From: Prosthecodimorpha staleyi
Lineage (GTDB): Bacteria; Pseudomonadota; Alphaproteobacteria; Rhizobiales; Ancalomicrobiaceae
DNA length: 64,000 bases
Reading direction: 5' to 3'
NCBI RefSeq assembly: GCF_018729455.1
Contig: NZ_JAHHZF010000007.1
Span: 124,001 to 188,000, forward strand
Under the pieces are notes generated by a model that was not told where the DNA came from, searched no databases, and saw only the letters and a list, made by a program, of their open reading frames with translations. Made by a program: the position numbers and the translations under genes. This document shows positions 1 through 64,000 of the stretch, piece after piece (the stretch's first letter is position 1; the number at the start of each line of letters is the position of its first letter).

Positions 1-3000
1 GTCACCAAGGCCAACCTGCGCTCGCGCATCCATCGCCGCGTCCACATGGATGCGATCAGCCTCAAGCTCTATGGCGAGGACGGCGCGCTGTCGGGCGAAC
101 TGCGCCTGGTCGGCCTGTTCACCTCGACCGCCTATACGCGCTCGACCCGGACCATCCCGTATGTCCGGCGCAAGGTCGACCGGACGCTCGCCCAGGCCGG
201 CTTCGACCCAACCGGGCATTCCGGCAAGGCTCTGACCAACGTCCTGGAATCCTATCCGCGCGACGAGCTGTTCCAGATCGACGAGCGCTCGCTCTACGAC
301 TTCGCGCTACAGATCATGGCGCTGGACGAGCACCCGCGCGTGCGCGTGCTCGCCCGACGCGACACGCTCGACCGCTTCGTGTCGGTGCTCGTCTACGTGC
401 CGCGCGAGCGCTACTCGACCGACATCCGCGTGCGCATTGGCGAGTATCTGGAACGGGCCTTCGCCGGCCGGGTCGTCAACTGGCAGCCGGCCTTCCCGGA
501 GGGCTCGCTCGCCCGGGTCCATTTCATCGTCGGCCGCTACGAGGGCGCCACGCCGGAGATTGGCCAGGAGGCGCTCGAACAGGCGGTCGCGGCGATCGTG
601 CGTACCTGGGCCGACGGCCTGGCGGCGGCGCTGCACGGCCGCAACGCCGCCGAGCCGGCCGAGCGGCTGGCGCTGCGCTATCGCACCGCCTTCGGCGCCG
701 CCTACCGGGAGGCGACCGAGCCGGCCGCGGCGGTGGACGACATCGGCATGCTGGAGCGGCTGACGCCGGAGCGCCGCGTCGCCATCGCGTTCCACCGCCG
801 GCCTGACGACGGCACCGGGCCGATCGGCCTCAAGCTCTACAGCCTGGAGGCGCCGGTGCCGCTGTCCGACCGGGTGCCGGTCCTGGAGAATATGGGCCTG
901 CGCGTCATCGACGAACGCACCTACCGGATCGAGCCGGCCGGCGCGGCGGCGGCCTATTTGCACGACATGACGCTGGCCCGCGCCGCCGGCGGCGGCGACG
1001 GCATCGACCCGGCCGACGAGGACCGCATCGAGGCGCTGTTCCTGGCGGTCTGGTACGGGGCGGTCGAGAATGACGGCTTCAACGCGCTCGGGCTCGCCGC
1101 CGGCCTCGGCTGGCGCGAGATCGCGGTCCTGCGGGCGCTCGCCCGCTACCTGCGCCAGATCGGCATCCCCTACCCGCTCGACTACATGTCCGGCGCGCTG
1201 GTGCGCGAACCGACCATCGCGGCCGGGCTGGCGCGCCTGATCGCCGTACGCTTCGGGCTCGAGGCCGGCGGCGACCGGGCGATCGCCGAGGCGACCGTGC
1301 AGCGCGAGATCGAGGAGCGGCTGGAGGCGGTCTCCAGCCTCGACGACGACACCATCCTGCGCCGCCTGCTCAATCTGGTGGGGGCCGTGGTGCGCACCAA
1401 CCTCTACCAGCTCGGCGCCGACGGCCTGCCGCGCGACACCTTCGCGTTCAAGATCGACAGCCGCTCCGTCACCGCCATGCCGGAGCCGAAGCCGTTCCGC
1501 GAGATCTGGGTCTACGGGCCGCGCGTCGAGGGCGTCCACCTGCGCTTCGGCAAGGTGGCGCGCGGCGGCCTGCGCTGGTCGGACCGGCCGCAGGATTTCC
1601 GCACCGAGGTGCTCGGCCTGGTCAAGGCGCAGCAGGTCAAGAATGCCGTCATCGTGCCGGTCGGCGCCAAGGGCGGTTTCGTGCCCAAGGCCTTGAAGCC
1701 CGGCATGGCGCGCGACGCCTGGCTCGCCGAGGGCACCGCCGCCTACAAGACCTTCGTGGCAACGCTCCTCACCGTCACCGACAATCTGGACCCGGACGGC
1801 ACCGTCGAGCCCCCCGCCATGGTGGTGCGTCACGAGGGCGATGACCCCTATCTGGTGGTCGCCGCCGACAAGGGTACGGCGACCTTCTCGGACACCGCCA
1901 ACGGCATCGCCGAGGCGCACGGCTTCTGGCTCGGCGACGCCTTCGCGTCCGGCGGGTCGGCCGGCTACGACCACAAGAAGATGGGCATCACCGCGCGCGG
2001 CGCGTTCGAAGCCGTGAAGCGGCATTTCCGCGAGATGAACGTCGACATCATGACGACGCCCTTCACGGTCGCCGGCGTCGGCGACATGTCGGGCGACGTG
2101 TTCGGCAACGGCATGCTGCTCGCCCCGACCATCCGACTGGTCGCCGCCTTCGACCATCGCGACATCTTCATCGATCCCGATCCGGATCCGGCGACGAGCT
2201 TCGCCGAACGCAAGCGGTTGTTCGAAATGCCGCGGTCGAGCTGGCAGGACTACGACCATGCGCTGCTGTCGCCCGGCGGCGGCATCCATCCGCGCAACGC
2301 CAAGGCGGTCGAGCTGTCGCCGGAGGCGCGCGCCCTGCTCGGCATCACGGACCTCCGCCCGACGCCGCAGACCGTGATGCGCGCCATCCTGACCCTGCCG
2401 GTCGACCTGTTGTGGTTCGGCGGCATCGGCACGTACATCCGCGCCGCCGACGAGAGCGACGCGGCGGCCGGCGACAAGGCCAACGACGCCATCCGGGTCA
2501 CGGCCGGCGAGGTCCGCGCCCGGGTGATCGGCGAGGGTGCCAATCTGGGTGTCACGCAGCGCGCCCGCATCGCCTATGCGCTGAAGGGCGGGCACTGCAA
2601 TTCCGACGCGATCGACAACTCGGCCGGCGTCAATTCCTCCGACGTGGAGGTGAACATCAAGATCGCACTCGGCCAGGCCGTGCGCCGCGGCCGGCTCGAC
2701 CTCGCCAGCCGGAACGCGCTGCTCGCCTCGATGACCGACGAAGTGGCCGGGCTGGTGCTCGCCAACAACTACCGGCAGACGCTCTCGATCAGCCTGTCCG
2801 AGCGGCGCGGCTTCGAGGATTTCGGCTACCAGCGCCGGCTGATGCAGTCGCTGGAGCGTGCCGGACGGCTCAACCGCGCGGTCGAGTTCCTGCCCGACGA
2901 CGCCGAACTGGCGCGGCGCGAGAAGGCCGGCCAACCGCTGACGCGGGCCGAAATCGGCGTGCTGCTCGCCTATGCCAAGCTGGCGTTGAAGGAAGACCTG

Positions 3001-3939
3001 CTCGACAGCACCATGCCGGACGATCCGGCAGTGGCGGGCGAGCTCGCCGCCTATTTCCCGAGCCGGATGCGCGAGGCCTATGGCAGCGAGATCGCCGGGC
3101 ACCGGCTGCATCGCGAGATCGTCGCGACCCGGCTCGCCAATGCGATGATCGACGGCGGCGGCGCCAGCCTGATCACCCGCATCGCCGACCAGACCGGCGC
3201 CGAGCCGGCGGCGATCGCGCGCGTCTTCGTCGCCGCACGCAGCATCTTCGGCCTGGACGCACTCGACCGCGCCATCGACGCCCTGGACGGACGGATCGCC
3301 GGGTCAGTGCAGCTCGATCTCTATGGCGCCGTGCAGGACAGCCTGATCGGCGCCATGGTCTGGCTCTTGCGCAACACCGCGCCGGGCTCCGATCCGGGCG
3401 CGTTGATCGCCCGCTTCCGGCCCGGCATCGAGGCGTTCGGCAGCGATCCGACCGCCCGCATGCCGGCGAGCCTGGCGGATTCGGCACGCCAGCGCGCGGC
3501 CGCCTTCGTGGCTGCAGGCGTGCCGGAGGGCCTCGCCGCGTCGATCGCCGCCCTGCCGCTGGTCGCCGCGGTGCCGGACGTGGTGCTGGTCGCCGAGCGG
3601 ACGCGCGCCAGCCTCGACGAGGCGGCGTCCGCCTTCATCGGGGTCGCCGAACGGTTCCGCATCCTGCGGCTGTTCGAACTGTCGCGCCGCATCCCGGTCG
3701 CCGACTATTACGACGCCCTCGCGCTCGACCGCGCGCGCGGCCTGCTCGCGGATGCCCATCGCGGCATCGCCGCGGCGGCCCTGGCGGGCGACGGCGGCCT
3801 CGACGGATGGCTCGCCCGCCACGGCCAGGAGGTCGCGCGCACGCTGGGCGCGGTCGCCGAGATCACCGGCGCCGACGCCACCAGCGTCAGCCGATTCGCC
3901 GTCGCCGCCGGCCTGATCGGAGACCTCGCCGCGGCCTAG
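1..3939 (+). CDS. gdhB: NAD-specific glutamate dehydrogenase, 5' truncated by window edge
   Basis: Large (about 180 kDa class) NAD-dependent glutamate dehydrogenase, a cytoplasmic enzyme converting glutamate to 2-oxoglutarate and ammonia. The open frame runs from base 1 with no start codon and gives 1312 residues. The family is usually near 1600, so roughly the first 300 residues (ACT-like regulatory part) lie upstream. The catalytic domain is recognisable from the GGLRWSDR stretch (near base 1570), the lysine-containing PVGAKGGF segment (near 1660) and the GDAFASGGSAGYDHKKMG segment (near 1935). A downstream NAD-binding and alpha-helical C-terminal region follows. It is followed by a 399-base gap before the next gene and shows no internal frameshift. 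An ATG at position 46 is in frame but is only an internal methionine. Confidence 0.95.
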   Translation, partial: VTKANLRSRIHRRVHMDAISLKLYGEDGALSGELRLVGLFTSTAYTRSTRTIPYVRRKVDRTLAQAGFDPTGHSGKALTNVLESYPRDELFQIDERSLYDFALQIMALDEHPRVRVLARRDTLDRFVSVLVYVPRERYSTDIRVRIGEYLERAFAGRVVNWQPAFPEGSLARVHFIVGRYEGATPEIGQEALEQAVAAIVRTWADGLAAALHGRNAAEPAERLALRYRTAFGAAYREATEPAAAVDDIGMLERLTPERRVAIAFHRRPDDGTGPIGLKLYSLEAPVPLSDRVPVLENMGLRVIDERTYRIEPAGAAAAYLHDMTLARAAGGGDGIDPADEDRIEALFLAVWYGAVENDGFNALGLAAGLGWREIAVLRALARYLRQIGIPYPLDYMSGALVREPTIAAGLARLIAVRFGLEAGGDRAIAEATVQREIEERLEAVSSLDDDTILRRLLNLVGAVVRTNLYQLGADGLPRDTFAFKIDSRSVTAMPEPKPFREIWVYGPRVEGVHLRFGKVARGGLRWSDRPQDFRTEVLGLVKAQQVKNAVIVPVGAKGGFVPKALKPGMARDAWLAEGTAAYKTFVATLLTVTDNLDPDGTVEPPAMVVRHEGDDPYLVVAADKGTATFSDTANGIAEAHGFWLGDAFASGGSAGYDHKKMGITARGAFEAVKRHFREMNVDIMTTPFTVAGVGDMSGDVFGNGMLLAPTIRLVAAFDHRDIFIDPDPDPATSFAERKRLFEMPRSSWQDYDHALLSPGGGIHPRNAKAVELSPEARALLGITDLRPTPQTVMRAILTLPVDLLWFGGIGTYIRAADESDAAAGDKANDAIRVTAGEVRARVIGEGANLGVTQRARIAYALKGGHCNSDAIDNSAGVNSSDVEVNIKIALGQAVRRGRLDLASRNALLASMTDEVAGLVLANNYRQTLSISLSERRGFEDFGYQRRLMQSLERAGRLNRAVEFLPDDAELARREKAGQPLTRAEIGVLLAYAKLALKEDLLDSTMPDDPAVAGELAAYFPSRMREAYGSEIAGHRLHREIVATRLANAMIDGGGASLITRIADQTGAEPAAIARVFVAARSIFGLDALDRAIDALDGRIAGSVQLDLYGAVQDSLIGAMVWLLRNTAPGSDPGALIARFRPGIEAFGSDPTARMPASLADSARQRAAAFVAAGVPEGLAASIAALPLVAAVPDVVLVAERTRASLDEAASAFIGVAERFRILRLFELSRRIPVADYYDALALDRARGLLADAHRGIAAAALAGDGGLDGWLARHGQEVARTLGAVAEITGADATSVSRFAVAAGLIGDLAAA

Positions 3940-3999
3940 CCGCGGCCCGGATGGCATCGCAACACGCGCCGGCCGTCTCGGCCAGCCCCGAAACCGCAA

Positions 4000-4035
4000 T
4001 CCCGGACAAGGCCCGTCAGGGCCGCCGATCCGGGA
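4000..4035 (+). terminator. Nested hairpin after the glutamate dehydrogenase gene
   Basis: An outer 7-bp stem (TCCCGGA / TCCGGGA) encloses an inner GGCCC-GTCA-GGGCC hairpin 60 bases after the dehydrogenase stop. No T-run follows, so it could be a transcript-end stabiliser rather than an intrinsic terminator. The rest of the 3940-4338 gap shows no credible gene. Confidence 0.3.
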
Positions 4036-4338
4036 CCTACTCGCGCCGCGGCAGCCTCACACTCGCCCATGGATTTGACGCGGTGCGGCACGTTGAGACG
4101 CGAGGAGGCCCCGGCACTTCGCTCCGCTGCGGCCGGGGATCCGTCGAGAGATCGATGCCGATCGCGGCAACCGGACCCGTCGCACACTGACGGCCGCCCC
4201 ATGGCATTCGACGCGTTCCGACATGGCGGGGCGAACCAGCGGATCTTGGCCCCCGGTCTCAAGCCGCATCGGGCGCTTGATTTTCCGGCCGCCATGGGGT
4301 CTTCGTCCGACCGCGAGGGACGGACGGAGGATCGGTGC

Positions 4339-6543
4339 ATGGCGGCCTGGCGGCGGATCGGAACGGCGTGTTGCGTGGCGCTCGGCATCCTGGCGGCCGG
4401 CCGGCCCGCCGTGGCGGCCGAGGTGGCGCGCCCGTTCGGGATCGATCCGGCCGTGGAGCGGCGCATCGACGATCTCCTGGCGCGGATGACGCTCGCCGAA
4501 AAGATCGGCCAGCTGCGCCAGGGCGGCTGGTCGCCGGATTTCGATCTCGGCCAGGCCAGCCGGGGCGAGATCGGCTCGCTGACCAATGCCGAGGACCCGC
4601 ACGAGACCGCACGCATCCAGCAGGCGGCGCGGTCGTCACGGCTCGGCATCCCCATCCTGCTCGCCGACAACGTCATCCACGGCTTCCGCACCCTGTTCCC
4701 GGTGCCGATCGCGCTGGCCGCCAGCTTCGAGCCCGACCTCGTCGAAGAGGCCTCGGCCTGGGCCGGCCGCGAGGCCCATGCGGCGGGTCTGCACTGGACG
4801 CTCGCCCCGATGGTCGATCTCACGCGCGATCCGCGCTGGGGCCGGGTGGTCGAGGGACCGGGCGAGGACCCGGTGCTCGGCGCTGCCATGGCGGCCGCCC
4901 AGGTGCGCGGCTTCCTGAAGGGCGGCATCATGGCCTCGCTCAAGCACTATGCCGGCTATGGCGCCGCCGAAGCCGGGCGCGACTACAACACCACCGAGAT
5001 CTCGCCCGGCACGATGCGCGACATCTACCTGCCGGCCTTCCGGGCCGGGGTCGAGGCCGGCAGCCAGAGCATCATGGCCGCCTTCAACGCCCTCAACGGC
5101 ACGCCGGCGACCGCCAATCCCTGGACGCTGCAGACCATCCTCAAGGGCGAATGGGGCTTTGACGGCTTCGTCATCTCCGACTGGGATTCGGTCTGGGAGC
5201 TGATGAACCACGGCCATGCCGGCTCGCCCGCCGAGGCCGCCCGGCGCGCCATCCTGGCCGGTCTCGATGTCGAGATGGCCGGCGACATGTTCAAGGAGAA
5301 TCTCGCCGACGAGGTCGCGGCCGGCCGGGTGCCGCAGGCGCGGATCGACGACGCGGTCCGCCGCGTGCTGCGGGTGAAGGTCCGCATGGGCCTGTTCGAC
5401 CGGCCGGACCCCGACCCGGCGGCGGCCGAGGCGCAGATGCTGACGCCCGCCGCGCGCGAGGCCGCCAAGGCGGCCGCAATCGCCTCCTTCGTGCTCCTGA
5501 AGAACGACCGCGACCTGCTGCCGCTCGCCCCGCGCGGCCGGCGCATCGCGCTGATCGGCGGCATCGCCGCCTCGCCGGCCGACCATATGGGTTCCTGGGG
5601 CGCCAACGGCCGCCAGGACGATGCCGTCACGCTCGCCGCCGCCCTGAAGGCCAAGGCGGCGGCCGGTGCTTTCGAGCTCACCTATGCGGCCGGCTGCGAC
5701 CCGGCCTGCCGCTCCGAGGAAGGCTTCGCGGAAGCGGTCGCGGCCGCGCGCGCGGCCGACACGGTGGTGGTTGCGCTCGGCGAGCCGTGGTGGATGACGG
5801 CGGAGGGCACGTCGCGCACGCAGCTCGGCCTGCCCAACCGGCAGCAGGCGCTGCTGGAGGCGATCGCGGCGACCGGCAAGCCGGTCGTGCTGGTGGTGTT
5901 CGGCGGCCGGCCGATGACCATCGGCTGGGCGGCGGAGCATGTGCCGGCGATCCTCTATGCCTGGTCGCCGGGCACCATGGGCGGCGCGGCGTTGGCGGAG
6001 GTGCTGCTCGGCGAGGCCGCCCCGACCGGGCGCCTGCCGATGACCATGCCGCGCGCGGTCGGCCAGATCCCCCTCTATTACAATCACCTGCCGACCGGAC
6101 GGCCGCCGACCGGCGACCACTATTCGTCGAAATATATCGACGAGGAGGTCACGCCGCTGTTCCCCTTCGGCTACGGCCTGACCTACACGCGCTTCGCCTA
6201 TGCGGATCTGAGGCTCGCCGAGCATGTCCTGAAGCCCGGCGATACCGTGGAGGCCTCGGTCTCGGTGACCAATACCGGGCCGCGTGCCGGCCGCGAGGTG
6301 GTGCAGCTCTATATGCGCGATCCGGTCGCCTCGAAGAGCCGGCCAGTGCGTGAACTGAAGGCCTTCCGCAAGGTCGCGATCGCGGCCGGCGCGACCGAGC
6401 GGGTCACCTTCCGGGTCCCGGTCGAGGCCTTCGGCTTCCATCAAGACGACGGCCGCCACATCGTCGAACCGGGCCGCTTCGAGATCCATGTCGGCGGATC
6501 GGCCGTCGACACGATCGGGACAGGGTTCGAAGTCAGGAATTGA
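4339..6543 (+). CDS. bglX: Secreted glycoside hydrolase family 3 beta-glucosidase (BglX-like)
   Basis: Exported GH3 enzyme of 734 residues that releases glucose or related sugars from beta-linked oligosaccharides. The chosen ATG gives a signal peptide (MAAWRRIG, hydrophobic core, cleavage near AVAAE) and is preceded by a purine-rich GGACGGAGGA. The N-terminal TIM-barrel domain carries the GH3 signature GFDGFVISDW with the nucleophile aspartate (about residue 280). A second alpha/beta sandwich domain follows, with FPFGYGLTYT near residue 610 and a C-terminal fibronectin type III-like domain. Length fits BglX (about 765). The frame is open upstream to 4069, but that extension has no signal sequence or ribosome site. 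Its 3' end overlaps the convergent DUF6455 gene by 11 bases. No regulator or sugar transporter is adjacent. Confidence 0.9.
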   Translation: MAAWRRIGTACCVALGILAAGRPAVAAEVARPFGIDPAVERRIDDLLARMTLAEKIGQLRQGGWSPDFDLGQASRGEIGSLTNAEDPHETARIQQAARSSRLGIPILLADNVIHGFRTLFPVPIALAASFEPDLVEEASAWAGREAHAAGLHWTLAPMVDLTRDPRWGRVVEGPGEDPVLGAAMAAAQVRGFLKGGIMASLKHYAGYGAAEAGRDYNTTEISPGTMRDIYLPAFRAGVEAGSQSIMAAFNALNGTPATANPWTLQTILKGEWGFDGFVISDWDSVWELMNHGHAGSPAEAARRAILAGLDVEMAGDMFKENLADEVAAGRVPQARIDDAVRRVLRVKVRMGLFDRPDPDPAAAEAQMLTPAAREAAKAAAIASFVLLKNDRDLLPLAPRGRRIALIGGIAASPADHMGSWGANGRQDDAVTLAAALKAKAAAGAFELTYAAGCDPACRSEEGFAEAVAAARAADTVVVALGEPWWMTAEGTSRTQLGLPNRQQALLEAIAATGKPVVLVVFGGRPMTIGWAAEHVPAILYAWSPGTMGGAALAEVLLGEAAPTGRLPMTMPRAVGQIPLYYNHLPTGRPPTGDHYSSKYIDEEVTPLFPFGYGLTYTRFAYADLRLAEHVLKPGDTVEASVSVTNTGPRAGREVVQLYMRDPVASKSRPVRELKAFRKVAIAAGATERVTFRVPVEAFGFHQDDGRHIVEPGRFEIHVGGSAVDTIGTGFEVRN

Positions 6544-6955
6544 GCCCCTGGACGGCCAGATTGCGGATCATGTCCGCGTTGGGGCAGAAGTCCGGGGCAT
6601 GGGCGGCGGCCGTGCCGGCATCGAGTTCGTGCCGGCAGCGATCCTTCTCGCGGCATTCGGCGCAATGCAGCGCCATGCGGTCGTAGAGCTGCGGGCGCGC
6701 GGTCGCCAGATCGAGCGCCGAAATGTGATGCGAGGCGAGCATTCGCTGCATCAGGCCGCCGGCGAATTCGCCCTGCGCGGCCAGGATCTCGAGATCGCCG
6801 CGGCTCAACCCGGTTTCGGCGGCCAGCCGCAACAGTTCGACCTCGTCGGCCTCACCGAGCGCGCCGGGCCGGCCGTCCAGCCGCCGCTGGCGCCACCAGC
6901 CGATCACCGTGGCCAGGAAGGCGTTTCGTCGCACGGCATCGTTGACACTGGGCAT
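6533..6955 (-). CDS. DUF6455 family small cysteine-rich protein
   Basis: A 140-residue protein of unknown function. The conserved pattern is that of DUF6455: a GLSRGDLEILAAQG helix, then QRMLASHHI, then a cysteine cluster (HCAECREKDRC ... FCPNADMI), which could bind a metal. The start at 6955 is preceded by GGAGTGGAA, a good ribosome site; the frame is open to 7081 but that part is low-complexity Arg/Gly. No transmembrane segment or signal peptide is evident. The family is common in alphaproteobacteria and, as far as I know, uncharacterised. The assignment rests on motif recognition only. Confidence 0.75.
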   Translation of the reverse strand: MPSVNDAVRRNAFLATVIGWWRQRRLDGRPGALGEADEVELLRLAAETGLSRGDLEILAAQGEFAGGLMQRMLASHHISALDLATARPQLYDRMALHCAECREKDRCRHELDAGTAAAHAPDFCPNADMIRNLAVQGLNS

Positions 6956-7099
6956 TTCCACTCCTCCCCGCAGGACCGGCCGGATGCGAGGGCCACGTGC
7001 GACCGTTCGGAATCGGTCGCAACGACCGGCCGTTGCGCCACTGTGCCGGAGCCGCGGCGCTGAGGATTTGAGAAAGATCAACGAAGCCGTCGCGGCGCG

Positions 7100-7870
7100 T
7101 CAGCGCCGGGCGACCAGGAACAGGCGCGGGAAGCGGAACAGGACGCGGCCGTCGGCGCGCGGCGGGTAGGCCTCGGCGACGGCCGCCGTGTAGCGCGCGC
7201 GGTAGTCGGCGGCGAGCGGCGGCGGCAGCGCGTCGAGATAGGGCTTCAGGCCGGTCGAGGAGACCATCTCGACGATCGCGGCGGCGTCGGCGAGCGGATG
7301 GTGGTAGGTCGTCAGCCAGACCTGGACATCCGCCGCATGGGGGCAGAGCCAGTCGTAGAAGGTCTCGGCCGGCGGCAGGCCGGGGCGGCTCGCCGACGCC
7401 TTCGCCAGCCGATCGGCAAAGGCCGGTTCGGCCGCGATCCTGCGCATCAGCGCGTGGCTCGGCTCCTCCAGATTGCGCGGCATCTGCACGGCGAGCACCC
7501 CGCCCGACGCCAGGAGGCCCATCAGCCGCGGCAGCACGCGCTCGAGATCCGGCACCCATTGCAGCACCGCATTGGCGAAGATCAGGTCGACCGGCGCCTC
7601 CGGCTCCCAGACGGCGAGATCGGCTTCGACGAAGGCGACGCCGGGCAGCTTCTTCCGCGCCGCCGCCAGCATGGCCGGCGAGGTGTCGAGGCCGAGCACT
7701 TCGGCCTCCGGCCAGCGCCGCACCAGCGGCTCGGTCGAGGCGCCGGCCCCGCAACCGAGATCGACGATCCGAGCCGGCCGATCGAGCGGCACCCGCGCCA
7801 GCAGATCGAGCACCGGCTGCAGACGCTCGTCGCCATAGCGCGCATAGAGTTCCGGCTGCCAGTCCGTCAT
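7100..7870 (-). CDS. tam: Trans-aconitate 2-methyltransferase
   Basis: SAM-dependent methyltransferase of 256 residues, close to E. coli Tam (252). Tam methylates trans-aconitate, a by-product inhibitor of aconitase, in the cytoplasm. The class I SAM-binding motif VDLGCGAGASTEPL lies near residue 35, followed by LGLDTSPAMLAAA and FANAVLQWVPD (motif IV region); the N-terminal MTDWQPELYARYGDERLQP is typical of Tam. The C-terminal half has the Tam-like ETFYDWLCP and VQVWLTTYHHPL segments. The start at 7870 was chosen over upstream frame extension because it matches the family N-terminus. It is a single-gene unit facing the toxin-antitoxin island. Confidence 0.88.
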   Translation of the reverse strand: MTDWQPELYARYGDERLQPVLDLLARVPLDRPARIVDLGCGAGASTEPLVRRWPEAEVLGLDTSPAMLAAARKKLPGVAFVEADLAVWEPEAPVDLIFANAVLQWVPDLERVLPRLMGLLASGGVLAVQMPRNLEEPSHALMRRIAAEPAFADRLAKASASRPGLPPAETFYDWLCPHAADVQVWLTTYHHPLADAAAIVEMVSSTGLKPYLDALPPPLAADYRARYTAAVAEAYPPRADGRVLFRFPRLFLVARR

Positions 7871-8031
7871 GGCCTCGTCTCCGATTGAACGTTGGGCGCC
7901 GTGACTATCCCGCCTCGGCAGCACCCGTGCCAGACGTCCGCCTGCACAGGACCGTTGCAGGATCAACCGCGCTCGCTTGAGATGACGATCGCGGAACGCG
8001 ACGTGCCAGGGTGTGGTGCGCCTGGCGTTGC

Positions 8032-8064
8032 TCGACAGGATGCATGATTGCTCCCATATTGGGA
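8032..8064 (+). promoter_or_regulatory. Candidate higBA promoter with overlapping operator palindrome
   Basis: A -35-like TCGACA (8032-8037) and a -10-like CATATT (8055-8060) are 17 bases apart, placing the transcript start about 35 bases before the toxin ATG. The perfect inverted repeat TCCCA-TAT-TGGGA (8052-8064) covers the -10 element. HigBA systems are usually autorepressed by the HTH antitoxin, so this is the obvious operator candidate. This is inference from position and symmetry. Confidence 0.5.
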
Positions 8065-8101
8065 ACATTCACTTGACAGATCGATTCGGACCGACCATTT
8101 C

Positions 8102-8425
8102 ATGCGTGTCATTGCCAAGCGCACGTTGCAGGAATTCTGGGAGCGGCCCGGCCGGTCGGATGCGGAACAGCCGCTCAAGGCATGGTTCCATGAAGCCGCA
8201 AAGGCTTCTTGGCACGGTCCGGCCGAGATCAAGCGAACATTCGCATCGGCCAGCATCGTTGCCGATAACCGCGTTGTATTCAATATCGCCGGCAACAAGT
8301 ATCGCCTCGTCGTTCACGTCAATTACGGCCTGCAGATCGTTCTGGTAAAATTTGTTGGAACTCACGCAGAGTATGACGACATCGACGTTCGGACCGTAGG
8401 CGGAGGAGGCAGGAATGAACATTAG
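8102..8425 (+). CDS. higB: HigB-family type II toxin (mRNA interferase)
   Basis: A 107-residue RelE/HigB-fold toxin, predicted to cleave mRNA at the ribosome. The family signature is clear: MRVIAKRTLQEFWE at the N-terminus, a KAWFHEA helix, and the core strands RVVFNIAGNKYRLVV and FVGTHAEYDDI. The start was taken at MRVIAK, as in relatives; an ATG 54 bases upstream is in frame but would absorb the putative operator. Its 3' end overlaps the antitoxin gene by 11 bases, so the two are translationally coupled. Base composition is visibly lower in GC than the neighbours, a sign of horizontal acquisition. Confidence 0.88.
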   Translation: MRVIAKRTLQEFWERPGRSDAEQPLKAWFHEAAKASWHGPAEIKRTFASASIVADNRVVFNIAGNKYRLVVHVNYGLQIVLVKFVGTHAEYDDIDVRTVGGGGRNEH

Positions 8426-9584
8426 GCCGATCCGCAGCGAGATCGACTACGATACGGCGCTCGCTCGGGTCGCCGCCCTGATGGATGCAGCGCCGGAAAG
8501 CCCGGATGCCGACGAGCTCGACGTGCTGACAACCTTGATCGAGCGCTACGAGGCGGACCATCACCGCATCGATGCCCCGTCCCCCGCCGAGGCGATCCGC
8601 TTCCGGATGGAGCAGGGCGGTTTGAAACCGAAGGATCTCGAACCGATCCTCGGCGGTCGCTCGCGCGTATCGGAGATCCTTCACGGCCTGCGCCCGCTGA
8701 CCATGGATATGGTCCGCGGCCTCAACCGACATCTCGGCATCCCGCTTGAAAGCCTGATCGCCTCCTCCGCGCCGCCATCCCGGACCGGGTCGGGCCGGCG
8801 CTCCGGGAAGACGGTGCGCTGGCTGGTCGAGCGCGGGCTGATGCGGGATGGCGACGCGCTGGATCAGTTTATCGCGCGCGCCTTCGGCGGCAGCGCAAGT
8901 CCTGTCCTGTTCCGACGCGGCGCGGCATCCCGGACCAATCCGCAGAGCGATCCACTCGCCCTACAGGCCTGGTGTGCGGCCGTGATCCATCAGGCCGGAC
9001 GGACCGGTTGGGCACCGCTCACAGCCCCCCGCCCGACCGAGCGGAACCTGCGCGAGATCGCTCGGCTCAGCCGCCACGACGATGGCCCTGCCCGCGTCGG
9101 AACCGCGCTGGCCGGACTTGGCATCGCACTGGTCGTTCTGCCCCATCTGCCGGCAACCCGCCTGGATGGCGCGGCACTGCTCGGGCCGGCCGAAGCCCCC
9201 ATCGTCGGTCTGACGCTCCGATATGACCGGATCGACAATTTCTGGTTCACCCTGATGCACGAGCTCGCCCATATCCGGCTGCATCTCTCGCCGAATCGCC
9301 GGATGATCCTGGACGATCTTTCGCTGCCCGATGCTGATGCGATCGAGCGGGAGGCCGACGAGCTCGCCACGAACAGCTTGATTCCTCCTGACATATGGAC
9401 TGCCGGCAAAATCGGCCCCACCGCCAAGGCCCGGGACATGATCGCCATCGCGGCCGCCGCCGGCGTGCATCCGGCCATAGCGGCAGGGCGGTGGCAGCGC
9501 CAGCACGGCGACTATCGGACCTTCTCGAAACTGGTCGGCCGCGGCGAGGTCCGCCGCCAGTTCGCAGATTTCCCGATGCGGTAA
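8415..9584 (+). CDS. higA: HigA-type HTH antitoxin fused to an ImmA/IrrE metallopeptidase domain
   Basis: A 389-residue two-domain protein. Residues about 1-115 form a HigA-like module (COG5499 type) with helix-turn-helix helices around GLKPKDLEPILGGRSRVSEILHG. Residues about 150-389 form an ImmA/IrrE (DUF955) domain with the zinc motif HELAH (first His near residue 282) and a downstream EREADELA glutamate. GGAGGAGG lies just upstream of the ATG. It follows higB with an 11-base overlap. The antitoxin part should bind DNA and neutralise HigB. The peptidase part could cleave this protein itself or another repressor, as ImmA does for ImmR, but that is inference. It ends 4 bases from the convergent ATPase gene. 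Confidence 0.85.
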   Translation: MNIRPIRSEIDYDTALARVAALMDAAPESPDADELDVLTTLIERYEADHHRIDAPSPAEAIRFRMEQGGLKPKDLEPILGGRSRVSEILHGLRPLTMDMVRGLNRHLGIPLESLIASSAPPSRTGSGRRSGKTVRWLVERGLMRDGDALDQFIARAFGGSASPVLFRRGAASRTNPQSDPLALQAWCAAVIHQAGRTGWAPLTAPRPTERNLREIARLSRHDDGPARVGTALAGLGIALVVLPHLPATRLDGAALLGPAEAPIVGLTLRYDRIDNFWFTLMHELAHIRLHLSPNRRMILDDLSLPDADAIEREADELATNSLIPPDIWTAGKIGPTAKARDMIAIAAAAGVHPAIAAGRWQRQHGDYRTFSKLVGRGEVRRQFADFPMR

Positions 9585-9588
9585 CGGT

Positions 9589-11871
9589 TTACGCCGCGTG
9601 GTCGTAGATGTCCTCTTCCTGGGCGGAGTGGATGCGGACCAGGGCTTCGATGGCTTCGATGGCGCGCTGGGCGTCGCGCAGGACCCAGTGGTCGGTGATG
9701 CCTGGATCCAGGCTGCCGGCGAGGCGCTCTAGCAGGCGGGCGAGATGCAGGATCTCGCGATGGGCGCGGCTCATGGCGGCGAGGCCGGGGCCGTCGGGGA
9801 GCACGCCGCGCAGCATCGGATAGACCCGGGTCTCGTCGTCGCGTTCGTGGGCCACGACCTTGGTGGCGACCAGCGCACTGGCCTCGCGGACCAGGGTCGC
9901 ACCATCGGCCGGGCTCGCCTCGTCGAGCGCATCGGCGATGTCGCGCAGTCGGTCGAGGGCGCCGGCGAGCGCGGCATGATCGCGGTGCAGCGTCTCGCGG
10001 GCCGACTCGGCGAGCCGGCGCCGGCCGCTGCCGAACGGAGCGCCGAGCGCCCGCAGCGCATTCAGGATCACCGCCAGGTCGATCGCCTCCTGGACCAGCG
10101 CGCCGGCGACCGGGGTCAGCCAGCCCAGCGCCGCCGCCAGCATGGCGACGACCGACAGACCCATGCCGACCAGGATGCTTTCGAGCGCGATGCGGCGCGT
10201 GCGACGGGCGATCGCTACCGCCTCGGCGACCCGATCGAGCCGGTCGACCAGAACCACCACGTCGGCGGCCTCCGAGGAGGCCGAGGCGCCGCGCGCCCCC
10301 ATGGCGATGCCGACATCGGCGGCGGCGAGCGCGGGCGCATCGTTGATGCCGTCGCCGACCATCAGGGTCGGGGCGATGCGCTGCTCGGTCTTGACAGCGT
10401 CGACCTTGTCGGCCGGAACCCGGTCGGCCAGCACGGCATCGATATCGAGCGCGGCCCCGATGGTCTCGGCGGCATCGGCGCGGTCGCCGGTGACCATGAC
10501 GATACGGGCGACACCGGCTTCGCGCAGCGCACGGATCGCATGCGGGGCATCGGATTTCAGTTCGTCGGCGAGCAGGATCGCGCCGATCGGCACATCGTCG
10601 ACAGCGACGAAGACCGACAGGGCCGACCGCCATGAGGCGCGCCGCTGGGCGCGCGCCGCCCAATCGGGAGACGTACGGCCGGCGAAGACCAGGCTGGCCG
10701 CCCCGGCACGCACGCGCCGGTCGCCGACGAGCCCTTCGAGGCCCGCGCCTTGCGACTCGCGGACATCGGTCGGCATGTCGAGGGCGAGCCCGCGCATTCG
10801 CGCGGCATCGACGATGGCGCCGGCGACGACATGATGGGAGGCCTGTTCGAGCGAAGCTGCGGCGCGCAGAACGGTATCGGCGTCCGCTCCGGATGCCGTC
10901 TCGATGCCGATCAGGCGGGCGCCGCCGACGGTCAGCGTTCCGGTCTTGTCGAACATCACCGTGCGCGTGCGTGCGAGCCGCTCCAGCGGTCCGCCACCCT
11001 TGACCAGGATGCCGCGGCCGGCGGCCCGGCTGACGCCGGAGACGAAAGCGACCGGCGCGGCGAGGATCAGCGGACAGGGCGTCGCGGCGACCAGCACGGC
11101 CAGCGCACGGACAGGGTCGCCGGACAGGAACCAGGCGCCGCCGGCGAGCAGCACCGTGAAGGGCAGGAAGGCCAGGGCGTAGCGGTCGGCCATGCGCACG
11201 AAGGGGGCCTTGGCCGATTGAGCCGCCGAGACCATGCGCAGGATGCCGGCATAGGTCGAGGCGCCGGCGGTCGCGCCCGCCACCATCTCGAAGCTGTCGC
11301 CGGCATTGACGGTGCCGCTGTGCAACTTTTCGCCGGGCTCGCGCCGGTTCGGGATCGGCTCGCCGGTCAGCGCGGCCTCGTCGACGATCACGGCACCGTC
11401 CGGCGCGATCCCGTCGACCGGCAGGACCTCGCCGGCCCTGACCATCAGGCGATCCCCGACCGCCACCTCGCCGACCGGAATGTCGACCACCTCGTCGCCC
11501 TGCCGGCGATGGGCGAAGCGCGGCGCGCGGTCGGCGAGCGCGGACAGTTCGCGCTCGGCCCGCCCGATGGCGAAGTCCTCGAGGAGGTTGCCGCCGGCAT
11601 ACATCAGCGCCACGACGGCGCCGGCCAGGGTTTCGCCCATCGCGACCGCCGTGCTCATGGACAGGAGCGCGACCGCGTCGACGCCGACGCGGCCGTCCAG
11701 GAAGTCGCGCAGGATCGAGTAGGCGAGCCCGGCAATGACCGGCACGGTGCCGACGCCCCACAGGATGCGCGCCCAGCCGGACGCACCGGCCAGAGCCGCG
11801 ATCGATCCGGCGACGAGCCCGATGAGGGCGATGACCAGCAAGGCGCGCTTGAGAAGACGGTCGATCGGCAT
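9589..11871 (-). CDS. P1B-5 type metal-transporting ATPase with C-terminal hemerythrin domain (Nia-like)
   Basis: A 760-residue inner-membrane P-type ATPase. In order: membrane helices, an actuator domain with LTGEP (TGE loop), the ion-binding helix with TPCP (in VAATPCPLIL), the phosphorylation motif DKTGT, a nucleotide-binding domain in which the usual HP dipeptide region reads SHHV, the hinge GDGINDAP, then final helices. The last about 150 residues form a hemerythrin-like bundle with HRDH, HERDDE, HREI and HSAQEEDIYD (the HxxxExxxxD di-iron pattern). TPCP plus a C-terminal hemerythrin defines the P1B-5 group, whose Sinorhizobium member Nia is linked to nickel and iron. The start at 11871 has AAGGA upstream; an in-frame ATG at 11946 is possible. 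No N-terminal metal-binding domain is present. Confidence 0.88.
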   Translation of the reverse strand: MPIDRLLKRALLVIALIGLVAGSIAALAGASGWARILWGVGTVPVIAGLAYSILRDFLDGRVGVDAVALLSMSTAVAMGETLAGAVVALMYAGGNLLEDFAIGRAERELSALADRAPRFAHRRQGDEVVDIPVGEVAVGDRLMVRAGEVLPVDGIAPDGAVIVDEAALTGEPIPNRREPGEKLHSGTVNAGDSFEMVAGATAGASTYAGILRMVSAAQSAKAPFVRMADRYALAFLPFTVLLAGGAWFLSGDPVRALAVLVAATPCPLILAAPVAFVSGVSRAAGRGILVKGGGPLERLARTRTVMFDKTGTLTVGGARLIGIETASGADADTVLRAAASLEQASHHVVAGAIVDAARMRGLALDMPTDVRESQGAGLEGLVGDRRVRAGAASLVFAGRTSPDWAARAQRRASWRSALSVFVAVDDVPIGAILLADELKSDAPHAIRALREAGVARIVMVTGDRADAAETIGAALDIDAVLADRVPADKVDAVKTEQRIAPTLMVGDGINDAPALAAADVGIAMGARGASASSEAADVVVLVDRLDRVAEAVAIARRTRRIALESILVGMGLSVVAMLAAALGWLTPVAGALVQEAIDLAVILNALRALGAPFGSGRRRLAESARETLHRDHAALAGALDRLRDIADALDEASPADGATLVREASALVATKVVAHERDDETRVYPMLRGVLPDGPGLAAMSRAHREILHLARLLERLAGSLDPGITDHWVLRDAQRAIEAIEALVRIHSAQEEDIYDHAA

Positions 11872-12013
11872 GATGGCTTCCTTGTCCGGCAAGACCCCGT
11901 TGAGGATCCGCAGGACCCGGGAGGTAGCATTGAATTGCATCAACATTTCCAGAAATATTCGAATGATGATGTAACAGGCATCTTAGCGTGAAAGATAGGA
12001 ATCCGAGACCACT

Positions 12014-13147
12014 ATGACTCACGACGCGATCGTATATGGAATTCGACGTATGCCATACCGAAAACGAATTCGTTTCGAAGTTCTGGATGCTCTTCGTGGT
12101 GTTGCCGCAATCTCAGTTGTCTTGCTTCACATGAACAACTATCTGGTCGGCGGGCCGCTGATGGAAAGCGGCTATCTGGCGGTCGACCTGTTCTTCATCA
12201 TATCGGGCTTCGTGAATTCGCACGCCTTGAGCCGCATGATCGAGGCGACCGGTTCGACACGGGGATTTCTGCGCGCCCGGCTGCGGCGACTCTATCCGCT
12301 CTTCGCGCTCGGCCTGGCGCTCGGTTTCTCGATCGAACTCGCCAAGGCACTCGCTGCGGCGGAGCCCGGCCGGGCGGCGACCAAGGCCGTCTCGGAACTG
12401 GCCGTCTCGATGCTGGGGGTACCGGACGTCCGCGAGACGATGGTGGTCCCGCTCAATCCGGTCTTCTGGTCGCTGATCCTCGAAGCTCTGGCCTATTGGC
12501 TGCACGGCCACGTGCTCTGGTCGATCCCGGCGACGCGGCTTCGGATCGGGCTCGGGATCGGCCTCGCCGGTCTCGTCGGGATTGCGTTCGGGATGGGGTC
12601 GCTCGATCTCGGAGCCAACCGCGAGACCTTCGCGCTTGCCACCTATCGAATCGCCTTCGGCTATGCCGCCGGCATGCTGCTCTACCGGTTGTTTCAGGCC
12701 GGCCGTCTGCCGCGCCTTGAAACCGGCGGCGCGCTGATCGCCCTGTCCGCGCTGGCCGTCTTCGCCAGTCCGGTGGCACCGGGACTGCGGCCGGTCTACG
12801 ACCTGATCGCGGTCGCGCTGATCTTTCCGGTATTGGTCGCGGGGGCGGCTGAAACCGACCTCGACGGCGCATTGCGCGGCCCGGTCCTGTGGGCCGGGCG
12901 CCTGTCCTACGCGCTCTACGCCCTGCATGTGCCGATCCTGTTCCTGGTCGTGTTCGTCGTCCGGATCACGATCGGTCGCGCCGTCGCGATCGCTCCCGAC
13001 GCGATGCTGGGCCTCGCCTTCATGGCGACGCTGACGCTGGTCACCATCCTGGCTTCCGGTTTCAATCGGCGGCTCGCCGCGGGAAGCGCCGGAATCGAGC
13101 CCGCCCTGGCCTCAAGTCGGGGGGTCGGCGGGGCCGGGCGGTCTTGA
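12014..13147 (+). CDS. Acyltransferase family 3 membrane protein
   Basis: A 377-residue integral membrane acyltransferase (Acyl_transf_3 family, relatives include OafA, NodX and OpgC). These transfer acyl groups to surface glycans. The family hallmarks are visible: RFEVLDALRGVAAISVVLLH in the first helix and DLFFIISGFV in the second, with about ten hydrophobic segments and a basic C-terminus. The acceptor cannot be read from sequence. The start is uncertain; a second ATG at 12050 (MPYRKR) is equally plausible and neither has a strong ribosome site. The first 100 bases are AT-rich. It is transcribed divergently from the ATPase. Confidence 0.8.
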   Translation: MTHDAIVYGIRRMPYRKRIRFEVLDALRGVAAISVVLLHMNNYLVGGPLMESGYLAVDLFFIISGFVNSHALSRMIEATGSTRGFLRARLRRLYPLFALGLALGFSIELAKALAAAEPGRAATKAVSELAVSMLGVPDVRETMVVPLNPVFWSLILEALAYWLHGHVLWSIPATRLRIGLGIGLAGLVGIAFGMGSLDLGANRETFALATYRIAFGYAAGMLLYRLFQAGRLPRLETGGALIALSALAVFASPVAPGLRPVYDLIAVALIFPVLVAGAAETDLDGALRGPVLWAGRLSYALYALHVPILFLVVFVVRITIGRAVAIAPDAMLGLAFMATLTLVTILASGFNRRLAAGSAGIEPALASSRGVGGAGRS

Positions 13148-13462
13148 CTTTTTCTGGAAATTCGGGCTTTTCGGCCGCGCGCGGACGACCGCTCCGCGTC
13201 GTGGGATTTCATTTCGCCATGCCGTCCGTCGACACCATCCTCGCCATGACCCTCCGCCCGGCCCGTTCCGGCGCGGCGTCGGCGCGCGTCGCGGGCATGC
13301 CCAAAACCACGACCGGCACGATGACCACGGCGAAAGCCGTCGGCTAGACGCGTCCTTTCCCCCCGATGCCCTTCCCCGGCGGGGTGACAGGGCACCTCAA
13401 GAGGTCCGCGCTGTCGGACCGGGAGGACCGGGGGAGCCAAACCGAAATCCGAGGTTCAAGTC
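13148..13462. other. Gene-free gap before asd
   Basis: Between the acyltransferase and asd I see no credible gene. Short open frames here have no family features. A GAGG ribosome site lies just before the asd ATG. No clear promoter or hairpin was found. Confidence 0.4.
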
Positions 13463-14500
13463 ATGGGCTACAAGGTCGCTGTCGTCGGCGCCACGGGCAA
13501 TGTGGGTCGGGAAATGCTGGACATCCTCGCCGAGCGCGGCTTCCCGGCCGACGAGGTCGTGGCGCTCGCCTCCCCGCGTTCGCTCGGCACCGAGGTCTCC
13601 TTCGGCGACAAGACGCTCAAGACCAAGGTGCTCGACAACTACGACTTCTCCGACACCGACATCTGCCTGATGTCGGCCGGCGGCTCGGTCTCCAAGGAAT
13701 GGTCGCCGCGGATCGGCCAGCAGGGCTGCGTCGTGATCGACAATTCCTCGGCCTGGCGCTACGACGCCGAGGTGCCGCTGATCGTGCCGGAGGTGAATGC
13801 GGACGCCATCGTCGGCTTCACCAAGAAGAACATCATCGCCAACCCGAACTGCTCGACCGCCCAGCTGGTCGTCGCGCTGAAGCCGCTGCATGACGTGGCG
13901 CGGATCAAGCGCGTGGTGGTCGCCACCTACCAGTCCGTCTCCGGCGCCGGCAAGGACGCCATGGACGAGCTGTTCACCCAGACCCGCGCCGTCTTCGTCA
14001 CCGACCCGATCGAACCGCAAAAGTTCCCGAAGCGGATCGCCTTCAACCTGATCCCCCATATCGACGTGTTCATGGAGGACGGGTACACGAAGGAAGAGTG
14101 GAAGATGATGGTCGAGACCAAGAAGATCCTCGACCCGCGCATCAAGCTGACCGCGACCTGCGTGCGCGTGCCGGTGTTCATCTCCCATGCCGAGGCGGTC
14201 AACATCGAGTTCGAACAGCCGATCTCGGCCGAAGAGGCGACCGACATCCTGCGCGAGGCGCCGGGTTGCCTGGTCATCGACAAGCGCGAGCCGGGTGGCT
14301 ACATCACGCCCTACGAGGCGGCCGGCGAGGACGCGACCTATATCAGCCGCATCCGCGAGGACGCGACCGTCGAGAACGGCCTGTCGATGTGGATCGTCTC
14401 CGACAACCTGCGCAAGGGCGCCGCGCTCAACGCGGTCCAGATCGCCGAAGTCCTGATCAACCGCAAGCTGATCAAGCCGAAGGCGCGCAAGGCGGCCTGA
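13463..14500 (+). CDS. asd: Aspartate-semialdehyde dehydrogenase
   Basis: A 345-residue cytoplasmic enzyme reducing aspartyl-4-phosphate to aspartate semialdehyde with NADPH, the branch-point step toward lysine, threonine, methionine and diaminopimelate. The NADP-binding GATGNVGREM motif is at the N-terminus and the active-site cysteine sits in NPNCSTAQL (about residue 135). The dimerisation half contains the expected RVPVFISHAEAVNIEFE segment. Length is normal. It appears monocistronic. Confidence 0.96.
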   Translation: MGYKVAVVGATGNVGREMLDILAERGFPADEVVALASPRSLGTEVSFGDKTLKTKVLDNYDFSDTDICLMSAGGSVSKEWSPRIGQQGCVVIDNSSAWRYDAEVPLIVPEVNADAIVGFTKKNIIANPNCSTAQLVVALKPLHDVARIKRVVVATYQSVSGAGKDAMDELFTQTRAVFVTDPIEPQKFPKRIAFNLIPHIDVFMEDGYTKEEWKMMVETKKILDPRIKLTATCVRVPVFISHAEAVNIEFEQPISAEEATDILREAPGCLVIDKREPGGYITPYEAAGEDATYISRIREDATVENGLSMWIVSDNLRKGAALNAVQIAEVLINRKLIKPKARKAA

Positions 14501-14596
14501 CCGTCCGGAATTGCAGACGGGCCGCGCCCCCACCGGGAGGCTCCCGCCACAGGACGGTCATGGTCGGCGACTAGCTGGACGGTTCGCTTCAGAACT

Positions 14597-14626
14597 GTCC
14601 AATCCAGCACCGTCCAATCCAGCACC
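14597..14626 (+). repeat. Perfect 15-bp tandem direct repeat
   Basis: Two adjacent identical copies of GTCCAATCCAGCACC occupy the leader just before the ABC exporter gene. They could be a simple slippage duplication or a paired regulator site. Confidence 0.7.
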
Positions 14627-14662
14627 GAGGATCCGCTCGGCGCGCCCGTCCGGGATCCGGCC

Positions 14663-16546
<1,884 letters not shown>

Positions 16547-16662
16547 CCGGCTGGACCGCATCCGACCGCGAGGCATTCGGGCGGCGAAAAAACAGGATTC
16601 CACCGGGAACGTTTCGGACGCCGGTGCGTTGCTGCAATGTTGAAGTGACTCTACCCCTCCTT

Positions 16663-16690
16663 GGCTGCGGGCGTCTTCGCGTCCGCAGCC
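16663..16690 (+). terminator. Rho-independent terminator of the ABC exporter gene
   Basis: An 11-bp stem (GGCTGCGGGCG paired with CGTCCGCAGCC, one G-T pair) with a TCTTCG loop is followed by ATTTT. It lies between the exporter and the convergent kinase gene. Confidence 0.75.
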
Positions 16691-16699
16691 ATTTTCATG

Positions 16700-18760
16700 T
16701 CAGATCGGAACGGATTCCGCCGCATCCGCGCCGTCCGGCAGGTCGATGCGCAGCCGGAAGACCACACCGCCCGGCTCGAACCGGGCCTCGCCGGTACCGA
16801 GCGACCGCGCCAGTTGCGCGATCAGACGCGAACCGAAGCCGGACCGGACCGGCGGTTCGACGGCCGGGCCACCCGATTCCACCCAATCGAGCTGCATCGA
16901 CCGGCCCTCGCCGTCATGGATCGGCGCCGACCATCCGATGAAGAGACGGCCGTCGCCCTGCGACAGCGCGCCGTATTTGACCGCATTGGTGGTCAGTTCG
17001 TGCAGGATCAGCCCGAGCGGAACCGCCATGCCGGCCGGCAGCGTGCAATCCTCGCCGCGAACCGCGATCCGCTCCGGATTGGGAACATGGGCAAGTTCCG
17101 AGGCGACCATGCCGGCGAGCGAGACGCCGCGCCACTGGCCCCGCGTCAGCATGTCGTGGGTGCGGGCCAGGGCGCCGAGGCGTTCGGAGAACTTCTGCCG
17201 GAAGGCCTCCGGGTCGGGGGTCGACCGAAAGGTCTGCGACGCGATCGCCTGGACATTGGCCAGCGTGTTCTTGACCCGATGATCGAGTTCGCGCAGCAGC
17301 AGGGACTGCTGCTCGGCCGCGTGGTAGCGATCCGTCACGTCGACCGCGGTGGTCAGGCACAGGCTGCGCCCGTCGGCCAGCGGCTCCAGGGGGACGATCG
17401 AAAAGTCCCAGATGCGCGTCTCGCCGCTGACGGTGACGACCTCTCGCTCCATGCCGCCGACGACGGCGTTCTGCCCGAACGGGCTCTGTACCGGATCGTC
17501 CGGGCCGTCGCGGCGAACATGATCGCGCAGCCAATCGAGACTGGATGTCAGCGCGGTCCGCGGCAGTCCGGACTGGGCGATCCAGCTGTCGCTGACCGCC
17601 AACACGGTACCGTCCTCAGCATGCAGCATGAAGGGATGCGGCGCCGCCAGGATGGTCCGGCGCAGGCGCGCCTCGCTCTGCACGGCGTCTTCCTCGCGCC
17701 GGCCCAACTCCGCGCCCATGCGATCGAGCGCCTCGGCGATCACGCCGAATTCGTCGCCACCGGGCATGTCCGATACCTGATTGCGACGACCCAGGCGCCA
17801 GGCTTCGGCCAATGCCAGCAGGCTGGCGACCGGATGGCGCACGAAGCGGCGCCCGGCCCACAGCCCTCCGAGAAGGGTTAGCACCGCGCTGGCCAGAATG
17901 ATCGCGATGCCCTGCCGGCGCGCGGCATCGATGGCCGCAAAGGCCGACTGCTCGGCGATGCCGGTACTGAGATAGAGCCCGGCCGGAGCGAGGGCGGCCG
18001 GCTTGTAGGCGATGATGCGGACCGTCCCGTCCTGGCTGCGGGCGCGCTCGACACCGATCTCGGTGCCGCGCACCCAATGCTGAAACGCCTCCGGCACTCG
18101 TGTGCCGATGAAGCGCTCCGGATAGGGCGACCGGGCGAGAATCACGCCGTCGGCGTCCGCCACCGTCAATGCGCCTTCCTGCGCCAGCGTCCAGCGGCTC
18201 GCCAGTTCGGCCAGATGGCGGATCTCCACCGTGGCCACCACGCCGATCGTCTCGCCCGTCTGCAGGCGCACCGACATGGCGACCGGCAGGCCGGCTTCGT
18301 AGGGTTCCGTCCCGAAGCGGGTGAAGCGGCCAATCCTGAAGCCCGGCCCGGCGACCGCCTCGACCAGGAACATCGGATCGATCTTCTCGACCTCCTCGAT
18401 CTGACCGGTCCGGCAATGCAGGCCGCGGTCCGGGCCGACGACCACCATGGAGCGGATGCTGGCGAGATTTTCGGTGACCCCGGCCAGAAACATGCTGCAA
18501 TTGGCCTCGTCGAACCGGCGCACACCGCGCGCGGTCGAGACGGCGGTCAGCATCATCCGGGTGCCCTCGAGGAATCGGTCGAGTTCCGATGTCGCCCGTT
18601 GGGTCTGGCGCCGGGCCGCTTCGAGCACCTCGGCTTCGCGCGCCGATCGCAACTCGCTTTCCAGATAGCCGATCACCGCCAGAGCCGGCAGCCACGCCGC
18701 CAGGCCCAACAGAACCAGCCGGGTCGTCAGGCTCAGCCCCGTGCGACGGACCTGCGTCAT
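16700..18760 (-). CDS. HWE-family sensor histidine kinase with periplasmic sensor, HAMP and PAS domains
   Basis: A 686-residue membrane sensor kinase. An N-terminal transmembrane helix (LVLLGLAAWLPALAVIGYL) is followed by a Cache-like periplasmic sensor of about 230 residues, a second helix (IILASAVLTLLGGLWAG), a HAMP-like linker, a PAS-like domain and a C-terminal kinase domain. The phosphoacceptor is the His in RELDHRVKN (near residue 494), the N-box is LHELTTNAVKYG, and the WVE motif marks the HWE subfamily (rich in rhizobia; often general-stress or light signalling). No response regulator is adjacent. The start at 18760 was chosen because the hydrophobic helix follows it directly. Confidence 0.88.
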   Translation of the reverse strand: MTQVRRTGLSLTTRLVLLGLAAWLPALAVIGYLESELRSAREAEVLEAARRQTQRATSELDRFLEGTRMMLTAVSTARGVRRFDEANCSMFLAGVTENLASIRSMVVVGPDRGLHCRTGQIEEVEKIDPMFLVEAVAGPGFRIGRFTRFGTEPYEAGLPVAMSVRLQTGETIGVVATVEIRHLAELASRWTLAQEGALTVADADGVILARSPYPERFIGTRVPEAFQHWVRGTEIGVERARSQDGTVRIIAYKPAALAPAGLYLSTGIAEQSAFAAIDAARRQGIAIILASAVLTLLGGLWAGRRFVRHPVASLLALAEAWRLGRRNQVSDMPGGDEFGVIAEALDRMGAELGRREEDAVQSEARLRRTILAAPHPFMLHAEDGTVLAVSDSWIAQSGLPRTALTSSLDWLRDHVRRDGPDDPVQSPFGQNAVVGGMEREVVTVSGETRIWDFSIVPLEPLADGRSLCLTTAVDVTDRYHAAEQQSLLLRELDHRVKNTLANVQAIASQTFRSTPDPEAFRQKFSERLGALARTHDMLTRGQWRGVSLAGMVASELAHVPNPERIAVRGEDCTLPAGMAVPLGLILHELTTNAVKYGALSQGDGRLFIGWSAPIHDGEGRSMQLDWVESGGPAVEPPVRSGFGSRLIAQLARSLGTGEARFEPGGVVFRLRIDLPDGADAAESVPI

Positions 18761-18982
18761 TCCGGACGGCCACCGCGGAGGCCACAGGCCATCCCCTCCC
18801 AACGACCGATCGCCACATCGTGCCCGGCGCCGCCGGGCACCTGCTTGTTGTTCGGTCCGAAAGGGAACGGCAGGTCATGCATCTGGGCGGCTGTCCTCGG
18901 CGTAGCGCTCCCTTTCACAATCATGCCAAACCGAAAGAAAATCCAGCACTGTACGATACGCCCGAACCATGCATGCCTCTCC

Positions 18983-19474
18983 CTACGGCAGGTCGGCCGA
19001 CAGACCGTCCAGCGGCAGGGCGGTCTTGTACTTGACCTGCTTCAACGCAAAACTCGATCTGATATTGGCAACACCGGGCAGCTTGGACAGTTGATTGACG
19101 ATAAATCGTTCCAGTGCTTCGATATCGGGAACGACGACACGGATCAGATAGTCCGCATCACCTGTCATCAGGTAGCATTCCATGACCTCCTCATAGGCCG
19201 ATATGGCGCGCTCGAAGCGCTCCAAGGCCTCCTCGACCTGTCGCTCGAGCGTGATCTGCACGAAGACGCTGACGCCGAGGCCGATCCGCCGAGGATCCAA
19301 CAGGGTGACATAGCGGCTGATCAGACCCTCCCGTTCGAGGTTGCGGACGCGCACCAGACAGGGCGAGGCCGACAGATGCACCCGGGCGGCGAGTTCCGCG
19401 TTGGTCAGGCGGGCGTCGGCCTGCAGTTCGCGCAGGATCTTCACGTCGACCGCATCGATGCGTCCGCGCGGCAT
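18983..19474 (-). CDS. Lrp/AsnC family transcriptional regulator
   Basis: A 163-residue regulator with an N-terminal winged helix-turn-helix ([26 protein letters not shown] ... [16 protein letters not shown]) and a C-terminal RAM/AsnC ligand-binding domain ([19 protein letters not shown]). It is divergent from the E1-like dehydrogenase gene with a short shared promoter region, so that gene is the likely target, with an amino or keto acid as effector. The start at 19474 is preceded by AAAGGG; an in-frame ATG at 19492 lacks a ribosome site. Confidence 0.9.
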
Positions 19475-19597
19475 AGGCAGTGGCCCTTTCATCGTTTGAC
19501 AGCAGACTATGCGGCATCAGAACGCCGGGCCAGCCGAATTCGGCAATCCATGCGGGTCGATTCCGGCTATCCTGCGGAGATCACCGGGGAGCCCGCC

Positions 19598-21523
19598 ATG
19601 CCTGCCGCCGTCGATCCGCGCCTGCCCTTTCTCGCCGCCCTGGAGACCAAGACCCTGTGGCTGGCGACCTGGATGATCCATCACGCCAATCACCTCCGGG
19701 ATCATGCGGATGGGCTCAAGGTCGGCGGCCACCAGGCCTCCTCGGCGTCGCTGACCACGATCATGACGGCGCTCTACGGCGCCGTGCTGCGCCCGGAAGA
19801 CCGCGTTGCGGTGAAACCGCATGCCTCGCCGGCCTATCACGCCCTGCACTATCTGTTCGGCCGCCAGACTGTCGAAAAGATGAGGAATTTCCGAGGCTTC
19901 AAAGGCGCGCAATCCTATCCCTCGCGGACCAAGGACACCGACGACGTCGACTTCTCGACCGGCTCGGTCGGCCTCGGCGTGGCGCAGACGCTGTTCTCGT
20001 CGCTGGTGCAGGACTACATCCGCGCCAAGGGCTGGGGCGGCCAAAGGCCGGGCGGCGCAGAACCGGGCGATCGCGAGCCGGAAGGCAAGATGGTCGCCCT
20101 GATCGGCGATGCCGAAATGGACGAGGGCAACATCTACGAGGCCCTGATCGAGGGCTGGAAGCACGGCCTGCGCAACACCTGGTGGGTGGTCGACTACAAC
20201 CGCCAGAGCCTCGACGCGGTCGTACGCGAGGGGCTGTGGGAGAAGCTCGACGCCATGTTCCGCAATTTCGGCTGGGACGTGGTCATCGTGAAATACGGCC
20301 GCCTGCAGGAGGCCGCCTTTGCGGAACCCGGCGGTGCCGCGCTGAAAGCCTGGATCGACGCCTGTCCGAACCAGGACTATTCGGCGCTGTGTTTCCAGGG
20401 CGGCCCGGCCTGGCGCAAGCGGCTGACCGACGATCTCGGCGACCAGGGCGAGGTTTCGGCGCTGATCGACCGGCGCAGCGACGCCGAACTCGCCGCCCTG
20501 ATGACCAATCTCGGCGGCCACGACCTGGACAGCCTGGTCGAAGCCTTCGAGGCGGCGCGCGGCCACGACCGGCCGACCTGCTTCATCTGCTACACCGTGA
20601 AGGGCATGCACCTGCCCCTGCAGGGCCACAAGGACAACCATGCCGGCCTGATGACGCCGGCCCAGATGGATGTCTTCCGGTCGGCCCACAAGGTCCGCCC
20701 CGGGCACGAATGGGACCGCTTCGAGGGATTGGACATCGAGCCGGCCGCGCTGGAGCGGTTCATGGCCCGCGTGCCCTTCTTTGCCTCCGGGCCGCGTCGC
20801 CGCAAGGCACCGGTCTACGCCGCTCCGGAAACGCTCAGCTTCACGGCCCAGCCGGTGATGGCGACCCAGCAGGCCTTCGGGTTGATCATGCACGATCTCG
20901 CCCGCTCCGACCTGCCGATCGTCCGGCGCATCGTGACCACCTCGCCGGACGTGACCGTCTCGACCAATCTCGGCGCCTGGGTCAACCGGCGCGGCCTGTT
21001 CGCGCGCGAAAGCATGGCCGACGTGTTCCGCAAGGAACGGATTCCGTCGACTTTTGCCTGGGATTTCTCGCCGGACGGCCAGCATATGGAACTCGGCATC
21101 GCCGAGATGAACCTGTTCATCATGCTGGCCGCGCTCGGGCTCGCCCATTCGATCCACGGCGAGCGGCTGATCCCGATCGGCACGCTCTACGATCCGTTCA
21201 TCTATCGCGGCGCCGATGCGCTCAACTATGCCTGCTACCAGGATGCGCGCTTCCTGCTGGTCGCGACACCGTCCGGCATCACGCTGGCCCCGGAGGGCGG
21301 CGCGCACCAGTCGATCGGCACGCCGCTGATCGGCATGGCGCAGGACGGATTGGCTGCCTTCGAGCCGGCCTTCGCCGACGAGCTCGCCGCCATCATGGCC
21401 TGGAGCCTCGACTATCTGCAGCGCGACGGTGCCGACGGCGACAACGAGCCGGATCCGGCCACCTGGCTGCGCGACCGGACCGGCGGCTCGGTCTATCTGC
21501 GCCTGTCCACCCGCCCGCTTTAA
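19598..21523 (+). CDS. AceE-like pyruvate dehydrogenase E1 / transketolase-like enzyme, N-terminal part, interrupted by a stop
   Basis: Thiamine-diphosphate enzyme related to homodimeric E1 (AceE) and transketolases. 641 residues are encoded before a TAA. The ThDP motif GDAEMDEGNIYEA ... VVDYNRQSLD starts near residue 170, and the pyrimidine-binding domain includes PSTFAWDFSPDGQHMELGIAEMNLF with the proton-relay glutamate. The start has GGGGAG 7 bases upstream; the frame is open far upstream but that is non-coding. After the TAA the same frame continues another 172 codons encoding the missing C-terminal domain, so the intact product would be about 814 residues. It is divergent from an Lrp regulator, a usual pairing for this rhizobial family. 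No E2 or E3 genes are adjacent. Confidence 0.8.
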   Translation: MPAAVDPRLPFLAALETKTLWLATWMIHHANHLRDHADGLKVGGHQASSASLTTIMTALYGAVLRPEDRVAVKPHASPAYHALHYLFGRQTVEKMRNFRGFKGAQSYPSRTKDTDDVDFSTGSVGLGVAQTLFSSLVQDYIRAKGWGGQRPGGAEPGDREPEGKMVALIGDAEMDEGNIYEALIEGWKHGLRNTWWVVDYNRQSLDAVVREGLWEKLDAMFRNFGWDVVIVKYGRLQEAAFAEPGGAALKAWIDACPNQDYSALCFQGGPAWRKRLTDDLGDQGEVSALIDRRSDAELAALMTNLGGHDLDSLVEAFEAARGHDRPTCFICYTVKGMHLPLQGHKDNHAGLMTPAQMDVFRSAHKVRPGHEWDRFEGLDIEPAALERFMARVPFFASGPRRRKAPVYAAPETLSFTAQPVMATQQAFGLIMHDLARSDLPIVRRIVTTSPDVTVSTNLGAWVNRRGLFARESMADVFRKERIPSTFAWDFSPDGQHMELGIAEMNLFIMLAALGLAHSIHGERLIPIGTLYDPFIYRGADALNYACYQDARFLLVATPSGITLAPEGGAHQSIGTPLIGMAQDGLAAFEPAFADELAAIMAWSLDYLQRDGADGDNEPDPATWLRDRTGGSVYLRLSTRPL

Positions 21524-22042
21524 CAGCCGGTGCGCGCGGCCGACGCGGCCTTCCGGCGCGGCGTCGTCGACGGGGCCTACTGGCTGCGCAAGCCGGGACC
21601 GAACTGTCAGGTGGTGGTCGCCTACCAGGGCGCGATTGCCCCGGAGGCGATCGAGGCGATCGGGTTGATGGCGGAAGATCGCCGCGACGTCGGCCTGCTC
21701 GCGGTCACCTCAGCCGACCGGCTCAATGCGGGTTGGACCGCGGCGAGCCGGGCGCGCGAACGCGGCCTCGGCCATGCGCGCTCGCATGTCGAGACCCTGC
21801 TCGCCGAGCTTCCGCGCGAAGCCGGCATCGTCACCGTGCTCGACGGCCACCCGGCCACGCTCGGCTGGCTCGGCTCGGTGCATGGCCACCGGACGCGGGC
21901 GCTCGGGGTGGAGCATTTCGGCCAGACCGGGACCCTCGCCGATCTCTACCGCCATCACGGCATCGATGCGAACGCGATCCTGGCGGCCGCCAACGGCCTC
22001 GCGCCGGGCCGCCCGATCCGCCACCTGCGCGCGATCGGCTGA
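21524..22042 (+). pseudogene. C-terminal domain of the interrupted E1/transketolase-like gene
   Basis: This 172-codon stretch continues in exactly the same frame as the upstream E1-like gene, separated only by the TAA at 21521-21523. It encodes the transketolase C-terminal fold (PNCQVVVAYQGAIAPEAIEAI, ending in GVEHFGQTGTLADLYRHHGIDANAI, which is the characteristic E1 tail). A GTG at 21530 could allow reinitiation but has no clear ribosome site. The simplest reading is a nonsense change (for example GAA to TAA) or a sequencing error; stop read-through or a two-chain enzyme is possible but unproven. Confidence 0.75.
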
Positions 22043-22094
22043 GATCGTGAAGGGCGGCGGGGCGGGGAAGCCCGGCCGCCGTCGCCGAATCCGC

Positions 22095-22301
22095 TCAGTA
22101 GTCCGACAGCACCACGTCGTCGGAATAGTCGACGTCCGGGACGTCCTTGACGATTGCCTGGCCGCAGATGACGCGGCCCTTGACGGAATCGTAGGTCAGG
22201 GTCGGGTCGCCGGCGAGCTGCCAGCCCCTGTTGAGCGCGGCGGTGACACGCTTGCAGAAGGCGACATCGTCGGGGCCGGTCAGGTAGCGGTAGAGTTTCA
22301 T
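22095..22301 (-). CDS. DUF1737 domain protein
   Basis: A 68-residue protein matching the DUF1737 pattern: YRYLTGPDDVAFCKRV, then GWQLAGDPTLTYD, then GRVICGQAIVKDV. Function is unknown; members are short soluble alphaproteobacterial proteins. It sits 43 bases upstream of nothing on its own strand and downstream of the CitE-like gene's 3' side only in map order, so it may be separately transcribed. An AAGG lies close to its ATG. Confidence 0.8.
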   Translation of the reverse strand: MKLYRYLTGPDDVAFCKRVTAALNRGWQLAGDPTLTYDSVKGRVICGQAIVKDVPDVDYSDDVVLSDY

Positions 22302-22344
22302 GTGAAACCTTGGTTAACGCCGTTCTTTGAGAAGCCGGCCGGCC

Positions 22345-23235
22345 TCAGGCCGCCGCCGAGGTTGCGGTCAGGCCGCGCACCATCGCGACAGTGCGCTGCG
22401 CCATCTCGGCATGCAGCAGTTCGACCATCCGGCCCTCGACGGTGATCACGCCCTTGCCGGCATTTTCCGGCAGCGCGAAGGCGGCGATGATCTTCTCGGC
22501 CCATTCGACCTCGGTCGCGGTCGGCGAGAAGACCTCGTTGGCGACCGCGATCTGCTTGGGATGGATCAGCGTCTTGCCGTCCATGCCGAGATCGCGGCCC
22601 TGGGCACATTCCTCGCGGAAGGCGGCCATGTCCTCGAAGTCGTTGAAGACACCGTCGATCACGTCGAGGCCGTGGGCGCGGGCGGCCTGCACGGTCTGCG
22701 ACAGCCAGGTGATCATCGGCAGCCGGCCGCGCACGATCCGCGCCCGCGTCTCCTTGGCCAGATCGTTGGTGCCGAGCACCATGGCGGCGAAGCGCCGGCC
22801 GGCCGGGAAGCCGACCGAGGCCGCGATCGCCGCCGCATTCAGGATGCCCATCGGGGTTTCCATCATGGCCCAGATGCGGGTCCCGGCCGCCGCCCCGTTC
22901 ATGTCGAGAAAGTCGCCGATCTGATAGATGTCGTCGGCGAAGGAGACCTTGGGCACCAGGATCGCATCGGGACCCGCGGCCGCCGCGGCTTTCAGATCGG
23001 CCTTGCCCCAGGGCGTGTCGAGACCGTTGATCCGGATCACGAGTTCGCGGTTGCCGTAGCCGCCTTCCTGGACGGCGCGGCAGACCTGCCCGCGGGCGAT
23101 CTCCTTGGCGTCGGGTGCGACGGCATCCTCGAGATCGAGGATCAACGCGTCGGCCTCGAGCGTCTTGGCCTTTTCAAGCGCACGGGCATTGGAACCCGGC
23201 ATGTAGAGCACGCTGCGGCGCGGGCGGAAGGTCAT
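22345..23235 (-). CDS. HpcH/HpaI aldolase-citrate lyase family protein (malyl-CoA/CoA-ester lyase-like)
   Basis: A 296-residue TIM-barrel enzyme of the CitE/malyl-CoA lyase superfamily, acting on CoA esters such as malyl-CoA or beta-methylmalyl-CoA. The N-terminus RRSVLYMPGSNARALEKAK is diagnostic, followed by LILDLEDAVAP, the metal-binding glutamate in MMETPMGILNAAAIAA (about residue 125), and FAAMVLGTNDLAKE. The C-terminus holds DGKTLIHPKQIAVAN, the CoA-proximal segment. No citrate lyase alpha or gamma genes are nearby, so a stand-alone malyl-CoA lyase or thioesterase role is more likely than citrate fermentation. Confidence 0.9.
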   Translation of the reverse strand: MTFRPRRSVLYMPGSNARALEKAKTLEADALILDLEDAVAPDAKEIARGQVCRAVQEGGYGNRELVIRINGLDTPWGKADLKAAAAAGPDAILVPKVSFADDIYQIGDFLDMNGAAAGTRIWAMMETPMGILNAAAIAASVGFPAGRRFAAMVLGTNDLAKETRARIVRGRLPMITWLSQTVQAARAHGLDVIDGVFNDFEDMAAFREECAQGRDLGMDGKTLIHPKQIAVANEVFSPTATEVEWAEKIIAAFALPENAGKGVITVEGRMVELLHAEMAQRTVAMVRGLTATSAAA

Positions 23236-23366
23236 CGACGGCGCTCCCGGACTGGATCATCCGGCCAAACCTAGAGCCGGCGGCCCGTTCCCGCAATGCA
23301 CCATTGGGATGCCAGACTGGGTCTGGGCGCGGCCTGCCGCCGATCGGGGCAGCAGGCCGCGGCTGG

Positions 23367-24917
23367 TCAGCCGGCGCGCCGCTGGTTGAGGGCCGCGACA
23401 TTGTCGCGAATCTGGGCGGTGTAGTCGTCGATGGTCCGGGCCATGACGTGGGTCTGCTGCGAGACGCTGTTGACCCGGCTGGCAATCTCCTGGGTCGCGC
23501 CGTTCTGCTGGGCGATGGCCGCGGCGATGCCGGCGGCGATTTCCCGGGCGGCGCCGGTCACCAGGGTGATCTCCTTGATCGCCGCAGCGGCGCGCTGCGC
23601 CTCCTGTTCGAAGCCGGCCAGCTGGGTGGCGATCTCCTGGGTGGCGCGGCCGGACTGGGTGGCGAGCGCCTTGACCTCGTTGGCGACGACCGCGAAGCCG
23701 CGACCGAACTCGCCGGCGCGCGCAGCTTCGATGGTGGCATTCAGCGCGAGCAGATTGGTCTGCCCGGCGATGCCTTCGATCAGCTTGAGGACATCGGTGA
23801 TCCGCGCGACCGAAGCCACCAGGGTCTCGACGATCTGGGCGGTGACGCCGGCATGCTCCGACGCCTTGGTGGAGGCGATGGCGGAATCGTTGACCTTCGC
23901 CGATATCTCGCCGATCGACGCGGCCAGTTGCTCGGTCGCCGAGGCGATCGTCTGCACGTTGCCGGCCGCTTCCGCCGCCGCGCCGCCGATCGCCTGGCTC
24001 ATCGTACCGGCCAGATCGGACACCTTGCTCTGCAGGGCGACCTGCTCGCGGGCGCGCAATTCGCCGACCTTCTGTTCGTGAATGTCGATCAGCGACCCGC
24101 AGGCCCGCAGCGGGATGCCGTTGGCGTCGCGCGTGACGCCGCCGACCGCGCGGAACCAGCGATAGCTGCCGTCCTTGACCTTGAGCCGATAGGCCACGTC
24201 ATAGCCGGTGCGGCCGCTGCGGTCGTTCATGCAGGCCATGAAGGCATTGAAGGTGGCCTGCGCATCCTCGGGATGCAGGCGGTCGGCCCAGGATCCGACG
24301 ACATCGGGGAAGCCGTAGGTGTCGTCGGGCGCGAAGCCGCACAGACGACGGAAGTCCGGCGACCAGCGCCAGGAACTGGCCCGGCTCATGGCGTCGCCGC
24401 CGACGATGATCGCATCCCACAGGCCGACGCCGGCCGCGCGGTCGAGCAGATTGGCACGTTCCATGGCATTGGTCTGCTCATGCACGTCGATCAGCGCACC
24501 GCAGGCGCGCTCGGCCATGCCGGTCGACGACCGCTTGACGCCGCCGACGGCGCGGAACCAGCGGAAGCTGCCGTCCTTCACCTTCAGCCGGTAGGTCACG
24601 TCGTAGCCGGTCTTGCCGCTGCGGTCGCCGAGGCAGGCCATGAAGGCCGCGAAGGTGGCTGCGGAATCGTCGGGATGCAGGCGGTCCGCCCAGGAGCCGA
24701 CCAGATCCGGGAAGCCGGTCATGTCGCCCGGCGCGAAGCCGCACAGCCGGCGGAACTCCTCCGACCAGCGCCACTTGCTGTCGCGGCTCATCGGATCGCC
24801 ATTGACCAGGACCACATCCCACAGGCCGATGCCCGCATGGCGGCTCAGAAGCGACCAGAGTTCCTGATAGTCGTTCTCGATCGACTGGTCCTTCTTCGCA
24901 AAAAAGAGCAGTGCCAT
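23367..24917 (-). CDS. Soluble methyl-accepting chemotaxis protein with duplicated PAS domains
   Basis: A 516-residue chemoreceptor with no transmembrane helix, so cytoplasmic. Two PAS_3-type domains at about residues 30-147 and 160-277 are near copies ([15 protein letters not shown] versus [15 protein letters not shown]; both contain [17 protein letters not shown] and YRLKVKDGS). The C-terminal MCP signalling domain contains the hairpin tip [22 protein letters not shown] and [15 protein letters not shown], which contacts CheA and CheW. The start was taken at the ATG with GGAGGAA just upstream; the longer open frame is not coding-like. Probably an energy- or oxygen-sensing receptor, but no cofactor ligand can be assigned. 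Confidence 0.9.
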
Positions 24918-25113
24918 GTTTCCTCCGGGGGCGGCTTTTGCATTCCGCCTGTTGTCGGTCCGATCGATTGGATCGCGTCCAAGTCTCCCTCGGCTCCGAT
25001 ACCCGCACGATGCGTCGATCGCCGGCGCGCTAAGCCGGGGCGCAGACCGCTGCCGATGCGGTGCACTGCCATTCGGGTTGGGGAGAGATCCGATACGTTT
25101 CAGATAGTTGTCG

Positions 25114-25142
25114 ATATTGTTTAAGGTGTCGTAAAATTTCAA
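25114..25142 (-). promoter_or_regulatory. Candidate promoter for the chemoreceptor gene
   Basis: On the minus strand TTGAAA (25142-25137) is followed 17 bases later by CAATAT (25119-25114), in the only strongly AT-rich patch of the 24918-25250 gap. A plus-strand TTGTCG-18-TAAAAT (25108-25137) overlaps it and could serve ridA. The remainder of this gap carries no recognisable gene. Confidence 0.4.
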
Positions 25143-25250
25143 AAGATTGCACTTTTCCGATCGGCACAGCCGGTCGATCCTGAACGACATCACCGGCCCG
25201 GAAGACGAGCGACCGGCCGGCGCTCCGGATTTCTTCAGAGGGACACCCGC

Positions 25251-25643
25251 ATGCCCATCGCCTTCCACATGATCGCCGGAGCGCCGGAGCCGGTCGCAAC
25301 CTTCAGCCACGCCACGGAAATCGACGGCTGGGTCTTCGTCACCGGCCAGATGCCGACCGTACCGGGCCGCCCCGACGACCCGCTCGCCGAGGGCATTGCG
25401 GCGCAGACCGTGCAGGTGATGGAAAACCTGAAGGCGGTCTTGGGCGGCCTCGGCCTGACGCTAGCCGACGTGACCATGGCGCGCGCCTATCTCCTGCATT
25501 TCGACCGCGACTACGCGGCCTTCAATGCGGTCTACAAGGGCTTCTTTGCGGAGGGAAAACTGCCGGCCCGCACCTGCGTCGGCGTCTCCGGGCTGGCCAA
25601 GGGTGCGCTGGTCGAGGTCGACCTGATCGCTCGGCGGGGGTAA
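25251..25643 (+). CDS. RidA family protein (YjgF/YER057c/UK114)
   Basis: A 130-residue chorismate-mutase-fold protein of the Rid family, which usually deaminates reactive enamine/imine intermediates from PLP enzymes. It has [12 protein letters not shown], the central [23 protein letters not shown] and the substrate-binding arginine in [24 protein letters not shown]. It is probably a trimer in the cytoplasm. It is monocistronic, divergent from the chemoreceptor and convergent with leuC. Whether it is true RidA or another Rid subgroup was not resolved. Confidence 0.9.
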
Positions 25644-25760
25644 CGCGCAAGGTCCTCGCCGGCCCGACGGCATTGTGCGGCGCGCGGCGGCGAGGCCCGC
25701 ATGCCCCCGGCCGGCGGCGCGGGCCGCGGATGCTCGGCCCCTCTCCCGGGGCCACACATG

Positions 25761-25790
25761 AAAAGAGCGCCCGGACGGATCCGGACGCTC
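25761..25790 (-). terminator. Rho-independent terminator of leuC
   Basis: On the minus strand an 11-bp stem with one mismatch (GAGCGTCCGGA / TCCGGGCGCTC) and a 4-base loop is followed directly by TTTT. It lies 27 bases after the leuC stop. Confidence 0.85.
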
Positions 25791-25816
25791 TCCAATCGAT
25801 CGGCGATCGGTGACGC

Positions 25817-27223
25817 TCAGCCGAGCGTGCGGATGTCCACGAAGCGGCCGGCGATCGCGGCGGCGGCGGCCATAGCAGGCGAGACCAGGTGGGTGCGGCC
25901 CTTGAAGCCCTGGCGGCCTTCGAAATTGCGGTTCGAAGTCGAGGCACAGCGCTCGCCCGGATCGAGCCGGTCGGCATTCATGGCCAGACACATGGAACAG
26001 CCCGGCTCGCGCCATTCGAAGCCGGCGGCCTTGAAGATCGCGTCCAGGCCCTCGGCCTCGGCCTGCGCCTTCACCAGGCCGGAGCCGGGCACGATCATGG
26101 CAAGCTTGATCGACGGGGCGACGGTCTTGCCGGCGACCATGGTGGCGACGGTGCGCAGATCCTCGATGCGGCCGTTGGTGCAGGAGCCGATGAAGATCTT
26201 GTCGAGCGGGATATCGGTGATCGGGGTGCCGGGCTTCAGGCCCATATAGTCGAGCGCGCGACGCTTGGAGCTGCGCTTGTTCTCGTCGGCGATCTCTTCG
26301 GGGTCCGGCACCGTGCCGGTCACCGCGACCACGTCCTCGGGGCTGGTGCCCCAGGAGACGATCGGCGGCAGGTTGGCGGCGTCGAGGCGGATTTCCTTGT
26401 CGAAATGCGCGCCCTCGTCGGAGAATAGCGTCTTCCAATAGGCGAGCGCCTTCTCGAGCTGCTCGCCCTTCGGCGCCTTCGGCTTGCCGAGGATATAGGC
26501 GAAGGTCTTCTCGTCCGGCGCGATCAGGCCCGCCCGCGCGCCGCCCTCGATCGACATGTTGCAGACCGTCATGCGGCCTTCCATCGACAGCGCGCGGATC
26601 GCCTCGCCGGCATACTCGATGACGTGGCCGGTGCCGCCTGCGGTGCCGATCTCGCCGATGATGGCCAGGATGATGTCCTTCGCGCCGACGCCTTCGGGCA
26701 GTTGCCCGTCGACGATGACGCGCATGTTCTTGGCCTTGTTCTGCACCAGCGTCTGAGTGGCGAGCACGTGCTCGACCTCGGAGGTGCCGATGCCGTGGGC
26801 AAGCGCCCCGAAGGCGCCGTGGGTCGAGGTGTGGCTGTCGCCGCACACGATAGTCATGCCCGGCAGGGTGAAGCCCTGTTCGGGCCCGACGACGTGGACG
26901 ATGCCCTGCCGGCTATCGAGCTCGTTGTAGTACTCGACGCCGAACTCCTCGGCATTGCGCGCCAGGGTCGCCACCTGCAGGGCGCTCTCCGGATCGTCGA
27001 TACCGTGGCTGCGGTCGGTGGTCGGGACGTTGTGGTCGACGACCGCCAGCGTCTTCTGCGGCGCATGGACCTTGCGATGGGCGACGCGCAGACCCTCGAA
27101 GGCCTGCGGGCTGGTGACCTCGTGCACCAGATGGCGGTCGATATAGAGAAGGCAGGTTCCGTCCGGCTGGGTGTCGACGACGTGATCGTCCCAGATCTTG
27201 TCGTAGAGGGTGCGCGGGGCCAT
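25817..27223 (-). CDS. leuC: 3-isopropylmalate dehydratase large subunit
   Basis: A 468-residue aconitase-family enzyme isomerising 2-isopropylmalate to 3-isopropylmalate in leucine biosynthesis, working with LeuD (not in this window). The iron-sulfur ligands are the cysteines of [13 protein letters not shown] (near residue 350) and CSMCLAMN (near 410). [18 protein letters not shown] and [13 protein letters not shown] are the family signatures. Length equals E. coli LeuC. The start [16 protein letters not shown] matches relatives. A terminator follows, so leuD must be elsewhere on the chromosome. Confidence 0.97.
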
Positions 27224-27522
27224 GCCTTCGTCTCCGTACGGTCGCTCGCCCGGCCGGCTCTGATGTCGCTCGGGCGTCATAGGGGTCGGGCGTGAATACC
27301 TGAAACCGGCCGCGGACGGAAGTCAAAGTCGCGCCTTCCATGCGCATGACGCGCCTGCATCCGATGGCGGCGCCCCCGTCCGCCGGCCGGCCGGCGCCGC
27401 CCCGGACCCGCAAAATCCCGCATGAACCGTTCGTGAACCACGTCTCCTAGGCAATATTCAAGTTCTGTCGTTTACTGAATGTGCCGGAAGGTCTTTTGAC
27501 CGGGACGCTTTCGGAGGGAGTC

Positions 27523-28035
27523 ATGCGTATTTCACATCTTCGCAAGGTCTTGGCCGGTGCCGTGCTGCTGGCCGCTTTCGCCTTTGCACCGGCGGCCGTC
27601 GCGGGCGAAACGGTCGCATTCGATTCGAGCTATGCCGCCGGCACCATCGTCATCAAGACGGGCGAGCGGAAGCTCTATTATGTCACCGGACAGGGTCAGG
27701 CGATCCGCTACCCGATCGCGGTCGGCATGCCGGGCCGCGAATGGACCGGCACCAACACGGTGGCGCGCAAGGAGGTCAACCCGACCTGGCAGCCGCCGGC
27801 CGCGGTCCGGGCCGACAAACCCGGCCTGCCGAGCCTGATCCCGCCGGGACCGTCGAACCCGCTCGGACCGCGCGCGATGGTGCTGGCCTGGGGCGAATAC
27901 GCCATTCACGGTACGAACAAGCGCAGCTCGATCGGGACCCGCGCCTCCTACGGCTGCATCCGCATGTACAATGAGCATGTCGTCGAGCTGTTCGACCGCG
28001 TCTCGGTCGGAACGCCGGTCGTGGTCCTGCGCTGA
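27523..28035 (+). CDS. L,D-transpeptidase (YkuD family), exported
   Basis: A 170-residue periplasmic peptidoglycan cross-linking enzyme, forming 3-3 links or attaching proteins to meso-DAP. A signal peptide (MRISHLRKVLAGAVLLAAFAF, cleavage near AVAG) precedes one YkuD catalytic domain. The catalytic motif is HGTNKRSSIGTRASYGCIRM, with the nucleophile cysteine in SYGCIRM near residue 145. The ATG at 27523 is preceded by CGGAGGGAG; an in-frame GTG at 27481 would bury the signal peptide. It stands alone, with an AT-rich upstream region (27426-27480). Confidence 0.92.
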   Translation: MRISHLRKVLAGAVLLAAFAFAPAAVAGETVAFDSSYAAGTIVIKTGERKLYYVTGQGQAIRYPIAVGMPGREWTGTNTVARKEVNPTWQPPAAVRADKPGLPSLIPPGPSNPLGPRAMVLAWGEYAIHGTNKRSSIGTRASYGCIRMYNEHVVELFDRVSVGTPVVVLR

Positions 28036-28146
28036 CCGGACCAACCGCGCGACCCCCGTATTAATTCAGATGACCGCCCGCGGGTCGGTGGCTAGGCTGG
28101 CAGGCCAAGCTCCGGAGCGGGCGGTTCGATTTCGAGGAGGAAGCGC

Positions 28147-28473
28147 ATGCGTCGATGGGGTCTTGCGGGTCTGACGGCCGTTCTCGCGCTGGCGGCCATC
28201 CCGGCCGGCGCCGCCGGGCCGGACGCCGCCAACGGCGCGCGGCTGGCCAAGCGCTGGTGCGCGGAATGCCATGTCGTCGCGCCCGGCCAGGCCCAGGCCA
28301 GCGCCGACGTGCCGGCCTTCTCGGCCATCGCCGCCGACCCGACCAAGACCGTCGACCTGCTGACGACCGTGCTGACCGTTCCCGAGAAGGCGCATACACG
28401 CATGCAGAACCTCAATCTGTCGCGCGTCGAGATCGCCGACCTGATCGCCTATATCAGGACCCAGAAGCCCTGA
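28147..28473 (+). CDS. Small exported c-type cytochrome
   Basis: A 108-residue monoheme cytochrome c. A signal peptide (MRRWGLAGLTAVLALAAIPAGAAG) leads to the mature protein with the heme-binding CAECH (residues about 37-41) and a probable distal ligand methionine in HTRMQNLNLSR. It ends with the helix IADLIAYIRTQKP, typical of class I cytochromes. GAGGAGGAAG lies before the ATG. It could carry electrons to an oxidase; the partner is not adjacent. Its 3' end overlaps the convergent HPP gene by 20 bases. Confidence 0.9.
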   Translation: MRRWGLAGLTAVLALAAIPAGAAGPDAANGARLAKRWCAECHVVAPGQAQASADVPAFSAIAADPTKTVDLLTTVLTVPEKAHTRMQNLNLSRVEIADLIAYIRTQKP

Positions 28474-28972
28474 CGGACCTGCGGCTCAAGCGATAGAGCC
28501 AGGCCGCAGCGGCGACCACGATGGCGCCGATCGCCACCGAGGCGACCGCCATGGCCGGATCCGCGCCGACAATCAGGATCGGATCGCCGCCGGCGGGCGG
28601 CTGCATGCAATGCAGCGCCTGCATCACGACGATCGCAAGGCCGACCGCCAGCGCCGCGGCCCAGGGCGACGGGCCGAGCAGAATGGCGACGGCCCAGCCG
28701 GTCAGGCTCGAAACGGCGTGGCCGGCCAAAATGATCCGCGGCCGGGCGAAGGCGCTGTCGGGCAGCAGGAAGGCGACGATCACGGTCGAACCGAGCGAAG
28801 AGGCCAGGTGGCCGATGCCGGTTGCGCTCTGCAGCGCGACGATCGCGGTCAGGCACAAGCCGGCCAGGACCGCAGCCCGAGCCGCCTCGCCGACTCCGGT
28901 CGGAACGGCGAGCAGATCACCTAGCCGGAAGAGCATTCTCGTCGTCCGGGACGACCTCTGGGTCCTGGTCAT
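28454..28972 (-). CDS. HPP family membrane protein
   Basis: A 172-residue integral membrane protein with four hydrophobic segments and the HPP-family landmarks SSLGSTVIVAFLLPDSAFARPR and the HCMQPPAGGDPILIVG segment. Some HPP proteins of cyanobacteria and chloroplasts transport nitrite; the substrate here is unknown. The start is uncertain: a methionine at MLFRLGDLL (12 codons in) is also possible. It ends inside the 3' end of the convergent cytochrome c gene. Confidence 0.8.
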   Translation of the reverse strand: MTRTQRSSRTTRMLFRLGDLLAVPTGVGEAARAAVLAGLCLTAIVALQSATGIGHLASSLGSTVIVAFLLPDSAFARPRIILAGHAVSSLTGWAVAILLGPSPWAAALAVGLAIVVMQALHCMQPPAGGDPILIVGADPAMAVASVAIGAIVVAAAAWLYRLSRRSVRASGS

Positions 28973-29068
28973 GGCGCCGATGATGCACGATCCCTGCCAC
29001 GATCGTCACCGGTCCGGCTGCCCGATCGACGCATGGCCGCCCTGTCGGGCGACACCGACGCGGTTTGG

Positions 29069-30304
29069 TCAGATGGCCTCGCCGCGCATCAGCCGCGGCA
29101 TGTCGCCGCCGATGCCGGCGGCCTCGCGGATGAAGCGGCGCTTCAGGCCCGGCAGCCGGTCGACCAGGCCGAGCCCGATGTCGCGGATCAGCCGGATCGG
29201 CGTCAGGTCGTTGGAGAAGAGCCGGTTCAGCACGTCGGTGACCATGCCCATCTCGAAGGCGTCGTAGCGCCGCCAGAGCTGGTAGCGCTCCAGCACGTCG
29301 AGCGCGCCGACATCCTGGCCGAGGCGGCGCGCCTCGATCAGCACCTCGGCCAGCGCGGCCGCGTCGCGGAAGCCGATATTCAGGCCCTGGCCGGCGATCG
29401 GATGGATGCCGTGGGCGGCGTCGCCGCACAGCGCGAAGCGCGGGCGGACCCAGTCGCGCGCCAGCGTCAGGCCGAGCGGATAGGCGTGGCGCGGGCCGGC
29501 CTGGCGGATCGCGCCGAGATGGCGGCCGAAGCGGCGCTCCAGTTCGAGCGCGAAGGTGAAATCGTCGCCCTCGACCAGCCGGCGGGCCTCGTCGGAACGC
29601 TCGGACCAGACCAGCGACGAGCGGTGGCGGCCCTCGGGGTCGTCGGCGAGCGGCAGGATGGCGAAGGGTCCGGACGGCAGGAAATGCTCCTCGGCGCGGC
29701 CTTCGTGCGGCCGCTCGTGCGCGATGGTGGTGACGATGCCGGACTGGCCGTAGTCCCAGCGCACCGTCCGGATGCCGGCGAGATCGCGCAGCCGGGAGCG
29801 GGCGCCGTCGCAGGCGACCAGCAGGCCGGCCTCGATCCGGCGGCCCGAAGTCAACGTGAGCCGGGTCGCGCCAGGGCCGGTCTCGAAGCCGGAGACGCTG
29901 TCCGGTGCGATCAGGGCGATGCCGGTCGCGGTGGCGGCATCGAGCAGCGCCCCGACCATGGCCGCGTTGAGCACCATATGGGCGAAAGGCGTGCCGTCCT
30001 CCAGCGCCCCGCCGAAGGTCAGGAAGACCGGCCGGACCGCATCGCCGACACGGCTGTCGGTCACCACCATCTCGGTGATCGGCTGGGCGGCCGGCGCGAT
30101 CGACGACCACACGCCGAGTCGGTCGAGCATCGCGCGGGCGGCCGACGCCACGGCGGAGGCCCGGCCGTCCCGACGCAGCGCCGCGGGCGGCTTCGGCTCG
30201 ACGACGGCGACCGCGAGGCCCGGATCGGCCGCCTTGAGCGCGAGGGCAAGGGAGAGCCCGACATAGCCGCCGCCGGCGACCACGACATCCTGACGCTCGG
30301 ACAT
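29069..30304 (-). CDS. UbiH/UbiF/VisC/COQ6 family FAD-dependent hydroxylase
   Basis: A 411-residue flavin monooxygenase of the ubiquinone-biosynthesis hydroxylase family. The N-terminal dinucleotide fold reads VVVAGGGYVGLSLALAL, and the second FAD motif FALCGDAAHGIHPIAGQGLNIGFRDAAAL is near residue 290. It hydroxylates a ring carbon of a polyprenylated quinone precursor at the inner face of the membrane; which position (UbiH, UbiF or the rhizobial UbiL) cannot be told from sequence. The start at 30304 has GAAGGAC directly upstream and gives the family N-terminus; the longer open frame is the antisense of the tesB start region. Confidence 0.92.
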   Translation of the reverse strand: MSERQDVVVAGGGYVGLSLALALKAADPGLAVAVVEPKPPAALRRDGRASAVASAARAMLDRLGVWSSIAPAAQPITEMVVTDSRVGDAVRPVFLTFGGALEDGTPFAHMVLNAAMVGALLDAATATGIALIAPDSVSGFETGPGATRLTLTSGRRIEAGLLVACDGARSRLRDLAGIRTVRWDYGQSGIVTTIAHERPHEGRAEEHFLPSGPFAILPLADDPEGRHRSSLVWSERSDEARRLVEGDDFTFALELERRFGRHLGAIRQAGPRHAYPLGLTLARDWVRPRFALCGDAAHGIHPIAGQGLNIGFRDAAALAEVLIEARRLGQDVGALDVLERYQLWRRYDAFEMGMVTDVLNRLFSNDLTPIRLIRDIGLGLVDRLPGLKRRFIREAAGIGGDMPRLMRGEAI

Positions 30305-30452
30305 GTCCTTCGAACTCCTGCTGCGCTGCCGCCGGACGGCCGGCGATCCTGCACAACGAAATAGCACCGCGACGCGATTTCGCCAGACCGGCGGGTCGAC
30401 ATTGGGGTTCGCCCGCCTGTAACTCTGTGGCAACCGCCGACCGGAGTCCCGC

Positions 30453-31316
30453 ATGAAAAGCGCCGTGGAACAGCTTCTGGACTCGCTCGATCTGGAGCCG
30501 CTGGAGGTCAACCTGTTCCGCGGCCGTTCGCTGCAGGTCGGCTGGCAGCGCATCTTCGGCGGCCAGGTGATCGGCCAGGCGGTCGCCGCGGCCGCGCGCA
30601 CCGTCCCCGACCGGGCGATCCACTCGCTGCACGCCTATTTCCTGCGTCCGGGCGATCCGTCGCACCCGATCGTCTACGAGGTCGACCGCATCCGCGACGG
30701 CGGCAGCTTCACCACCCGCCGGGTGCTCGCCATCCAGAAGGGCGAGGCGATCTTCTCGATGGCGGCGTCCTACCACAAGGCCGAGACGGGCCTCGCCCAC
30801 CAGATCGCCATGCCGGACGTACCTGGCCCGGACGACCTGCCGAGCGAGGCGGAACTGCGCGAACGCTATTTGGCCGAAGCCCCCGAGAATGTCCGCCGCT
30901 ACTGGATGCGGCCGCGACCGATCGAGATGCGCCCGGTCGACTTCCGCCATTATGTCAGTCGCGAGCCGCTCGAACCGACGCAGTTTGTCTGGTTGCGCGC
31001 CACCGGCCCCCTCCCCGACGACCCGTCGGTGCATGCCGCCGTGCTCGCCTATGCGTCTGACACAACCTTGCTCGACACGTCGCTCTTCGCACACGGCCGG
31101 TCGGTCTTCGACCACGACCTGCGGCTGGCCAGCCTCGACCACGCCATGTGGTTCCATGCACCGTTTCGCATCGACGACTGGCTGCTCTACGCCCAGGACA
31201 GCCCGGTGACTGGCGCCGGCCGCGGCTTCAACCGCGGCACCCTGTTCGATCGCACCGGGCGCCTGGTCGCCTCTGCGGTCCAGGAGGGCATCATCCGTCA
31301 GGTGAGGCAGAGCTGA
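30453..31316 (+). CDS. tesB: Acyl-CoA thioesterase II
   Basis: A 287-residue double hot-dog thioesterase hydrolysing acyl-CoA to free fatty acid and CoA. The family features are FRGRSLQVGWQRIFGGQVIGQA at the N-terminus, HSLHAYFLRPGDP, RVLAIQKGEAIFSMAASYHK, and in the second domain SLDHAMWFHAPFRIDDWLLY followed by GRGFNRGTLFDRTGRLVAS. Length matches E. coli TesB (286). It is divergent from the UbiH-type gene and ends with a small hairpin. Confidence 0.95.
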   Translation: MKSAVEQLLDSLDLEPLEVNLFRGRSLQVGWQRIFGGQVIGQAVAAAARTVPDRAIHSLHAYFLRPGDPSHPIVYEVDRIRDGGSFTTRRVLAIQKGEAIFSMAASYHKAETGLAHQIAMPDVPGPDDLPSEAELRERYLAEAPENVRRYWMRPRPIEMRPVDFRHYVSREPLEPTQFVWLRATGPLPDDPSVHAAVLAYASDTTLLDTSLFAHGRSVFDHDLRLASLDHAMWFHAPFRIDDWLLYAQDSPVTGAGRGFNRGTLFDRTGRLVASAVQEGIIRQVRQS

Positions 31317-31337
31317 CCTGCCTTAGAATCAGGCAGG
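31317..31337 (+). terminator. Hairpin at the end of tesB
   Basis: A 7-bp stem (CCTGCCT / AGGCAGG) with a 7-base loop starts at the tesB stop and is followed by ATTT. A weak intrinsic terminator. Confidence 0.4.
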
Positions 31338-31551
31338 ATTTGCGGCGGATTTTCGGCGTATCCCGCGCTGCAGCAGAGGTCCGAACCGCGTCGGCGGAAC
31401 CGCACCGGCGATGTTTGATCGATTATTAGGCAGTATCGCCCCCTGCTCCGCGCCGGCACCCCCGTCGGATTCCGGCAATCTGCCTATTCTGTGGTCACAT
31501 CTCTGCCGACCAGGATGGCCGACTCCCCGGTGGCCGCGATTCCTATCGTGA

Positions 31552-32055
<504 letters not shown>

Positions 32056-32074
32056 ACTTAGGAGTTCCTGTAAA

Positions 32075-33649
32075 ATGTCGATCTCAACGATGCTTTCCGG
32101 GCACTCCCGGACCGCCCGGACGGCGGCCACGGCGCTCGGCATCCTGGCTCTCACGACGCTCTCCGCCGCGGCGGCCGGTCCCGAACCGAACAAGGGCGAT
32201 ACGACCTGGATGCTGATCTCGACCATCCTGGTCATCCTGATGACGCTGCCGGGCCTGGCCCTGTTCTACGGCGGCCTGGTCCGCTCCAAGAACATCCTGT
32301 CGGTCCTGATGCAGGTCCTGTGCGGCTTCTCGCTTATCTCGATCCTGTGGGTCGTCTACGGCTATTCGGTCGCCTTCTCGAGCAACCCGAACGAGGCGAT
32401 GAACCCCTATTTCGGCGGTCTGTCGAAGATGTTCCTGTCGGGCGTGCTGACCGCCGATCCGACCGCCGGCCTGAGCTTCGCCAACACGGGCACCTTCTCG
32501 AAGGGCGTCGTGCTGCCGGAGATCGTGTTCGTCATCTTCCAGCTGACCTTCGCGGCCATCACCCCGGCCCTGATCATCGGCGCCTTCGCCGAGCGCATCA
32601 AGTTCTCGGCCGTGATGGTCTTCCTGGTCCTGTGGTTCACCTTCGCCTATCTGCCGATGGCCCACATGGTCTGGTTCTGGGCCGGCCCGGACGCCTACAC
32701 GCTCGCCGCCTCCAATGCCGACGCCATCAAGACCGCGCTCGGTGAGGAATCCGCCAAGAAGTTCCTCGACATGCTGGCCGCGGCCGGCGAAGACAAGGCC
32801 AAGGTCGCCGAAGTGCTCACCGCCTATGGCGATGCGCTCGGTGCGACCGCCGGCTTCCTGTTCCAGAAGGGCGCGATCGACTTCGCCGGCGGCACCGTGG
32901 TGCATATCAATGCCGGCGTCGCGGGTCTCGTCTGCGCCATCATGGCCGGCCGCCGCGTCGGCTTCGGCAAGGAGAACATGGCGCCGCACAACCTCGTCCT
33001 GACCATGATCGGCGCTTCGCTGCTCTGGGTCGGCTGGTTCGGCTTCAACGCCGGTTCCAACCTCGAGGCCAACGGCCTGACGGCTCTCGCGGTCCTGAAC
33101 ACCATCGTCGCCACCGCCGCCGCCGCGCTCGCCTGGAGCCTCGCGGAAGGCATCACCCGCGGCCATGCCTCGATGCTCGGCGGCGCCTCGGGCGCGGTTG
33201 CCGGCCTCGTCGCTGTGACCCCGGCCGCCGGCTTCGCCGGCCCGATGGGAGCGATCGTGATCGGCCTCGTCGCCGGCATCGTCTGCTTCTGGGCGGTGAC
33301 CTCGCTGAAGTCGATCTTCAAGTATGACGACAGCCTGGACGTCTTCGGCGTGCACGGCATCGGCGGCATCGTCGGCGCCATCCTGACCGGCATCTTCGTC
33401 GATCCGGCCCTCGGCGGCGCCGGCGTCACCAACTACCTGGCGACCGAGGCCACCGCCGTGGTCGGCTACGACCGCGCCGCGCAGATCACCTCCCAGCTCT
33501 GGGGCGTCGGCGTCTCGGTGGTGTGGACCGCGGTGGTCTCCGTCGTCGCGTTGCTCCTGATCAAGGTCACGATCGGCCTGCGCGTCTCCGAGCCCGCAGA
33601 ACGCGAGGGTCTCGACATCACGAGCCACGGCGAGCGCGCCTACAACTAA
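32075..33649 (+). CDS. amtB: Ammonium transporter with an unusual periplasmic-side insertion
   Basis: A 524-residue Amt/Rh family ammonium channel of the inner membrane, with a signal sequence-like N-terminus and eleven expected helices. The core is typical: MTLPGLALFYGGLVRSKN, FAERIKFSAVMVFLVLWF, KGAIDFAGGTVVHINAGVAGLV and FGVHGIGGIVGA. It is longer than most AmtB (about 430 mature) because residues about 200-262, between AHMVWFWAG and the KGAIDFAGG helix, contain about 50 extra, charged, helical residues (AIKTALGEESAKKFLDMLAA...). The ATG was chosen after the glnK stop with TTAGGAG upstream. A strong terminator follows. Confidence 0.95.
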   Translation: MSISTMLSGHSRTARTAATALGILALTTLSAAAAGPEPNKGDTTWMLISTILVILMTLPGLALFYGGLVRSKNILSVLMQVLCGFSLISILWVVYGYSVAFSSNPNEAMNPYFGGLSKMFLSGVLTADPTAGLSFANTGTFSKGVVLPEIVFVIFQLTFAAITPALIIGAFAERIKFSAVMVFLVLWFTFAYLPMAHMVWFWAGPDAYTLAASNADAIKTALGEESAKKFLDMLAAAGEDKAKVAEVLTAYGDALGATAGFLFQKGAIDFAGGTVVHINAGVAGLVCAIMAGRRVGFGKENMAPHNLVLTMIGASLLWVGWFGFNAGSNLEANGLTALAVLNTIVATAAAALAWSLAEGITRGHASMLGGASGAVAGLVAVTPAAGFAGPMGAIVIGLVAGIVCFWAVTSLKSIFKYDDSLDVFGVHGIGGIVGAILTGIFVDPALGGAGVTNYLATEATAVVGYDRAAQITSQLWGVGVSVVWTAVVSVVALLLIKVTIGLRVSEPAEREGLDITSHGERAYN

Positions 33650-33709
33650 GCCGTCTTCCACCCGGGCGGGTCGGTCTCCTCCCGACGACCCGCACGCGAC
33701 GGCCACTTC

Positions 33710-33742
33710 GCCCCGGACGGCTTCCGTCCGGGGCTTTTCTTT
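33710..33742 (+). terminator. Rho-independent terminator of glnK-amtB
   Basis: An 11-bp perfect GC-rich stem (GCCCCGGACGG / CCGTCCGGGGC), a CTT loop and a trailing TTTTCTTT, about 60 bases after the amtB stop. Confidence 0.92.
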
Positions 33743-33867
33743 GCCTGGAGAGCTCCGCCGACCCGCAAGGTCCAGCCGACGCTCAGATTTTCCCGCCGCC
33801 TGCGGGACACCGAGTTGCCCGCTCCGGCACCGTTCCGCGGCCGCGTCCGGTTGGGTAGGCTGGCACA

Positions 33868-34398
33868 ATGACCGAGGTGATTCTCTACATCGCGCATTCG
33901 ATCGACGGCTTCATCGCCGACCGAAACGGCGGAATCGGCTGGCTGAAGCCCTATGACGGCACCGATTTCGGCTATGACGGATTCATCCGGCGGGTCGACG
34001 CGGTGGTGATGGGCCGCAGGACCTATCAGGACTGCCGCGGCTTCGGGACCTGGCCCTATCCGGGCAAGTCGACCGTGGTGATGACCAAAGGGGCACCGGT
34101 CGACGGCGACGGTCTGGCGGTTTTCGACGGGCGCAGCCCGCAGGAGATCCTGATCGATCTCGAACATGCCGGCCGCAAGACCGCCTGGATCGTTGGCGGC
34201 GGCGGACCGATTCGGGCCTTCCTCGATGCGGGTCTCCTCAAGCGCCTGATCCTGTTCCAGATGCCGGTGCTGCTCGGCGCAGGAACCCCGCTCTGGCCGC
34301 CCGGCCGCAAGAGCTACACGGCCACCTTGCGCCGGACCGTGGCCTACGAGATCGGCGTGGTCGAAACGGAGTACGAGATCGGCCGGACCTTCGTCTGA
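33868..34398 (+). CDS. Dihydrofolate reductase family protein (RibD C-terminal domain)
   Basis: A 176-residue NADPH-binding reductase of the DHFR/RibD-C fold. It begins VILYIAHSIDGFIADRNGGIGWL, typical of the family, and has VVMGRRTYQDC and AWIVGGGGPIRAFLDAGLLKRLIL, corresponding to the NADPH site. Members of this stand-alone group rarely act as true folate reductases; substrate is unknown. It is preceded by the amtB terminator and appears monocistronic. Confidence 0.85.
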   Translation: MTEVILYIAHSIDGFIADRNGGIGWLKPYDGTDFGYDGFIRRVDAVVMGRRTYQDCRGFGTWPYPGKSTVVMTKGAPVDGDGLAVFDGRSPQEILIDLEHAGRKTAWIVGGGGPIRAFLDAGLLKRLILFQMPVLLGAGTPLWPPGRKSYTATLRRTVAYEIGVVETEYEIGRTFV

Positions 34399-34685
34399 AG
34401 CGCCGGTGCAGACGGGGCAGGCGCGACGCCGACGCTTCGGCCGCCATGAGCCGGCGTCATGGCCGACGGCTCGATCGCAGGGGCCGGGGCCGGTTCATTT
34501 CGTGGGAGCGGAACACCAGCATATTGACGGTGCTGTCAATTCGGCCGGAGACCGGGTAAGTCGCGATGTCCCTGTTGGGGATCGGCTTCCAAGGGTCGAT
34601 GCAGCAATTCCGATTCGAGGGAAGTTGGGCTAGTGTCCCGAGCCTTGGCGGGCGCAGCGCCCGCGCGTCCTCTCGGAGATGTTCG

Positions 34686-35681
34686 ATGCCGCTGCCCGAA
34701 TCCATGACCGCGATCGGCTATGAGGCGCCCGGCGGGCCGGAAGTGCTGATGCCGGTGTCGCGGCCGGTGCCTGCGCCGGGACCGGGCGAAATCCTGGTCA
34801 GACTGTCGGCGGCCGGCGTCAACCGGCCTGATGTCCTGCAGCGCCAGGGTGGCTATCCGCCCCCGAAGGGCGCCTCCGACATTCCGGGCCTGGAGATCGC
34901 CGGCGAGGTGGTGGCGCAGGGTCACGGCGCGGGCCGCTTCGGCCTCGGCGCGAAGGTCGTCGGCCTGGTCGCCGGCGGCGGCTATGCCGAATATGCGGTG
35001 GTGCACGAGACCAACGCGCTGCCGGTGCCGGGCGGGCTCGATCCCGTCGCCGCAGCCGGCATCCCGGAGACGTTCTTTACCGTCTGGTCGAACGTGTTCG
35101 ACCGCGCCGGCCTGAAGCCGGGCGAAACCTTCATGGTTCATGGCGGGACCTCGGGCATCGGCACGACCGCGATCCAGCTCGCCAAGGCCTTCGGCGCGAC
35201 CGTGATCGCGACCGCCGGCTCGGCCGCCAAATGCCAGGTCTGCCGCGATCTGGGGGCGGATCTCGCCGTTGACTATCGCGAGCAGGATTTCGTCACCGCC
35301 GCCAAAGACTTCACCGGCGGACGCGGCATCGACGTGATCCTCGACATGGTCGGCGGCGACTATATCGAGAAGAACCACGAGGCGGCGGCCATCGAGGGCC
35401 GGATCGTGCAGATCGCCTTCCTGAAAGGGCCGAAGGCGACGGTGAACTTCACCCGCCTGATGCTGAAGCGGCTGGTCCATACCGGATCGACGCTGCGGGC
35501 GCGCGAAGTGCCTTTCAAGGCGGCGATCGCCACCGCCCTGCAGGCGAAGGTTTGGCCGTTGATCGAGGCCGGCACGGTGCGGGTCGTGATGGACTCGACC
35601 TTCCCGCTTGCCGAGGCGGCCGCCGCCCATGCGCGCATGGAGACGAACGCCCATATCGGAAAGATCGTGCTGACGGTCTGA
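34686..35681 (+). CDS. NAD(P)H-quinone oxidoreductase, zinc-free MDR family (PIG3-like)
   Basis: A 331-residue medium-chain reductase without zinc ligands. It starts MTAIGYEAPGGPEVL and has the catalytic-domain segment AGVNRPDVLQRQGGYPPPKGASDIPGLEIAGEV. The Rossmann motif is VHGGTSGIGTTAIQLAKAFGA near residue 145, and the segment ETFFTVWSNVFDRAGLKPGE is typical of the PIG3/TP53I3 quinone oxidoreductases. It likely reduces quinones one electron at a time with NADPH. The start at 34686 follows relatives; the frame is open upstream to 34566. It lies 244 bases ahead of trcR and may be separate from it. Confidence 0.9.
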   Translation: MPLPESMTAIGYEAPGGPEVLMPVSRPVPAPGPGEILVRLSAAGVNRPDVLQRQGGYPPPKGASDIPGLEIAGEVVAQGHGAGRFGLGAKVVGLVAGGGYAEYAVVHETNALPVPGGLDPVAAAGIPETFFTVWSNVFDRAGLKPGETFMVHGGTSGIGTTAIQLAKAFGATVIATAGSAAKCQVCRDLGADLAVDYREQDFVTAAKDFTGGRGIDVILDMVGGDYIEKNHEAAAIEGRIVQIAFLKGPKATVNFTRLMLKRLVHTGSTLRAREVPFKAAIATALQAKVWPLIEAGTVRVVMDSTFPLAEAAAAHARMETNAHIGKIVLTV

Positions 35682-35925
35682 GACAGCCACCGGATCGGCG
35701 CCTCCGCTGACAGCGGGCGCCGGGCTGGACCCGGCCGGCGGCCTGCCGGCGCGAACGGCTGTCGATGGTCCGAAGGTCTCCGGCCGACCGGCGCCGCGCC
35801 GCAGCACAATTCGTTGCACAATGGCGGGGCAGCGCGTATATAGTCGGCAATCCCGTCAATCGACGAAAGATTTCAAGCCTCCCCCCGAAGGCCACCGGGA
35901 GAGGCCACGAGGAGGGTCCGCCCCG

Positions 35926-36630
35926 ATGTCCAACGCGCCGAATACGCCGCTGATGCCGAAGGCGACCGCCGTCTGGCTGGTCGAGAATACCGGGCTCAGC
36001 TTCGAGCAGATCGCTTCCTTCTGCCGGCTGCACCCGCTCGAAGTGAAGGCGATCGCCGACGGCGAGGCCGCCCAGGGGATCAAGGGCCTCGACCCGATCA
36101 TGTCCGGTCAGCTGACCCGCGACGAGATCGAGCGCGCCCAGCGCGACATTCGCTATCGGCTGAAGCTGGCCGAGCGGAAGGTGCGGGTGCCGGAGGCCAA
36201 GCGCCGCGGTCCGCGCTATACCCCGGTCTCGCGCCGCCAGGATCGGCCCAACGCCATCCTATGGCTGCTGCGCAACCACGCGGAGCTGAAGGACGCGGCG
36301 ATCATGCGCCTCGTCGGCACCACCAAGACCACGATCCAGCAGATCCGCGAGCGGACGCACTGGAACGCCGCCAACCTGCAGCCGATGGACCCGGTCACGC
36401 TCGGCCTGTGTTCCCAGCTCGAACTCGACCTCGAAGTCGAACGCGGCTCCAAGGGCGCGCCGAAGCGCGAGGAAGGCGATCCGAATGCGCAGGTGCTGCT
36501 CTCGGTCGAGCAGACCACGTCCGCCGCGGCGCTGGCCGAGCAGGACGAGGAGAAGGAGCTCGACGCCGAGAAGATCTTCGCCAAGCTCAAGAGCCTCAAG
36601 GGTCCGGTCGAGCCCGACGAAGAGATCTGA
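35926..36630 (+). CDS. trcR: Cell cycle transcriptional regulator TrcR (DUF1013)
   Basis: A 234-residue DNA-binding regulator restricted to alphaproteobacteria and formerly DUF1013. The N-terminal half matches strongly: MPKATAVWLVENTGLSFEQIA, HPLEVKAIADGE, GIKGLDPI, and the second half has RPNAILWLLRNH and MRLVGTTKTTIQQIRERTHWN, a helix-turn-helix. An acidic C-terminal tail (EEKELDAEKIFAKLKSL) follows. AGGAGG lies 12 bases before the ATG. Essential or cell-cycle roles are known for relatives; here it stands alone with a clear terminator. Confidence 0.9.
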   Translation: MSNAPNTPLMPKATAVWLVENTGLSFEQIASFCRLHPLEVKAIADGEAAQGIKGLDPIMSGQLTRDEIERAQRDIRYRLKLAERKVRVPEAKRRGPRYTPVSRRQDRPNAILWLLRNHAELKDAAIMRLVGTTKTTIQQIRERTHWNAANLQPMDPVTLGLCSQLELDLEVERGSKGAPKREEGDPNAQVLLSVEQTTSAAALAEQDEEKELDAEKIFAKLKSLKGPVEPDEEI

Positions 36631-36657
36631 CCGCGCGCGGATCGCGAATCCCGGTAT

Positions 36658-36682
36658 CCGGCGGCCATCAGGCCGCCGGTTT
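36658..36682 (+). terminator. Rho-independent terminator of trcR
   Basis: A perfect 9-bp stem (CCGGCGGCC / GGCCGCCGG) with an ATCA loop and a short TTT tail, 27 bases after the trcR stop. The remaining gap up to 37024 holds no gene that I can support. Confidence 0.75.
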
Positions 36683-37024
36683 CGTATCGGCCCCGGCACC
36701 GGCCACTGCACCGACCTCAAGATCGCCTACCGCCGACCGGAAGACCGCCCCGGTCGGCCTTGCGCCGCGACGACAGCGAGGCGCGCCGGCGACTGCCGTC
36801 CCGGCGCGCCAATCGTCCCGGTCGACCGACGCCGCCCCTCCCGGCCACAAATGGCTCCGACGGTTGGACCCGCAAGCGGCATGGGCCTGTCCGTCGGCGA
36901 CGCGCGTCCGTACGGGCCGCCATTCCGGTACCGCGACATCACTCCGACAACGTGCGGGCCGATATGGCGCCGCCCATGTCCGAGGGCTCCCGCAGCCCCG
37001 TCGGCCCGCAGGCCTGCCAGGCGG

Positions 37025-38554
37025 TCAGGCCGCCAGCAATCGCTCTCCGGCGCCGCGATAGCCGATCGCCTCGGCGATATGGATCCGGCCGACCCGTTCC
37101 TCGCCCTCCAGATCGGCCAGAGTCCGCGCCACGCGCAGGACGCGATGATAGCCGCGCGCCGACAGTTTCAGCGCCTCGGCCGCCTGGGCGAGAAGCCGCG
37201 CGCCGGTCGCATCGGGCCGGGCGATCTCGTCGATCACGGAGGCGCTGCAGGTGGCATTGGTGGTGCCGGCGGGAAGTCCAAGCGCGGAGAAGCGTGCGGC
37301 CTGTACCGACCGGGCGGCGGCGACGCGCCGGGCCACGGTGGCGGAATCCTCCGACGGTGCCGGCATGACAAGATCGGCGGCGGTAACCGCTGCGACCTCG
37401 ACCCGGAGATCGACCCGGTCGAGCAGCGGGCCGGACAGCCGTTCCTGGTACTCCGCCGCGCAGCGCTCGCCGCGGCGGCAGACGAAGCCCGGCTCGCCGG
37501 CCCGTCCGCAGCGGCACGGATTCATCGCGGCAACCAGTTGCATCCGGGCCGGATAGGAGACCCGGTGGTTGGCGCGCGCGATCATCACGCTGCCGGTCTC
37601 CAGCGGCTGGCGCAGGCTGTCGAGCACCTGCGGGTGAAACTCCGGCAGTTCGTCCAGGAACAGGACGCCGTGATGGGCGAGCGAGACCTCTCCCGGCCGG
37701 GCACGGAAGCCGCCGCCGACCAGGGCTGCCATCGAAGCCGAATGATGCGGGGCCCGGAACGGCCGCCGATTGGACAGCCGGCCTTCGGCCAATTCGCCGG
37801 CGATCGAGGCGATCATCGAGACCTCGAGCAGTTCCTTCGGATCGAGTGGCGGCAGGATCGAGGGCAGCCGCGCGGCAAGCATCGACTTCCCGGACCCGGG
37901 CGGGCCGATCATCAGGAGGTTGTGCGAACCGGCCGCCGCGATCTCGAGCGCCCGCTTGGCGGTCTCCTGCCCCTTCACGTCCTTCAGGTCGGGCATCGCC
38001 GCCGGGTTCTCGCGCATGCGCGGCTCCGGCCGGGCGATCACCTGGGTGCCCTTGAAGTGGTTGGCGAGCTGCACGAGGCTGCGGCCGGCGACGATGTCGA
38101 TATCGGGGCTGGCCCAGGCCGCCTCCGAACCGCAATCGGCCGGGCAGATCAGTCCGCGCCCCATGGCATTGGCGCCGATCGCCGCCGGCAGAACGCCGGC
38201 GACCGGCGCGATCGTGCCGTCGAGCGCCAGTTCGCCGACCGCCACGAAATCCGCCAGTTGGTCGCCCGGCAGGGCCCCGATCGCCGCCATGATGCCGAGC
38301 GCGATCGGCAGGTCGTAGTGGCTGCCCTCCTTCGGCAGATCGGCGGGTGCCAGATTGACCGTGATATGCTTCAGGGGCAGGCCGAGCCCGGTCGCATAGA
38401 GGGCGGCGCGAATGCGCTCGCGACTCTCCGCCACGGTCTTGTCGGGCAGACCGACGATGGCGAAGGTCGGCTTGCCGCTGGTCAGCTGCACCTGGACATC
38501 GACCGGAACAGCCTCGATGCCTTGAAACGAGACCGTCGCGACATGTGCAACCAT
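37025..38554 (-). CDS. yifB: YifB/ComM family magnesium-chelatase-like AAA+ ATPase
   Basis: A 509-residue AAA+ protein with three parts: an N-terminal Lon-protease-like ChlI domain (VPVDVQVQLTSGKPTFAIVGLPDKTVAESRERIR), a central Mg-chelatase ATPase domain with Walker A GPPGSGKSM (near residue 215) and Walker B GVLFLDELPEF, and a C-terminal Mg_chelatase_C domain (RVLRVARTLADLEG). Relatives named ComM act as branch-migration helicases during natural transformation. The ATG at 38554 was chosen; a TTG three codons upstream is also open. Cysteine pairs (CRCGRAGEPGFVC) are present near residue 340. Confidence 0.92.
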   Translation of the reverse strand: MVAHVATVSFQGIEAVPVDVQVQLTSGKPTFAIVGLPDKTVAESRERIRAALYATGLGLPLKHITVNLAPADLPKEGSHYDLPIALGIMAAIGALPGDQLADFVAVGELALDGTIAPVAGVLPAAIGANAMGRGLICPADCGSEAAWASPDIDIVAGRSLVQLANHFKGTQVIARPEPRMRENPAAMPDLKDVKGQETAKRALEIAAAGSHNLLMIGPPGSGKSMLAARLPSILPPLDPKELLEVSMIASIAGELAEGRLSNRRPFRAPHHSASMAALVGGGFRARPGEVSLAHHGVLFLDELPEFHPQVLDSLRQPLETGSVMIARANHRVSYPARMQLVAAMNPCRCGRAGEPGFVCRRGERCAAEYQERLSGPLLDRVDLRVEVAAVTAADLVMPAPSEDSATVARRVAAARSVQAARFSALGLPAGTTNATCSASVIDEIARPDATGARLLAQAAEALKLSARGYHRVLRVARTLADLEGEERVGRIHIAEAIGYRGAGERLLAA

Positions 38555-38755
38555 CGGCACCAAGCCCCTCTACGAAATCGCCCCATTCATAGAACGTTCC
38601 AGGAACTTATGCAACCACAATTCGGCGCCATACAAGAGATGCGAGCAATCCAGCGTCGATCCGCAATCAGCGACAGGGGCGAACGAAATCCGAACAACCG
38701 AAGGAAACGGCACCCTCTGGGTTGTCGGCGGTTGTACGATGCGAACACACCGTGA

Positions 38756-39697
38756 TCAGTTCGGCGCCTTGATCAGGTCCAGCCGGGTGAAGGTGTCGAA
38801 GCCGACATAGACCACCTCGGGCACCTTGCGGCCCTGCTTCAGATCGACCAGCAGGTCGACCGCCTTGACGCCCATGTCGCCGGGTCTTTGCCCGACCAGG
38901 ACATGGCCCAATCCTTCCCGCACCAGCGCCTTCTGGGCCGGCAGGGCATCGGCGACGACCAGAACGGTCTGCGCCTGATCGATGCGCTGCTTGTACTTGG
39001 CGACCAGCGCCCGCCACTCGTCGGCGGCCAGCATCGGCCAGGCGCCGACCGAAATGATCAGGTCGATGTCGTTGCCGCCGGCAAGCGCGCGGTCGACCAT
39101 GCGCACGGCATCGGTGAAGGTGCCGTCGGTGACCAGCGGCGAGGTCTTCGCCTCCGTCCACCCGGTCGAGAGCGCGTCGCGCACGCCGGCGATGCGCTCG
39201 GCCAGATTGGGCAGGGTCGGGTCGGCGGTGACGATCAGGAAGCGGCCGCCCTTCGGTTTCCAGCGCCGCGCGGAGGCACCGAGCGTGCGGCCGAAATCCT
39301 TCGCATTGGTGCCGATGAAGGCCTGCCGACGGCTGCGCGGCTGGTCGCCGTCGAAGGTCACCACCGGGATGCCGGCCGCCACCGCTTCGTCGATCGCGGC
39401 GGTCACGTCCGGCATCGTCTCGGGCGAGACCGCGATGCCGTCGATCCCCTCCTTGACCAGATCGCGGATCAACTGCGCCTGACTGCGCGCCTCCGCGCCG
39501 CCGGGCGCGGCATAGACACAGGTGATCGACTTCAATTCGCGTGCGCGCTCGCCGCATCCGTCACGGATGGCCTGAAAGAACGGGCTTTCGCCGGTCGGCG
39601 GCACGATGGCGAACTGGTAGGCCTGCGCCGACACGGCGGCGCTCCCCGCCAACAGGAGCAGGAATGCAGCCGCAACCGACTTCGTGATCCCGGCCAT
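38756..39697 (-). CDS. Periplasmic sugar-binding protein of ABC/ribose type (orphan)
   Basis: A 313-residue exported binding protein of the Periplasmic_binding_4 (ribose/galactose-type) family. The signal peptide is MAGITKSVAAAFLLLLAGSAAVSAQA. Two Rossmann-like lobes follow, with QAQLIRDLVKEGIDGIAVSPE, GIPVVTFDGDQPRSRRQAFIGTNAKDFGRTL and DLIISVGAWPMLAADEWRAL. GGGAGGG is just before the ATG. It follows gshB by 13 bases on the same strand, so it is probably co-transcribed with it. No permease or ATPase gene is near, so it may serve a distant transporter or a sensor. Confidence 0.88.
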   Translation of the reverse strand: MAGITKSVAAAFLLLLAGSAAVSAQAYQFAIVPPTGESPFFQAIRDGCGERARELKSITCVYAAPGGAEARSQAQLIRDLVKEGIDGIAVSPETMPDVTAAIDEAVAAGIPVVTFDGDQPRSRRQAFIGTNAKDFGRTLGASARRWKPKGGRFLIVTADPTLPNLAERIAGVRDALSTGWTEAKTSPLVTDGTFTDAVRMVDRALAGGNDIDLIISVGAWPMLAADEWRALVAKYKQRIDQAQTVLVVADALPAQKALVREGLGHVLVGQRPGDMGVKAVDLLVDLKQGRKVPEVVYVGFDTFTRLDLIKAPN

Positions 39698-39710
39698 GCC
39701 GCCCTCCCGT

Positions 39711-40661
39711 TCAGGCCCGCCCTGCCCGTCGCGCTTCGATCCGGTCCCAGAGCATCGAGGCGATATCCGGGCCGCCAAGCCGCTTCACCGCCCGGATGCC
39801 GGTCGGCGAGGTGACGTTGATCTCGGTCAGAAAGCCGCCGATCACGTCGATGCCGACGAAGATCAGGCCGCGCTCCCGTAGCGCCGGTCCGAGCCGCGCA
39901 CAGATTTCGCGCTCGCGCGCCGTGAGGTCGGTCGCAACCGCCTGGCCGCCGCGAACCATGTTGGAGCGCAGGTCGTCCGCCGCCGGGACACGATTGATGG
40001 CGCCGGCGAATTCGCCGTCGACCAGGATGATGCGCTTGTCGCCGTCACGCACCTCCGCCCGGTATTGCTGGGTTACCCAGGGTTCGCGGAAGGTGGTCGA
40101 GAACATGTCCATCAGCGAGCCGAAATTCTCGTCCTCGGCCTTGACCCGAAACACCGCCGCGCCGCCGTTGCCGTAGAGCGGCTTCATCACCACGTCGCGA
40201 TACTCCGCCCGGAAGGCGCGGATCTCGTCGGCGTCGCGCGAGATCAGGGTCGGCGGCATCAGATCGGGGAATTCGGTCACGAAGACCTTTTCGGGCGCGT
40301 TGCGCACATGAGCAGGGTCGTTGACCACCAGCGTCTTCGGATGGATGCGCTCGAGCAGATGTGTCGCGGTGACGTAGTGCATGTCGAAGGGCGGGTCCTG
40401 GCGCATGTGGACCACGTCGAATTTCGAGAGGTCGACCCGCTCCTTGTCGCCGAGGGTGAAGTGATCGCCCTCCTGGTCGCGGACTTCCACCGGCTCGACC
40501 ACCGCGAACACCTTGCCGTCGCGCATCGCCAGGCGGTCGGCGGTGTAGTGCCAGAGCCGGTGCCCGCGGGCCTGGGCTTCGAGCATCAGGGCGAAGGTGG
40601 AATCGCCGCGGATGCGGATGCCCGCGATGTGGTCCATCTGTACGGCAACGTCGAGCGGCAT
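39711..40661 (-). CDS. gshB: Glutathione synthetase
   Basis: A 316-residue ATP-grasp ligase joining gamma-glutamylcysteine and glycine to form glutathione in the cytoplasm. Length equals E. coli GshB. Key segments: [24 protein letters not shown] at the start, [41 protein letters not shown] and the C-terminal [24 protein letters not shown]. The start [12 protein letters not shown] is the family one. It is third in the order rsmI-yraN-gshB, the usual rhizobial cluster. Confidence 0.97.
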
Positions 40662-40742
40662 CGGCAACTCCGGTCCTGCGATCCTGTTTCGTGTACCGCC
40701 CCCCGGGGCGGCCGACAATCCGGCGCGACACTCGGCAGGATG

Positions 40743-41123
40743 TCACGCGCCGGGCCGGAAGGCATCCGGCATGTGGTGCGGCCAGCGCCGCGGCACCACC
40801 GCAACGAGGTCGAATCGCTGGTCGAAATCCTGCAGGGCAGGCCGGCGCATGATCCATATCTCGGCAGCCGCCGCGATGCGCCCGGCGGTGCGATCATCGA
40901 GCGCCTCCAGGGCCGCGTCGAGCGTGGCGCGCGCCTTGACCTCGACGAAGACGACCGTGCGGCCCTTGCGGGCGACCAGATCGATCTCGCCGCCCGCCGC
41001 CCGGAAGCGGCGGTCGAGGATGGCATAGCCCTTCAGCCGCAGAGCCCAAGCCGCGCGCGTCTCCGCCGACAGGCCCCAGCGATAGGCCAAGACGCGCGAC
41101 GGATCGGCGGCCGGCCGTTTCAT
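40743..41123 (-). CDS. yraN: UPF0102 family protein YraN, predicted endonuclease fold
   Basis: A 126-residue protein of the UPF0102/YraN family, which has a Holliday-junction-resolvase/restriction endonuclease-like fold. The core GYAILDRRFRAAGGEIDLVARKGRTVVFVEVKAR contains the expected E-x-D-x-E-V-K acidic and lysine residues. Function is not firmly known. Its ATG overlaps the rsmI stop by 4 bases (ATGA), so it is translationally coupled. Confidence 0.92.
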   Translation of the reverse strand: MKRPAADPSRVLAYRWGLSAETRAAWALRLKGYAILDRRFRAAGGEIDLVARKGRTVVFVEVKARATLDAALEALDDRTAGRIAAAAEIWIMRRPALQDFDQRFDLVAVVPRRWPHHMPDAFRPGA

Positions 41124-42040
41124 TCCTCGGCGTCCGCGGTGGATTTCAGCTGCAGGGCGCGTTCGTAGAGCGCCTTGCGGTCGGCGCCGAGCAGGCGGGC
41201 AACCTCGGCCGCCGCCTTGCCGGGCGGCAGGCGGCCGAGCGCGGCGGTCAGCATGCCGTCGATATCGGCCGCGCTCGCCTCTTCGTCGGCCGGGGGTCCG
41301 ACCACGATGACGATCTCGCCGCGCGGGTCGCGTTCGGTCCACCGTGTCGAGAGTGTGGCGAGGTCGCCGCGCACGACCTCCTCGAAGGCCTTGGTCAGTT
41401 CCCGGCCGACCGCGCCGGGCCGGCTTGGGCCGAGCACGGCGGCCAGCTCGACGAGGGTCTCGGCGAGGCGGTGTGGCGATTCGTAGAAGACCAGCGTCGC
41501 CTTGACGGGGGCCAGCTCCTCGATGCGGCGCCGGCGCGCCTCGGTGCGGCTCGGCAGGAAGCCGGCGAACAGGATCGTATCGCTCGGCAGCCCGGAGGCG
41601 ACCATCGCGGCGAGCAGCGCCGAGGCGCCGGGGATCGGGATCACCTTGCGCCCCTCCCCGATCGCCGCCTCGACCAGCTTGTAGCCGGGGTCCGACAGCA
41701 GGGGCGTGCCGGCATCCGAGACCAGCGCAACCGACCGGCCTTCCGCGAGCAGCGCCAGCAGGCGCGGGCGCTCGGCGGCGGCATTATGCTCGTGATAGGC
41801 GGTCATGCGCGTGCGGATGCCGTAGCGGTCGAGCAGCACGCGCGTGACACGGGTATCCTCGCAGGCGATCAGATCGGCGCCGGCCAAAGTCTCCAGTGCC
41901 CGGACGGTCACATCGCCCAGATTGCCGATCGGGGTCGAGACGATGTAGAGAGCCGGCTCGGGACGTGCCGCCTCGAAACGCGCCGGCCCGATGTGGTAGG
42001 CTGTGCGGCTCGGGGGTCTGGTGGCATCGTCCTGCTGCAT
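41120..42040 (-). CDS. rsmI: 16S rRNA (cytidine(1402)-2'-O)-methyltransferase RsmI
   Basis: A 306-residue tetrapyrrole-methylase-fold enzyme that 2'-O-methylates C1402 of 16S rRNA in the ribosomal P site. It shows LYIVSTPIGNLGDVTVRALE, ACEDTRVTRVLLDRYGI, AGTPLLSDPGYKLV and FYESPHRLAETL, all family hallmarks. The start at 42040 was chosen for ribosome-site position, leaving a short non-conserved N-terminal extension. First gene of the rsmI-yraN-gshB unit, divergent from the LppC-like gene, an arrangement conserved in alphaproteobacteria. Confidence 0.96.
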   Translation of the reverse strand: MQQDDATRPPSRTAYHIGPARFEAARPEPALYIVSTPIGNLGDVTVRALETLAGADLIACEDTRVTRVLLDRYGIRTRMTAYHEHNAAAERPRLLALLAEGRSVALVSDAGTPLLSDPGYKLVEAAIGEGRKVIPIPGASALLAAMVASGLPSDTILFAGFLPSRTEARRRRIEELAPVKATLVFYESPHRLAETLVELAAVLGPSRPGAVGRELTKAFEEVVRGDLATLSTRWTERDPRGEIVIVVGPPADEEASAADIDGMLTAALGRLPPGKAAAEVARLLGADRKALYERALQLKSTADAEE

Positions 42041-42204
42041 CGTCGGCTCTCCGGATCGGACAAGCTCTATCCGACCCGTGTCGGCCGGGCCACAGCCGAT
42101 CGATCGGTATCCGTGTTTTGACCTGCAGTCATCCTGAGGCCACAATCCCGCACCCTGTTCGACCTGCTACCTGTTCGAACCGTCAGCTTTCCGGAGATCC
42201 GCCC

Positions 42205-43413
42205 GTGCCGTTCGCTGCCCGCCGCCCCACCGGATCGTCGCGTCTGGCGCAGGCCGTCGTGATCGCGTCGGTCCTGGCGCTCGGCGCCTGCAATACCGGC
42301 GGCGGTGGTCCGACCGCCGGCCTGTTCGGCGGCGAGAAGCAGACCACCGCGGCACCGCCGCCGAACAATCCGCCGGTGATCGGCGCCGGCGGCGTCAAGA
42401 TCGCCATGATCCTGCCGACCACGGCCGGCGGCCAGTCCGGGCAGCTCGCCCAGCAGCTGAAGAACGCCGCCGATCTCGCCGTGCAGGAATTTCCCGGCGC
42501 GAACATCCAGATCGTCGTCAAGGACGACGGCGGCACGACCGAGGGCGGCCAGGCCGCCGCCAGCCAGGCGGTCGGCGAGGGCGCCCAGCTGATCATCGGC
42601 CCGCTCAATGCGGTCGCCGCACGCGGCGTCGCCGGCCCGGCCCGCCAGGCGGGCGTGCCGGTCGTCACCTTCACCACCGACACCAGCGTGGCCAGTCGCG
42701 GCGTCTATCTGATCGGCTTCCTGCCCTCGACCGACGTGGAGCGCATCGTCGCCTTCGCGGCCTCGCAGAACCGGCGCAGCTTTGCCGCGCTGGTGCCTGA
42801 CGACGCCTACGGCTCGGTCACCGAGGCCGCCTTCCGGCAGGCCGCCGCCCAGGCCAATGTGCGCATTCTCGGCATCGAGCGCTATCGCGATGCCACCGAG
42901 ATGACCGCCAAGGCGCAGACCATCGCCAAGCTCGGCGGCCAGATCGATGCCGTCTTCGTGCCCGACGTGGCGCAGAATGCAGCCATGGCGGTGCAGGCCA
43001 TGACGGGGGCCGGGCTCGACCCGCGCAAGGTGAAATTCCTCGGCACCGGCCGCTGGAACGATCCGGCCGCCCTCGCCTCCCCGGCGCTCGTCGGCGCCTG
43101 GTATCCGGCGGTCGACCCGGCCAAGGTCGACGGCTTCAAGGCGCGCTACCGGCAGACCTATGGCGGCGAAGCGAGCCCGCTGGCGGTGCTCGGCTACGAG
43201 GCCGTGTTCCTCGCCGCCGGCCTCGTCCGCAATGCCGGCCCGAACCCGTTCCGCGAGGACGTACTCCTGTCGCGCAACGGCTTCCTCGGCGCCACCGGCG
43301 TGTTTCGCTTCCGCCCCGACGGCATCAGCGAGCGCGGCCTCGCCGTGTTCGAGATCACGCAGGGCGGCTCAAAGATGGTCGGCCCGGCCGAGAAGGCGTT
43401 CAACGGGACCTGA
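42205..43413 (+). CDS. LppC-like lipoprotein, penicillin-binding protein activator
   Basis: A 402-residue outer-membrane or periplasmic lipoprotein with a periplasmic-binding-protein fold, annotated in relatives as penicillin-binding protein activator (LpoA-like). A GTG start with GGAG upstream gives a signal peptide ending in the lipobox LGAC (cysteine near residue 30), then a proline-rich linker and two lobes (KIAMILPTTAGGQSGQLAQQL; LIIGPLNAVAARGVAGPARQAGVPVVTFT; FVPDVAQNAAMAVQAM). The upstream frame is open but not coding-like. Likely aids peptidoglycan synthesis, inferred from the family; it sits divergent from rsmI as is usual. Confidence 0.88.
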   Translation: MPFAARRPTGSSRLAQAVVIASVLALGACNTGGGGPTAGLFGGEKQTTAAPPPNNPPVIGAGGVKIAMILPTTAGGQSGQLAQQLKNAADLAVQEFPGANIQIVVKDDGGTTEGGQAAASQAVGEGAQLIIGPLNAVAARGVAGPARQAGVPVVTFTTDTSVASRGVYLIGFLPSTDVERIVAFAASQNRRSFAALVPDDAYGSVTEAAFRQAAAQANVRILGIERYRDATEMTAKAQTIAKLGGQIDAVFVPDVAQNAAMAVQAMTGAGLDPRKVKFLGTGRWNDPAALASPALVGAWYPAVDPAKVDGFKARYRQTYGGEASPLAVLGYEAVFLAAGLVRNAGPNPFREDVLLSRNGFLGATGVFRFRPDGISERGLAVFEITQGGSKMVGPAEKAFNGT

Positions 43414-43486
43414 GCGCCGTCGGGCGGCGGCGCTGTTCGCAGCATTTTGATCACTTCGCGCGGCCTGCCGACCTCCGATAGTGCAC

Positions 43487-44641
43487 TCACGCCGCCAGAT
43501 CGGCGACAATCGCGTCCAGAATCGCAAAGCCGGCCGGGGTGGCGCGCAGGCGGCCATCGGGGGTGGTCTCGACCAGGCCGTGGCCGGTCAGATCGGCGAG
43601 CCGGCTCGGATCGAGCGCGCGGCCGGAGATGGTCTCGAAGCGGGCGAGATCGAGCCCCTCGGCGAGGCGCAGGCCCATCAGCAGATACTCGTCGCCCTGC
43701 TCGTCGAGGGTCAGGAGATCGTCGACAATGCGGCCGTGGCCTTGCGTCTCGACCCGCTGCAGCCAGCGCTCCGGCACCTTCTCGTCGGCGGTGGCATGGC
43801 GGCCGTCGCCCAGCACGAGCCGGCCATGGGCGCCGGGGCCGATGCCGACATATTCGCCATAGCGCCAGTAGACCAGATTGTGCCGGCATTCCGCGCCCGG
43901 CACGGCATGGTTGGAGACTTCGTAGGCCGGCATGCCGGCGGCCTCAAGCAGGCCGCGCGTCGCCTCGTAGAGATCGGCGGCGGTGTCCTCGTCGGGCGTG
44001 ATCAGCTTGCCGAGTCGGTGCAGGTCGGCGAAGCGCGTGCCCTCCTCGATGGTCAGCTGATAGACCGACAGATGATCGGCGGCGAAATCGAGCGCATGGC
44101 GCAGTTCCGCCGTCCAGGCCTCCACGGTCTGTTTCGGCCGGGCATAGATCAGGTCGAAGGACAGCCGCGGGAAAGTCGCGCGGGCGAGCCCGATCGCCTT
44201 CAGGGCCTCTTCGACATTGTGCAGCCGGCCGAGGCTCTTCAGGTCCGCGTCGTTCAGCGCCTGCACGCCGAGCGAGACGCGGTTGACGCCGGCCGCCCGG
44301 TAGCCGCGGAAGCGCTCGGCCTCGACGCTGGACGGGTTGGCCTCCAGGGTGATCTCGACATCGCTCGCCAGCCGCCAATGCCCGGCGATGGCGTCGATCA
44401 CGGCGCCGACGGTCGTCGGCGCCATCAGGGACGGCGTGCCGCCGCCGAGAAAGACCGAGGTGACGGTCCGCCCGGGCACCAGCGCGGCGTCATGGGCGAT
44501 CGCCGCCGTCAGGGCCCGCGCCCAGCGCGCCTGGTCGGGCGGATCGTGGCGGACATGGCTGTTGAAGTCGCAATAGGGGCACTTGGCCGCGCAGAAGGGC
44601 CAGTGCAGGTAGATGCCGAAACCGGGCTCGGTGGCGCTCAT
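43487..44641 (-). CDS. hemW: Radical SAM heme chaperone HemW
   Basis: A 384-residue radical SAM protein. The iron-sulfur motif CAAKCPYCDF (CxxxCxxC, about residues 17-25) is followed by the family segments VFLGGGTPSLM, EITLEANPSSVEAERF and GVNRVSLGVQALND. The C-terminal HemW domain carries YEVSNHAVPGAECRHNLVYW. Often annotated as oxygen-independent coproporphyrinogen oxidase, but proteins of this type bind and deliver heme. It is the third gene after rph and rdgB, 9 bases from rdgB. Confidence 0.94.
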   Translation of the reverse strand: MSATEPGFGIYLHWPFCAAKCPYCDFNSHVRHDPPDQARWARALTAAIAHDAALVPGRTVTSVFLGGGTPSLMAPTTVGAVIDAIAGHWRLASDVEITLEANPSSVEAERFRGYRAAGVNRVSLGVQALNDADLKSLGRLHNVEEALKAIGLARATFPRLSFDLIYARPKQTVEAWTAELRHALDFAADHLSVYQLTIEEGTRFADLHRLGKLITPDEDTAADLYEATRGLLEAAGMPAYEVSNHAVPGAECRHNLVYWRYGEYVGIGPGAHGRLVLGDGRHATADEKVPERWLQRVETQGHGRIVDDLLTLDEQGDEYLLMGLRLAEGLDLARFETISGRALDPSRLADLTGHGLVETTPDGRLRATPAGFAILDAIVADLAA

Positions 44642-44650
44642 CGGCTCCGC

Positions 44651-45289
44651 TCAAGCCTCCAGGCAGGCGCGGGCGAACAGCGAGAAGGCGCGAGCCCGAT
44701 GCGAAAGGCCGTCGCGGCCGGGACCGCGGCCGTGCTTCTCCTCGCGCGTCATCTCGCCGAAGGTGCGCGTCTCGCCCTCGGGCAGGAACATCGGATCGTA
44801 GCCGAAGCCGAGGTCGCCGCGCGGCGGCCAGACCAGCGTGCCGTGGACTTCGCCGCGGAAGGTTTCGATATGGCCGTCCGGCCAGGCGAGGCAGAGCGCG
44901 GCGACGAAATAGGCGTGCCGGGCCTCGGGCGCGACCGCGCCCTTCTGCTGCAGGAGTTCCTCGACATTGCGCATGGCGCGGCCGAAATCCTTGTCCGGCC
45001 CCGCCCAGCGCGCGGAATAGATGCCCGGATCGCCACCGAGCGCGGTGACGGCAAGACCGGAATCGTCGGCGAGCGCCGGCAGGCCGGAGGCTTCCGCCGC
45101 CGCGCGCGCCTTCAGCTCGGCATTGGCCTCGAAGGTCGTGCCGGTCTCCTCGGGCTCCGGCAGGCCGAGGCTGCCGGCCGAGACGGCGTCGAAGCCGTAG
45201 GGCCGGACCAGATCCTCGATCTCGATCAGCTTGCCCTTGTTGTGGGTGGCGACGACCAGCCGGCCGCCGGCGAGGCGGCGCGCCGTCAC
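44651..45289 (-). CDS. rdgB: RdgB/HAM1 non-canonical purine NTP pyrophosphatase
   Basis: A 212-residue house-cleaning enzyme hydrolysing XTP, dITP and ITP to monophosphates, protecting DNA and RNA. It has [13 protein letters not shown] at the N-terminus, [17 protein letters not shown], the metal-binding LADDSGLAV and [11 protein letters not shown], ending with [12 protein letters not shown]. It begins with GTG at 45289, overlapping the rph stop by 4 bases (GTGA), so the two are coupled. Confidence 0.95.
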
Positions 45290-45999
45290 AGGATGGCCAT
45301 GCGCTGGAGGTCGACCAGGCGGGCGATGCCGCCGCGGGCGAGATCGAGCAGGGCGTTGAGCTCCTCGGGCGTGAACGGCTTGCCCTCGGCGGTGCCCTGG
45401 ATCTCGACGATGCCGCCGGAGCCGGTCATAACGAAATTGGCGTCGGTCTCGGCGGCGGAATCCTCCGCATAGTCGAGATCGAGCACCGGCGTGCCGCGAT
45501 AGATGCCGCACGAGATGGCGGCGACATGATCCTTCAGCACCTTGCCGTCGACCATCTTGCGCACGCGCATCCATTCCAGGCAGTCGCGCAGCGCCAGCCA
45601 GGCGCCGGTGATCGCCGCCGTGCGGGTGCCGCCGTCGGCCTGGATCACGTCGCAGTCGATCGAGATCTGCCGCTCGCCGAGCGCCTCCAGGTCGACCACG
45701 GCCCGGAGCGAGCGGCCGATCAGGCGCTGGATCTCCTGGGTGCGGCCGGACGGCTTGCCGGAATTGACCTCGCGCCGGGTCCGGTCATGGGTCGCGCGCG
45801 GCAGCATGCCGTATTCGGCCGTGACCCAGCCGCGCCGCTGGCCGCGCAGCCAGGACGGCACGCCGTCCTCGAGGCTCGCGGTGCAGAAGACGTGGGTATC
45901 GCCGAACTTGACGAGGCACGAGCCTTCCGCATGCTTGGACACCCCGCGCTCCAGCGTGACGGGGCGCAATTCGTCGGGGGCGCGTTTGGACGGACGCAT
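45286..45999 (-). CDS. rph: Ribonuclease PH
   Basis: A 237-residue phosphorolytic exoribonuclease that trims tRNA 3' ends. Length is standard. Diagnostic segments: [60 protein letters not shown], the phosphate-binding [15 protein letters not shown] and [19 protein letters not shown]. The start at 45999 is the family start; upstream open frame lies in the rph-hrcA divergent promoter gap. First gene of the rph-rdgB-hemW unit. Confidence 0.97.
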
Positions 46000-46166
46000 G
46001 GGAGCCTCGGTCGGTTCGAAGGAGCGATGTCGGGTGGGTCGGGACGGTTCCGTAGCCGAGGCAGCCGGACGCATGCAAGCAAAATGGCCCGATCCCGGGA
46101 ACGAGAATTGCACGGTCGGCGCCGCCGTGGTTCCATCTTCCTCCCTCCAACCTGTCAGAAAGTCCG

Positions 46167-47246
46167 ATGATCCAGCCCCCGAAGGTCCCGCAAGCCGGCT
46201 CGCTCGCCCAGATCGACGAGCGCTCGCGGGAGATCTTCCGCCGCATCGTCGAATCCTATCTTGAGACCGGCGAACCGGTCGGTTCGCGCAATGTCTCGAA
46301 GGTGCTGCCGATCGCGCTGTCGCCGGCCTCGGTGCGCAACGTGATGCAGGATCTGGAGCATCTCGGCCTGATCTACGCCCCGCACACCTCCGCCGGGCGG
46401 CTGCCGACCGAGATCGGGCTGCGCTTCTTCGTCGATGCCTTGATGGAGATCGGCGATCTCAGCCTGGAGGAACGCACGCGCATCGAGGCCGAGGTCAAGG
46501 CCGGCGGGGCGCCGCGCTCGTCCGAGCAGGTGCTGACCGAGGCGAGCCAGCTCCTGTCCGGCCTGTCGCGCGGCGCCGGCATCGTGCTGACCAACAAGTC
46601 CGACCTGCGCCTGAAGCATATCGAGTTCGTTCGGCTGGAGCCCGGCAAAGGCCTCGTTGTGCTGGTCGGCGAGGACGGCAATGTCGAGAACCGGATCGTC
46701 GACCTGCCTGCCGGCCTGCCCTCCTCCGCCCTGGTCGAAGCCGCCAATTTCATCAATGCCAATATCCGCGGCCGGACGCTCAACGAGGCGCGCGCCGAAA
46801 TCGAGCGGCTGCAGATCGAGCGCCAGGCGCAGCTCGACGAACTGACCGCGCGCGTGGTCGAGGCCGGGCTGGTCAGCTGGGCGGGCGCCGCGGAGGGTCG
46901 GCCGCAGCAATTGATCGTGCGCGGCCGCTCGAACCTGCTCGAGGACGTGAAGGCGGCCGAGGACCTGGAGCGGCTGCGGCTGCTGTTCGACGATCTCGAA
47001 CGCAACCGCGACCTGATTCAGCTGCTCGGCTCGGCCGAGCGCGGCGACGGCGTGCGCATCTTCATCGGCTCGGAGAACAAGCTGTTCTCGCTGTCCGGCT
47101 CGTCGCTGGTCGTCTCGCCCTATCGCGACAAGGAGAACCGCATCGTCGGCGCCCTCGGCGTGATCGGCCCGACCCGGCTCAACTACGGCCGCATCATCCC
47201 GATGGTCGACTTCACCGCCAAGGTCGTCGGCCACCTGCTGGGCTAA
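46167..47246 (+). CDS. hrcA: Heat-inducible transcription repressor HrcA
   Basis: A 359-residue repressor of class I heat-shock genes (groESL), acting through CIRCE elements with GroEL feedback. An N-terminal winged helix ([52 protein letters not shown]) precedes a GAF-like domain and C-terminal region ([37 protein letters not shown]). Divergent from rph. grpE, commonly the next gene, is absent here; hslV follows instead. No CIRCE repeat is visible in the upstream gap. Confidence 0.95.
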
Positions 47247-47411
47247 GGCACACGGCGGCGCGGACGGCGGGTGCTGGCAATTCCGCAAAGCCATGCCTAC
47301 ATGCCGGTCCGACCACCCCTGCCCCAGCGTTCCCGTCCCGGCGGACCGGCGATCTTCCTGCTGCCGTCCGTCCGCTCCGCCGTTCCGGAACCGCTCCCGG
47401 AGTATCCTTTC

Positions 47412-47975
47412 ATGGACGATACCCGTTCCTCCGCCCCCGTCTGGCACGGCACCACCATCCTGGCGGTGCGCAAGAACGGGCGCGTCGTGCTGGCCGGCGA
47501 CGGCCAGGTCAGCGTCGGCCAGACGGTGATGAAATCGACCGCCCGCAAGGTCCGCTCGATCGCCAAGGGCGAGGTCATCACCGGCTTCGCCGGCGCGACC
47601 GCCGATGCCTTCACGCTGTTCGAGCGGCTGGAAGCCAAGCTCGAACAGTATCCGCGCCAGCTGACCCGCGCCTGCGTCGAACTCGCCAAGGACTGGCGCC
47701 AGGACCGCTACCTGCGCCGGCTGGAGGCGATGATGCTGGTCGCCGACAAGGGCGTCACCCTGGTTCTGACCGGCACCGGCGACGTGCTCGAGCCCGAGGG
47801 CCATGTCATGGGCATCGGCTCCGGCGGCAACTATGCGCTCGCCGCCGCCAAGGCGCTGATGGATACCGACCACGACGCCGAGACCATCGCCCGCAAGGCC
47901 ATGGCGATCGCCGCCGAGATCTGCGTCTACACCAACACCAATCTGACGATCGAATCGCTGGCGAGCGAGCTCTGA
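47412..47975 (+). CDS. hslV: ATP-dependent protease proteolytic subunit HslV (ClpQ)
   Basis: A 187-residue threonine protease subunit forming a double hexamer with HslU. The mature N-terminal catalytic threonine is in the [21 protein letters not shown] segment (residues about 14-15), followed by the conserved [13 protein letters not shown] and [17 protein letters not shown]. The short leader [13 protein letters not shown] would be removed. The ATG at 47412 was chosen over upstream open frame. It precedes hslU by 88 bases. Confidence 0.96.
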
Positions 47976-48063
47976 TGGCGGCTTCGCCGCTGGCGGCCCT
48001 GCCACTCGCCCGCCGCTCCCGCCGTCACACCACTTTGCGGCTCCGCCGCCCGGACACGCCCCG

Positions 48064-49380
48064 ATGACCAGTTTCTCCCCGCGCGAAATCGTCTCCGAAC
48101 TCGACCGCTACATCGTCGGCCAGAAGGACGCCAAGCGCGCCGTCGCGGTCGCGCTCCGGAACCGCTGGCGCCGCCAGCAGCTCCAGGGCGCCATGCGCGA
48201 CGAGGTGCTGCCGAAGAACATCCTGATGATCGGCCCGACCGGCGTCGGCAAGACCGAGATCTCGCGCCGGCTGGCCAAGCTCGCCAACGCGCCCTTCCTG
48301 AAGATCGAGGCGACCAAGTTCACCGAGGTCGGCTATGTCGGCCGCGACGTGGAGAGCATCGTGCGCGACCTGGTCGAGGTCGGCATCGGCCTCGTCAAGG
48401 CCGCCAAGCGCGAGCAGGTGCAGGCCAAGGCGCATCTCTCCGCCGAGGAGCGCGTGCTCGACGCGCTGGTCGGCAAGGGCGCCAGCCCGGCCACCCGGGA
48501 GGCCTTCCGGGCCAAGCTGCGCGCCGGCGAGCTCGACGACAAGGAGATCGAGATCGAGGTGGCGCCGGCCGGCCCGGGCGCCGGCATGCCGAATTTCGAG
48601 ATGCCCAACCTGCCGGGCGGCGTCGGCGTGATCAATATCGGCGAGATGATCGGCAAGGCCCTCGGCGGCAACCGGAAACCGCGGCGCGTGCAGGTCAAGG
48701 ACAGCCACAAGCTCCTGATCGCCGAGGAATCCGACAAGCTGCTCGATCAGGACCAGGTCGTCCAGGAGGCGATCCGGGCGGTCGAGGATGACGGCATCGT
48801 GTTCCTCGACGAGATCGACAAGATCTGCGCCCGGTCGGACAGCGTGCGCGGCGGCGCCGACGTCAGCCGCGAGGGCGTGCAGCGCGACCTGCTGCCGCTG
48901 ATCGAAGGCACGACGGTGGCGACCAAATACGGGCCGGTGAAGACCGACCACATCCTGTTCATCGCCTCCGGCGCCTTCCATGTCGCCACCCCGGCCGACC
49001 TCCTGCCCGAGCTGCAGGGCCGCCTGCCGATCCGCGTCGAGCTGAAGCCGCTCGACCGTGAGGATTTCCGCCGCATCCTGACCGAGACCGAGGCCAGCCT
49101 GATCAAGCAGTATGTCGCGCTGTTGCGGACGGAGGGCGTCGAACTGGTCTTCACCGACGACTGCATCGACGAGATCGCCTCGGTCGCCGTCGACATCAAC
49201 GCGACGGTCGAGAATATCGGTGCCCGCCGGCTGCAGACCGTCATGGAACGGATCCTCGACGATATCTCGTTCACGGCGGCGGACCAGTCCGGCCAGACCA
49301 TCACGGTCGACCGCGCCTATGTCCGCGCCCATATCGGCGACCTGGCCAAGAACGCCGACCTGAGCCGGTTCATTTTGTGA
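48064..49380 (+). CDS. hslU: ATP-dependent protease ATPase subunit HslU
   Basis: A 438-residue AAA+ unfoldase that feeds substrates to HslV. Walker A is GPTGVGKTE (near residue 60), the pore motif is GYVGRD, Walker B is [11 protein letters not shown], and the C-terminus ends in DLSRFIL, the tail that inserts into HslV. The I-domain (about residues 110-240) has the [15 protein letters not shown] segment. Length is normal. Start at the ATG after hslV fits the family N-terminus [16 protein letters not shown]. Confidence 0.97.
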
Positions 49381-49422
49381 ATCCGGTCGGCCTGGGCAGC
49401 GTCGACCGGAGCGGGTGAGGCC

Positions 49423-49794
49423 TCAGACCCCGTCCTTGGCGGCGGCGGCGCGCAGGCGGAAGGTGAGGTCGCGCAGGGAGGCCTTGGACAGGCCGCGGAT
49501 GCGGGCGGCGAGCAGGTTGGCGAGTTCGGTCGCCTCGGGCTCGAGGCCCGAGGTGTCGATCACGATGCGCGGGTCGGAGGCCTCGGCGAGGCGCTGCAGC
49601 TCCTCGGCCTCGTCCCAGATGACGTTGAAATAGGCGATGATGCGCTGGACCATGAACCAGGTCGGCACGCCGCGCTTGCCATGTTCGAGCGCCGACAGAT
49701 AGGCGGCCGAGACGCCGAGGCCCTCGGCCATCTGGCGCAGCGTCACGCCGCGCTGACGGCGCAATTCGCGCAGCTTGGCGCCGAACGGGGTCAT
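49423..49794 (-). CDS. Xre-family helix-turn-helix regulator
   Basis: A 123-residue DNA-binding protein with an HTH_3 domain at residues about 5-60 (FGAKLRELRRQRGVTLRQMAEGLGVSAAYLSALEHGKRG) and a C-terminal helical tail (ELANLLAARIRGLSKASLRDL). The start overlaps the stop of the smr gene by 4 bases (ATGA). It is the last gene of the timA-mltA-smr unit, as seen in other Hyphomicrobiales. Its targets are not known to me. Confidence 0.88.
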   Translation of the reverse strand: MTPFGAKLRELRRQRGVTLRQMAEGLGVSAAYLSALEHGKRGVPTWFMVQRIIAYFNVIWDEAEELQRLAEASDPRIVIDTSGLEPEATELANLLAARIRGLSKASLRDLTFRLRAAAAKDGV

Positions 49795-50441
49795 GGCTCG
49801 ATCTCGATCGTCAGGTGGCGCGGCCGGCGCAGGCGGACATAGAGCGCACCGGCGCCGCCATGGGCGGTATGGGCCTCGTCGAAGCCGATCACCACGTCGC
49901 GCAGGTCCGGCATGGCCAGCCATTGCGGCACGACCCGGCGCAGGATGCCGCGCTCGGTGCCGTCGAGCGCATAGGGCCCCGACGAACTACGGCCCTTGCC
50001 GGTGATCACGATCACCATGCGGGCGCCGCGGGCCTGCGCGCCGGCCAGAAAACGGCGCAGTTCGCGATAGGCGTCGTGCTGGGTCATGCCGTGCAGGTCG
50101 AGCCGTTCCTCGATCGCCATGGTGCCGCGCACCAGCTTGCGCCGGGTGCGCGTGTCGATCGGGGCCAGCGGGGTGGGCGAGGGCTTGGCCTTCGGCTTGC
50201 CGGCGGTCCCGGATGCGTCGGGCGCAGGATGGCGCGGCGGCGGCGGATGGGCGGTCGGAGAGGCGGCCGAGACGGGCGCATCGTCGTGGACCGGCTCGGT
50301 CAGCGGTTCGGCCGGGGCGGGAGCGGCCGCCTTGCGGCGCCGGCGGCGGGCGAGGAGCGGGGAGACCGATTCGGCCACCTTGTCCCAGAGCGCCTTCTCC
50401 TCCTCGCTCAAGCCACGATTGCGTCGCCGCCCGCCGCCCAT
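49791..50441 (-). CDS. Smr domain protein
   Basis: A 216-residue protein with a disordered Pro/Ala-rich N-terminal region (residues about 30-105) and a C-terminal Smr (MutS2-related) domain: MAIEERLDLHGMTQHDAYRELRRFL with the LDLHG motif, and VIVITGKGR. Smr domains often nick DNA or RNA. Start MGGGRRRNRGLSEEEKALWDKVAESV matches relatives. It is separated from mltA by 3 bases and coupled to the Xre gene. Confidence 0.9.
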   Translation of the reverse strand: MGGGRRRNRGLSEEEKALWDKVAESVSPLLARRRRRKAAAPAPAEPLTEPVHDDAPVSAASPTAHPPPPRHPAPDASGTAGKPKAKPSPTPLAPIDTRTRRKLVRGTMAIEERLDLHGMTQHDAYRELRRFLAGAQARGARMVIVITGKGRSSSGPYALDGTERGILRRVVPQWLAMPDLRDVVIGFDEAHTAHGGAGALYVRLRRPRHLTIEIEP

Positions 50442-50444
50442 CGT

Positions 50445-51545
50445 TCACTCCTTCGGCACGAGCAGCACGAAGGCACGGGGCGCGTGCCGGATCAAGCCGG
50501 CGCGACGTCCCGCATCCGCGCCGCAGCCGACGAAGACATCGCCGCGCGCCGGCCCGACGATGGCCGAGCCGGTATCCTGGGCCATCATCAGCCGTCGGAA
50601 CGGCGTCAGTGCGCCGTCGGACCCGAGCGGCAGGTCGGCATCGAGGTAGATCGGCGTGCCGAAGGTGTGCAGCAGCCGGTCGACCGCCAGCGACCGGCCA
50701 GGCGTGATCTGCACCCCCGCCGCCGCGACCGCGCCGAGGCCGGGATCGAGGTCCGGCGTCTCGCGGAAGAAGATGTAGGAGCGGTTCTCGCGCATCAGCG
50801 CCCGGCCGCGCGCCGGATCGGCCTTCAGCCAGGCGATCAGCCGGTCGGCGGTCATCTCCGCGGCCGGCGCAACGCCGCGTTCGACAAGCAGCCGGCCGAT
50901 CGACGTATAGGGCCAGCCGGCCTTGCCGTCATAGGTCACCCGCAGGGTGCCGCTATCGGCGAGACGGATGCGGGCCGAGCCCTGGACATGGATGAAATAG
51001 GCCTCGACCGGGTCCTCCAGATAGACCAGTTCGAGCCCGCGGCCGGCCAGCACGCCGTCCTCGATCGCGGCCCGGTCGTGATAGGGCACGATCCCGTCCG
51101 GGCTCGACCGGGCGAAGGCGAAGGCCGGATCGAGGCCGGGCGGCCGGTTGTGGTCGCGGATGTCGACGAGATCGTCAGGGCGCCGGTACAGCGGCACCGT
51201 GAAGCGGGCGGAGGGGACGCGCGAACCGTCGACTTCCGGCTCGAAATAGCCGGTCAGGAAGGGCGTGCCCTCGGCCGGCTCGACCGCCATCGGGCGAAAC
51301 CGGGCCTCGAAGAAGGCGCGTGCCGACCGGTCGTCGAAGGGCGCCGCCTCCAGGGCGGCGCGTGCGATACGGACGAGCGCCGCGCCGTCGACGCCGAGCG
51401 CCCGGGTCCGCGGCGGCTCGTCGATCATCCGGGCGGCGGAGAGCAGGAAGGCCGTCATGGCCTCGCCGTGACGATCCTCGGCCCAGCCGGGGAGGGCGGC
51501 GAAGGGCAGGTCGCGAAGGCGGAAACCGATCGGCATGTCGGGCAT
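50445..51545 (-). CDS. mltA: Membrane-bound lytic murein transglycosylase A (MltA)
   Basis: A 366-residue lytic transglycosylase that cleaves peptidoglycan glycan strands. Family regions: FLTGYFEPEVDGSR, VYLEDPVEAYFIHVQGSARIRL, VTYDGKAGWPYTSIGRLL and the C-terminal 3D domain MAQDTGSAIVGPARGDVFVG with the active-site aspartate (DTGSAI). No signal peptide or lipobox is seen with either in-frame start (51545 or 51536), nor in the longer open frame to 51680, unlike E. coli MltA. Export route or true start is unresolved. It follows timA on the same strand. Confidence 0.88.
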   Translation of the reverse strand: MPDMPIGFRLRDLPFAALPGWAEDRHGEAMTAFLLSAARMIDEPPRTRALGVDGAALVRIARAALEAAPFDDRSARAFFEARFRPMAVEPAEGTPFLTGYFEPEVDGSRVPSARFTVPLYRRPDDLVDIRDHNRPPGLDPAFAFARSSPDGIVPYHDRAAIEDGVLAGRGLELVYLEDPVEAYFIHVQGSARIRLADSGTLRVTYDGKAGWPYTSIGRLLVERGVAPAAEMTADRLIAWLKADPARGRALMRENRSYIFFRETPDLDPGLGAVAAAGVQITPGRSLAVDRLLHTFGTPIYLDADLPLGSDGALTPFRRLMMAQDTGSAIVGPARGDVFVGCGADAGRRAGLIRHAPRAFVLLVPKE

Positions 51546-51624
51546 CGGGCTCGGCGGGGTCGGGGTGAGCCCTGGAGCCGGCAGCGCCGGGGCGCAGTCG
51601 GCGCGGGATCTGGGAGGCTGGCGA

Positions 51625-52323
51625 TCAGTCCGGCGTCTTGGTGGCGACCAGGTACCAGTTCGGATCGGCGGAGCCGGCATTGCGCTCGAAGGTCCAGATG
51701 TCGACCAGGTCGGAGACCTTCGTCGGATCGCCGTCGATCACGTCGCCCTGGGCATTGCGGGTCACGGTGATCAGCTGGCTGACGAAACGCACGGTGATCT
51801 GGACGAAATTGGCGCGCATCCCTGCTTCGACGATCTCGGCCTTGTCGATGCCGACGAAGGTGGTCTCGACCTTCTCGCCGCGGGATTCGCGATCCTGGAT
51901 CGCCGCGGAGAAGCCGTCGAAGACCTCCTTGGAGAGGAGCGGGCGCAGGGCCTTGCGGTCGCCGGTGGCGAAGCCGGTGACGATCATCTCATAGGCGGCG
52001 CGGGCGCCGGCCAGGAAGTGGTTCGGCTCGAAGGTGCGGTCGGCGGCCATGACGGCGCGCAGGGCGCGGTCGAGCGCGCTGCCTTCCGGCACCGGTTCGC
52101 CGGTCTCTCCGACGGGCTCGGGCCCGGACCCCGGAGCGCCGCGCGGGGGCATCGGGATGACGTTGTCACGATCGCCGACCTCGGGACGATCGCGGCCCTG
52201 ATAGGGATCGACCGGCGGACGCTCGCTGCCGGTCTTGCGGCCGAGCACGCTCCTCAGCCGCAAAAATACGACCACCGCGAGCACGAGGAATATGATGTTG
52301 TAGAAGTCGAGTATTTGACCCAT
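51625..52323 (-). CDS. timA: Tim44-like protein TimA, membrane-anchored
   Basis: A 232-residue bacterial Tim44 homologue. It begins MGQILDFYNIIFLVLAVVVFLRLRSVLG, a single N-terminal membrane anchor, then a charged, low-complexity linker (residues about 35-90) and the Tim44-like fold (FLAGARAAYEMIVTGFATGDRKALRPLLSKEVFDGF). Known in alphaproteobacteria as an inner-membrane protein related to mitochondrial Tim44. First gene of the timA-mltA-smr-Xre unit, divergent from fxsA. An upstream in-frame ATG (52356) is less likely. Confidence 0.9.
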   Translation of the reverse strand: MGQILDFYNIIFLVLAVVVFLRLRSVLGRKTGSERPPVDPYQGRDRPEVGDRDNVIPMPPRGAPGSGPEPVGETGEPVPEGSALDRALRAVMAADRTFEPNHFLAGARAAYEMIVTGFATGDRKALRPLLSKEVFDGFSAAIQDRESRGEKVETTFVGIDKAEIVEAGMRANFVQITVRFVSQLITVTRNAQGDVIDGDPTKVSDLVDIWTFERNAGSADPNWYLVATKTPD

Positions 52324-52554
52324 CGTCTCCCGGACCTCGCTCGCGGCGGCGGCCATGGAGCGGTCGCGTCGCGTCGTCTGTTATGTAGTCTATCCCGAAG
52401 CGGGATCCAGACGGAAGCGCAACAGGATCGACGCGTCGGCGCGCACATCCGGCGACGGCTCTTCCCTGATGACGCCGCAATCCCCATGTGGATCTGCGCC
52501 CGCCGTCGACGGATGCCGTATCGGACATCGGGACATGACAGAGGATCCGCCGCA

Positions 52555-53085
52555 ATGCCCGCCGGGCTCATCCTGCTTCTGGCCTTCCTGGCCTGGCCGT
52601 TTCTGGAGATCGCCGCCTTCATCGCGGTCGGGCGCGAGATCGGCATCCTGCCGACACTGGCGACCATCGTCGGCACTTCGTTTCTCGGCGCCGTTCTTCT
52701 GAAGCAGCAAGGCATGGCGGCGCTGATGGCGATCCGTCGGGAGATGCGGCACGGCGAACTGCCGCCGCAGGCGATCGGCCATGCCGCGCTGATCGGGCTG
52801 GGCGGCCTCCTGTTGCTGCTGCCCGGCTTCGTCAGCGACATCTTCGGCATCCTCCTGTTCCTGCCGCCGATCCGCTCCCTGATCCTGGCCGCCCTCGCCC
52901 GCAACGCCACCATCGTGGTCGTGCGCGGGCGCCGATCCGGCGTCGGCCGCACGGTGGTCGATCTCGACCCGGAGGAATGGCACGAGACGACCCCACCCGC
53001 GTCGCGGCCCCACCCGACCGCGCAGCCCGACCCGACCGCGCGGCCGCGGATCACCGGGCCCGACGAGGATGGGCGCCGGCCGTAA
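52555..53085 (+). CDS. fxsA: FxsA family membrane protein
   Basis: A 176-residue inner-membrane protein with about four hydrophobic helices, GLILLLAFLAWPFLEIAAFIAVG, an internal GTSFLGAVLLKQQG and the conserved LIGLGGLLLLLPGFVSDIFGILLFLPP. The C-terminus is a proline-rich cytoplasmic tail. In E. coli FxsA suppresses F exclusion of phage T7; the general role is unknown. The ATG has AGAGGA upstream; the frame is open far upstream but without coding features. It lies between timA and secB, as in related genomes. Confidence 0.9.
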   Translation: MPAGLILLLAFLAWPFLEIAAFIAVGREIGILPTLATIVGTSFLGAVLLKQQGMAALMAIRREMRHGELPPQAIGHAALIGLGGLLLLLPGFVSDIFGILLFLPPIRSLILAALARNATIVVVRGRRSGVGRTVVDLDPEEWHETTPPASRPHPTAQPDPTARPRITGPDEDGRRP

Positions 53086-53219
53086 CGGCACGGCGTCTTT
53101 CCGGCAGCAAAGCCCCGTCCTTGTGACGGCGGGTGCAACGTGCTAGCGGAATTGCGCCTTTCGGGGCGTGCGACCGTCGACAGCCGGTCCGGCCCACCAA
53201 TCGAGGACCACGGATCATC

Positions 53220-53705
53220 ATGAGCATGGACGACGGCAACGGCACCAGCATGGGCCCCGGCGAAGGCGCCGCCCCCTCGGTCAACGTGCTGGCCCAATAT
53301 GTGAAGGATTTCTCGTTCGAGAATCCGAACGCGCCCCAGTCGCTGCAGCCGCGTGAAGCCGGGCCGCAGCTCAACATCAACGTGAATGTCGGCGCCCGCC
53401 CGCTCTCGGCGACCGAGTTCGAAGTCGACCTTTCGCTGCAGGCCCGTGCGGGCCAGGGCGCGGAAGTGATCTTCGCGGTCGAGCTGGTCTATTCCGGCCT
53501 GTTCCGCATCACCAACGTGCCGGAGGAGCATCTGCACCCCTTCGTGCTGATCGAGTGCCCGCGGCTGCTGTTCCCGTTCGCGCGCCAGATCGTCGCGGAC
53601 GCGACCCGCAACGGCGGCTTCCCCCCGCTGATGATCGACCCGATCGACTTCGTCGCGCTCTATCAGCAGAATCTGGCGCAGGCCCAGGCCGGCCAGCCGA
53701 ACTGA
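53220..53705 (+). CDS. secB: Protein-export chaperone SecB
   Basis: A 161-residue homotetrameric cytosolic chaperone that holds precursors unfolded and passes them to SecA. Signature elements: [58 protein letters not shown] and the C-terminal [27 protein letters not shown]. The start at 53220 is chosen for the usual SecB N-terminus; ribosome site is weak. A strong terminator follows. Confidence 0.96.
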
Positions 53706-53736
53706 TCCTTGCCCGATCAACACCCGGTCGGATTGG

Positions 53737-53766
53737 GGGCCGTCCTTCGGGGCGGCCCTTTCGTTT
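53737..53766 (+). terminator. Rho-independent terminator of secB
   Basis: A 9-bp stem (GGGCCGTCC / GGGCGGCCC, one G-T pair) with a TTCG tetraloop and a TTTCGTTT tail, 31 bases after the secB stop. Confidence 0.9.
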
Positions 53767-53787
53767 GCGTGCGGCGCCCCGCCGACG

Positions 53788-54513
53788 TCATCCGGCCGCG
53801 GCCGTCGGTGCCGGGTCTTCGGCCTCGTATTTCTTCCAGACCGACTGCTCGCCGAGCTTGGCGACAAAAGCCTGATGGGCCGCCAGTTCCTCCGCGGTCA
53901 GGCGCGGCGGCAGCGGCTCGGGGCGTGGGCCGGCGCGGCGCCGTGCGACGAAGCCGCCGCGACCGTTGCCGCCGTCGGATGCCGACAGGCCGAGGGCGGC
54001 CTGCTTGCCGCCGATCAGCTCGATATAGACCTCGGCGAGCAGTTCGGAATCGAGCAGGGCGCCGTGCTTGGTCCGGCGGCTGTTGTCGATGCCGTAGCGC
54101 GAGCAGAGCGCGTCGAGCGAGTTCGGCCCGGCCGGATGGCGGCGCTTGGCCAGCGCCAGGGTATCGAGGACCAGTTCCGGCGGCACCGGCGGCATGCGCA
54201 GCCGGGCGAACTCGGCATTGATGAAGCCGATGTCGAAGGAGGCGTTGTGGATGACCAGCCGCGCATCGCGGATGAAGGTCGCAAAATCCTCGGCGACGGC
54301 CGCGAAGACCGGCTTGTCCTTCAGGAACTCGTCGGACAGCCCGTGCACGTCGAAGGCCGCCTTGGGCATCGACCGCTCGGGGTTGATGTAGACATGGTAG
54401 CTCTGGCCGGTCGGAATATGGTTGACCAGTTCGACGCCGCCGATCTCGACGATCCGGTCGCCGGTGCGCGGGTCGAGCCCGGTGGTTTCCGTGTCGAGTA
54501 CGATCTCACGCAT
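53788..54513 (-). CDS. dnaQ: DNA polymerase III epsilon subunit (proofreading exonuclease)
   Basis: A 241-residue 3'-5' exonuclease of the DEDDh type. ExoI is MREIVLDTETTGLDP (Asp7, Glu9), ExoII includes LVIHNASFDIGFINAEF, and ExoIII has RRTKHGALLDSELLAEVY with the catalytic histidine and aspartate. The C-terminal tail binds the polymerase alpha subunit. Located leftward of the candidate origin and running away from it, after coaE with a 36-base gap. Confidence 0.95.
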   Translation of the reverse strand: MREIVLDTETTGLDPRTGDRIVEIGGVELVNHIPTGQSYHVYINPERSMPKAAFDVHGLSDEFLKDKPVFAAVAEDFATFIRDARLVIHNASFDIGFINAEFARLRMPPVPPELVLDTLALAKRRHPAGPNSLDALCSRYGIDNSRRTKHGALLDSELLAEVYIELIGGKQAALGLSASDGGNGRGGFVARRRAGPRPEPLPPRLTAEELAAHQAFVAKLGEQSVWKKYEAEDPAPTAAAG

Positions 54514-54549
54514 GCTGGGTCATCCCGGTCGAAGCGAGACGGAATCGAA

Positions 54550-55182
54550 TCACTCGGCCCCCTTTGTGGCAAGGGGCCGCCGGCCGGTTGTCCCCGACGA
54601 CATCTGCGCCAGGACGCGCAGAAGGCCATCGACCTGGATTTCGGCCGCCGCGAGCCCGCGGCCGGTGTCGATGACGAAATGCGCCCGCCGCCGCTTCTCC
54701 GCATCCGGCACCTGGCGCGCCAGGATGGCGTCGAGCTTGGCCTGCGTCATGCCCGGGCGGGCCATCACGCGGGCGCGCTGCACGGCCGCATCGGCCGAGA
54801 CGACCGCAACGGCATGGACGCGCGCCGCGCCGCCGGTCTCGAACAGGAGCGGCACGTCGAGCACGACGACCGGCCGGCCGCCCCGGCGCGCCGCGTCCAG
54901 GAAGGCCGTCTCCTCGGCCCGGACCAGCGGATGCACGATGGCCTCCAGGCGCCGGATCTCATCGGGACGACCGAGCACGCGCGCCGACAACAGATCGCGG
55001 TCGACGACGCCGTCCCGAGAGGTGCCCGGAAAGGCCGCCTCGATCGGAGCGACGGCGGCACCGCGATAGAGCCGGTGCACGGTCGCGTCGGCCTCATGCA
55101 CCGGGATACCGCGGGCCATGAACATGGCGGCGGTGGTCGATTTGCCCATGCCGATGGAGCCGGTCAGGCCGAGGACGATCAT
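54550..55182 (-). CDS. coaE: Dephospho-CoA kinase
   Basis: A 210-residue P-loop kinase performing the last step of coenzyme A synthesis. Walker A is [12 protein letters not shown] at residues about 5-16; [19 protein letters not shown] and [14 protein letters not shown] follow. It overlaps the aroE stop by 4 bases (ATGA). Part of the leftward ppsR-maf-aroE-coaE-dnaQ run, in which adjacent coding regions overlap, a sign of co-transcription. Confidence 0.95.
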
Positions 55183-56063
55183 AGTGCGCGGCCCTCGATA
55201 TCGGCGACGATCCGCGCCCTGAGGCCGGCATCGACGGACGGCCGGAGCCCGAACCAGCGCTCGAAGCCGGGCACGGCCTGATGCAGCAGCATGCCGAGCC
55301 CGTCGACGGTGCGGAGCCCCCAGGAGGTGGCCAGATCCAAGAGATCGGTCACCAGCGGAACGTAGACGATGTCGGTGATCAGCGCATCGCCGCGCGCGCC
55401 GCGCAGATCGAGGCCGATGTCGCCGATGCCCTTCATGCCGAGCGAGGTGGTGTTGACCAGGATGCGGGCGTCCCAGAGTAGGGCCTGGCGCGCCTCCCAC
55501 GGATAGGCCTCGCTGCCGCCGCCGAAGGTGCGGACGAGGTCCTCGGCCCTGGCGACATTGCGGTTGGCGATCTTGGGCCGGAAGCCGCGCTGGATCAGCG
55601 CCCAGACGACCGCCCGGGCCGCGCCGCCGGCGCCCAGCACAAGGGCAGGGCCGGGCTCTTTGTCCCATCCGGGTGCCGTCTCGTCGAGATTGGCCAGAAA
55701 GCCCAGGGCATCCGTGTTCGTGCCGTAGAGCTTTCCACCGTCGACCCACAACGTATTCACAGCCCCGATGGCGCGCGCGACCGGCTCGACCTCGTCGCAG
55801 GCGGCCAAGGCGGCCTCCTTGTGTGGCACGGTGACGTTGCCGCCGGCATAGCCGCTTTCTGGGAAGCGCTCGAGGAAAGCATGAATCTCGTTCGGCGCGA
55901 CGGCGACGCGCTCGTAGGTGCCGTCGAGACCGGTGCGGTCGAGCCAGTAGCCGTGGATCAGCGGCGAGCGGGCGTGATCGACCGGCCAGCCGATGACGCA
56001 GGCGCGGGCGCCGAACCGTCCGGCGGCAGGCGGGGAGACGGCAGGGGCCGTAACCGCGGTCAT
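55179..56063 (-). CDS. aroE: Shikimate dehydrogenase
   Basis: A 294-residue NADPH-dependent enzyme reducing 3-dehydroshikimate to shikimate in aromatic amino acid synthesis. Substrate-binding segment: [22 protein letters not shown], then [13 protein letters not shown] with the catalytic lysine (about residue 87). The NADP fold is [16 protein letters not shown], with TNTDALGFL before it. About 15 extra N-terminal residues are present compared with E. coli (272). Its ATG overlaps the maf stop by 4 bases. Confidence 0.96.
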
Positions 56064-56662
56064 GGATCGATCAGGCCCCGGGCTCTGAGTTCGGCGAGGA
56101 GCGGCAGCATCGGCAGCCCCAGGATGGTGAAATAGTCGCCTTCGATCCGATCGAACAGCCGGATGCCGAGCCCTTCAAGCTGGTAGCAGCCGACGCTGCC
56201 CAGCACCGCATCACCGGTCGCATCGAGATAGGCACCGATCGAATCCGCCGAGAGCGGCCGGACCGTCAGGCTGGCCGAGGACAGGTGCCGCCAGACCACG
56301 CTGCCGTCGACGGCCAGCGACAGGGCGGCATGGAGCTGATGGGTCCGCCCGGCGAGGCGCGCAAGCTGGGCTTCGGCACCGGCGCGGTCATCGGCCTTGA
56401 CGAAGAGCTCCGGCCCGAGCCCGAGCGTCTGGTCGGCGCCGAGCACCAGGTCGCCCGGACGGCGGCGCGAGACGGCCAGTGCCTTGGCGTCGGCGAGATG
56501 GCTGGCGATCGTTGCCGGATCGGCCCCGCTTAGCAGCAGCGGGGCCTCAACGTCGCGTTCGTCGATGCCGGCGCCTTCGACATCGAAGGCGATGCTGGCG
56601 CGGGTCAGCAACTCGATGCGGGTTGCGCTCTTGGAGGCGAGGACGAGGCCCATGCCGGTCAC
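56060..56662 (-). CDS. Maf/YceF family nucleotide pyrophosphatase
   Basis: A 200-residue Maf-like protein; members hydrolyse modified or canonical NTPs, removing them from nucleotide pools. It has [21 protein letters not shown], the conserved [11 protein letters not shown] (with catalytic aspartate) and [33 protein letters not shown]. Starts with GTG at 56662 overlapping the ppsR stop; an ATG at 56653 is an alternative. Confidence 0.92.
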
Positions 56663-57492
56663 GCGAGCGGCCCCTTGCGGTCGCGCTGGAGCGCGATGAT
56701 GCCGGCTGCGGTCTCCTCGATCGAGCGGCGGGTCACGTCGATCAGCGGCCAGCCGTTGTCGGCACAGAGCCGGCGCATCTGGGCGATCTCCTGGGCGATG
56801 GCCTGGCGATCGACATAGCTGGTGTCGAAGGCCCGGCTTCCGAGCGAGAGGACCCGGTTCTCGCGGATCTGGGCGATCCGCTCGGGGCTCGCCACCAGAC
56901 CGACGATCAGCGGCCGCGTCGCGGCGAAGACCGATTCCGGGATCGGAACCCCGGGGACGAAGGGGATGTTGGCCACCTTCACGCCGCGATTGGCCAGGTA
57001 GATCGAAGTTGGCGTCTTGGAGGTGCGCGAAACGCCGATCACGACGACATCGGCGTCGTCGGCATCCTCGGCCAGCTGCCCGTCGTCATGGACCAGGGTG
57101 AAGTTGAGCGCGTCGATGCGTCGGAAATAGGAGGCGTCGAGCTCGTGCTGGGCACCGGCCTTGTAGGTCTGGGCGACGTTCAGATAGGTCCGGAACACAT
57201 CATGGACCGGCGACAGGACCGACACGCAGGGCGCACCCTGATCGCGACAGAAGCGCTCCAGCCGCTGAGCCAGTTCGGCATTGACCAGCGTATAAAGGAC
57301 GATGCCCGGCGAGGCCTCGATCTCGATCAGGGCGCGGTCGAGCTGGCGGTCGTTGCGCACAAGCGGATGGACATGCTCGATCGCCTCGATGGAATCGTAT
57401 TGGGCGGCGGCCGCCCGGGCGACGGTGATCAGGGTCTCGCCGGTGGAATCCGAAACCAGATGGAGATGGAAATAGTTGGTCACCTTCTGCAC
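56659..57492 (-). CDS. ppsR: Pyruvate, phosphate dikinase/PEP synthase regulatory protein (bifunctional kinase-phosphorylase)
   Basis: A 277-residue DUF299 (PSRP) family protein that phosphorylates and dephosphorylates PPDK or PEP synthase on threonine. The N-terminal FHLHLVSDSTGETLITVARAA is diagnostic; a P-loop GVSRTSKTPTSIYLANRG appears near residue 152 and NIPFVPGVPIPE follows. The GTG at 57492 was chosen because GGGGA lies 7 bases upstream. It is the first gene of the leftward run starting at the candidate origin. Confidence 0.9.
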   Translation of the reverse strand: MQKVTNYFHLHLVSDSTGETLITVARAAAAQYDSIEAIEHVHPLVRNDRQLDRALIEIEASPGIVLYTLVNAELAQRLERFCRDQGAPCVSVLSPVHDVFRTYLNVAQTYKAGAQHELDASYFRRIDALNFTLVHDDGQLAEDADDADVVVIGVSRTSKTPTSIYLANRGVKVANIPFVPGVPIPESVFAATRPLIVGLVASPERIAQIRENRVLSLGSRAFDTSYVDRQAIAQEIAQMRRLCADNGWPLIDVTRRSIEETAAGIIALQRDRKGPLA

Positions 57493-57701
57493 GGAGTTTT
57501 CCCCAGCCTTCGGCCGATCCGTGGAAAACCCGGCCGGATCGCGTGTCGACCGGCCAGTCATACCCCTCGGGCAAAAACGATCAACAGGGACCTTCGCCGG
57601 AGAGAGTGCGAAGCCGGCTTTTCCCGATCGTTGGGCAAGGGGCCCGAACCGAGACGGTCATGGACTCCCTATCCACAGCGGGCTGTCTCCGCTGACGGTC
57701 G

Positions 57702-57737
57702 TTAATGCCTTGTTTACCGCGGTAAACGAATGGTTAA
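57702..57737 (+). promoter_or_regulatory. CtrA-like box and 16-bp palindrome in the candidate origin
   Basis: TTAA-N7-TTTAC (57702-57717) differs by one base from the CtrA consensus TTAA-N7-TTAAC. It overlaps a perfect palindrome GTTTACCGCGGTAAAC at 57712-57727, and TTAAC follows at 57734-57738. CtrA represses origin firing in Caulobacter, so the layout is plausible. Confidence 0.45.
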
Positions 57738-57795
57738 CGCCGGAGCCGTGGATAAATCTACCGCGCCGCAGCACCCCTCGGCAACGCCCTGTGGC

Positions 57796-57809
57796 GTTTC
57801 ACGTGAGTC
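57796..57809 (+). other. Degenerate parS-like site near the candidate origin
   Basis: GTTTCACGTGAGTC matches 12 of 14 bases of the parS core GTTTCACGTGAAAC found at 62993. The palindrome is broken on the right arm, so ParB binding would be weaker. Confidence 0.45.
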
Positions 57810-57895
57810 ATTGTGGAGGACCGCCGATCCCGGTAATTCAGGATCAAAGAGTCAAAACAATCACTTCGTGAATCGAAGGGTAGAAGGGGAAGGCT

Positions 57896-58945
57896 GTGGA
57901 TCAGGACGCGAGCCGGAAAGAGCGCAAGCTGATACGGGTGCTCGACGGCGAGACCGTCTTCCCCCCGCCGATCTGGGTGATGCGGCAGGCGGGCCGGTAT
58001 CTGCCCGAGTACCGGGCGACTCGGGCCGAAGCCGGCGGGTTCCTGGACCTCTGCTATTCCCCGAAGATGGCGACCGAGGTGACCCTGCAGCCGATCCGGC
58101 GCTACGGCTTCGATGCGGCGATCCTGTTCTCCGACATCCTGGTCATCCCGGATGCGCTGGGTCAGCCCGTGCGCTTCGTGGAAGGCGAGGGGCCGCGGCT
58201 CGATCCGCTCGATCTCGCCGAGGTCGGCCGGCTCGATCCGAGCCGGGTGCTCGACCATCTGGCACCGGTCTTCGAGGCGGTCGAGCGCATTCGCGCCGGC
58301 CTACCCGGCGAGACGACCCTGCTCGGCTTCTGCGGGGCACCCTGGACGGTCGCCACCTACATGATCGCCGGACGCGGCACGCCCGACCAGGCGCCCGCCC
58401 GCCGTGCCGCGTTGAGCGATCCAGACGGCTTCGCCCGCCTGATCGACATCCTGGTCGAAGCCTCGATTGCCTATCTGGCCCGGCAGATGGCCAGCGGCGC
58501 CGATGCCGTCCAGATCTTCGACACCTGGGCCGGGGTGCTCGACGAGGCCGAGTTCGATCGCTGGGTGGTCGAGCCGACCCGGCGCATCGTCGCCGGCCTG
58601 CGTGCCCGCGTGCCGGGTGCCAGGGTGATCGGTTTCCCGAAGGGGGCTGCGGCGGCGCTGCCCGATTTCGCCGCGCGGACCGGCGTCAACGCGGTCGGGC
58701 TGGATTGGACCGTGCCGCTCGGCTACGCCCGCGACATGCTGCAGCCGCGCATCGCCGTACAGGGCAATCTCGATCCGCTCAGGGTCATCATGGGCGGCAG
58801 GACACTCGACGAGGGCGTCGATCGGATTCTGGAGACGCTCGGCGGCGGGCGGTTGATCTTCAATCTCGGCCATGGCATCACGCCGGACGCCGATCCGGCC
58901 ATGGTCGGTCGGCTGGTCGAACGCGTCCGGGCGGCGCAGAGGTGA
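57896..58945 (+). CDS. hemE: Uroporphyrinogen decarboxylase
   Basis: A 349-residue cytoplasmic enzyme decarboxylating uroporphyrinogen III to coproporphyrinogen III in heme synthesis. Signatures: [17 protein letters not shown] (substrate arginines), [14 protein letters not shown] with the catalytic aspartate, [13 protein letters not shown] and [16 protein letters not shown] start with GGGGAAGG upstream; no ATG fits. First gene of the rightward run from the candidate origin, 4 bases ahead of hemJ. Confidence 0.96.
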
Positions 58946-58949
58946 GCCG

Positions 58950-59483
58950 ATGAACTCCGCCTATCGGCCACGCGCCGCTTCGCCGGCCGTCCGCGCCGCC
59001 ATCGCCATCGCGGTGACCGTCGCGATCCTCGCCGCCGTGATCGCCACGACGCCGGGGCAGGCCTATCTGTGGATCAAGTCGCTGCATGTGGTTGCGATCA
59101 TCTCGTGGATGGCCGGCATGCTCTATCTGCCGCGCCTGTTCGTGAACCATTGCAGCGTCGCGGTCGGCTCGCCGGAATCGGTCCTGCTGAAGGGCATGGA
59201 GCAGCGCCTGCTGCGCATCATCCTCAATCCGGCCATGATCATCGCCTGGGTGACCGGGCTGTGGATGGCCTGGTCGGTGTTCGGCTTCCACGGCGGCTGG
59301 CTGCACGGCAAGCTCGCCCTCGTGCTGGTGCTCTCGGGCGTGCATGGCCATCTCTCGGCCTCGGTCAGGGCCTTCGCGGAGGACCGCAACCGCTACAGCG
59401 AACGGACCTGGCGTGTTCTCAACGAGGTGCCGGCGCTCCTGATGATCGGCATCGTCGTCCTGGTCATCGTCAAGCCGTTCTGA
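58950..59483 (+). CDS. hemJ: Protoporphyrinogen IX oxidase HemJ
   Basis: A 177-residue integral membrane protein (UPF0093) oxidising protoporphyrinogen IX to protoporphyrin IX. Four hydrophobic helices are visible: VAILAAVIATTPGQ..., LHVVAIISWMAGMLYLPRLFV with the conserved histidine, NPAMIIAWVTGLWMAWSV, and the C-terminal LLMIGIVVLVIVKPF. It starts just 4 bases after hemE, so heme synthesis genes are co-transcribed. Confidence 0.92.
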   Translation: MNSAYRPRAASPAVRAAIAIAVTVAILAAVIATTPGQAYLWIKSLHVVAIISWMAGMLYLPRLFVNHCSVAVGSPESVLLKGMEQRLLRIILNPAMIIAWVTGLWMAWSVFGFHGGWLHGKLALVLVLSGVHGHLSASVRAFAEDRNRYSERTWRVLNEVPALLMIGIVVLVIVKPF

Positions 59484-59568
59484 CCACCCGATCCTGAGCC
59501 GCAGGACCCGTTTCGACGGCCGGGCGGGGTCCGGATCCGGCCGGATGCTTTTCCTCGGCGTGGGGGGC

Positions 59569-59597
59569 TTGTTCGAATCCTCGCGCCGGACTAAATT
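59569..59597 (+). promoter_or_regulatory. Candidate rho promoter
   Basis: TTGTTC (59569-59574) and TAAATT (59592-59597) are 17 bases apart in the 59484-59842 gap. This would give a leader of about 240 bases, room for Rho autoregulation. No other feature was seen in the gap. Confidence 0.45.
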
Positions 59598-59842
59598 CTC
59601 TCCGCCCAGCCCACGCGGACGGAGCGTGGCGCGCCTTGCGCCGCCCCGGCGGACCCCTCAGGATCATCATCCGATCGGGTCGTCCATCGACCGGATATCG
59701 CCCCGCCCGCCTTTTCCCGTCCGCATCCGCGTACTCGTCCCGCTTCCGCGTCCGCCCATAACCGACCGGAACGTCAGACGAGCGGACCTGCTTTCCGAAA
59801 CGATCGGTCGCAATGCTCACCGCCCCCGAAAGACTCCCGCCG

Positions 59843-61108
59843 ATGCAGCAGTTGAAGCTTCAGGATCTTAAATCGAAGTCGCCGACCGAGCTTCTTGCCT
59901 TTGCCGAGGAGCTCGAAGTCGAAAACGCCAGCACCATGCGCAAGCAGGAGCTGATGTTCGCAATCCTGAAGCAACTGGCCGCCCAGGAAGTCGAGATCAT
60001 CGGCGAAGGCGTCGTCGAAGTCCTGCTGGATGGCTTCGGCTTTCTACGGTCGCCTGATGCGAACTACCTGCCGGGTCCCGACGACATCTATGTTTCACCG
60101 TCGCAGATCCGCCGCTTCTCGCTGCGCACCGGCGACACGGTCGAGGGCCATATCCGCAGCCCGAAGGAAGGCGAGCGCTATTTCGCACTGCTGAAGGTCA
60201 ACTCGATCAATTTCGAGGATCCCGACAAGGCCCGCCACAAGGTCCATTTCGACAATCTGACGCCGCTCTATCCCGACGAGCGCTTCCGGATGGAGATGGA
60301 CGAGCCGGTCGGCAAGGACATGTCGTCGCGTGTGATCGACATCGTCGCCCCGCTCGGCAAGGGCCAGCGCGCGCTGATCGTCGCCCCGCCGCGCACCGGC
60401 AAGACGGTGCTGCTGCAGAACATCGCCCGGTCGATCACCACCAACCATCCGGACTGTTACCTGATCGTGCTGCTGATCGACGAGCGGCCCGAGGAAGTGA
60501 CCGACATGCAGCGCACCGTGAAGGGCGAGGTGGTGTCCTCGACCTTCGACGAACCGGCCGTGCGGCATGTGCAGGTCGCCGAGATGGTCATCGAGAAGGC
60601 CAAGCGCCTGGTCGAGCATGGCCGCGACGTGGTCATCCTGCTGGATTCGATCACCCGCCTCGGCCGCGCCTACAACACCGTCGTGCCGTCCTCCGGCAAG
60701 GTGCTGACCGGCGGTGTCGATGCCAACGCGCTGCAGCGTCCGAAGCGCTTCTTCGGCGCGGCGCGCAACATCGAGGAGGGCGGCTCGCTGACCATCATCG
60801 CGACCGCGCTGATCGATACCGGCAGCCGCATGGACGAAGTGATCTTCGAAGAGTTCAAGGGCACCGGCAATTCGGAACTGATCCTCGATCGCAAGGTCGC
60901 CGACAAGCGCACCTTCCCGTCGATGGACATCACGCGCTCCGGCACGCGCAAGGAGGAACTGCTGGTTCCGGCCGACGTGCTCAAGAAGACCTACGTGCTC
61001 CGGCGCATCCTGACCCCGATGGGCACCGTCGATGCGATCGAGTTCCTGCTCGACAAGTTGCGTCAGACCAAGACCAATGCGGACTTCTTCGACTCGATGA
61101 ACACCTGA
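59843..61108 (+). CDS. rho: Transcription termination factor Rho
   Basis: A 421-residue hexameric RNA helicase/ATPase. The N-terminal domain reads [42 protein letters not shown], followed by the cold-shock-like RNA-binding fold, then the ATPase with the P-loop [15 protein letters not shown] and Walker [18 protein letters not shown]-loop and R-loop segments are intact. The start at 59843 gives the standard alphaproteobacterial length; an ATG at 59813 is in frame. A terminator follows. Confidence 0.97.
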
Positions 61109-61189
61109 CGGTTTCACCGTTCCGGGCTCGAAGTTCGAGCTAACCATGGGACAGGGCGCGTTCCCGCACGGCGTGTCCCAATCGACCAG

Positions 61190-61222
61190 AACGCCGCCTG
61201 GCCCGTCCGAGGCGGCGTTTTC
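61190..61222 (+). terminator. Rho-independent terminator of rho
   Basis: A perfect 10-bp stem (AACGCCGCCT / AGGCGGCGTT) with a 10-base loop, then TTC. It lies 80 bases after the rho stop. The remaining region up to 61632 has open frames on both strands but none with recognisable features. Confidence 0.85.
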
Positions 61223-61632
61223 ATGTGTGGTGAAGCCTCGCGGCTCCTTGCAGACGAACTCTGCAAATCTGGGACGGAACAGGGACATCCAGGCCGCCAC
61301 CCCGGTTCGCCGGCCGGTCTCGGCCGGGGGAAATGTCTCGGCAACGAAGGCGACCTCGAAGGCTGCTGCCAGAAGGTCGCCGAACGGGCCCACGAAGACG
61401 GCGGCCGGGACCCGCAGCTGCGACGGGTCGGCTGCAAAAGGCCGGGATCGACGGTCAGTCAGTGGCGGATCGCACAGGCGTTCGGCTGCTCGGTGTCGAT
61501 TGCGGTCGGCAGTGGACATAGCGATGGCGGATCGTCCGAGGCGATCCGTCTTGATGTCGGCCAGAGGACGGGTCATCACGGCGGCGGCCCTTGCGTCCTG
61601 AAGACCCTCTTTCTGCCAAGGAGCAGGCATCC

Positions 61633-62970
61633 GTGAGCCGTCGAGACCAGACCATTTTTGCGCTGTCGAGCGGTGCCCTGCCGAGCGGGGTCGCAGTCGT
61701 TCGTCTGAGCGGATCGGATAGCGGTGCCGCCGTCATGGCGGTGGTCGGTCGATTGCCCCAACCGCGTCGCGCCGGGCTGAGTACGTTGCGCGCCGAGGAT
61801 GGATCGGTGATCGACCGCGGCGTGGTCATCTGGCTGCCGGGCCCGGCGAGTTTCACCGGCGAGGACATGGCCGAGTTCCAGGTCCATGGCGGGCCGGCCG
61901 TGGTTGCCGCGCTGTTGGCCCGTCTGCGCGATCTGCCGCGGTTGCGCGCCGCTGAACCGGGCGAGTTCACCCGGCGGGCCTTCCTGGCCGGACGGATCGA
62001 TCTGGCCGAGGCGGAGGGGCTCGCCGATCTGGTCGCGGCCGAGACGGAGGCGCAGCGGCGGCAAGCGATCCGGCAGGCGGGCGGGATGCTGTCGCGGCAG
62101 GCGGAGGCCTGGCGGACCCGCATCGTCACGATCCGGGCACTGATCGAAGCCGAGCTCGATTTTCCCGACGAGGACGACGTACCGGGTTCGGTCAGCGATG
62201 CGGCCTGGTCCGAGGCGACGATCCTGCTCGGCGAGATCGAAGGCGCGTTGGCGGACGCCGGTCGGGGCGAGCGACTCCGGCGCGGCTACGAAGTGGTGCT
62301 GACCGGGCCACCCAATGCCGGCAAGTCGAGCCTGCTCAACGCGCTCGCCGGTCGCGAGGCGGCGATCGTCACCGAGGAGCCGGGCACGACCCGGGACCTG
62401 ATCGAGGTCCGGCTCGATCTCGACGGCCTGCCGGTGATCCTGGTCGATTCGGCGGGGCTGCGCGATGCGCCGGGCCGGGTCGAGCAGGAGGGTATCCGGC
62501 GCGCGCGCGAACGGGCCGGGGCAGCGGATCTGGTGCTGTGGCTGTCGCCGGCGGATGCGCCCGCCGCGCCGGAACGCCCGGCCTCCGGCGTGCCGCTCCT
62601 GGTGCTGCAGACCAAATGCGATCTGGTTCCCGGACGGCCGCAGGACCGGGCGGCGACTGTCGGTCTGGACCTGCCGGTCTCGGCGGCGACCGGGCAGGGG
62701 CTCGACCGACTGCGCTCCGAGATCGCCGCGCGGGCCGGCGTGGCGCTCGGGTCCGGCGAGGATCCGCTGATCACACGGGTTCGACATCGCGAGGCCCTGA
62801 CCACGGCGGCGGCGGCCCTGCGCCTGGCCGTGCAACGCAGCGACCTGCCCTTGGAACTGCGCGCCGAGGATCTGCGCGCGGCCGGCGACGCGATCGGACG
62901 GATCACCGGGCGGGTCGGCGTCGAGGATCTGCTCGACGTGATCTTCGGTCAGTTTTGCATCGGCAAGTGA
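61633..62970 (+). CDS. mnmE: tRNA modification GTPase MnmE
   Basis: A 445-residue GTPase that with MnmG forms the cmnm5U/mnm5U modification at tRNA wobble position 34. An N-terminal folate-binding domain ([62 protein letters not shown]) precedes the inserted G domain ([32 protein letters not shown]) and ends with the catalytic FCIGK. GTG start, AAGGAG upstream; a TTG at 61591 is less likely. The gene lies just before parS and mnmG. Confidence 0.96.
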
Positions 62971-62992
62971 TCATTCCCGATCCGAAACGAAC

Positions 62993-63006
62993 GTTTCACG
63001 TGAAAC
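62993..63006 (+). other. parS centromere site
   Basis: A perfect 14-bp palindrome GTTTCACGTGAAAC, identical to the core of the widely conserved ParB-binding site (16-bp consensus TGTTTCACGTGAAACA; here the flanks are C and A). It sits in the 233-base mnmE-mnmG gap, near the usual location of alphaproteobacterial parS close to parAB. Confidence 0.85.
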
Positions 63007-63009
63007 ACT

Positions 63010-63035
63010 CGATTCGGATCCGAATCGGATCCGAT
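63010..63035. repeat. Two overlapping GGATCC-centred palindromes next to parS
   Basis: A perfect 18-bp palindrome CGATTCGGATCCGAATCG (63010-63027) overlaps a second perfect 12-bp palindrome ATCGGATCCGAT (63024-63035), 3 bases from parS. It may form alternative hairpins in RNA or bind a dimeric protein. Function unknown. Confidence 0.7.
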
Positions 63036-63191
63036 ATGATCGTGACACTTCAACCCGCGTCGCGGATCCGCTATGGGAGGGCCGCGCGGACGCGCCGATC
63101 CTCCTGGCTTCGCGACCGACGCGGCGACCGGGTCTTGCGGCCGGCTGCTTGCGCGTGGCTTGGCGTTGCCCCTGTCCCCCGACCGTTTCCG

Positions 63192-64000
63192 ATGGATGAA
63201 CCGATGACCAGCGACCTGACCTGCGATGTGGTAGTGATCGGCGGCGGCCATGCCGGCGTCGAGGCGGCGACCGCGGCCGCGCGCATGGGGGCCGCCACCA
63301 TCCTGGTCACGCATCGCTTTGCCACGGTCGGCGCCATGTCGTGCAATCCGGCCATCGGCGGTCTCGGCAAGGGCCATCTGGTGCGCGAGATCGATGCGCT
63401 CGACGGCGTCATGGGTCGTGCGGCCGACCTTGGCGGCATCCAGTTCCGGGTCCTCAACCGGCGCAAGGGCCCGGCCGTGCGCGGCCCCCGGGCGCAGGCC
63501 GACCGCAAGCTCTATGCCGCTGCGGTTCAGGAAGCCGTGCGGGCGACCGCAAATCTGACCGTGGTCGAGGGCGAGGCCGACGATCTGGTGATAACGTCGG
63601 AACGGCTGGCCGGAGTCCGTCTGGCCGATGGCCGGCTGATCGGCTGCGGGGCGGTGGTCGTCACCACCGGCACCTTCCTGCGCGGGATGATCCATATCGG
63701 CGACCGGCGCATCCCGGCCGGCCGGGTCGACGAGGCGCCGGCGCTCGGCCTGTCAGGGGCCTTCGAACGGATCGGCTTCACCCTCGGGCGGCTCAAGACC
63801 GGCACGCCGGCGCGGCTCGACGGACGCACCATCGACTGGTCGGCGGTCGAAATGCAGCCCGGCGACGCGACGCCCGAACCCTTCTCGATGCTGACCGATC
63901 ACCTGCCCAATGCACAGGTCGAGTGCGGCATCACCCGGACCACGCCGGAGACCCATGCGGTGATCCGGGCCAACCTGTCGCGTTCGGCGCTCTATGGCGG
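63192..64000 (+). CDS. mnmG: tRNA uridine-5-carboxymethylaminomethyl modification enzyme MnmG, 3' truncated by window edge
   Basis: The open frame continues to the last base. 269 full codons are visible out of about 620 expected. MnmG is the FAD protein partner of MnmE in wobble-uridine modification. The N-terminal FAD fold reads [23 protein letters not shown], followed by [24 protein letters not shown] and [21 protein letters not shown], which are diagnostic. The ATG at 63192 (MDEPMTSDL) is used; an ATG at 63204 is equally possible. Confidence 0.96.

Follow-up and report, generated by a model that had tools for sequence, protein, structure and literature searches.

Does the gene-free gap between ppsR and hemE contain the chromosomal origin of replication, as the first-pass annotation of this DNA had proposed, and does it carry anything beyond the usual origin elements? 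The window, i.e. the whole stretch of 64,000 bases analysed here (G000:C7:124001-188000), belongs to a genome of 6.19 Mb assembled in 47 contigs. Judged from its sequence, the gap is most probably (about 95%) a DnaA-dependent oriC of the Caulobacter hemE-COG1806 type in a Hyphomicrobiales bacterium; this figure refers to the oriC and not to the ParB step considered further below. The direct basis comprises the sequence, its conservation, the skew of a sister genome, the proximity of parS and the trans-acting genes, from which every binding event is inferred. The origin itself is ordinary, adding one further genome to those with this textbook location.

Sequence elements of the gap

The gap (57493..57895) comprises 403 bp, is intergenic between hemE and the COG1806 orthologue, and has an AT content of 41%, above the genome level as represented by the window (31%). 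Its left boundary gene ppsR (56659..57492, minus strand; PF03618, E 5.3e-89) encodes a kinase-pyrophosphorylase of COG1806/DUF299, PF03618 being presumably equivalent to COG1806. The start of ppsR was set at the GTG at 57492, and its frame is open up to 57561. The right boundary gene is hemE (57896..58945, plus strand; PF01208, E 1.1e-110). The divergent gene arrangement described before, leftward from ppsR to dnaQ and rightward from hemE to mnmG, was found again, but it ends past dnaQ, where secB lies on the plus strand. The names coaE, mnmG, secB, parA and parB were assigned by eye. DnaA is encoded in the genome, but we dismissed dnaA as a neighbour of the gap, the best of four Bac_DnaA_C matches being located on another contig.

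All three DnaA boxes proposed for this region, each with one mismatch, were found: CTATCCACA (57669..57677, plus strand), TTATCCACG (57747..57755, minus strand) and TGATCCACA (57895..57903, minus strand), which overlaps the GTG start of hemE. The motif TTATCCACA occurs five times in the 64-kb window at no more than one mismatch, three of these at the gap. This total is ordinary (shuffled mean 2.22, with five reached in 7 of 100 shuffles); the clustering of three of the five boxes inside 411 bp is unusual (simulated p 0.0011). DnaA boxes in the gap are thus above chance, counting one-mismatch boxes only.

Instead of the single CtrA-like box reported, we detected two (57702-57716 and 57723-57737; TTAAN7TTAA with one mismatch each), inverted about the palindrome GTTTACCGCGGTAAAC (57712-57727) within a 40-bp inverted repeat (57700..57739, 75% complementary). 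At one mismatch, to which the CtrA sites in the gap of the source genome are limited, this motif is present four times in the window compared to 0.23 expected from shuffles, and a CtrA orthologue with 81% identity is encoded in the genome. The perfect 16-bp palindrome, formed by the CtrA-like boxes, is real but had been over-weighted. It was rejected as a special element: because the window contains four perfect 16-mer palindromes and only 2 of 95 homologous gaps, those of the source genome and its closest relative, carry GTTTACCGCGGTAAAC, the palindrome alone is weak evidence. A parS-like site with three mismatches, overlapping a one-mismatch CtrA-like box, was also seen far from the gap at 22294-22317.

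The AT-rich patch (57834..57863) proved to be real as well; with 70% AT it exceeds 99.9% of the 30-bp windows and is a candidate unwinding element. Four GANTC (CcrM) sites begin at 57663, 57805, 57849 and 57870 (stretch 57663..57874), and the genome encodes one protein with a RAMA domain, by which alone it is known as a candidate CcrM-type enzyme. The four sites are above window density (0.62 expected, P 0.004), although they show no excess over shuffles of the gap itself (2.38), and we discarded the GANTC excess of this single gap as evidence. Over the window (1-64000) GANTC is strongly avoided, with 98 sites compared to 334 expected from shuffles.

Conservation and strand skew at the hemE locus

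We compared 110 hemE loci, i.e. the best 80 of 581 plus 30 further loci. A divergent ppsR and a homologous gap were present in 95 of them (86 directly, 9 after turning round). The other 15 gave no ppsR match on the stretch examined (L028, L029, L031, L033, L040, L043, L050, L051, L075, L076, L080, L087, L123, L126 and L130); here the origin neighbourhood may be rearranged. The gaps of L021, L022 and L024 are identical to those of L105, L107 and L114 and are therefore second copies of family genomes. They are counted among the 95 gaps (at most 92 distinct), in the block-conservation counts and in the hybrid counts given below (242 parS, 251 cores, 150 hybrids), and are excluded from both groups used for motif counts (14 family gaps, 78 others). 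L090, a record titled Bacillus subtilis SK6B4, has a Rhizobiaceae-like hemE/ppsR/parS context and is probably mislabelled.

Compared to dinucleotide shuffles, the 14 family gaps contain 9 DnaA boxes (0.46 expected), 26 CtrA motifs (0.85) and 66 GANTC sites (36; 100 shuffles), and the 78 other gaps 195 (6.9), 39 (17.9) and 286 (158), respectively (15 shuffles). Common blocks in the family alignment are TCCCCAG, ATCAACAG, a TCCACAG-like block, tandem TTAA boxes and TTTCACGTGANTCATTGTGG. The block ATCAACAG (57580..57587, plus strand) is found with no more than one mismatch in 67 of 95 gaps, compared to 16 of 95 in one mononucleotide shuffle. A weak but conserved DnaA-like site (57811..57818, minus strand) reads TTGTGGAG on the plus strand and TTGTGGAT in relatives. 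At no more than one mismatch the site was recovered from 38 of 95 gaps, and from 8 of 95 after shuffling. It lies 23 bp from the next block, TAATCCAC, in 21 of the 25 gaps with both. This block (41 of 95 gaps at no more than one mismatch, 4 of 95 shuffled) is retained in the sister genome G001 and in most family gaps, and is changed to TAATTCAG (57834..57841, plus strand) in the source genome.

The GC-skew check suggested in the first-pass annotation was run on G001, which belongs to the same genus (hemE 97% identical) and carries hemE at 3,106,663 of a contig of 6,323,789 bases. We sampled 20 kb at 80 places, roughly every 80 kb and with some N (no sample above 2121 of 20000 bases), and accumulated the mean-centred skew. 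GC skew reached its minimum after the 3.20-Mb sample, with hemE at 3.107 Mb, and its range was attained by none of 5000 permutations; TA skew was lowest after the 3.096-Mb sample (p 0.022). The maxima came after the 0.24-Mb (GC) and 0.16-Mb (TA) samples, roughly opposite the minima. Skew at fourfold sites, for which genes were called with a crude GC3 rule, was less precise, with a minimum after 3.60 Mb (p 0.0004), 0.5 Mb from hemE. The best rotations were at 3.28 Mb (GC), 3.40 Mb (TA) and 3.68 Mb (fourfold), and the hemE rotation ranked 12, 4 and 22 of 159, respectively. The skew switch of this sampled sister is thereby placed at hemE to within some hundreds of kb, but not to the base. Two other indicators were abandoned: gene-strand bias was not significant in G001 (permutation p 0.85), and GC skew on the source contig, whose minimum (C7:92935) lies 88 kb away from the gap, was too weak as a locator. 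For several alphaproteobacteria GC skew is described as an insufficient locator in the excerpts of PMC1914354.

Within two mismatches, TGTTTCACGTGAAACA occurs in the whole source genome only at C7:186992, 189163 and 191740, i.e. 5-10 kb right of the gap, and these three parS sites are adjoined by parA and parB (by eye). Inside the window, the parS site CGTTTCACGTGAAACA (62992..63007, plus strand, one mismatch) directly follows the mnmE frame. The perfect palindrome GATTCGGATCCGAATC, containing two GANTC sites, lies at the mnmE-mnmG junction 3 bp past this site (63011-63026).

That the gap is a mere divergent promoter for ppsR and hemE, with transcriptional roles for its CtrA-, CcrM- and DnaA-like motifs, is highly improbable. 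The gap is common to two divergent genes, and CtrA and GANTC motifs serve in alphaproteobacterial promoters as well, but against a promoter alone stand the skew minima of G001 near the locus, the clustering of parS near the gap, the 195 DnaA boxes in the other gaps and a location that matches known origins. The latter applies to Caulobacter, where, as the earlier annotation had stated, hemE lies beside oriC: according to the excerpts of PMC1914354, this origin is flanked by hemE and COG1806 and contains five DnaA boxes together with five CtrA sites and one IHF site, and the same two genes flank the origin of Rickettsia prowazekii. An oriC at this place is therefore of an already known type.

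Taken together, motifs, conservation, the skew of G001, the proximity of parS and parAB, the DnaA, CtrA and RAMA-domain proteins of the genome, the hybrid 14-mer of the family gaps described below and this known location support the replication-origin reading put forward before. Counting against it are a skew sampled in a sister species, the distant minimum on the own contig, the fourfold-site minimum and the non-significant gene-strand bias of G001, the 15 of 110 loci lacking a ppsR match and the changed TAATCCAC block. As an oriC, the gap would have its scattered weak boxes bound by DnaA, which would open the AT-rich patch next to hemE. Bound to the paired TTAA boxes, phosphorylated CtrA might block this opening until CtrA is removed, and CcrM may methylate the GANTC sites of the gap late in the cell cycle.

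A parS-like site with a GANTC half

A further element of the gap had been missed in the first-pass annotation. The sequence CGTTTCACGTGAGTCA (57795..57810, plus strand) differs from TGTTTCACGTGAAACA by three mismatches, and its right half is a CcrM site (GAGTC, 57805-57809). As a sequence pattern, this parS/GANTC hybrid is real. All 15 family genomes contain its 14-mer GTTTCACGTGANTC. Among the 14 of them with an assembled gap, 12 carry it in exact form within the gap (G005, with a cut hemE match, was left out of this count); in G004 the hybrid is degenerate and in G007 it is missing. Family gaps show two mismatches to TGTTTCACGTGAAACA in nine of 14 cases, three in three cases, and five and eight in one case each, while the 78 non-family gaps are devoid of parS-like 16-mers with up to three mismatches. 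Conservation within the family continues past the hybrid into TTGTGG. The gap copy of GTTTCACGTGANTC is the sole one in the source genome and in G001; in G010 there are four hybrid copies within 14 kb near hemE.

Hybrids of this kind are also present around hemE in other Hyphomicrobiales. In the set of the best 80 of 581 loci, which extend at most 10 kb to each side of hemE, we detected 242 parS sites with at most two mismatches, 129 of them with GANTC, whereas the reversed control gave none. Substitutions at parS position 14 were T in 130 sites, G in one and C in none; position 16 varied freely (62 G, 32 C, 17 T). TCACGTGA cores numbered 258 in 73 of the 80 loci, of which 251 have a canonical half on one side or both. 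In these 251 the opposite half was canonical in 107, GANTC in 139 (ATC 123, GTC 16) and something else in five, and double-sided parS/GANTC hybrids were absent among the 251. In loci of at least 20.9 kb the GANTC half points toward hemE in 47 of 47 sites left of hemE and 62 of 87 right of it. Small arrays with hybrids about 30-60 bp apart were noticed in L025-L028 (around 14.7-14.9 kb) and in L037 and L049 (at about 16.5 kb). Both GAATC and GAGTC are found within arrays, and sites at corresponding positions also differ in this N.

At the level of the order, GTTTCACGTGANBC is present in 256 of 397 genomes, mostly as NTC among the places listed. Double-sided GANTC around CACGTG was set aside as a candidate; it occurs in 11 of 397 order genomes, with a purine at position 13 on both sides in two of the 11 (G260 and G314, by eye). 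In a broader survey of 347 Pseudomonadota, GTTTCACGTGANTC was detected in 25 of 48 Hyphomicrobiales (72 sites; 23 of 48 without), but with one site each in only 1 of 96 genomes from other alphaproteobacteria and 11 of 203 from the remaining Pseudomonadota. Canonical GTTTCACGTGAAAC was present in 48 of 48, 83 of 96 and 123 of 203 genomes, respectively. CcrM is common in alphaproteobacteria in general. Since hybrids are mostly absent from the other alphaproteobacteria, CcrM does not force them.

Among 150 hybrids from 109 loci, which include some duplicate genomes, 85 overlap the TGA that closes a frame of 150 or more open codons. These are mainly the ends of maf and mnmE in Rhizobiaceae, by position and with names taken from gene order. 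Much of the orientation, as well as the T at position 14 in gene-end hybrids, results from this overlap with the stop codon, and we cut back the view that CcrM sites were selected for in every hybrid. The remaining 65 are not gene ends by the 150-codon test (two have 107 and 122 open codons) and still carry T. Where C15 is kept and position 14 altered, the substitution is to T in 150 sites and to G in one (AGC). When position 14 is T, position 13 is A in 123 and G in 16 of 139 halves, and a change at position 13 alone was seen once (GAC).

We hypothesise that ParB loading at hybrids could be gated by methylation. In its full form, this would mean that many Hyphomicrobiales possess, in the chromosomal centromere, parS sites with exactly one CcrM half, at which hemimethylation behind the fork switches ParB loading once per cycle, and that one such switch lies inside the family oriC beside a DnaA-like site, joining initiation and segregation; we regard this full form as unlikely. 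Alternatively, the hybrids might be parS variants tolerated by ParB (A14 to T), whose pattern reflects common ancestry and TGA overlap and which are unrelated to CcrM, a possibility to which we give an even chance. Since position 14 is the sole position that distinguishes GANTC from what ParB itself requires, ParB may still tolerate the change. Besides the gene ends and the single occurrence among 96 other alphaproteobacteria, where CcrM is common and thus does not enforce hybrids, tolerance is favoured by the many hybrids at the same place across Rhizobiaceae, and the absence of double-sided sites would also be expected from loss of affinity. As many sites share their place in related genomes, the hybrids are not independent. 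Less easily reconciled with mere tolerance are the 65 hybrids away from gene ends, the near-exclusive T at position 14 with C15 kept, and the variable N of GANTC (GAATC or GAGTC) inside arrays and at corresponding positions. From sequence, the best argument for GANTC as such is the freedom of position 13 when position 14 is T (16 of 139, compared to one GAC half).

For the copy in the gap it might also be that the conserved TTTCACGTGANTCATTGTGG is the site of another protein and resembles parS by coincidence. This is doubtful: only one half is canonical, conservation reaches into TTGTGG, and the source genome and G001 have no second copy, but the same hybrid recurs near hemE in family members such as G010 and in the order. 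Counting against the parS-like part are its three mismatches, the single GTTTCACGTGANTC in the genome, the lack of the hybrid in G007 and its degeneration in G004. The preferred, though unproven, reading of the gap copy is that this parS-like/GANTC site, between the CtrA boxes and the conserved DnaA-like site, would let ParB load at the origin. If methylation affects ParB, hybrids would tie centromere loading to fork passage, which would directly answer the question of how these bacteria coordinate initiation with segregation.

Comparison with known systems

An apparent hybrid of a segregation and a methylation site in the oriC of a family was not found described; its novelty is provisional, the search having covered a limited set of published papers. 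GANTC within a chromosomal parS is not described in the excerpts of PMC11514494, PMC3973325, PMC9040568, PMC5172544, PMC9239152, PMC1914354 and PMC6399470. Those of PMC9040568 mention GANTC sites near a plasmid parS, and in those of PMC5172544 GANTCs at the Caulobacter parS locus serve as a methylation control.

Compared to the chromosomal parS (TGTTTCACGTGAAACA), the hybrid has one half that is canonical except for the first base and lies near the parS cluster; it differs in its right half GAGTC and its three mismatches in the source genome, and is a putative ParB site. GANTC also occurs near parS of alphaproteobacterial repABC replicons, but there, going by the excerpts of PMC9040568 and PMC11514494, it is close to parS but not part of it, and RepC is required for replication. 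In Vibrio cholerae rctA/parS2, a centromere site is likewise embedded among origin control elements (PMC6399470, in excerpts), but this belongs to a secondary chromosome controlled by RctB, another initiator. A further close counterpart is Cori of Caulobacter crescentus, which, according to the excerpts of PMC1914354, PMC6399470 and PMC3973325, shares the boundary genes, DnaA and CtrA boxes, GANTC in the origin and a parS about 8 kb away. In contrast to the five CtrA sites of Cori, the source gap has two inverted CtrA-like boxes, and it carries an internal parS-like element.
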